Positions 1 through 23,439 of a stretch of DNA of 23,439 nucleotides are shown piece after piece (the stretch's first letter is position 1; each line of letters opens with the position of its first letter). Both the position numbers and the translations under genes were made by a program. This stretch comes from a virus. A model generated the notes under the pieces. That model saw nothing but the letters and a program-made list of their open reading frames with translations. It did no database searches and had not been told where the DNA came from. The stretch covers positions 1 to 23,439 of the IMG/VR virus record IMGVR_UViG_3300025543_000221; one strand, given 5' to 3'.

Positions 1-1
1 C

Positions 2-145
2 TGTACTCAGGTGCAACTAGTTAAGTGTAGACGTACAGGACGTACAGGGGTAGCTGGCTGGCTCTTTTATGAGAACCATAGCAGTCGCTTGGTAGCTACT
101 CAGGCACCTGAGACTAAGGCAGCTAATGCACATGACGATTTTTAA
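2..145 (+). CDS. Replicative DNA helicase(-primase), T7 gp4-like, C-terminal fragment (5' end outside window)
   Basis: The frame opening at base 2 stays open for 47 codons to TAA at 143-145; the rest of the gene lies upstream of the window. The fragment contains KCRRTGRTGVAGWLFYE, which resembles the T7 gp4 helicase C-terminus as I remember it (KCRFTGDTGIAGYMEY). It then runs into a polar tail ending HDDF. In T7 the acidic gp4 tail ending in phenylalanine contacts the gp5 DNA polymerase, and the DDF ending here fits that role. The position directly before the cell-wall hydrolase and T7-type polymerase genes supports the call. Seen: the reading frame and motif. Inferred: identity of the missing part, including whether a primase domain is fused. 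The call rests on a short fragment. Confidence 0.72.
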   Translation, partial: CTQVQLVKCRRTGRTGVAGWLFYENHSSRLVATQAPETKAANAHDDF

Positions 146-147
146 CC

Positions 148-561
148 ATGATAACCGCAGCAGTGTTATGTATGGCCCTTAACATCTACCATGAGGCTAG
201 AGGGGAACCATTAGCAGGTCAGATAGGTGTGGCACATAGCGTGTTAAATCGTATGGCTGACAGTAGGTATCCCGATACAGCTTGTGAGGTTATAAAGCAA
301 GCTAAGTATCATGGGTGGGACATGATTAACCCTATTAGATACCAGTGCCAGTACAGTTGGTTCTGTGATGGTTTGTCTGACAAGCCCCAAAATGGTAAAG
401 CAATGCTGGAAGCTACTATTTTAGCACAGCACGTATTATCTGGTAAGTCTATTGACATTACCGAAGGTGCTACGCATTACCATGCAGACTATGTACACCC
501 GTACTGGGCAGATGAAATGACCACCACAATTAAGTTGGGGTCACATATTTACTATAGGTAA
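148..561 (+). CDS. Cell-wall hydrolase, SleB/CwlJ family (Hydrolase_2)
   Basis: A 137-aa single-domain protein. The N-terminus carries LNIYHEARGE (residues 11-20) with the presumed catalytic Glu16, followed by GQIGVAHSVLNR (24-35), CQYSWFCDG (67-75), GATHYHADYVHPYWAD (about 106-121) and a terminal HIYYR. These are the conserved blocks of the SleB/CwlJ peptidoglycan hydrolases (lytic transglycosylase or amidase type). There is no signal peptide, so it would need a holin or another route to reach the wall. The gene starts 2 bases after the helicase stop, with no clear Shine-Dalgarno in front of ATG 148, so it may be translated by reinitiation. It is likely a lysis enzyme, though a role at DNA entry is possible. 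The family call is strong; the exact bond cleaved is not visible. Confidence 0.88.
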   Translation: MITAAVLCMALNIYHEARGEPLAGQIGVAHSVLNRMADSRYPDTACEVIKQAKYHGWDMINPIRYQCQYSWFCDGLSDKPQNGKAMLEATILAQHVLSGKSIDITEGATHYHADYVHPYWADEMTTTIKLGSHIYYR

Positions 562-564
562 CCT

Positions 565-2289
565 ATGACTAGATTAATATTCGATATAGAGACTAATGGC
601 CTAGCGCCTACAAAGGTATGGTGCATTATCACTAAGGATATTGACACTGGCGTCATAAGCTCATACGTAGAGGGCCAATGGCCTACATTTAATATAGCAA
701 TAGCACAAGCACAGGAGGTGATAGGGCATAACATTATAGGTTACGACATACCAGCGTGTGAGAAGTTACTAGGCACTGACTTTAGCGCCTGTAAGATTAC
801 AGACACATTAGTCATGTCAAGACTAGCTGACCCACAGCGCGAGGCACACAGCCTAGGACACTGGGGCGAGAAGCTTGGATACCCTAAGGGTGACTATAGT
901 GATTGGACTCACTACACGCACGATATGCTCCTTTACTGTGAGCAAGATGTAAACGTAAACCATGAGGTGTATAAAGCTTTACTTAAAGAGCTAGAGGACT
1001 TTAATCCTGATAGCCTTGAGTTAGAGCATGACGTACAACGCATCATACAGCAGCAAATTAGAAACGGCTGGCTTTTGGATTCGCCAAAGGCTAGGGATTT
1101 AGTAGCGGAATTACAGGAGAAGTCATATGAACTTGAAGAGATTGTGCAGAAAGTGTTTTTACCTTTGCCGACCTTTTACAAAGCCATTGTACCTAAAGTT
1201 AAAAAAGATGGGAGTTACAGTATCGTTGGACTCAAGTTCCTCGGTGAAAGATGGGAAGAAGTAGGTGGCCCTTTTAGTCGTATTGACTGGCCTGTTTTTA
1301 ATCTGGCTAGTAGGCAACAAATAGGGCGATACCTCAAGCACTTTGGATGGAAGCCTAAGGCCTTTACAGAGACAGGCCACCCTATCGTATCTGAGGACAT
1401 ACTTAAGAATGTCAAGGGCATACCTGAGGCTGAGTTGATTGCCTCCTACCTATTAGTAGGTAAGCGCATAGCTCAGGTACGTAGTTGGCTTGAGGCTGCC
1501 CATGAGGACACAGGGCGGGTGCATGGTTACGTTAATACTAATGGTGCTGTGACAGGGCGTATGACCCACAGCAAGCCTAATTTAGCGCAGGTGCCTAGCT
1601 CTAGTAGCCTTTACGGGCCAGAGTGTCGCTCATGTTGGATAGTACCTAAAGGTTATAAGCTTGTTGGTATAGACGCCTCTGGTTTAGAATTGAGAATGCT
1701 TGCCCACTTCATGGATGATGCAGACTATACTAACACTATACTCACAGGAGACATACACACAGCTAACCAGAAAGCTGCTGGTCTTGATACTAGAAATCAG
1801 GCCAAGACTTTCATATACGCTTATTTATATGGCGCAGGTGACGAGAAGATAGGTAGTATTGCAGGTGGCGGTAGAGTAGTAGGTAAAAGACTTAAGGATA
1901 GTTTCCTCAAGGCTACACCAGCACTTGCAAAGCTTAAGGAAAATGTTGCACAGTCAGCAGCTAAGGGCTACATAACAGGCTTAGATGGACGTAAAGTGTT
2001 TATCAGGTCAGAACATGCAGCACTTAATTCGTGTTTACAGTCAGCAGGTAGTTTAATTATGAAACAAGCCTTGATTATTCTTGACAGATATGCTATACTA
2101 TGGGGTATAGATTATAAGTTTGTTGGCAATATCCATGACGAGTTTCAAGTAGAGGTACGTGAAGATCAAGCATCTAAGTTTGGTGCATTAGCAGCTAGTT
2201 GTATTGAGGCTGCTGGTATTCACTTCAAGCTCAGGTGTCCCTTAGCAGGGGAATTTAACGTAGGCAATAGTTGGGCCGATACTCACTAG
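565..2289 (+). CDS. DNA polymerase, family A, T7 gp5-like, with 3'-5' exonuclease domain
   Basis: The phage replicative polymerase, 574 aa (T7 gp5 is 704). The exonuclease domain holds FDIETNG (Asp7, Glu9), HNIIGYD (Asp61) and YCEQD (Tyr124, Asp128), so proofreading residues look intact. Polymerase motif A is GIDASGLELR (Asp370, Glu375), motif B is RNQAKTFIY (Arg410, Lys414, Tyr418) and motif C is NIHDEFQVEV (His524, Asp525, Glu526). Tyr418 matches T7 Tyr526, the position that permits dideoxynucleotide use. The thumb segment between about residues 199 and 244, where T7 carries its thioredoxin-binding insert, is present but appears about 25 residues shorter. The exonuclease domain is also shorter. 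The ATG follows AGGT by a normal spacing. It probably works with the helicase whose tail ends at 145. Confidence 0.96.
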   Translation: MTRLIFDIETNGLAPTKVWCIITKDIDTGVISSYVEGQWPTFNIAIAQAQEVIGHNIIGYDIPACEKLLGTDFSACKITDTLVMSRLADPQREAHSLGHWGEKLGYPKGDYSDWTHYTHDMLLYCEQDVNVNHEVYKALLKELEDFNPDSLELEHDVQRIIQQQIRNGWLLDSPKARDLVAELQEKSYELEEIVQKVFLPLPTFYKAIVPKVKKDGSYSIVGLKFLGERWEEVGGPFSRIDWPVFNLASRQQIGRYLKHFGWKPKAFTETGHPIVSEDILKNVKGIPEAELIASYLLVGKRIAQVRSWLEAAHEDTGRVHGYVNTNGAVTGRMTHSKPNLAQVPSSSSLYGPECRSCWIVPKGYKLVGIDASGLELRMLAHFMDDADYTNTILTGDIHTANQKAAGLDTRNQAKTFIYAYLYGAGDEKIGSIAGGGRVVGKRLKDSFLKATPALAKLKENVAQSAAKGYITGLDGRKVFIRSEHAALNSCLQSAGSLIMKQALIILDRYAILWGIDYKFVGNIHDEFQVEVREDQASKFGALAASCIEAAGIHFKLRCPLAGEFNVGNSWADTH

Positions 2290-2298
2290 GACAGACTT

Positions 2299-2640
2299 AT
2301 GAAACGCAAAGGCAGAAAACACGAATATGATTATGAGCACAGAAGAAACAGACTACTAGAGCTTTTTGAACTTAAAGGTGGTAAGTGTGAGCACTGTGAC
2401 TTACGTGACCTAAAGCACATTGAGATTTATGACTATCACCACATAGACCCTTCACAGAAAGAGTTTAACGTAGGAGGTAATATACTAAAATCAATGGAGC
2501 AAGTGTTAAAAGAAGCTGAAAAGTGTTTACTATTATGTTCTAACTGTCATCGTATTGAGCATAATAGGCTTAGTAGAGTAAATAGAGCTAAAGAAACAAA
2601 AAGACTGAAAGAAGAGAATAAACAGATGTCTTTACTTTAA
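2299..2640 (+). CDS. Free-standing HNH endonuclease (probable homing endonuclease)
   Basis: A 113-aa basic protein with an HNH fold signature. It has the zinc pairs CEHC (Cys30, Cys33) and CSNC (Cys80, Cys83), the first catalytic histidines in DYHHIDP (about 45-51), and the second half LLCSNCHRIEH (78-88). The gene sits alone between the polymerase and the exonuclease, genes that are usually close neighbours in T7-like replication arms. This is typical of a homing HNH gene that has landed between core genes. AGGA about 8 bases before ATG 2299 could act as ribosome binding site. The polymerase and exonuclease on either side are both complete, so no intron or intein is evident. Function as a nickase or homing enzyme is inferred from family and context. 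Confidence 0.87.
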   Translation: MKRKGRKHEYDYEHRRNRLLELFELKGGKCEHCDLRDLKHIEIYDYHHIDPSQKEFNVGGNILKSMEQVLKEAEKCLLLCSNCHRIEHNRLSRVNRAKETKRLKEENKQMSLL

Positions 2641-2658
2641 AATTAAAAGAGGTAACGT

Positions 2659-3417
2659 ATGAACATAAAGAATAGTAAAGGCAAGCCCTTTGACAAATGC
2701 TTTATTGATGCTGATTCTATCATCTATCGCATAGCTCTTAAGACTGACATAGACTTAAAGCAAGCCATGGAATACTACGATAAAGCCATAGAGGACATTG
2801 AGTGGGAGACTTGCAGCACAGAGACTAAGGTAGCTTTAAAAGGCACTGGTAACTTTCGTTATGATATAGCAGAAGATTACAAAGGCCAGCGTAAGCTTAA
2901 AGAGCAAGAGGAAGACCCTAATCCTGAGGTAACAGAGAGGCGCAAGGAACTCAACGAGTATGCTTATAGCCTAGGGCATTTTAAGTCTGATAACTGTGAG
3001 GCTGATGATGTAGTATCCATATGGGCGCAAGAAGCTTTAGATGCTAAGGAGCACTTTGTTATTGCACACATAGACAAAGACATTGACATGGTAGAAGGTT
3101 GGCATTACAACTTCACCAAAGAGACTTTGTACTACATATGTAAAGACCAAGGCTACCGCAAGATGTGCCTACAGATGCTCACAGGAGACTCTACGGACAA
3201 CATACAAGGCCTCGTAGGTATCGGGCCTAAGAAAGCTGAAAAGCTTCTGGCTGACGTACCTACGGCTGGTATGCTGGCTAAGGTACAAGAGGCGTGGCAA
3301 GAGGCTCACCCTGAGGATTGGCATGACAGGCTAGAGGTGTGTTGGAACCTACTGTACATGAGGCGTGATTGGGGCGGCTTTAGGCGCTTAACCATAGAGG
3401 ATACTTTAAATGTCTAG
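2659..3417 (+). CDS. 5'-3' exonuclease, FEN/T7 gp6-like
   Basis: A 252-aa metal-dependent flap/5' exonuclease. Acidic clusters that would bind two metals are FIDADS (Asp17, Asp19), CEADD (Glu114, Asp116, Asp117), HIDKDID (Asp139, Asp141, Asp143) and GDSTDN (Asp177, Asp180). The last runs into the helix-hairpin-helix-like stretch LVGIGPKKAEKLL (185-197), which binds DNA. In T7-like phages this enzyme removes RNA primers and degrades host DNA for nucleotide recycling. AGAGGT precedes ATG 2659 at good spacing. The last codons overlap the next small gene by 8 bases. The family assignment is secure; the T7 gp6-like role follows from context. Confidence 0.92.
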   Translation: MNIKNSKGKPFDKCFIDADSIIYRIALKTDIDLKQAMEYYDKAIEDIEWETCSTETKVALKGTGNFRYDIAEDYKGQRKLKEQEEDPNPEVTERRKELNEYAYSLGHFKSDNCEADDVVSIWAQEALDAKEHFVIAHIDKDIDMVEGWHYNFTKETLYYICKDQGYRKMCLQMLTGDSTDNIQGLVGIGPKKAEKLLADVPTAGMLAKVQEAWQEAHPEDWHDRLEVCWNLLYMRRDWGGFRRLTIEDTLNV

Positions 3418-3568
3418 TAAAGGTCACTGGTTCCCTTGCGGGAACATAAACATGAAAGGACGTAAGACACAGAAAGCTGCTTGTGGGTGCTGTAGTGAAA
3501 TACAGAACCAAAAAGACAAGCTCCTTAGAAAAATACATAGAAAAGAAGCTAAGGAGACTTATGACTAA
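3410..3568 (+). CDS. Small cysteine-containing protein, 52 aa, unknown function
   Basis: A short ORF linking exonuclease to endonuclease I. ATG 3410 overlaps the exonuclease stop by 8 bases and follows GAGG (3397-3400) at 9 bases. The TAA at 3566-3568 overlaps the start of endonuclease I. The protein is basic and holds Cys10 and a CGCC cluster (Cys25, Cys27, Cys28), which could bind a metal, and its C-terminal half is rich in Lys and Arg. A second ATG at 3452 (MKGRKTQ...) would give a 38-aa form starting closer to the cysteine cluster. I do not recognise a named family, although similar tiny CGCC ORFs are familiar near phage replication genes. Reality of the gene is supported by tight packing and ribosome binding site; function is unknown. 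Confidence 0.6.
   Translation: MSSKGHWFPCGNINMKGRKTQKAACGCCSEIQNQKDKLLRKIHRKEAKETYD
3551..3556 (+). promoter_or_regulatory. Ribosome binding site deciding the endonuclease I start
   Basis: AAGGAG at 3551-3556 ends 4 bases before ATG 3561. The longer reading frame could begin at GTG 3483, but ATG 3561 gives a protein beginning MTKFRSGLE, which lines up with FRSGLE of T7 endonuclease I. Confidence 0.6.
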
Positions 3569-3938
3569 GTTTAGATCAGGCCTTGAAAGTGCCTTTAGTG
3601 ACGCTGTTGGCCCTACGGGATTCCAGTATGAACCCTACAGGCTACCTTACACGATACATAAGAAGTACGTACCAGACTTCATATGTGAGCGTACAGGGGC
3701 TATGATAGAGTGCAAGGGATTCTTTAGAGTAGGTGACACACAGAAGTACAAAGCTATCAGGGACGAGATTGATAGACCATTGATATTTGTATTCTCTGAT
3801 TCACGTAAGCGCCTTAGGAAAGGCTCTAAGATGAACCTAGGTGAGTGGTGTGACAAAGAAGGTCTGGCACACTTCACCATGAAATCTATTGATAAGTTAC
3901 TGGAGCATTTAAAATGTCTAGCACCTTTGAAGAAGTAA
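3561..3938 (+). CDS. Endonuclease I, T7 gp3-like Holliday junction resolvase
   Basis: A 125-aa protein of the phage T7 endonuclease I family, which cuts four-way junctions and branched DNA and helps degrade host DNA before packaging. From ATG 3561 the catalytic set matches T7: Glu9 in FRSGLES (T7 Glu20), Asp39 in YVPDF (Asp55), and Glu50 and Lys52 in IECKG (Glu65, Lys67). The segment IFVFSDSRKRLRKGS followed by GEWCDKEGL matches the later T7 block IVFSSSRTKLYKGS and GEFCEKHGI. The T7 protein is 149 aa, with a longer N-terminus. An in-frame extension to GTG 3483 exists but would run through the whole tail of the preceding small gene. The 3' end overlaps the next ORF by 25 bases. Confidence 0.92.
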   Translation: MTKFRSGLESAFSDAVGPTGFQYEPYRLPYTIHKKYVPDFICERTGAMIECKGFFRVGDTQKYKAIRDEIDRPLIFVFSDSRKRLRKGSKMNLGEWCDKEGLAHFTMKSIDKLLEHLKCLAPLKK

Positions 3939-4081
3939 AAGAACAGATATTAAATAAGTATGACGTTGACTTCTTGTGTGAGCTGTTAGGCATTACAAGC
4001 GAGTCTTTAGTTGATCGTTACGAAGACTTGGTAATGAAAAACTTAGATATGTTTACTGAGGAGGATGAAGATAATGAATAA
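3914..4081 (+). CDS. Small acidic protein, 55 aa, conserved-looking phage ORF of unknown function
   Basis: ATG 3914 is preceded by GGAG (3902-3905) at 8 bases. The ORF overlaps endonuclease I by 25 bases and the DUF3310 frame by several bases. The protein begins MSSTFEEVKEQ, continues through YDVDFLCELLGITSESLVDRYEDL and ends in an acidic tail EEDEDNE. Two short amphipathic helices are likely. Small acidic proteins with a similar VDFL..LLGIT.E.L.DR.ED pattern are common between nuclease and DUF3310 genes in marine podoviruses as I recall, but I know of no assigned function. Packing and ribosome binding site make it a likely real gene. Confidence 0.68.
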   Translation: MSSTFEEVKEQILNKYDVDFLCELLGITSESLVDRYEDLVMKNLDMFTEEDEDNE

Positions 4082-4427
4082 AATTATAGATTGGCCTAAG
4101 TATAATTTTATAGATGATTTTGGAGATATGGAGGCAATAATGAGCGAAGAAGAACCTAAAGCACTTGAGACTCAAGTAGGTGGGAGTCACTACCAGAACA
4201 TGAAGATTCAGCCTATAGAGTTCATACAAGCTAACAGGTTATTCTTCTGTGAAGGTAACGTAGTTAAGTATGTCGTTAGGTGGCGTACTAAGAATGGGCT
4301 TGAGGACTTGAAGAAAGCAAGGCATTACCTTGACCTTCTGATTGAAGAGAACACCCCTGTTGCTACAGAACAGGAGACTGCTCTAGCACCTAGGCACACC
4401 AATGAACCAATAGACGGGAATAAATAA
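4074..4427 (+). CDS. DUF3310 protein (family associated with the T7 gp1.7 nucleotide kinase)
   Basis: From ATG 4074 the product is 117 aa. The DUF3310 core runs VGGSHYQ, IQPIEFIQANRL, GNVVKYVVRWRTKNGLEDL and KKARHYLDLLIEE, the usual signature. This family is linked to T7 gp1.7, a nucleoside monophosphate kinase acting on dGMP and dTMP, so a role in dNTP supply next to RNR is plausible but inferred. Start choice is uncertain. GAGGAGG (4058-4064) supports ATG 4074; the in-frame ATG 4065 touches that motif. A second strong site, GGAGG at 4130-4134, precedes ATG 4140 by 5 bases and would give a 95-aa protein starting just before the conserved core. The 3' end overlaps the lysozyme start as TAATG. 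Confidence 0.85.
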   Translation: MNKIIDWPKYNFIDDFGDMEAIMSEEEPKALETQVGGSHYQNMKIQPIEFIQANRLFFCEGNVVKYVVRWRTKNGLEDLKKARHYLDLLIEENTPVATEQETALAPRHTNEPIDGNK

Positions 4428-4867
4428 TGTCACAGTTAGCTAAGATGATTACAGCACATGAGGGTGTAGAGACACACGCTTACAAATGCACAGCCAATAA
4501 GACTACTATAGGCGTAGGGCGTAACATAGACCCTAATGGAGGCATAGGCTTAAGTCAACGGGAGATAGCCTACTTACTAGCTAATGACATTGAGCGTGTA
4601 GAGGATGAACTATCAATAGCATTCCCGTGGACTATTGACTTAATCATGCACTCTCCTGCTCGTTATGACGCCTTGGTTGACATTTGCTTTAACCTAGGTA
4701 TGCCTAGGCTACGTAAGTTTGAAAAGGCTTTACAGGCCTCCTATGACCACAAGTGGGACGAGGCAGCAGACGAGTTTATGGACAGTCGATGGGCCAAACA
4801 GGTAGGCAAGAGAGCAGTTGAGATTTGTGCCATGATTCGTACAGGTGAATATCAGAAGGAATACTAA
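4427..4867 (+). CDS. Endolysin, lysozyme (muramidase) of the T4-like GH24 type
   Basis: A 146-aa glycan-cleaving lysozyme. The N-terminal catalytic region has HEG (Glu12), AYKC (Cys21) and TTIGVGRNID (Thr27 at the third catalytic position). The spacing is Glu, eight residues, Cys, five residues, Thr, matching T4 lysozyme Glu11-Asp20-Thr26 with Cys in place of Asp. This Asp/Cys alternative is known among phage endolysins. The later block ALVDICFNLG is the usual second conserved helix, and SRWAKQVGKRAVEICAMIRTGE closes the domain as in T4-like enzymes. There is no signal peptide or SAR segment, so export would depend on a holin; one lies far away at 17850-18254. It is coupled by TAATG to genes on both sides. 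Confidence 0.92.
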   Translation: MSQLAKMITAHEGVETHAYKCTANKTTIGVGRNIDPNGGIGLSQREIAYLLANDIERVEDELSIAFPWTIDLIMHSPARYDALVDICFNLGMPRLRKFEKALQASYDHKWDEAADEFMDSRWAKQVGKRAVEICAMIRTGEYQKEY

Positions 4868-5058
4868 TGAAAGGTCAAGTGCGAGGGTTAGCGTTAGAAC
4901 TACTAAGGCAGGATTGTGTAGACAGCTTAGATAAAGCTCAGGCTTTATATGATCTAGGTTCAGCGAGTAAGACTTATACAAAAGCAGAGCGTAATGCTAT
5001 TAGTTCTTGTAAGATTTATGACGAAGCATTACATGGGAGCACTAAGGATGATCATTAA
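4867..5058 (+). CDS. Small protein, 63 aa, unknown function
   Basis: ATG 4867 overlaps the lysozyme stop as TAATG, and the 3' end overlaps the thioredoxin-like gene by 11 bases, so translation is probably coupled through three genes. The protein is a mixed-charge, likely helical polypeptide with two cysteines (Cys17, Cys48) and no membrane segment. I do not recognise a family. Its place between lysozyme and redoxin does not point clearly to either lysis or nucleotide metabolism. Confidence 0.62.
   Translation: MKGQVRGLALELLRQDCVDSLDKAQALYDLGSASKTYTKAERNAISSCKIYDEALHGSTKDDH
5035..5039 (+). promoter_or_regulatory. Ribosome binding site deciding the thioredoxin-like start
   Basis: GGGAG at 5035-5039 lies 8 bases before ATG 5048. 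The frame is open back to ATG 4994, but the extra 18 residues resemble no redoxin N-terminus, and the fold normally begins with a short strand like MIIKFYT. Confidence 0.6.
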
Positions 5059-5281
5059 GTTTTACACAGAGGGTTGTCAGCCTTGCAAAGCAGTCAGTAC
5101 AGTGCTTAACCATGAAGAGGTTGACTACGAAGAGATTGACATTGGAAAAGACATTGATGCAGCAATCCACTACAAAGTACGTAGTGTACCTACAGTTATC
5201 AATACTGAAACTGGAGCCACCCTAGTTGGATTTAAAGGGATAAGAGAAACAACGGAGTGGATAAATGAGCATTGTAATTGA
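5048..5281 (+). CDS. Small thioredoxin/glutaredoxin-like protein with CQPC active site
   Basis: A 77-aa redoxin fold. It begins MIIKFYTEGCQPC (active-site Cys10 and Cys13), then VDYEEIDIGK, and the cis-proline block SVPTV (Pro48), ending GIRETTEWINE. The proline just before the second cysteine is thioredoxin-like, whereas the short length is glutaredoxin/NrdH-like. It overlaps the RNR alpha gene by 17 bases, so it is most likely the electron donor that reduces the CxxC at the RNR alpha C-terminus. A second possible role is suggested by the T7-type polymerase, since T7 recruits host thioredoxin as processivity factor. That is inference only. Confidence 0.88.
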   Translation: MIIKFYTEGCQPCKAVSTVLNHEEVDYEEIDIGKDIDAAIHYKVRSVPTVINTETGATLVGFKGIRETTEWINEHCN

Positions 5282-7019
5282 TTATAAGCGTAACAAGTTA
5301 CTGTCGGAACAGGCCTATACGCTCCTTAAGGACTACTACTGTCGTGAGGGTGAAGACCCTCAGGACGCCTACGCAAGAGCAGCCACAGCATTTAGTAAGC
5401 ATGACTACGAACTAGCACAACGCATCTATGACTACGCCAGCAAGGGCTGGTTTATGTTCAGTTCCCCTATATTAAGCAACGCCCCTAAGGAGGGGGAAAA
5501 AATAAATGGATTACCTATTAGCTGTTTCCTCAGTTACGTGCCTGATAGCCTTGATGGTCTTATCGGACACTCGACAGAACTACGATGGCTTAGTGTTAAA
5601 GGTGGTGGAGTGGGCGGCCATTGGAGCGACATTCGTAGCGTTAGTGATGTGGCTCCTTCACCAATACCTTTCTTAAAAACAGTAGATAGTGACATGACAG
5701 CCTACAGGCAGGGCAAGACTCGTAAGGGTTCTTATGCAGCCTACATGGACATTAGTCACCCTGACATCATTGAGTTTATTAACATTCGTGTACCGACAGG
5801 TGGTGACCCGAATCGTAAGGCTTTTAACTTACACAATGCAGTGAACATTACTGACCGATTCATGGACGCTGTAGTGGCTGGTGACCCTTGGCCTTTAGTA
5901 GACCCTAATGACAAGACAGTACGTGACTTACTACCAGCACGTGAGCTATGGGAGCGTTTAATTGAGACACGCTTTAGGACGGGTGAGCCTTACTTAAACT
6001 TTATTGATGAAGCTAATCGACACTTGCCACCATCTATGAAGGAGAAGGGACTTGAGATACATGGGTCAAACCTGTGTAACGAGATTCACTTACCTACGTC
6101 AGATGAACGTACAGCAGTTTGTTGTTTGTCGAGTGTTAACTTAGAGTATTATCAAGAGTGGAAAGACACCACTATGGTAGCTGACTTAATTACTATGCTT
6201 GACAATGTAATTAGTTTCTTTTGCTTCCATGCACCTAAGGAGCTACGTAAGGCTGTCTACAGTGCCACACAGGAGCGTTCACTAGGACTAGGGGCAATGG
6301 GGTTCCATAGCGCCTTACAACGCTTAGGCGTCCCGTGGGAGTCTCCTATGGCTACTACAATCAATACTGATATGTTTACGCACATCAAAGCTCAAGCTCG
6401 ATCTGCTTCTGTATATCTAGCTGAGGAACGTGGGGCTTGCCCAGACGTAGCAGGAATGCGTAACAGCCACTTACTGGCTATAGCACCTAATGCTAACAGT
6501 AGTATCATTGCTGGCTGTAGTGCTAGTATAGAGCCTCTTAAGTCTAATGCCTTTACGCACAGGACTAGAGTAGGTGCTCACCTAGTACAGAACAAGTATT
6601 TAGATAAGGTGCTTAAGGCGCATAACAAAGACCCTGAGTGGGTAGCAGAACAATGGAAGTCTATTGTACTCAACGAGGGCAGCGTACAGCACCTAGAGTG
6701 GATGGATGAATGGGATAAGGAAATCTATAAGACTGCCTTTGAGCTTGACCAACGATGGGTTATTGACCATGCAGCAGGTAGACAGCCTTACATATGCCAA
6801 GGGCAGAGTGTTAACCTCTTCTTCCCCGCTGGTACAGACAAGGCCTATGTGAATGAAGTACACCTGAGAGCTTTCAATAAGAAGCTTAAGGGCTTGTATT
6901 ACCTAAGGACTAGCGCAGGTTCTAAGGCTGACACAGTAAGCTTCAAGCCTACTAGAGTGGCCTTAGCTGACTTTGCACAAGATCAAGATGATGATGAATG
7001 TTTAAGTTGCCAAGGATAA
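5265..7019 (+). CDS. nrdA: Ribonucleoside-diphosphate reductase, class I, alpha (large) subunit
   Basis: A 584-aa catalytic subunit that makes deoxyribonucleotides. The radical site NLCNE (Asn269, Cys271, Glu273) is intact. The redox pair is Cys87 in PISCF and probably Cys286 in AVCCLS. GLYYLRT (Tyr545, Tyr546) is the radical-transfer tyrosine pair, and the C-terminus ends CLSCQG (Cys579, Cys582), the swinging CxxC that is recharged by a redoxin. The N-terminus starts directly in the helical domain without the roughly 90-residue ATP-cone of E. coli NrdA, so overall activity is probably not switched off by dATP. There is no intein. GGAG (5254-5257) precedes ATG 5265. It forms an operon with the redoxin and beta subunit. 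Confidence 0.96.
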   Translation: MSIVIDYKRNKLLSEQAYTLLKDYYCREGEDPQDAYARAATAFSKHDYELAQRIYDYASKGWFMFSSPILSNAPKEGEKINGLPISCFLSYVPDSLDGLIGHSTELRWLSVKGGGVGGHWSDIRSVSDVAPSPIPFLKTVDSDMTAYRQGKTRKGSYAAYMDISHPDIIEFINIRVPTGGDPNRKAFNLHNAVNITDRFMDAVVAGDPWPLVDPNDKTVRDLLPARELWERLIETRFRTGEPYLNFIDEANRHLPPSMKEKGLEIHGSNLCNEIHLPTSDERTAVCCLSSVNLEYYQEWKDTTMVADLITMLDNVISFFCFHAPKELRKAVYSATQERSLGLGAMGFHSALQRLGVPWESPMATTINTDMFTHIKAQARSASVYLAEERGACPDVAGMRNSHLLAIAPNANSSIIAGCSASIEPLKSNAFTHRTRVGAHLVQNKYLDKVLKAHNKDPEWVAEQWKSIVLNEGSVQHLEWMDEWDKEIYKTAFELDQRWVIDHAAGRQPYICQGQSVNLFFPAGTDKAYVNEVHLRAFNKKLKGLYYLRTSAGSKADTVSFKPTRVALADFAQDQDDDECLSCQG

Positions 7020-7022
7020 GAA

Positions 7023-7976
7023 ATGAGTTTATTAACAGTATCACCAGCGTATAAGCCCTTTAACTACTCAAGCTTTGTGGAGCAAGCTATTGAGCATGAT
7101 AAGTTACACTGGGGTGAGTGGGAGTGTGACCTACAGGAAGATGTAACACAATGGAAGTCAGGTAAGATCAGCAATGAAGAGAAGAACTTTATCACTCAGA
7201 TACTCAGGCTATTCACACAGTCTGATGTTATCGTAGGTGGTTCTTACGTAGATGTGTTTCTACCTCGCATTAAGAACAATGAAGCACGTATGATGATGTT
7301 ATCGTTTGCACAGCGAGAGACTATCCATATGCGCTCCTACGCCCTGCTTAACGATACCCTAGGCTTCCCTGAGGCTGAGTACACAGCGTTCCTTGAGTAT
7401 GACGCTATGGCTAAGAAGCTAGAGTTTATGCAGACTTTTGACCCAGACACTAAAGCAGGATTAGCTAAAGCATTAGCGCAGACTGTTTGTAATGAAGGCA
7501 TGAGCTTATTCTCAGCCTTTGTAATGCTCTTGAACTTCCAACGCTTTGGTAAGCTTAAAGGTATGTGTGAGATTGTAGAGTGGAGTATACGGGACGAGAC
7601 TATTCATGTCGCAGGTATGACAGAATTGTTTCGTACTTTCATTAATGAGAATCCAGAGGTGGTCGATGATAAGTTTAAACTATCTATCTATGAAATGTAC
7701 AGGACTGCTGTCGAGCTTGAGGACAAGGTTATTGATCTGGCGTTTGAACTGGGAGGTGTGGAAGGTCTTACGGCTAGTGAAGTCAAAGAGTACATCAGAT
7801 ACATTGCCGACAGACGATTAGTTAACCTAGGTCTTAAGCCTAATTGGGACGTACAGGAGAATCCATTGCCTTGGCTTGATTGGGTACTTAATGGTGACAG
7901 CTTCAAGAACTTCTTTGAGGGGCGTGTGACGGACTATAGCGCAGACGGAATGTCTGGTGAATCATGGGGGTGGTAA
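7023..7976 (+). CDS. nrdB: Ribonucleoside-diphosphate reductase, class I, beta (radical-generating) subunit
   Basis: A 317-aa di-metal subunit. Ligands match E. coli NrdB in spacing: Asp68, Glu99 and His102 (RETIHMRSY), Glu158 (CNEG), and Glu192 and His195 (RDETIH). The radical Tyr106 is present seven residues after Glu99, as in E. coli Tyr122, so a tyrosyl-radical class Ia-type enzyme is expected. The C-terminal tail SADGMSGESWGW would dock on the alpha subunit. The gene starts 3 bases after the alpha stop, with AAGGA upstream. It works with RNR alpha and the CQPC redoxin. Confidence 0.96.
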   Translation: MSLLTVSPAYKPFNYSSFVEQAIEHDKLHWGEWECDLQEDVTQWKSGKISNEEKNFITQILRLFTQSDVIVGGSYVDVFLPRIKNNEARMMMLSFAQRETIHMRSYALLNDTLGFPEAEYTAFLEYDAMAKKLEFMQTFDPDTKAGLAKALAQTVCNEGMSLFSAFVMLLNFQRFGKLKGMCEIVEWSIRDETIHVAGMTELFRTFINENPEVVDDKFKLSIYEMYRTAVELEDKVIDLAFELGGVEGLTASEVKEYIRYIADRRLVNLGLKPNWDVQENPLPWLDWVLNGDSFKNFFEGRVTDYSADGMSGESWGW

Positions 7977-7977
7977 C

Positions 7978-8199
7978 ATGAGTGTACAGTTAAATGACCT
8001 TGTGGACATAGAGCAGATTACAGTAATTTGCTTAGGGCAGTTCCACAGTGATCTTAAGGAAGAAATGGAGTTTGGAGACAAGGATGATAAACCAGAAGTG
8101 TTACGTTTAATCGTAGCCATTGAGACTATCTTTAAGGAGATTATGCGACCTGAGGATTACTTTGCATGGAAGACTAACACAGGGTTTGACATTCATTAA
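7978..8199 (+). CDS. Small acidic protein, 73 aa, unknown function; last gene of the plus-strand arm
   Basis: ATG 7978 lies 1 base after the RNR beta stop, with the G-rich stretch 7966-7973 upstream as a possible ribosome binding site. A GTG at 7957 would extend the frame into RNR beta by seven residues and is less likely. The protein is acidic with an amphipathic helix (PEVLRLIVAIETIFKEI) and ends EDYFAWKTNTGFDIH. No membrane segment or known family is recognised. It ends 12 bases before the terminator stem. An RNR accessory role would be a guess from position only. Confidence 0.68.
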   Translation: MSVQLNDLVDIEQITVICLGQFHSDLKEEMEFGDKDDKPEVLRLIVAIETIFKEIMRPEDYFAWKTNTGFDIH

Positions 8200-8211
8200 A
8201 TCGTAGGTATT

Positions 8212-8251
8212 AAAAAGCCCTGCTTAGGATTGACCTAGGTAGGGCTTTTTT
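8212..8251. terminator. Bidirectional rho-independent terminator between converging arms
   Basis: The left arm AAAAAGCCCT (8212-8221) pairs with AGGGCTTTTT (8241-8250). The stem continues inward to GG/CC (8227-8228 with 8234-8235) around a 5-base loop (8229-8233), about 17 pairs with two G-U pairs. On the plus strand the stem ends in a T run (8246-8251). On the minus strand the A run 8212-8216 becomes a T run. It therefore can end transcripts from both sides: the plus-strand arm stops at 8199 and the minus-strand arm at 8253. Confidence 0.92.
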
Positions 8252-8252
8252 A

Positions 8253-10067
8253 TTATCTAGCTCTTGTACGTGGTGGTAACACCTTACGTGGAGGCCTTGG
8301 CTCAGGAGGAGGACTTGCGTCACCATAGTCAAACAGCCCGTTAGACACTAATCCTGCTTGTATCGGTATTTTAACGCCTTGAGCAGCTATGTCCATTGCG
8401 CTAGGTTGAGCGTTAATATATGCGTTGATAGCCTCGTCAGAAACCTTACCGCTTTGACCTTTATCTAAAGTAATTATATCAGCCCTAGCTCCTTTGTTCT
8501 TAGCTTGTCTATCTTTAACTTTACGAGTTCTTAGATCAGCGTAGATAGGGGGCGTTATTGACATTTCACCATTAGGCAGTGCAGCACCTAACACCTTACC
8601 AAGCACAGGCACTTTCTCAAGGAAGTCATGTACGTCAGATACAAAAGACATGGCTCTTTGATTAGGCAGTATCTTAGTCATTACGTTGATTCCTCCTTCA
8701 ACTACAGCACTACCTACGTGAGAAGAAGATAACCATAAACCATTAAGGGCTACGTCCTCAGCACTCTTGTTAAGCATTACAACACCACTAGGAAAGTCTT
8801 CTTTAGATAAAGACTTAAGATGTTGATAAATAGCTAAAGGGTCTGTTATGTTTTCATCAGCATATAGTTTTTTCATGTAGTTATGTACTTTATTTTTATT
8901 AGTTATAGCGTCACTGCCATGATTTCCTCCAACACCTGTGTTACGCTTAACTACTAGCCTGTTGCCTGTGTTATTACTCATGCCCCATATTTCTTGGGCC
9001 TTGTCAAAAACAAAACCTAAATCAGCATCAGAGGCCACATAATCTGTATCTGTCTTTTTACCTCTTGCGCTTTGAGAAGATAGAGTGTTTTTCTGTTTTT
9101 TAGCAGAGTCTATATAGTTCTGTTTAACTAAAGGTTGCATACCGCCATAAGATACAGACTTAGTGACATTATCAAGAACCTCAGCTATTTTACCCTTGTG
9201 GGCAGTTTGCGCTGTTATGTACTTGTTGTAGTTCATCTGAGCCACTGCCTTTTCCTTGTGGCGATTAGCTACTGCGTGATTCCCTGCGGCTTTTTCTTTC
9301 ATGTACAGAGACATTTCTTTCTTTACTATTTTTTGTGATGTACTATTAATACCATACTTATCATAGAGCGCCCTAGCCTTAGGATTAACAATAGAGTTAA
9401 CACCTCCTGTAAAACCATCTTTAGCCCATGTAGCTGCTCCTGTCAACTTTTGCGCTAAATGAAAAGCTTCTTTTTCAGTTTTAACACCTTTAGTGCCAAA
9501 CCTAAGCAATGTTTGCGTAAGTTGTTTATAATCATCAGGCATATCCTTTTTGTTTTTAATTGAAGGTGTGTAGTGATTAGGTATGTAGTTAGCCGCAGCA
9601 CTCAAAGCTCTCCTTACAGGGTCTATCATAGCTTTAGGAAGACCTAATTCTAACACACCCATACCAGCCTCTATGTTACGTGCGACCCTAGGGTTTTCTT
9701 GTAAGTAAGCTAACCCTCGTTTTGCAATGTCAGTTTCTAATGCTCTATCAGCACCCCAAGTCATTACATCTTTAGCTGCCTCCCCTACCCACGATGGAGT
9801 AGCTAACCCTAATACTGTCCCATAGCCCTCACCTACCGCTTCTCCTCCACGACCTACGTGTCTTAAGGCTAACTCAGCTATATTGATGTCCCCATCGTTA
9901 TAGCGTTGTTCATCCTTAAGAGCTTTAACATTACCCTCTACAACTGTATTCTTTAAGTCATCAAACCGATCACCTAAAGGTTTTTCAGCCTGTATAGGGT
10001 AATTATCAGGTTTATCTAAAGTAAAAGGTTTGTTAGCCCATTCTGTAAACTGACCAAATAAACTCAT
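8253..10067 (-). CDS. Putative internal virion / DNA ejection protein, 604 aa (last gene of the minus-strand arm)
   Basis: A large basic, mostly helical protein with no domain I can name. The N-terminal third contains Gly/Ala-rich stretches (about 72-100), the middle is Lys/Asn-rich, and the C-terminus ends in a proline- and arginine-rich tail (SPPPEPRPPRKVLPPRTRAR). It overlaps the preceding 665-aa gene by ATGA (10064-10067) and ends directly at the bidirectional terminator. In T7-like podoviruses the genes after the tail nozzle encode the ejection proteins gp14, gp15 and gp16, so this and its two upstream neighbours are the best candidates. No lytic transglycosylase motif is visible. The virion role is inferred from context. 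Confidence 0.7.
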   Translation of the reverse strand: MSLFGQFTEWANKPFTLDKPDNYPIQAEKPLGDRFDDLKNTVVEGNVKALKDEQRYNDGDINIAELALRHVGRGGEAVGEGYGTVLGLATPSWVGEAAKDVMTWGADRALETDIAKRGLAYLQENPRVARNIEAGMGVLELGLPKAMIDPVRRALSAAANYIPNHYTPSIKNKKDMPDDYKQLTQTLLRFGTKGVKTEKEAFHLAQKLTGAATWAKDGFTGGVNSIVNPKARALYDKYGINSTSQKIVKKEMSLYMKEKAAGNHAVANRHKEKAVAQMNYNKYITAQTAHKGKIAEVLDNVTKSVSYGGMQPLVKQNYIDSAKKQKNTLSSQSARGKKTDTDYVASDADLGFVFDKAQEIWGMSNNTGNRLVVKRNTGVGGNHGSDAITNKNKVHNYMKKLYADENITDPLAIYQHLKSLSKEDFPSGVVMLNKSAEDVALNGLWLSSSHVGSAVVEGGINVMTKILPNQRAMSFVSDVHDFLEKVPVLGKVLGAALPNGEMSITPPIYADLRTRKVKDRQAKNKGARADIITLDKGQSGKVSDEAINAYINAQPSAMDIAAQGVKIPIQAGLVSNGLFDYGDASPPPEPRPPRKVLPPRTRAR

Positions 10068-12061
10068 AGTTCATTACCTGTAGATTCAGTAGGTTCGTTG
10101 GCTTCTCCTGTGTACTGTGTTATTCTTTTAATAACAACATTTATTTTTGCAACATCACCACTATCTATTGCTTTTTTAAGACCAGCATTAATAGACAACC
10201 ACTCACCCATTGTTTTAGCAGTGCTGGCGGCTTTAGCCATAGCCATAGGGCCAGTAAACAAACCAATAACCGCTGGTAAACTCATGGTATAAGCTGCGGT
10301 AGCCAACAGTGCTCCTTTAACAGCAGTAGCCTGTTGCCCTCCAACAACAAGACCCAACTTAGCACCTACGCTTTTTTGTGTCAGCTCTGCTGTGTTAAGA
10401 ATATTCTTAAAGCGGTTAGTCATTCCATGCCCTAAAACACTGGCTAAATTTTCATGGTTCTTTGCTATCCTTAATTTTTTAGCTAAGGCAGACATGGATT
10501 GCGTAGTTGCAGCTTCTTCTGCTATTTGTTTTTTCATGTACCCTGATCTATAATCATTAAGGATACTCATGTGCTGCTCTTTAGTTATAGTTTTTAAGTT
10601 ACGTGCCTGACCTAAGAATAACATAAACTCTTTATGTTTAGCAGGATTAGAGTACACCCAATCACCAACTTTAGCAGGGTCTTTTTTAGCTACTATACGC
10701 ATTGTATTGCTTTTTAATTTACTGGTTGCTATAGCGTAGTTTTTATTAAGAAAGTCTAACTTGCCTTTTAAAGAAGGGTCTAATTTTTCTGCCGCTTCAC
10801 CCATTATCTTTTCAAGTTTTTTTATCTGTTGGTTAGCGTAATTACCGCCTACGTTACCGATAGTAGTTCTGGCTTCAAAACCTGTACGTTTAAGAGTCCT
10901 GAGTTCTATAAGGTTTTGATTAAGCATTGACATATTAGTCACATCGTCAAGACCAGCAACTAAAGAATTTACCTCATTAACAATAGGATTAGAACTAGGG
11001 GCTTTCTTGTTCTTTCTAGCACCAGCGGCTTTCTCAATACTTTTAACTATGTCTGAGTTATACTGCCTCAAATCTATAGGTATGTTTTTACCCGATTCGT
11101 ATATAGCGTCATACTGTGGTGAGTATTCTTTCCTAAGAGCTTGAGTGCTGTCTGTTAAAACTTGCTGTACGTTCTTACCAAAATCCTCTATAGTAGTAGG
11201 TGTAAAAAGTTCTTCTAAGTTTTTTTGTAAAGCTTTTTCTTGTCTTTTAAAACCCCTATCAAGAGTTTCTTTACCGAATAGACCTACACGACCTATGCCC
11301 TCCATGACGGAAGAGATGTTGGAGCCTGTAGCCTGATACCAACTTAAGTCAGCACCATACTTTTGTAAAATTTCCCTACCTACTTTTACGGCATCATCAG
11401 TAGATTCAATACCATTCAAACGTAAAGCCTTTTTAGAAATAGTACCTAAAGTACCTAAAGCTAAACCTCCGTATATGTCCCACTTAGCTGTGTTAACACC
11501 TTCCTTAAGCGCACTGTCATAATCAACAGCAGTCCCGTTCCATACGTCTTCACCTAATTCACCAAAGAATTGACCTATACCGCTACCACCTGCGCTAGTG
11601 ACTAGCATAGATAACCCTTTAAGGGCGGGATGCCCTACAGGTAACTTAGCTGCAAACTTTGCACCTGCAAGAGCAGAAGGTATTGATGTAATTTCACCTA
11701 ACCATTTAGACATAACAGTGTCTGTAATCTCACCAGCAGTACGCGCGGCACCTAACCCAATGTTGTCAAGGCTTTTAAAAACATTCTCAGTAAGTTCTGA
11801 AAAGTCTTTATCACCAAAACTAGGCGTCATGGTATACTGAGGGTCTGCTATTTGACCTCTGTCCATAAAAGGTAAGGTTTCCACAAAAGAAGGTTCAACT
11901 TGACTTACTTGAGGAACCTCAGTTTCCTGTGGTATAACTTCGGGCTGTATAGCACTCTGTTGCTGCTGTAACAAATACGCTTTTTTTTCTTCGTTAGTAG
12001 GGCCAGTCTCTTCTGGTTTTAGACTTAGTAAGTAGTCTATTTTTTCTTGGTTAGTAGCCAT
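10064..12061 (-). CDS. Putative internal virion / DNA ejection protein, 665 aa
   Basis: The N-terminus has two similar short blocks (EKIDYLLSLKPEETGPT and EEKKAYLLQQQ), then Pro/Glu/Gln-rich linker sequence to about residue 60. Gly/Ala-rich, mildly hydrophobic stretches lie at about 121-170 and 195-208, a long helical charged body fills 210-560, and a strongly hydrophobic segment sits near 575-615. Hydrophobic stretches in an otherwise soluble helical protein suit a virion protein that enters the host envelope during DNA ejection. It is preceded 16 bases away by the 412-aa gene and coupled by ATGA to the 604-aa gene. No enzyme motif is recognised. Function is inferred from position and composition. 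Confidence 0.7.
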   Translation of the reverse strand: MATNQEKIDYLLSLKPEETGPTNEEKKAYLLQQQQSAIQPEVIPQETEVPQVSQVEPSFVETLPFMDRGQIADPQYTMTPSFGDKDFSELTENVFKSLDNIGLGAARTAGEITDTVMSKWLGEITSIPSALAGAKFAAKLPVGHPALKGLSMLVTSAGGSGIGQFFGELGEDVWNGTAVDYDSALKEGVNTAKWDIYGGLALGTLGTISKKALRLNGIESTDDAVKVGREILQKYGADLSWYQATGSNISSVMEGIGRVGLFGKETLDRGFKRQEKALQKNLEELFTPTTIEDFGKNVQQVLTDSTQALRKEYSPQYDAIYESGKNIPIDLRQYNSDIVKSIEKAAGARKNKKAPSSNPIVNEVNSLVAGLDDVTNMSMLNQNLIELRTLKRTGFEARTTIGNVGGNYANQQIKKLEKIMGEAAEKLDPSLKGKLDFLNKNYAIATSKLKSNTMRIVAKKDPAKVGDWVYSNPAKHKEFMLFLGQARNLKTITKEQHMSILNDYRSGYMKKQIAEEAATTQSMSALAKKLRIAKNHENLASVLGHGMTNRFKNILNTAELTQKSVGAKLGLVVGGQQATAVKGALLATAAYTMSLPAVIGLFTGPMAMAKAASTAKTMGEWLSINAGLKKAIDSGDVAKINVVIKRITQYTGEANEPTESTGNEL

Positions 12062-12077
12062 TATTTCTTACCTGTCA

Positions 12078-13316
12078 TTATTTAGCTATCGCTGCTTCAT
12101 AAGCCGCATCTAGTTGTTCTTGCGTATAAGTAGTCGGGTCATTCCAATCAAATACAACTGGATTTAAATCAATACCTTGCCCTAATTGAAGTTTCTTTTC
12201 TTCATACCCACGTTTACCTACAGCTTTTAATTGTGCAATCATAGCCAAGGTTGCCTCAGGGCCGCGATCAGTATTAAGATAACTTTTCTTTAACGATTCT
12301 AATTCTGCTACGGCAGCGGCAGCGCCTGTTATTTCCTTACGATACTGGTTAAATAACATATCAATCTGCGCTGCGGCTGTTGTCTTTCTTGCGTTGTAGT
12401 CAACAGCACCACCAACTAACGGAGTGTCGGGGGATATACCTAGCTTATCTGCCCATTCGCCAACTTTAGCCCATCCTTGTCCTTGAAGTGTAAAATAAGA
12501 AGCATCAAAACTGTCACTTATATCATCTAGGGCTTGTAGATTAGTTTTATTAGCTCTAATTTCTTTTTGCAGCAGGCTTTTTTGTGCTTTAGTTAGCTCT
12601 TGAAACCCTTGTTCGTTGACGTTAACTTCAATAGTCTGACCTGACTTTTGCATTTCCTTTTGCATTTGTTCCATGTTTTCTTTTGACCCTACGGGGAACC
12701 CGTAAGCGTCCCTAACCTTCATAGCTAAAGAACTACTAGCGTTTTGTTCGTCTAAGAATTTATAGCCTAACTTTCTAGCTTCTTTTGCTGCTTCACCTCC
12801 AGACCTTAAAGCTCTTATAACACTATCGTCAACCTGACCAACGATAGCATTTGCAAGTTCATTGTCTGCTTGTTTTTGAGCAGCCACAGTATCAGCTTCT
12901 TTTTTAGCTTCTGCGTCTAAAATCTTCTTATCTTCAATGTCTTGTCGAGCCTGTAAAATAATATCAGCGCCATCTTTAGCGTACTCTGGATTTTTTATTA
13001 AGACATTACCAAAAGCTAACCTTTCCTCAGGAGTTCCCCTGCTTATTGCTTGGGAGTATTCACCCTGTAATCTTTCTTGTTCATCAATTTCAGCTTGACG
13101 TTTATCTAACTCTTCATCCTGACCACCCATAGCACCACCTAAGGCACGACCTAGGCTAGACCCTAGTAAGCTTACTGCTCTCATTTTAGCAGGGTCACGG
13201 GCGCCTTGTGCTGCTTGAGCCATTAGTTGTTGTTGTAAGTCAAACTGAGACTTGTTACGTTTAGCCAGTATGTCTTCAACTGACGGGCCTTGAGTAAATA
13301 AACCTTGCATAGCCAT
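12078..13316 (-). CDS. Putative internal virion protein, coiled-coil rich, 412 aa
   Basis: A helical protein rich in Gln, Ala, Glu and Lys. Heptad-like charged stretches lie around residues 75-95 (KRQAEIDEQERLQGEY) and 125-155 (DIEDKKILDAEAKKEADT), and a further helical region near 215-260 (LTKAQKSLLQKEIRANK). ATG 13316 follows AGGAAG at suitable spacing; a second in-frame ATG two codons later is possible. It starts within 2 bases of the end of the Gly/Gln-rich gene. Size and place between tail genes and the two large ejection candidates suggest a gp14/gp15-like core component. No family is recognised with certainty. Confidence 0.68.
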   Translation of the reverse strand: MAMQGLFTQGPSVEDILAKRNKSQFDLQQQLMAQAAQGARDPAKMRAVSLLGSSLGRALGGAMGGQDEELDKRQAEIDEQERLQGEYSQAISRGTPEERLAFGNVLIKNPEYAKDGADIILQARQDIEDKKILDAEAKKEADTVAAQKQADNELANAIVGQVDDSVIRALRSGGEAAKEARKLGYKFLDEQNASSSLAMKVRDAYGFPVGSKENMEQMQKEMQKSGQTIEVNVNEQGFQELTKAQKSLLQKEIRANKTNLQALDDISDSFDASYFTLQGQGWAKVGEWADKLGISPDTPLVGGAVDYNARKTTAAAQIDMLFNQYRKEITGAAAAVAELESLKKSYLNTDRGPEATLAMIAQLKAVGKRGYEEKKLQLGQGIDLNPVVFDWNDPTTYTQEQLDAAYEAAIAK

Positions 13317-13317
13317 A

Positions 13318-14838
13318 TTATGTTCTTCCTGTCAATAAACCTGTTAACCAACCACTACCGCCAGAAGTACCTAAGAACGAGGAACCTAAGCTAGTGAGGC
13401 CTGTAAGCCAACCATTGTCTTGTACGTTACCTTGTGCAATCTTAGCATCAGCTAACATACGTGCAATAGCGTTCTGTTCTGTACCAAGTGCATAGCTTTG
13501 ATCTAAACCTTGTTGTGTCTGGTTCATACCAGCCTGTGTGAATGGTATACCTGTGAGTGACTGTTCAAGCGCAGGTGCTTGTAGACCAGCAGATAACATA
13601 CCTTGACCACTACCCATAAGGTTAGCGTATTGTTGCTGCTGTTGCTGTTGGTTAGTATTGAACTGATTCAAGTCTAAACCTGCACGTTGCATCTCTTGTC
13701 CAAAGGCATCTTGAGTAGACTGTGCGGCTAACTGTGATAAAGCTTGAGACTGTGCAGCGTTCATACCTAGCATATCAGGATTAAACATACCTGAGTCAGC
13801 ACCAACACCTAAGCCCTCACCAGATAAGCCAAGACCTATACGACCTAAACCTGCCATTTGCTCTAAGTTCTTAGCACGTTGTTGTGCAAAGGCTGGCTCA
13901 AGTAAAGCACTACGCTCACTGAATAAGTCTAGCCCTGCTTGTCGTGGGTCAAAGTTATAATTAAACTCATTAGGAGCCTGTTGTGCTAAGGTAGACGCTT
14001 GACCCATGAGGCCTGTGCCTTGCCCTACTAATGCAGGTAGACCTGAGTAAGCATCAGAGAGTGAAGTTGATAAACCATCACCATCTAATACAGCAGTACC
14101 TGTGCCTGATCTAAAGGTAATAGGCTTGAATGTGCCTCCTGAGCCGCTGTAGTCTCTTGCTCCTCCTGCCATAGGGCCACCAGCGACACCTACTGTACTT
14201 TGTAACATACCATTTCCTCCTGCTCCGTCACCACCTAAGCCTCCCATCATACCACTTGACTGTGCCAGTGAAGATTTCATTTCCATAGGCAATCCAGCCC
14301 ACTGTGATTCAGATATACCCTCTGGTCGCATAGCGTTTAACTGTGCTTCATTAGGACGTCCTTGACCACCACCTATGTAAGCGTTAGCTAACTGGTTATT
14401 CATTTGAGGCTGCCGAGACATTTGCACTTGCTGTGCTGGTGTCATACTGTGCCAAGGGCTATTAGGGTCACGAGAAGCTTCTTTAACATTTAAAGCAAAT
14501 TCGTCTCTTGCTATGTCATTCATCCCATATAGTGATTCATTCGCACCTGCTTTGGCAAAAATAGAAAGAGGACTAAGAGCCGCTTGTAAATAACCGCCTA
14601 AAGTATTAGGCATTCTAGGGCTAAAATCTTGTGCTGCTACCATAGCCTCTGCTAGTGTGGGTTGTTTGTATGAATTAGCAGGTGTACTTAAGTCTTTTAT
14701 TACGCCATTATTATTACCATTTCCTTGAAATTTCGCCCCTTGTCCACTGACACTACCACCGCTTTTATTACTATAACCACCACCGCCTGAGCCGCTGTAG
14801 CCACCATACGAATTACTTTCACCCCTTGGGTCTGCCAT
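13318..14838 (-). CDS. Gly- and Gln-rich virion-associated protein, 506 aa
   Basis: A low-complexity protein from ATG 14838. Residues about 8-50 are Gly/Ser/Asn-rich (SGSGGGGYSNKSGG), the middle is Met/Gly/Gln-rich, and a run of seven Gln lies at 13630-13650. A block beginning FDPRQAGLDLFSERSALLEP and continuing FAQQRAKNLEQMAGLG resembles proteins I recall in marine podovirus structural arms, where function is unassigned. Start choice: AGAGGA (14846-14851) precedes ATG 14838 by 7 bases, and that ATG overlaps the tail-fibre stop as TAATG; the TTG 14856 extension is unlikely. The context between tail fibre and ejection proteins suggests a virion or assembly role. Confidence 0.72.
   Translation of the reverse strand: MADPRGESNSYGGYSGSGGGGYSNKSGGSVSGQGAKFQGNGNNNGVIKDLSTPANSYKQPTLAEAMVAAQDFSPRMPNTLGGYLQAALSPLSIFAKAGANESLYGMNDIARDEFALNVKEASRDPNSPWHSMTPAQQVQMSRQPQMNNQLANAYIGGGQGRPNEAQLNAMRPEGISESQWAGLPMEMKSSLAQSSGMMGGLGGDGAGGNGMLQSTVGVAGGPMAGGARDYSGSGGTFKPITFRSGTGTAVLDGDGLSTSLSDAYSGLPALVGQGTGLMGQASTLAQQAPNEFNYNFDPRQAGLDLFSERSALLEPAFAQQRAKNLEQMAGLGRIGLGLSGEGLGVGADSGMFNPDMLGMNAAQSQALSQLAAQSTQDAFGQEMQRAGLDLNQFNTNQQQQQQQYANLMGSGQGMLSAGLQAPALEQSLTGIPFTQAGMNQTQQGLDQSYALGTEQNAIARMLADAKIAQGNVQDNGWLTGLTSLGSSFLGTSGGSGWLTGLLTGRT
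13630..13650 (-). repeat. Polyglutamine codon tract (seven CAA/CAG codons)
   Basis: Read on the minus strand, 13650 to 13630 is seven CAA/CAG codons in a row inside the Gly/Gln-rich gene. Mixed codons make simple slippage less likely than in a pure repeat. Confidence 0.8.
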
Positions 14839-15641
14839 TATGCTGTCCTCTTCCAAAAGTATACGACAATATACGGCTGCATAATGTCGTGTGTGTGGGC
14901 TTGTCCACCGCCTTCATAATCAAATTCTGCGTTCCTGGGGTATGAGTTGGGATGCCCCGCTGTTACAGAATCCGCAGCCCCATCTGGGTTGCCTGTACCT
15001 GCCGTACCTGTCCATCCGTGAGCGTGACTAGGTATCTGAGCAAGTGTAAGAGTATGTGAGTCAGTTGTTGCACCACCTGTATTACCAGCAGTATAACCTC
15101 CACCAGCACCAAGCATTACACGACCAGCACTAAAGGCTGCCCAAGTACCTACGCCCATTAAAGTAGCTAAGGATGAAGCACTGTAAGCTGTTGTTGTAGT
15201 AAATATTGAACCTACAGGATATACTAAAGCGTTAACTACGGCTGCTGTAACTGGTGGTATTACTAGTGCTGCTACGGCAGCATCTGCGTACGCTGTAGTA
15301 GCTACCTGTGTAGTGTTGGTACTAGCAGACGCTGTAGGAGCCGTAGGGGTGCCTGTGAGAGCAGGTGAAGCCAGAGGTGCCTTAGCGGTAATACCAGCTA
15401 CTATAGCGGCCTGTGTGAACGCTGTGGTGGCTATCTGTGTGCTATTGGTAGAAGAGGCTGCTGTAGGTGCTGCTGGTGTACCTGTCAGCGTAGGGCTACT
15501 TGAGTTAGCTTTAGTGGCTACTGCTGTAGCAATGTTTGTAAACTCGTCATCAATCTCAGTACCACTTACAGTCTTGAGAGGATTACCTGTGGTTAAGGCA
15601 TCCTTTGTTGCAAAGTTTGTTGACTTAGTATAATTGGACAT
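14838..15641 (-). CDS. Tail fibre protein with tandem repeats and collar-type C-terminal domain
   Basis: A 267-aa fibre. The N-terminus (about 1-45) contains VSGTEIDDEFTNIATAVATK, a typical phage fibre lead segment. Two copies of a 32-residue repeat (SPxLTGTPxAPTAxxSTN, then TQxATTAxxxAA) lie at residues 49-80 and 92-123. The C-terminal domain starts YPVGSIFTTT, then GTWAAFSAGRVMLGAGGGYT, LTLAQIPSHAHG and a final HTHDIMQPYIVVYFWKRTA. The paired His-x-His motifs and closing block are typical of fibre tips in which metal ions bind along a trimer axis. AAGG-type ribosome binding sites precede ATG 15641. It sits between the nozzle gene and the Gly/Gln-rich gene, not at the end of the structural arm as in T7. 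Confidence 0.88.
   Translation of the reverse strand: MSNYTKSTNFATKDALTTGNPLKTVSGTEIDDEFTNIATAVATKANSSSPTLTGTPAAPTAASSTNSTQIATTAFTQAAIVAGITAKAPLASPALTGTPTAPTASASTNTTQVATTAYADAAVAALVIPPVTAAVVNALVYPVGSIFTTTTAYSASSLATLMGVGTWAAFSAGRVMLGAGGGYTAGNTGGATTDSHTLTLAQIPSHAHGWTGTAGTGNPDGAADSVTAGHPNSYPRNAEFDYEGGGQAHTHDIMQPYIVVYFWKRTA
14846..14851 (-). promoter_or_regulatory. Ribosome binding site for the Gly/Gln-rich protein
   Basis: AGAGGA on the minus strand ends 7 bases before ATG 14838 and lies inside the tail-fibre gene. It supports the ATG over an upstream TTG at 14856. Confidence 0.55.
15273..15497 (-). repeat. Two tandem 32-residue fibre repeats (period 129 bases)
   Basis: Copies lie at 15402-15497 and 15273-15368, separated by an 11-codon linker, and encode near-identical SPxLTGTPxAPT and TQxATTA blocks. 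This is common in fibre shafts and likely arose by duplication. Confidence 0.8.
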
Positions 15642-15643
15642 AG

Positions 15644-17200
15644 TTAAAGTACCTTACCTTGTTTGGCGTAAATTGATAGTTTCTGTAGGCTCATTGCAGT
15701 ACCATTAATATCAGTAGTAAAACCTATTTGAATTATGTTACCTGCTCCTTGTGCTGGTGATTGTTGATCGTTGATTAAGACTGAGCCAGCATATTCTGAT
15801 AAGCCGTATTCAGCTAAACCATACTCAAACACACTTCCAGCCTCTAAAGTAAACGTCTGTGAAAAGAAAATTGGACTATACTCATAGCCTACCTTAAGTG
15901 CAAAAATTTGACCAGAAGCGCCTACTGTGGTAGCGGCTAACTTTTTAACAATCTTATTTGTGTTAGGCATTTCTAAATCAAAGTAGTTACTAAAGTAAGC
16001 CATCTCATACTTCTCTCCATTATCTTGATAGCCCCTGTACTTTGCTATACCATCAGGTTTTGCAAAAAGAAGTTCAGAGTCTAGTGACAAGAATCCTTTA
16101 GGTGTTAACTCAGGCCATACTGTAACCCTATAACTTCCGTCCTGTAAAGTTTGCCTTGTGTCAAACACAAAGGTTTGTTTAGTGGCTGGCATAGTTAATA
16201 AGTAGAAAGCATTAATAGGAGAATAGACTGTTTTAACATCAGCCAGTATTTCACTACGGATTGCTTGTATAATGTCATCACGTATGTTCTTAGAGATGTC
16301 TCTCATAGGCTGAGATTTCTCTTGTACTGTACGATTCAATGAACGTACACCTGTGTTACTTAAGAACAAGATGTCTTCACCAGTGTTCTGTACGGAGTCT
16401 CTAGCTATACAACCTACACCTTCGATAACTTCCACTAAGGTTAAACTTGAGGTAGTCATACCTGCATTAAAGTTATTACCATCTGAGTAGATAATAATGT
16501 TATCAGTACAGAATATAATCAAGTTGCCGTTGTGTGCGCCTATAGCAACAATTTCATCAGAACCTTGAGTAAGTACAGAAGATATATCAAGAGTACCAGC
16601 AGTACCCCCATGCCACTTAAAACCACTCAGTACGTCCGTAAAGTAAACTGTGGTCTTGTTAGTTGTTGTGTCTGCGGCCCATAAACGACCATAGGCTGCT
16701 AATACTGTGTTGGCACTGGGCGCAGTACCTGTTGTATGGGTGTGTGTAGCTATAGATTCAAAAGTATCCGCAGCACCCGAGTTAGTATACACAAGTGGTA
16801 AGTAGCCACGTTGAAAGAAGTAATGATGATCATTTAATGTAGCTGTTTGCCAATTACCTGCTGCTATTGTGTCAGTAGTGGACGGGGTTAAAGTTACTAG
16901 GTCTGTAAGTCCTTTGTAGAACTTGTCAACACTGAATGACAATAATGTATCAGCACCTGTGATTTCTTTAAAGTTAGACACACCTAGTAAGTTAACACCT
17001 ACGTTTCCGTTAGCTGAACCATCCTTAGCATTACTTATGGTCTGCCAGCCCTTACGTGAACCTAGGCGACCAAACTTATCAATGATACAGTTGTCTGCGT
17101 GTAGTGCAAAGCCTTGCTGTAGCGTTACACCTGATTCCTGAGTGTTTAACCCATAGAATGCAGGTGCTGCTATAGAGGCTGCCTGTAGTTGTTTACCCAT
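15644..17200 (-). CDS. Tail tubular (nozzle) protein B, gp12-like
   Basis: A 518-aa beta-rich protein from ATG 17200, directly after the tail tube protein A gene, the order seen in T7-like podoviruses (gp11, gp12). The N-terminus has APAFYGLNTQESGVTLQQGF and ALHADNCIIDKFGRLGSRKGW, a pattern familiar from podoviral nozzle proteins (aromatic-rich, with a GxRxGW-like block). Later it has repeating beta segments such as IGAHNGNLIIFCTDNIIIYS and EDILFLSNTGVRSL that fit a propeller-like domain. It would form the hexameric tip of the short tail. It is shorter than T7 gp12 (794 aa) but near the size of marine homologues. The TTG 17218 alternative start is less likely because GGAGG is placed for ATG 17200. 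Confidence 0.78.
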   Translation of the reverse strand: MGKQLQAASIAAPAFYGLNTQESGVTLQQGFALHADNCIIDKFGRLGSRKGWQTISNAKDGSANGNVGVNLLGVSNFKEITGADTLLSFSVDKFYKGLTDLVTLTPSTTDTIAAGNWQTATLNDHHYFFQRGYLPLVYTNSGAADTFESIATHTHTTGTAPSANTVLAAYGRLWAADTTTNKTTVYFTDVLSGFKWHGGTAGTLDISSVLTQGSDEIVAIGAHNGNLIIFCTDNIIIYSDGNNFNAGMTTSSLTLVEVIEGVGCIARDSVQNTGEDILFLSNTGVRSLNRTVQEKSQPMRDISKNIRDDIIQAIRSEILADVKTVYSPINAFYLLTMPATKQTFVFDTRQTLQDGSYRVTVWPELTPKGFLSLDSELLFAKPDGIAKYRGYQDNGEKYEMAYFSNYFDLEMPNTNKIVKKLAATTVGASGQIFALKVGYEYSPIFFSQTFTLEAGSVFEYGLAEYGLSEYAGSVLINDQQSPAQGAGNIIQIGFTTDINGTAMSLQKLSIYAKQGKVL

Positions 17201-17202
17201 AT

Positions 17203-17853
17203 TTAGTAAGCCTCCCAAATCAGTTCCTCAGGGTGCTTGGCTGCATCAAGAGCAATAGCATCAGATAGGTAAACAGAAGCAAGAGCCTTAGCCGATACTG
17301 CTGACATACCTCCGTCCTCACCACGTTCCTCAAGGGCCATAGCGTAGGCTAAAGTCTGCACAGGTAAGAAAGGAACTTTAACAATGTCATCATCATTAGT
17401 GACATCAGGTGATCTTTTAATGATGTTAAAGAATAGCTCATAGACACCATCAGGCTTGGGGTACACATCTATCTGAGTGTCACCTGAGTTACTTAACCCG
17501 TTGAACACGTAGTTCTGAGGTGCTCCTGTTACTGGCGTGTTATTAAGGTATACATTATTAAACCAGTGTGGTGTCTGGTACTTCATAAATGTATCGCTTG
17601 TGTTGTTGATAGCCTCTAAGAGTGTAGACTTATCACCAAAGTCAGTAAGAACATAGTTAAACACATTTGCTTGTGTAGTCACAGTCATAGTCTCACGTAG
17701 GTTAGACCAACCCCAAGCACTTTCCACCATCTCTACAGCGTCACGTACAAATAAACCAATAAGCTTAGAATAGCTGTTTTCATTAATTGAATCTACTTCT
17801 CGCTCACGTAACCTTATGAGTATGTTGTTAACTGTTTGCTTATATGTTTTCAT
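17203..17853 (-). CDS. Tail tubular protein A (head-tail adaptor), gp11-like
   Basis: A 216-aa protein similar in size to T7 gp11 (196 aa). It begins with a helical segment (TVNNILIRLREREVDSI), then SKLIGLFVRDAVEMVESAWGWSNLRET, a pattern typical of podoviral adaptors, where an Ala/Val-rich helix with a WGW or W..L block follows. The middle is beta-rich with DVYPKPDGVYELFFN, and the end is a long helix rich in Ala and Leu (LPVQTLAYAMALEERGEDGG). It would form a ring under the portal, joined to the nozzle encoded next. It overlaps the holin gene by ATGA (17850-17853). Confidence 0.82.
   Translation of the reverse strand: MKTYKQTVNNILIRLREREVDSINENSYSKLIGLFVRDAVEMVESAWGWSNLRETMTVTTQANVFNYVLTDFGDKSTLLEAINNTSDTFMKYQTPHWFNNVYLNNTPVTGAPQNYVFNGLSNSGDTQIDVYPKPDGVYELFFNIIKRSPDVTNDDDIVKVPFLPVQTLAYAMALEERGEDGGMSAVSAKALASVYLSDAIALDAAKHPEELIWEAY
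17211..17215 (-). promoter_or_regulatory. Ribosome binding site for the nozzle protein
   Basis: GGAGG on the minus strand, 10 bases before ATG 17200, inside the last codons of the tube A gene. It supports the ATG over the TTG at 17218. Confidence 0.5.
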
Positions 17854-18254
17854 GTGGCTTTACCATTTAATTTCTCTACTGTTCTAAGACCTGCAAGGCC
17901 AAGCATTGCTAACGTAAGTTCAAGCATAGCGTCTAAGGGTAACTCAGGGCTACCTAGCTCTGGTGCTACCCATTGTAGGATAGGGTTAATAACAAATGCA
18001 AACAAGAAGCCTAAGCCACATACCCACATGAGAAAGGGTCTAGCTCCTGCAACAAAGGTAGACCTGTGATTAGCCTGTACCTTCATAATCTCTGCTTGCA
18101 TCATAGAGGGCTGCATAGCTAACTTCTGCTTAAGTAGTTCGCCTTGTGCTCTCTCTTCATCTGATGTAAACACATTGTCTATAATGTTACCAATGGCTTC
18201 TATAGGCTGTGCAACAGCACTACCGCCACTGAATAAACTACTTAATATGCCCAT
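17850..18254 (-). CDS. Holin, three-TM family (GTA_holin_3TM-like)
   Basis: A 134-aa protein. The N-terminal part has IGNIIDNVFTSDEERAQGE (about 22-40), then an amphipathic stretch with EIMKVQANHRSTFVAGARPF (55-74). Hydrophobic segments follow at about 73-96 (FLMWVCGLGFLFAFVI) and 106-124 (LDAMLELTLAMLGLAGL). This layout, with FTSDEERA and H.S.FVAGxRPF blocks before two or three membrane helices, is the signature of the 3TM holin family first described in gene transfer agents. It would make the membrane hole that frees the muralytic enzymes. AGAGGT precedes ATG 18254. It is the only holin seen in the window. Confidence 0.9.
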   Translation of the reverse strand: MGILSSLFSGGSAVAQPIEAIGNIIDNVFTSDEERAQGELLKQKLAMQPSMMQAEIMKVQANHRSTFVAGARPFLMWVCGLGFLFAFVINPILQWVAPELGSPELPLDAMLELTLAMLGLAGLRTVEKLNGKAT

Positions 18255-18267
18255 GTTGTACTACCTC

Positions 18268-18525
18268 TCACCATTTTTCACGATTGGCCCAATAAGCCGC
18301 TGACATCTTACCTTTGGCTATGTTCTTGCCATGCCTAGCTTTAAATGAGTCAGATCGTTTTGTTTTAGTCTTATCTCCAGTAACTCCCTGTTGACCAAAG
18401 CGTATAGTCTTAGTTACTCCACCTTCTTTAGCTACCACTACATGAGACTTCTTAGGGTGGCTAGGTGTACGCTTAGGTTTGTTGTAAGCTGTTAGTCCTA
18501 GTTTAGTTAATTTAGCATCTGGCAT
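18268..18525 (-). CDS. Small highly basic conserved-type phage protein, 85 aa
   Basis: A Lys/Arg-rich protein with KTIRFGQQGV (about 39-48), SFKARHGKNIAKGKMSAAYW (59-79) and REKW at the end. Proteins with the same KxIRFGxQG then SFxARHxxxxxKxxxSxxYW pattern occur in many phages and large viruses (a DUF family I cannot number with certainty), with no settled function. The charge suggests nucleic-acid contact or a virion component. It starts at ATG 18525 sharing TAATG with the upstream TM protein, and lies 13 bases before the holin. Confidence 0.78.
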   Translation of the reverse strand: MPDAKLTKLGLTAYNKPKRTPSHPKKSHVVVAKEGGVTKTIRFGQQGVTGDKTKTKRSDSFKARHGKNIAKGKMSAAYWANREKW

Positions 18526-18692
18526 TACATATCTCCATTAAAGTATAACCAAGCAGCAAATGCACCTGCACCTATAATCCACATTAGCTTCTTAGTCACT
18601 GATTTACCTACGGCAAGATAGAATCTGTCATACGCTTTATCAGCAGCCAGTTCAGCTATCTCTTCTTTCTGTTTTTGAGTTAAGTTTTCCAT
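18525..18692 (-). CDS. Small single-TM protein, 55 aa
   Basis: The minus-strand ORF runs from ATG (18690-18692) to a TAA sharing bases with the next start (TAATG at 18525). The N-terminal half is charged and helical (MENLTQKQKEEIAELAADKA). The C-terminal half has a hydrophobic segment of about 16 residues (LMWIIGAGAFAAWLYF, 37-52). No cleavable signal or lipobox is seen. It sits one gene before the basic 85-aa protein and two before the holin. It could be a lysis accessory such as an antiholin or a membrane-associated virion protein; the sequence does not decide. Confidence 0.68.
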   Translation of the reverse strand: MENLTQKQKEEIAELAADKAYDRFYLAVGKSVTKKLMWIIGAGAFAAWLYFNGDM

Positions 18693-18694
18693 GC

Positions 18695-19135
18695 CTAGTA
18701 GTATCCTTTAATATAAATAGCTGCACCTAACAAACCAGCCATAATAACAATAAACCCTAAGCCTACTTTTATAGCTATGGATAAATTATCTTGTAATGCT
18801 TTAGCTCTTGCTGCTCTTTGGCGTATTTCCGCTTGTTTAGTTTCTTTTAAGTCTCTAGTGTACTGTGCTTTAAACTTAAGAAAGTCTTGATACCCTTGTA
18901 GACGTTGCTTGTTCAACATGAACTTAAGTTCTTCTTCCTGTCTAGCTAGTTGCTCCTTAGCTTGAAATGCTTCTAGTACGTTACCTGAGCCGTTAGCCAC
19001 TTGCTTCTGTATTGTCTTCTCAGCACCAAAGTATTTACCTAGGGCTGCTCCAGCATCTGCGATCTCTCTCCCGTTACTCAGGGTAGTCTTGATTACCTTA
19101 AATGCTGCATTAGCTATTGCTAATTCTGCTAACAT
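18695..19135 (-). CDS. Coiled-coil protein with C-terminal TM segment, 146 aa
   Basis: From ATG 19135 the protein begins MLAELAIANAAFKVIK. It has a helical region with GAALGKYFGAEKTIQKQVA, then a long charged coiled coil (about 55-115: EAFQAKEQLARQEEELKFML and following). A single membrane segment lies near the end (about 122-140: VGLGFIVIMAGLLGAAIYI) with a short IKGYY tail. ATG 19141 would add two residues but sits only 2 bases from AGAGG, whereas 19135 is 8 bases away. A coiled coil plus one TM recalls inner-membrane spanins (Rz), but those have the TM at the N-terminus, so the match is poor. It is recognisable as a recurring marine-phage protein, function unknown. Confidence 0.75.
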   Translation of the reverse strand: MLAELAIANAAFKVIKTTLSNGREIADAGAALGKYFGAEKTIQKQVANGSGNVLEAFQAKEQLARQEEELKFMLNKQRLQGYQDFLKFKAQYTRDLKETKQAEIRQRAARAKALQDNLSIAIKVGLGFIVIMAGLLGAAIYIKGYY

Positions 19136-19311
19136 ATCCATAACCTCTTTGAATACTGATGCTCTGTAAGCTCGTAGGGAGCCATAGGAGGCCTTATAAA
19201 CCTATAGTCATACTCACGTATTACCTGAGGCTCTACGACCAGCACAGAGCCTTGTGGAGCCTGTGAGGGGCATTGGTGAACAGGATACGCTTCCGATACA
19301 GTAGACCACAT
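19129..19311 (-). CDS. Small proline-rich protein, 60 aa, unknown function
   Basis: The start at 19311 overlaps the preceding gene's stop as TGATG, which implies coupled translation. The product has eight prolines, two cysteines (Cys14 and the terminal Cys60), a short beta-prone stretch SVLVVEPQV and an aromatic/charged end EHQYSKRLW. There is no hydrophobic N-terminal signal. It overlaps the 146-aa gene at its 3' end. I recognise no family. It is kept as a gene because of its overlaps at both ends and the dense packing; without those it would be weak. Confidence 0.52.
   Translation of the reverse strand: MWSTVSEAYPVHQCPSQAPQGSVLVVEPQVIREYDYRFIRPPMAPYELTEHQYSKRLWIC
19144..19148 (-). promoter_or_regulatory. 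Ribosome binding site for the 146-aa coiled-coil protein
   Basis: AGAGG on the minus strand, 8 bases before ATG 19135 and 2 bases before ATG 19141; the spacing favours the downstream ATG. Confidence 0.5.
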
Positions 19312-19538
19312 CAGATAGACCTCATATCTTTAACACAGAAAGCTGTAATAGTCTTTGTAGCTTCTACCTTAACTACTGCAAGTCCTACCATCGGGCTAAC
19401 CACAGGCTCGTAGCCTCCTATTGTACCTACACGTAATAACTCTTTCCTACAACCATCAAGTGTGCTGTAGCTAGACATTATCGTAGGTACTTGAGGTTCA
19501 CCACTGGCTAACATTGTTGCTAACACGATAGCCCACAT
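19311..19538 (-). CDS. Small protein with hydrophobic, signal-like N-terminus, 75 aa
   Basis: It starts at ATG 19538, sharing TAATG with the upstream 46-aa gene, and ends in TGATG with the 60-aa gene. The N-terminus MWAIVLATMLASG could be a short signal peptide or weak membrane anchor. The mature part would have two cysteines (Cys30, Cys68) that could form a disulfide if exported, and beta-prone stretches (LAVVKVEATKTITAFCV). No lipobox cysteine is seen. Similar short secreted-looking ORFs occur near holins in marine phages, but I know no function. An exported periplasmic role is inferred. Confidence 0.6.
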   Translation of the reverse strand: MWAIVLATMLASGEPQVPTIMSSYSTLDGCRKELLRVGTIGGYEPVVSPMVGLAVVKVEATKTITAFCVKDMRSI

Positions 19539-19678
19539 TACTTCTTAGCTTTCTTATGACTTAAAGGCTTACTAGAAGGAGTATGCTTTGCGCCTGTCAT
19601 AACTTTACCTGACGTATGCTTGTGTGTCTTTCCTGTGTATGCTTTACCATTTGGTAAGTAATGTGTAACACCTTTCAT
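19538..19678 (-). CDS. Tiny basic protein, 46 aa (MKGVTHYLPNG type)
   Basis: ATG 19678 to TAA 19538-19540, with AAGGA upstream inside the end of the 28-aa ORF. The protein has alternating His, Lys, Thr and Gly (MKGVTHYLPNGKAYTGKTHK, then HTSGKVMTGAKHTPSSKPLS) and ends HKKAKK. The internal pattern of G-K-x-Y/H-T-G blocks suggests short repeats. I recall the same MKGVxHYxxxG and GKTHTxSS layout in small cyanophage and marine-phage ORFs, function unknown. The TAATG overlap with the next gene and the resemblance support it as real. Confidence 0.68.
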   Translation of the reverse strand: MKGVTHYLPNGKAYTGKTHKHTSGKVMTGAKHTPSSKPLSHKKAKK

Positions 19679-19680
19679 AA

Positions 19681-19767
19681 CTAGTATCCTTTTTTCTTTG
19701 GTTTCTTAGTGGGTTTTGATGGTGGACGACCTTTCTTGGTTCCGTATGTACCCTTACCTTTTGGCAT
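19681..19767 (-). CDS. Tiny basic protein, 28 aa (MPKGKGTYG type)
   Basis: ATG 19767 to TAG 19681-19683, preceded by AAGGAG 8 bases upstream, one of the clearest ribosome binding sites in the arm. The product MPKGKGTYGTKKGRPP then SKPTKKPKKKGY is almost all Lys, Gly, Pro and Thr and contains an AT-hook-like GRPP. Short MPKGKGTYG..GRPPKKK ORFs recur in phage genomes as I recall. It could be a nucleic-acid-binding or virion peptide, but this is unproven. Length makes it easy to miss; the ribosome binding site and neighbour spacing are the main support. Confidence 0.62.
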   Translation of the reverse strand: MPKGKGTYGTKKGRPPSKPTKKPKKKGY

Positions 19768-19782
19768 AGTTATTCTCCTTAA

Positions 19783-20103
19783 TTAAACAATCGCTGCCCT
19801 TGCTGCTGCTCTGGCTGTAGTCACATCGGCTGGCACTGCTACTGCTGTCTCAGCATGGCGTGTGATGTACCAATCTGTAGACTTTAGATACTCAAGTGAC
19901 TCAGAGTTAATTGATGACTGAGCATTGGCTGCTATCTCTGCATCAGTGTACTCAGGAGCAGGAGTATTACCCTCTGCAATCCACTGTAGTACATCTTGAC
20001 AGTCTCGGTTGGCAGGGTCATTGGGTACGCCCATGTTTCCGTTGACTAGCCAGCCAGACTCGTTAAGTTTGCAGGAAGTAATCCATGCTGTGTTGTTTTC
20101 CAT
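19783..20103 (-). CDS. Tail fibre assembly / tail-associated protein, 106 aa
   Basis: From ATG 20103 the protein starts MENNTAWITSCKLNESGWLV and has YTDAEIAANAQSSINSESLE, then YLKSTDWYITRHAETAVAVP and an Ala-rich end. The segment from about residue 72 (LEYLKSTDWYI.R.AE....VP..V...R.AAR) is the recurring C-terminal block of small phage tail proteins thought to help fibre assembly. It directly follows the 378-aa fibre gene (13 bases). The frame is open 25 codons further upstream, but AGGAG (20111-20115) is spaced for ATG 20103 and the upstream part overlaps the fibre gene. Confidence 0.75.
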   Translation of the reverse strand: MENNTAWITSCKLNESGWLVNGNMGVPNDPANRDCQDVLQWIAEGNTPAPEYTDAEIAANAQSSINSESLEYLKSTDWYITRHAETAVAVPADVTTARAAARAAIV

Positions 20104-20110
20104 GTTATAG

Positions 20111-20115
20111 CTCCT
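20111..20115 (-). promoter_or_regulatory. Ribosome binding site deciding the 106-aa start
   Basis: AGGAG on the minus strand lies 7 bases before ATG 20103 and begins just after the stop of the 378-aa fibre gene. It argues against the longer frame starting at 20178. Confidence 0.6.
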
Positions 20116-20116
20116 G

Positions 20117-21253
20117 TTATAGTTCTGCGCTAAATGAAACACCAGCAGCAGCGTTACCAGTTTGGCACATGCCAGCAAAACCTGCCGTACTGTCTGTATT
20201 TAATGTTATATCTAATCGGGCAGTATTAGTGGTTACGTCAGAAAATCCACCTATTCCGTTAAAGTTTGGACCTACACCGCCAGCGTAACAAACATAGTAA
20301 TTTGATCCTGATACAGCAGAACCAGTAGGTGCTGCTCTCATTGTTACAGGAAAATCTACATATCCATACGCTTCTCTTGTAGCATAGATTGCCGCTAAAC
20401 AAATAAATCCAGCACCTTTAATATGCTGGTAAAAATAACGCTGACACAACGCTAACTCTTCCCCGTAGCTCCGATGCTCAAAGTCTGTGGCTACTGAGCC
20501 AGTTTCAAGTTGTACGCCTGTGATGTTTAGAGTACGGGCAGTGCTGTCAAAGAAAGATGTGTTAGACGCACTAACTCTTGTATTGCTTGCTGCGGCTGAC
20601 CATGTGTTACTTGCAAAAGTACCTGATGTCATTGTAGTGCCAGTGTGAATCCATATAAATAAATACAGGGATAAAGCGTTGTCATCATTATAAGCACCTG
20701 TAGTATCAGGCACATAAGTTAATGTCACCTTGTTCCAACTTGTAGTCACACTAAACGTCTGACCATTATGTCGGTTGTTGTCTGCATCGTAAAACTCAGC
20801 AGTATAAGTTGCAGCAGCATTACCTTTTACATAGAAAGATAACGTCATGGACTCTGCACCCGAAGTACCTTTCTTGAGTTGCTGTAAGTCTTGCCCTTCA
20901 AATTTATATATTAGATAAGATTGTTCACCAACAGCAATGCTTGTATCTGCTGTAGTGCAATCTAGTTTAAGGGAGTTAGCAAATCCAGCAGGGCCATCCG
21001 AATCTTGAGACATCGTTAAACGCCCCGCAGTACCACCCGTACCAAAAGCCCATCTATCTAATAAATAAGTTGTTGCATCAGCACCCAGCCCTGCACTTGA
21101 CGTACCTCTCTGTGCTATTTGCATGGAACCATTCAGAAGCAAATTCTTCCTGCCAGCCCTAGCTGCGGTGTCTCCTGCTGTGATGTTAGTTTGCAGACCA
21201 GCCAGATCACCTTGCAGCCCTGTGTAGTCCGAGTTTTCTCTTGCCTTGGTCAT
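20117..21253 (-). CDS. Tail fibre / receptor-binding-type protein with jelly-roll-like domain, 378 aa
   Basis: The N-terminus is a short helical region (LQGDLAGLQTNITAGDTAAR), then RKNLLLNGSMQIAQRGTSSA and YLLDRWAFG. A carbohydrate-binding-like beta domain follows with SLKLDC, LSFYVKGNAAATYTAEFYD, WNKVTLTYVPDTTGAY and LNITGVQLETGSVATDFEHR, then SYGEELALCQRYFYQH. A distinct C-terminal domain runs from about 290 to the end. The NLLxNGxMxIAQRG to FEHRSYGEELALCQRYF layout is recurrent in phage fibres, where the variable C-terminus is the likely receptor-contact part. AGGAG precedes ATG 21253 at good spacing. Binding to a host glycan is inferred. Confidence 0.85.
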   Translation of the reverse strand: MTKARENSDYTGLQGDLAGLQTNITAGDTAARAGRKNLLLNGSMQIAQRGTSSAGLGADATTYLLDRWAFGTGGTAGRLTMSQDSDGPAGFANSLKLDCTTADTSIAVGEQSYLIYKFEGQDLQQLKKGTSGAESMTLSFYVKGNAAATYTAEFYDADNNRHNGQTFSVTTSWNKVTLTYVPDTTGAYNDDNALSLYLFIWIHTGTTMTSGTFASNTWSAAASNTRVSASNTSFFDSTARTLNITGVQLETGSVATDFEHRSYGEELALCQRYFYQHIKGAGFICLAAIYATREAYGYVDFPVTMRAAPTGSAVSGSNYYVCYAGGVGPNFNGIGGFSDVTTNTARLDITLNTDSTAGFAGMCQTGNAAAGVSFSAEL

Positions 21254-21256
21254 GGG

Positions 21257-21517
21257 CTATTCTCCTGCTGGTGCTGAGGCAGCTACATGAGCAGCGTAAG
21301 CAGCTACAACAGCATCGGTATGCACTGCTGCACAGATAGCTTGGACTTCTGTAGACTCTGCTGAGTAGTCTTGTCCTGCGCTAACAACGTGCCTGTGGAA
21401 GCCACTAGATAGTTCTACACCATCCTCTAGCACCTTAGTGCAAGTGCGTACCTGTACTGACTTAAACTCGCCTACGATTTCAATCTTGTCTTGTGTTACT
21501 ACTTTAGTTAATGCCAT
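21257..21517 (-). CDS. Small tail-cassette protein, 86 aa, unknown function
   Basis: It begins MALTKVVTQDKIEIVGEFKS and has VQVRTCTKVLEDGVELSSGFHRHVVSAG, then VQAICAAVHTDAVVAAYAAH. The first half is beta-prone, the end is an Ala/Val helix. Small ORFs with the DKIEIVGEFKSVQVRT..V..DG.E....FHRHV pattern are common next to fibre genes in marine phages; their role is not known to me. GGAGA precedes ATG 21517. It lies 3 bases before the 378-aa fibre gene and 39 bases after the 362-aa gene. Confidence 0.75.
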   Translation of the reverse strand: MALTKVVTQDKIEIVGEFKSVQVRTCTKVLEDGVELSSGFHRHVVSAGQDYSAESTEVQAICAAVHTDAVVAAYAAHVAASAPAGE

Positions 21518-21556
21518 TTGTATTTCTCCACTAGCAGTTCCATGCTAGATAATTAG

Positions 21557-22645
21557 TTATGATGTAAAGTAAGTGAGTGAAAAGATGATATGAGATGCGT
21601 CTATATCAGACGCTATTAGTGAAGTGTCACGACCATGTTTTAAGTCAACATTAGTGGAGTTGGAAAGCATTCTTACATGAAAGTTACTTTTATCAGCATT
21701 AGCATCAGCACTATTCATAGAACCCACTGCCCATCCTTCTGATAGAAGAGTAAAAGGCAGACCACCAATGACGGCATTAGCACTAGACCCGTTACTAGCA
21801 ATACCATCCATATACATCTGTACATGAACTACCCTGCCTGTTTTAGTGTACCTAGCTGAGTGTGCTGTCCAAGAACTACCCAGCATGGCCGCTGTAGGAG
21901 TCCAAGTACCCTCCTCATAATCGTCAAGCGTATTGGCTGCTACGGTATCTGTGCCAAATAACAAACCATTAGGCACTCTTGCTTTACCATCATTTAAGAC
22001 TTGAAGGCCAGTAGTCCAGCTTATCGCTGCGTCTGCTGAACCGCTTGGGGCTACTCTAAAAGTATGTCCCCCATGTAATTGATAATAACTTGAAGCCTCG
22101 TCTGTTATTAGATACTTCCATGCACCATCATTATATGCGTTATTGTTAATCATTAATGATTGACTTGCACTTGTTGTAGTTGGCGCATAGTAAGAAGTCA
22201 ACCCACCGATTTGCAAAGCAGACCACCCAGATTGCCAAGTCTCTGGCGTTACTCCAATGCCCACATTCTCACTAGCATCTATCGTAACTGCGGTTGACGT
22301 AGCGTTATCATCAATGCCTGTTGAAGTAAAGTTAGCTACTGTAGCCTTAGCAGCCAACAGCGTATCAGCCTCTGTCTTACTATAATGATCTGCCACAGTA
22401 AACGTCTTCAAGGAGATCACAGTCACTTCATCATTCAGAAGCAGTGCTACAGTGAACGTGACACTGTTGCCGTTGGTGGCTGTGAAGTCTGTTGTGTCTG
22501 TGAGTAATACGCCATTGACGTAGACTTCTACAAAGCTAGGCGTGTAGCTCAGACCTGTCTTTACTGTCTGACCTGCGGTTGCTAAGAAGGAGACCTTTTC
22601 CTGCGCTTTTAAACTTAGCTTTGCGCTTCTGCCTAAGTAGCTCAT
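21557..22645 (-). CDS. Tail fibre protein, 362 aa
   Basis: The N-terminus contains TAGQTVKTGLSYTPSFVEVY and VNGVLLTDTTDFTATNGNSV, a small beta module used at the base of many phage fibres. A YSKTEADTLLAAKA helix follows (about 88-101), then a shaft-like part with NVGIGVTPETWQSGWSALQI. The end starts with LDDYEEGTWTPTAAMLGSSW and RYTKTGRVVHVQMYM, a common fibre tip domain. The modular build and variable middle fit a host-recognition fibre. It overlaps the 157-aa gene by ATGA and follows GGAG at 8 bases. There is no chaperone-peptidase motif visible at the C-terminus. Confidence 0.85.
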   Translation of the reverse strand: MSYLGRSAKLSLKAQEKVSFLATAGQTVKTGLSYTPSFVEVYVNGVLLTDTTDFTATNGNSVTFTVALLLNDEVTVISLKTFTVADHYSKTEADTLLAAKATVANFTSTGIDDNATSTAVTIDASENVGIGVTPETWQSGWSALQIGGLTSYYAPTTTSASQSLMINNNAYNDGAWKYLITDEASSYYQLHGGHTFRVAPSGSADAAISWTTGLQVLNDGKARVPNGLLFGTDTVAANTLDDYEEGTWTPTAAMLGSSWTAHSARYTKTGRVVHVQMYMDGIASNGSSANAVIGGLPFTLLSEGWAVGSMNSADANADKSNFHVRMLSNSTNVDLKHGRDTSLIASDIDASHIIFSLTYFTS

Positions 22646-23115
22646 CCTGCGATCTCCATTAGGGTTATTGTTCCAGTACCAGAGTTAGCTTGAGCCTGTA
22701 CTGTTACACTGGTATTAGACCTTAATCCTATAGTGTAAGTTTGAGAACTTGTAGTGTTAGGAGAGTCTAAAATACTACCTGTATTAGTTGCTGTAGCGTC
22801 TGATGTACTACTGTCATAAGATGCCCCAAATCCCCAGTTGGCGTGGCCTAGATTTGTGCCTGACACAGTGCCTCTAAATATTGTTGTTATGCCATGTGCA
22901 TTATTTGGTGATTTATATACTGGCGTTGAGAAATGCACCCATATCTTACTTGAAGTGCTAGAGGGTGTAATTGAAGCAGTAATACCAGAACTAATAAAAG
23001 TATTATTGTTAGTAGTTACTGCTGTGCTATATGTGGCATTAACAACCTGCAACACAGCACCCGTAGCTGCCTGTATGTTATCAATGCCTGTAGCACCCGT
23101 TATCGTTGTAGTCAT
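22642..23115 (-). CDS. Tail fibre-type beta protein, 157 aa
   Basis: A Thr/Ser/Asn-rich protein beginning MTTTITGATGIDNIQAATGA, followed by VLQVVNATYSTAVTTNNNTF, ISSGITASITPSSTSSKIWV and a C-terminal TVQAQANSGTGTITLMEI. The VLQVVxxxYST...TxxxSxxFxSxGIxASITPSSxSSKI layout is a recurring phage structural module. AAGGGG precedes ATG 23115 by about 6 bases. It is joined by ATGA to the 362-aa fibre, so the two are probably made in step. A baseplate or fibre role is inferred. Confidence 0.8.
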   Translation of the reverse strand: MTTTITGATGIDNIQAATGAVLQVVNATYSTAVTTNNNTFISSGITASITPSSTSSKIWVHFSTPVYKSPNNAHGITTIFRGTVSGTNLGHANWGFGASYDSSTSDATATNTGSILDSPNTTSSQTYTIGLRSNTSVTVQAQANSGTGTITLMEIAG

Positions 23116-23118
23116 AAC

Positions 23119-23412
23119 TTACCCCTTTGGGTTAGCGGCTTTCACGGCTGTACGCAATGCTTGTAGATCAGTCAGAGTATCACCCCCATCTAGCAAGGCA
23201 TGAATACAGTCTTGAATTGATGGGTAGGCTGCTTGGCGATCACGGGCATAAGCTGCTGCGTCATAGGCTGCTTGGAGTTCAACAATCTTAGCTGCGATAG
23301 CTGAATCTGTTGGCTGTGTTTGTTCTGTGTCAAGCCATTCTAATTCATCTCCACGGAGAACCCACTGGGCTGCTGGAGTTAGTGCTTGTAATGCTGCGAC
23401 TTTATCTGTCAT
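23119..23412 (-). CDS. XkdW-like tail / fibre assembly protein, 97 aa
   Basis: It begins MTDKVAALQALTPAAQWVLR and continues GDELEWLDTEQTQPTDSAIA, with the helical block AAYARDRQAAYPSIQDCIHA and the end RTAVKAANPKG. The YARxRxxxYPSIxDQL-like motif is the hallmark of XkdW-type small tail proteins in phages. AAAGGA (23422-23427) precedes ATG 23412 by 9 bases. In the 27 bases upstream, up to the window end, all three minus frames carry a TAA, so no further gene can be called there. It heads the visible part of the fibre cassette. Confidence 0.82.
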   Translation of the reverse strand: MTDKVAALQALTPAAQWVLRGDELEWLDTEQTQPTDSAIAAKIVELQAAYDAAAYARDRQAAYPSIQDCIHALLDGGDTLTDLQALRTAVKAANPKG

Positions 23413-23439
23413 GTGATTTATCCTTTAATTTCCATTAGT

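Follow-up and report, generated by a model that had tools for sequence, protein, structure and literature searches.

A stable core of small genes with mobile basic satellites forms a candidate lysis module upstream of a 3TM holin in a marine podovirus

Seven small genes directly upstream of a 3TM holin in a 23,439-nt viral sequence (IMG/VR record IMGVR_UViG_3300025543_000221, positions 1 to 23,439; hereafter the window) consist of a stable core, g75-g60-g146-g55, accompanied by mobile basic satellites, g28, g46 and g85. From genome context we favour, with modest confidence, a role in lysis: the block would form the upstream half of an extended lysis cassette in a lytic marine podovirus, with g55 and g146 as putative holin accessories.

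The block lies on the minus strand and reads from 19767 down to 18268. It begins with two basic micro-proteins, the Lys/Gly/Pro-rich g28 (19681..19767; 28 aa, MPxGKGTYGxKxGRPP...) and the Lys/His/Gly-rich g46 (19538..19678; 46 aa, KGVxHYLxNGxxYxGxxHK...TGAKHTxSSKxLxH). These are followed by g75 (19311..19538), a predicted small α/β domain; g60 (19129..19311), a 60-aa Pro-rich protein that is the partner gene of g146; g146 itself (18695..19141 from its first Met), a helical, basic protein with a C-terminal TM segment; g55 (18525..18692), a 55-aa protein with an amphipathic N-terminus and a short C-terminal hydrophobic segment; and g85 (18268..18525), an 85-aa basic protein with the pattern SFKARHxKNIAKGKxSAAYWAxxxKW. 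The holin follows at 17850..18254 on the same strand, and is a GTA_holin_3TM protein scoring 60.1 bits against PF11351 (cut-off 24.8) and matching phrog_3427 'holin' with E 4.4e-35. The first-pass annotation had described seven small ORFs chained into this holin, and all seven were found with matching junctions: a 2-nt gap between g28 and g46, TAATG between g46 and g75, TGATG between g75 and g60, an overlap of g60 with g146, a 2-nt gap between g146 and g55, TAATG between g55 and g85, and a 13-nt gap between g85 and the holin. No promoter-like or terminator-like match was detected within 17700-20300, which is consistent with transcription of the block and holin as one unit.

All seven ORFs are genuine genes under purifying selection and not chance ORFs, since every one of them has homologues in IMG/VR and pooled pN/pS values among these relatives, computed on sequence pairs 80-98% identical, lie between 0.15 and 0.24 (g28 0.24, g46 0.21, g75 0.24, g60 0.16, g146 0.17, g55 0.15 and g85 0.18). 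None of the frames decays; independent decay would have counted against the block. The window gave no megablast match to isolated phages.

Three scans of IMG/VR were performed, the loci were dereplicated by shared sequence and every gene was mapped, and the 32 clusters with at least 1.5 kb on either side of g146 were judged for linkage. All on the same strand as g146, these clusters carried g60 in 32 cases, g75 in 22, g55 in 18, g85 in 17, g46 in 15 and g28 in 5. When g55 was used as the anchor, g146 and g60 were each present in 18 of 22 clusters. The gene order g75-g60-g146-g55 was nearly constant, while g85, g46 and g28 occurred either upstream or downstream of the core. A holin of the window type was present in 6 of the 32 g146 clusters. 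The co-occurrence proposed for the whole block with its holin was therefore borne out for the core, but not for the three basic genes or for this type of holin. Because g28, g46 and g85 shuffle or go missing and the window-type holin is found in so few clusters, the block is a stable core with mobile basic satellites and not one fixed seven-gene system around this holin. In one relative (L126, 5767-6396), a 209-aa gene of a different kind is inserted between g55 and g85. Two other loci (L034, 613-714; L042, 8447-8539) carry 30-33-aa zinc-ribbon-like ORFs with a CxxC...CxxC pattern directly 3' of g146.

Relatives without the window-type holin carried M15 peptidase endolysins after g146 (PF13539, 41.6 bits; PF08291, 41.1 bits). 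Other such relatives had, right after g146, TM proteins of phrog_2524 and phrog_38283, or XhlA-like proteins that combine a coil with a C-terminal TM segment. Lysis context was counted in the 29 clusters with at least 3 kb of downstream sequence. By a strict definition, a window-type 3TM holin or an M15 endolysin lay within 4.5 kb of g146 in 19 of these, rising to 27 when the TM-bearing, holin-like phrog_2524 and phrog_38283 proteins and a more distant 3TM-like protein were counted. The phrog_2524 and phrog_38283 families have no assigned function, and their members at the holin position (L027, 6341-6793; L111, 4081-4515) are candidate new holins.

Homologues of g146 were also identified in isolated phages, namely roseophages and the Pelagibacter phage Mosig, with the window protein matching that of CRP-212 at E 7e-12. 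Roseophage CRP-227 encodes g146, a PF11351 holin (44.8 bits), maturase A and maturase B, and this g146-holin-maturase stretch corresponds to the T7 gene 17.5-19 interval. The g146 and holin matches in CRP-361 are approximately 80 nt apart. In CRP-118, g146 leads into a CHAP endolysin bearing a hydrophobic tail, and then come a TM-coil protein and maturase A. In CRP-171 it stands between a TM-coil protein and a two-TM protein, the latter being followed by a u-spanin-like lipoprotein and then by maturase A. In CRP-406 it is preceded by a coil-TM protein and followed, after two further genes, by an amidase and a TM-coil protein overlapped by a lipoprotein. Behind g146, CRP-4 encodes g85, then a Cys-pair protein and a pair of basic micro-proteins. 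In CRP-212 and CRP-235, g146 follows a Lys/Gly micro-protein and a short Cys protein and precedes a g85-type protein and a basic micro-protein; the terminase genes come immediately afterwards. ICBM2 has an amidase endolysin, a u-spanin-like lipoprotein, a TM-coil protein, a g85 homologue and a Lys-rich protein in a row. Mosig is an exception, as its g146 homologue adjoins a DUF7220 two-TM protein and no recognised lysis gene, and in CRP-125 no g146 is annotated beside the coil-TM gene and the 3TM holin. The earlier suggestion of a lysis or envelope complex is thus supported for the core, by its gene neighbourhoods both among the IMG/VR relatives and across several lineages of isolated phages; the basic proteins may instead be minor virion parts, the other earlier suggestion.

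Two annotations in these phages merit revision. The annotated start of CRP-171 gp44 (L156, 4194-4544) is too late, since the frame extends further upstream and yields a 116-aa protein whose sequence begins MKLRLLVSLSLFLVMAGC; the extended product has a C-terminal TM segment and is u-spanin-like, as a lipoprotein. In CRP-406 (L007, 9690-9941), an unannotated 83-aa lipoprotein-like ORF overlaps the TM-coil gene gp17, an arrangement that resembles an overlapped i/o-spanin pair.

The longest ORF of g146 starts at 19141 and encodes 148 aa, and a second Met at 19135 gives the 146 aa previously assigned. This second start is probably the true one, because it is better spaced from the Shine-Dalgarno sequence AAAGAGG and is invariant across the family. 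A TM segment is predicted at residues 126-144, and the modelled structure is all-helical (helices 3-22, 27-50, 55-79 and 83-147), with the TM segment included in the C-terminal helix. Basic residues placed before the TM segment suggest that the body of the protein is cytoplasmic. The homologues of CRP-227, Mosig, CRP-406, CRP-212 and CRP-118 matched phrog_32327 with E values from 2.7e-4 to 1.7e-15, and the g146 of the window itself gave no match to this PHROG model at E 1; the homologues that matched are divergent, and phrog_32327 has no assigned function. Foldseek with the g146 model returned uncharacterised relatives only, and a profile search of solved structures with g146, g85, g75 and g60 gave nothing credible. 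Among bacterial genomes, g146 turned up in four MAG contigs only, two of the MAGs sharing one partial match at 40%, and these hits do not point to a host. Identity of g146 as a spanin was ruled out, since it has no lipobox or signal and CRP-171 encodes g146 together with a separate u-spanin-like gene.

The g60 gene lies beside g146 in every one of the 32 clusters, and in 41 of 44 cases the BLAST matches of the two genes share an identical 10-nt overlap. The g60 protein ends in a conserved W-x-C or W-x-x-x-C. As three g60 sequences without the usual g146 overlap still keep the Trp and the terminal Cys, comparison of these sequences indicates that the ending is also a feature of the protein, beyond what the overlap would fix. 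A programmed frameshift fusion of g60 and g146 was rejected, as no slippery heptamer was seen at the junction and three clusters are without the usual overlap. Searches for g60 in isolated phages returned chance-level matches only, and the same was true of g75 and g55.

The first-pass annotation had described one of the small proteins, g75, as signal-like, which now appears doubtful. Its start contains a 10-residue uncharged hydrophobic stretch that is modelled by AlphaFold2 as core strand 1 of an α/β domain (overall pLDDT 88.7; pLDDT of this block 90). All 47 distinct g75 sequences have at least two Cys, and C30 and C68 are invariant in a 17-sequence alignment. The model indicates that g75 is probably a folded domain rather than a signal-peptide protein, and the invariant Cys pair hints at an oxidising location. 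Foldseek with g75 gave no match in the PDB at E 0.001, and its BFVD matches are uncharacterised small phage proteins. In most g146 clusters, g75 is directly before g60.

The g55 alignment has a mean column identity of 72%; the first half of the protein is conserved and amphipathic, the second half short and hydrophobic. The hydrophobic stretch is approximately 16 residues long and was missed by a 19-residue TM scan; a membrane location is likely. In the 29 clusters with downstream sequence, g55 was present in 14 and an XhlA-like coil-plus-TM gene in 8, with both together in none (hypergeometric P 0.0015, an optimistic value as the clusters are related to each other and not independent). Judged from genome position, g55 and the XhlA-like gene look as though they replace one another in one functional slot. 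Homology of g55 to XhlA was ruled out, as hhalign against the XhlA-like slot-holders gave a probability of 0.6%. Searches with g55 and g146 gave no match to PF10779 (XhlA), and the coil-TM genes sharing the slot scored at most 18.2 bits against this model, with a cut-off of 34.7.

The remaining three proteins are basic. Acidic residues are absent from both g28 (pI 10.7) and g46 (pI 10.5). The first-pass annotation knew of no family function for any of the seven genes; g85 does match a described family, phrog_7595, which has no assigned function, at E 7.6e-32 over residues 3-85. Homologues of g85 were found in 49 isolated phage records, and phrog_7595 is widespread among marine phages. CRP-235 gp49 (L157, 3459-3698) is also of the g85 family (phrog_7595, E 2.6e-19) and has Cys residues in an ARHKC...YWSC motif where the window g85 has none, together with a weak, sub-cut-off match to DUF5754 (21.8 bits); it is possibly a zinc-binding form of the g85 domain.

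Two candidate lytic enzymes are encoded in the window, both far from the block and on the opposite (plus) strand: a GH24 Phage_lysozyme as endolysin candidate at 4427..4867 (PF00959, 54.6 bits against a cut-off of 22.3; phrog_7 endolysin), and a SleB-type cell-wall hydrolase as second candidate at 148..561 (PF07486, 76.3 bits against a cut-off of 27; phrog_938 endolysin). A lipobox scan of the window and of a 39.9-kb relative (G001) found no credible spanin lipoprotein, the poor candidates being judged spurious. The minus-strand late region of this relative encodes the terminase large subunit, portal, scaffold-like protein, major capsid protein and tail fibres, and continues with a fibre assembly gene, the block, the holin, neck adaptor, hub, fibre and large proteins without PHROG matches. 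This order places the block after the fibre genes and before the holin and neck genes. Within the window, four large late proteins (604, 665, 412 and 512 aa) at 8253-14856 had no PHROG match and lie where internal virion proteins or ejection proteins would be expected. The best PHROG match of a hub-like protein at 15644-17218 is labelled 'amidase', and head closure Hc3 was also matched; the 'amidase' label looks like annotation carry-over.

The same genes could be explained without a shared role in lysis. The interval between the fibre and neck genes may be a mixed storage site, where independent small virion-associated, regulatory and lysis genes have piled up with no common function. The shifting positions and absences of g28, g46 and g85 fit this picture, as do the unrelated 209-aa gene inserted in L126 and the Lys-rich micro-genes of several unrelated families found in similar places in CRP-4, CRP-212 and CRP-235. 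However, independent accumulation does not predict that g60 and g146 would be paired in every cluster with a near-constant overlap, that the order g75-g60-g146-g55 would be kept almost throughout, or that the g146 family would retain lysis neighbours in unrelated phages, and we regard this explanation as unlikely, though far from negligible. We think it more improbable still that the virion or its ejection apparatus contains g146, g55 and the basic proteins as minor parts, with g146 a membrane-active helical protein delivered with the DNA and g85, g46 and g28 bound to that DNA. The proteins are indeed basic, the set directly precedes the terminase genes in HMO-2011-type phages, and g85 weakly matches (E 0.0035) part of phrog_220, a family labelled 'minor head protein and DNA pilot'. 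Nevertheless, g146 in Autographiviridae roseophages has holin, endolysin and spanin-like genes as its neighbours, and, judged by position, the expected place of internal virion proteins in the window is already taken by the large late proteins.

The lack of a credible spanin lipoprotein in the window and in its 39.9-kb relative raises another explanation, that g28, g46 or g85 are disruptins which break the outer membrane in place of the missing spanin. Spanin-less phages can employ cationic peptides, such as the phiKT disruptin (PMC12819732), and g28 and g46 are free of acidic residues with pI values above 10. However, the known disruptin is an amphipathic helix (PMC12819732) and g28 and g46 are rich in Pro, Gly and Thr; ICBM2, which has a u-spanin, also has similar basic genes; and many relatives are without g28 and g46. 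We consider a disruptin role very improbable.

Under the favoured reading of an extended lysis cassette, the block would be a late-gene module flanked on one side by the tail-fibre genes and on the other by the holin and neck genes. Both g146 and g55 (the latter with a segment too short for the 19-residue scan) are encoded adjoining the holin, and their products would sit in the inner membrane via C-terminal anchors, with helical bodies in the cytoplasm. The 3TM holin would open the hole, and g55 and g146 would promote or time its formation, as XhlA does for XhlB. Once the hole had formed, the lysozyme of 4427-4867 would reach the cell wall, and the hydrolase of 148-561 may cut it too. Because the g146 ribosome-binding site lies within the g60 reading frame, synthesis of g60 would be tied to that of g146 at a constant ratio, and g60 is the likely partner of g146. 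The basic proteins g28, g46 and g85 would be cationic accessories that travel with the cassette, for which nucleic-acid binding, a place in the virion or outer-membrane damage are possible roles.

The closest known parallel is the XhlA-XhlB pair (gp24.1/gp26) of PBSX and SPP1, both members of which are required for lethality (PMC6316719). There too a small protein with a C-terminal TM segment adjoins a multi-TM holin, and in relatives of the window g55 takes the place of an XhlA-like gene. We propose this likeness as one of function only, with no sequence relation. Unlike PBSX and SPP1, the phages described here are marine phages of Gram-negative hosts, the cassette adds g60 and g146, and the holin is of the 3TM type. 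The window also resembles GTA_holin_3TM modules, as its holin is a PF11351 member above cut-off and g146 precedes a PF11351 holin in CRP-227. In the openly accessible literature found, g60, g146 and g55 were neither described in PF11351 modules nor named anywhere. The lysis row of ICBM2 with its g85 homologue and the g146-g85 row of CRP-4 are similarities to the cobaviruses (Zobellviridae), whose TM genes near the spanin and endolysin have already been noted, unnamed, as potential holins or antiholins (PMC6775973). The cobaviruses differ in that no sequence homologue of g60, g75 or g55 was found in isolated phages, and that no spanin was found in the window. A description of Autographiviridae roseophages states that several lysis genes were identified, and the words 'holin' and 'endolysin' are absent from it (PMC11092137).

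More broadly, we tentatively raise the possibility, to which we give less than even weight, that the g146 superfamily (phrog_32327), joined in this clade by g60, constitutes a class of phage lysis accessories not recognised before. Its members would be helical membrane proteins with a C-terminal anchor that cooperate with several unrelated holins, and the class would be common to podoviruses of the window type, Autographiviridae, Zobellviridae, HMO-2011-type phages and one myovirus of the Kyanoviridae. The lysis genes of the dominant marine phages are mostly unannotated. Tying phrog_32327, g55 and phrog_7595 to lysis modules would give a testable function to families present in many marine phage genomes, and may provide an example, from phages of Gram-negative hosts, of multi-component holins that bear comparison with XhlA/XhlB.
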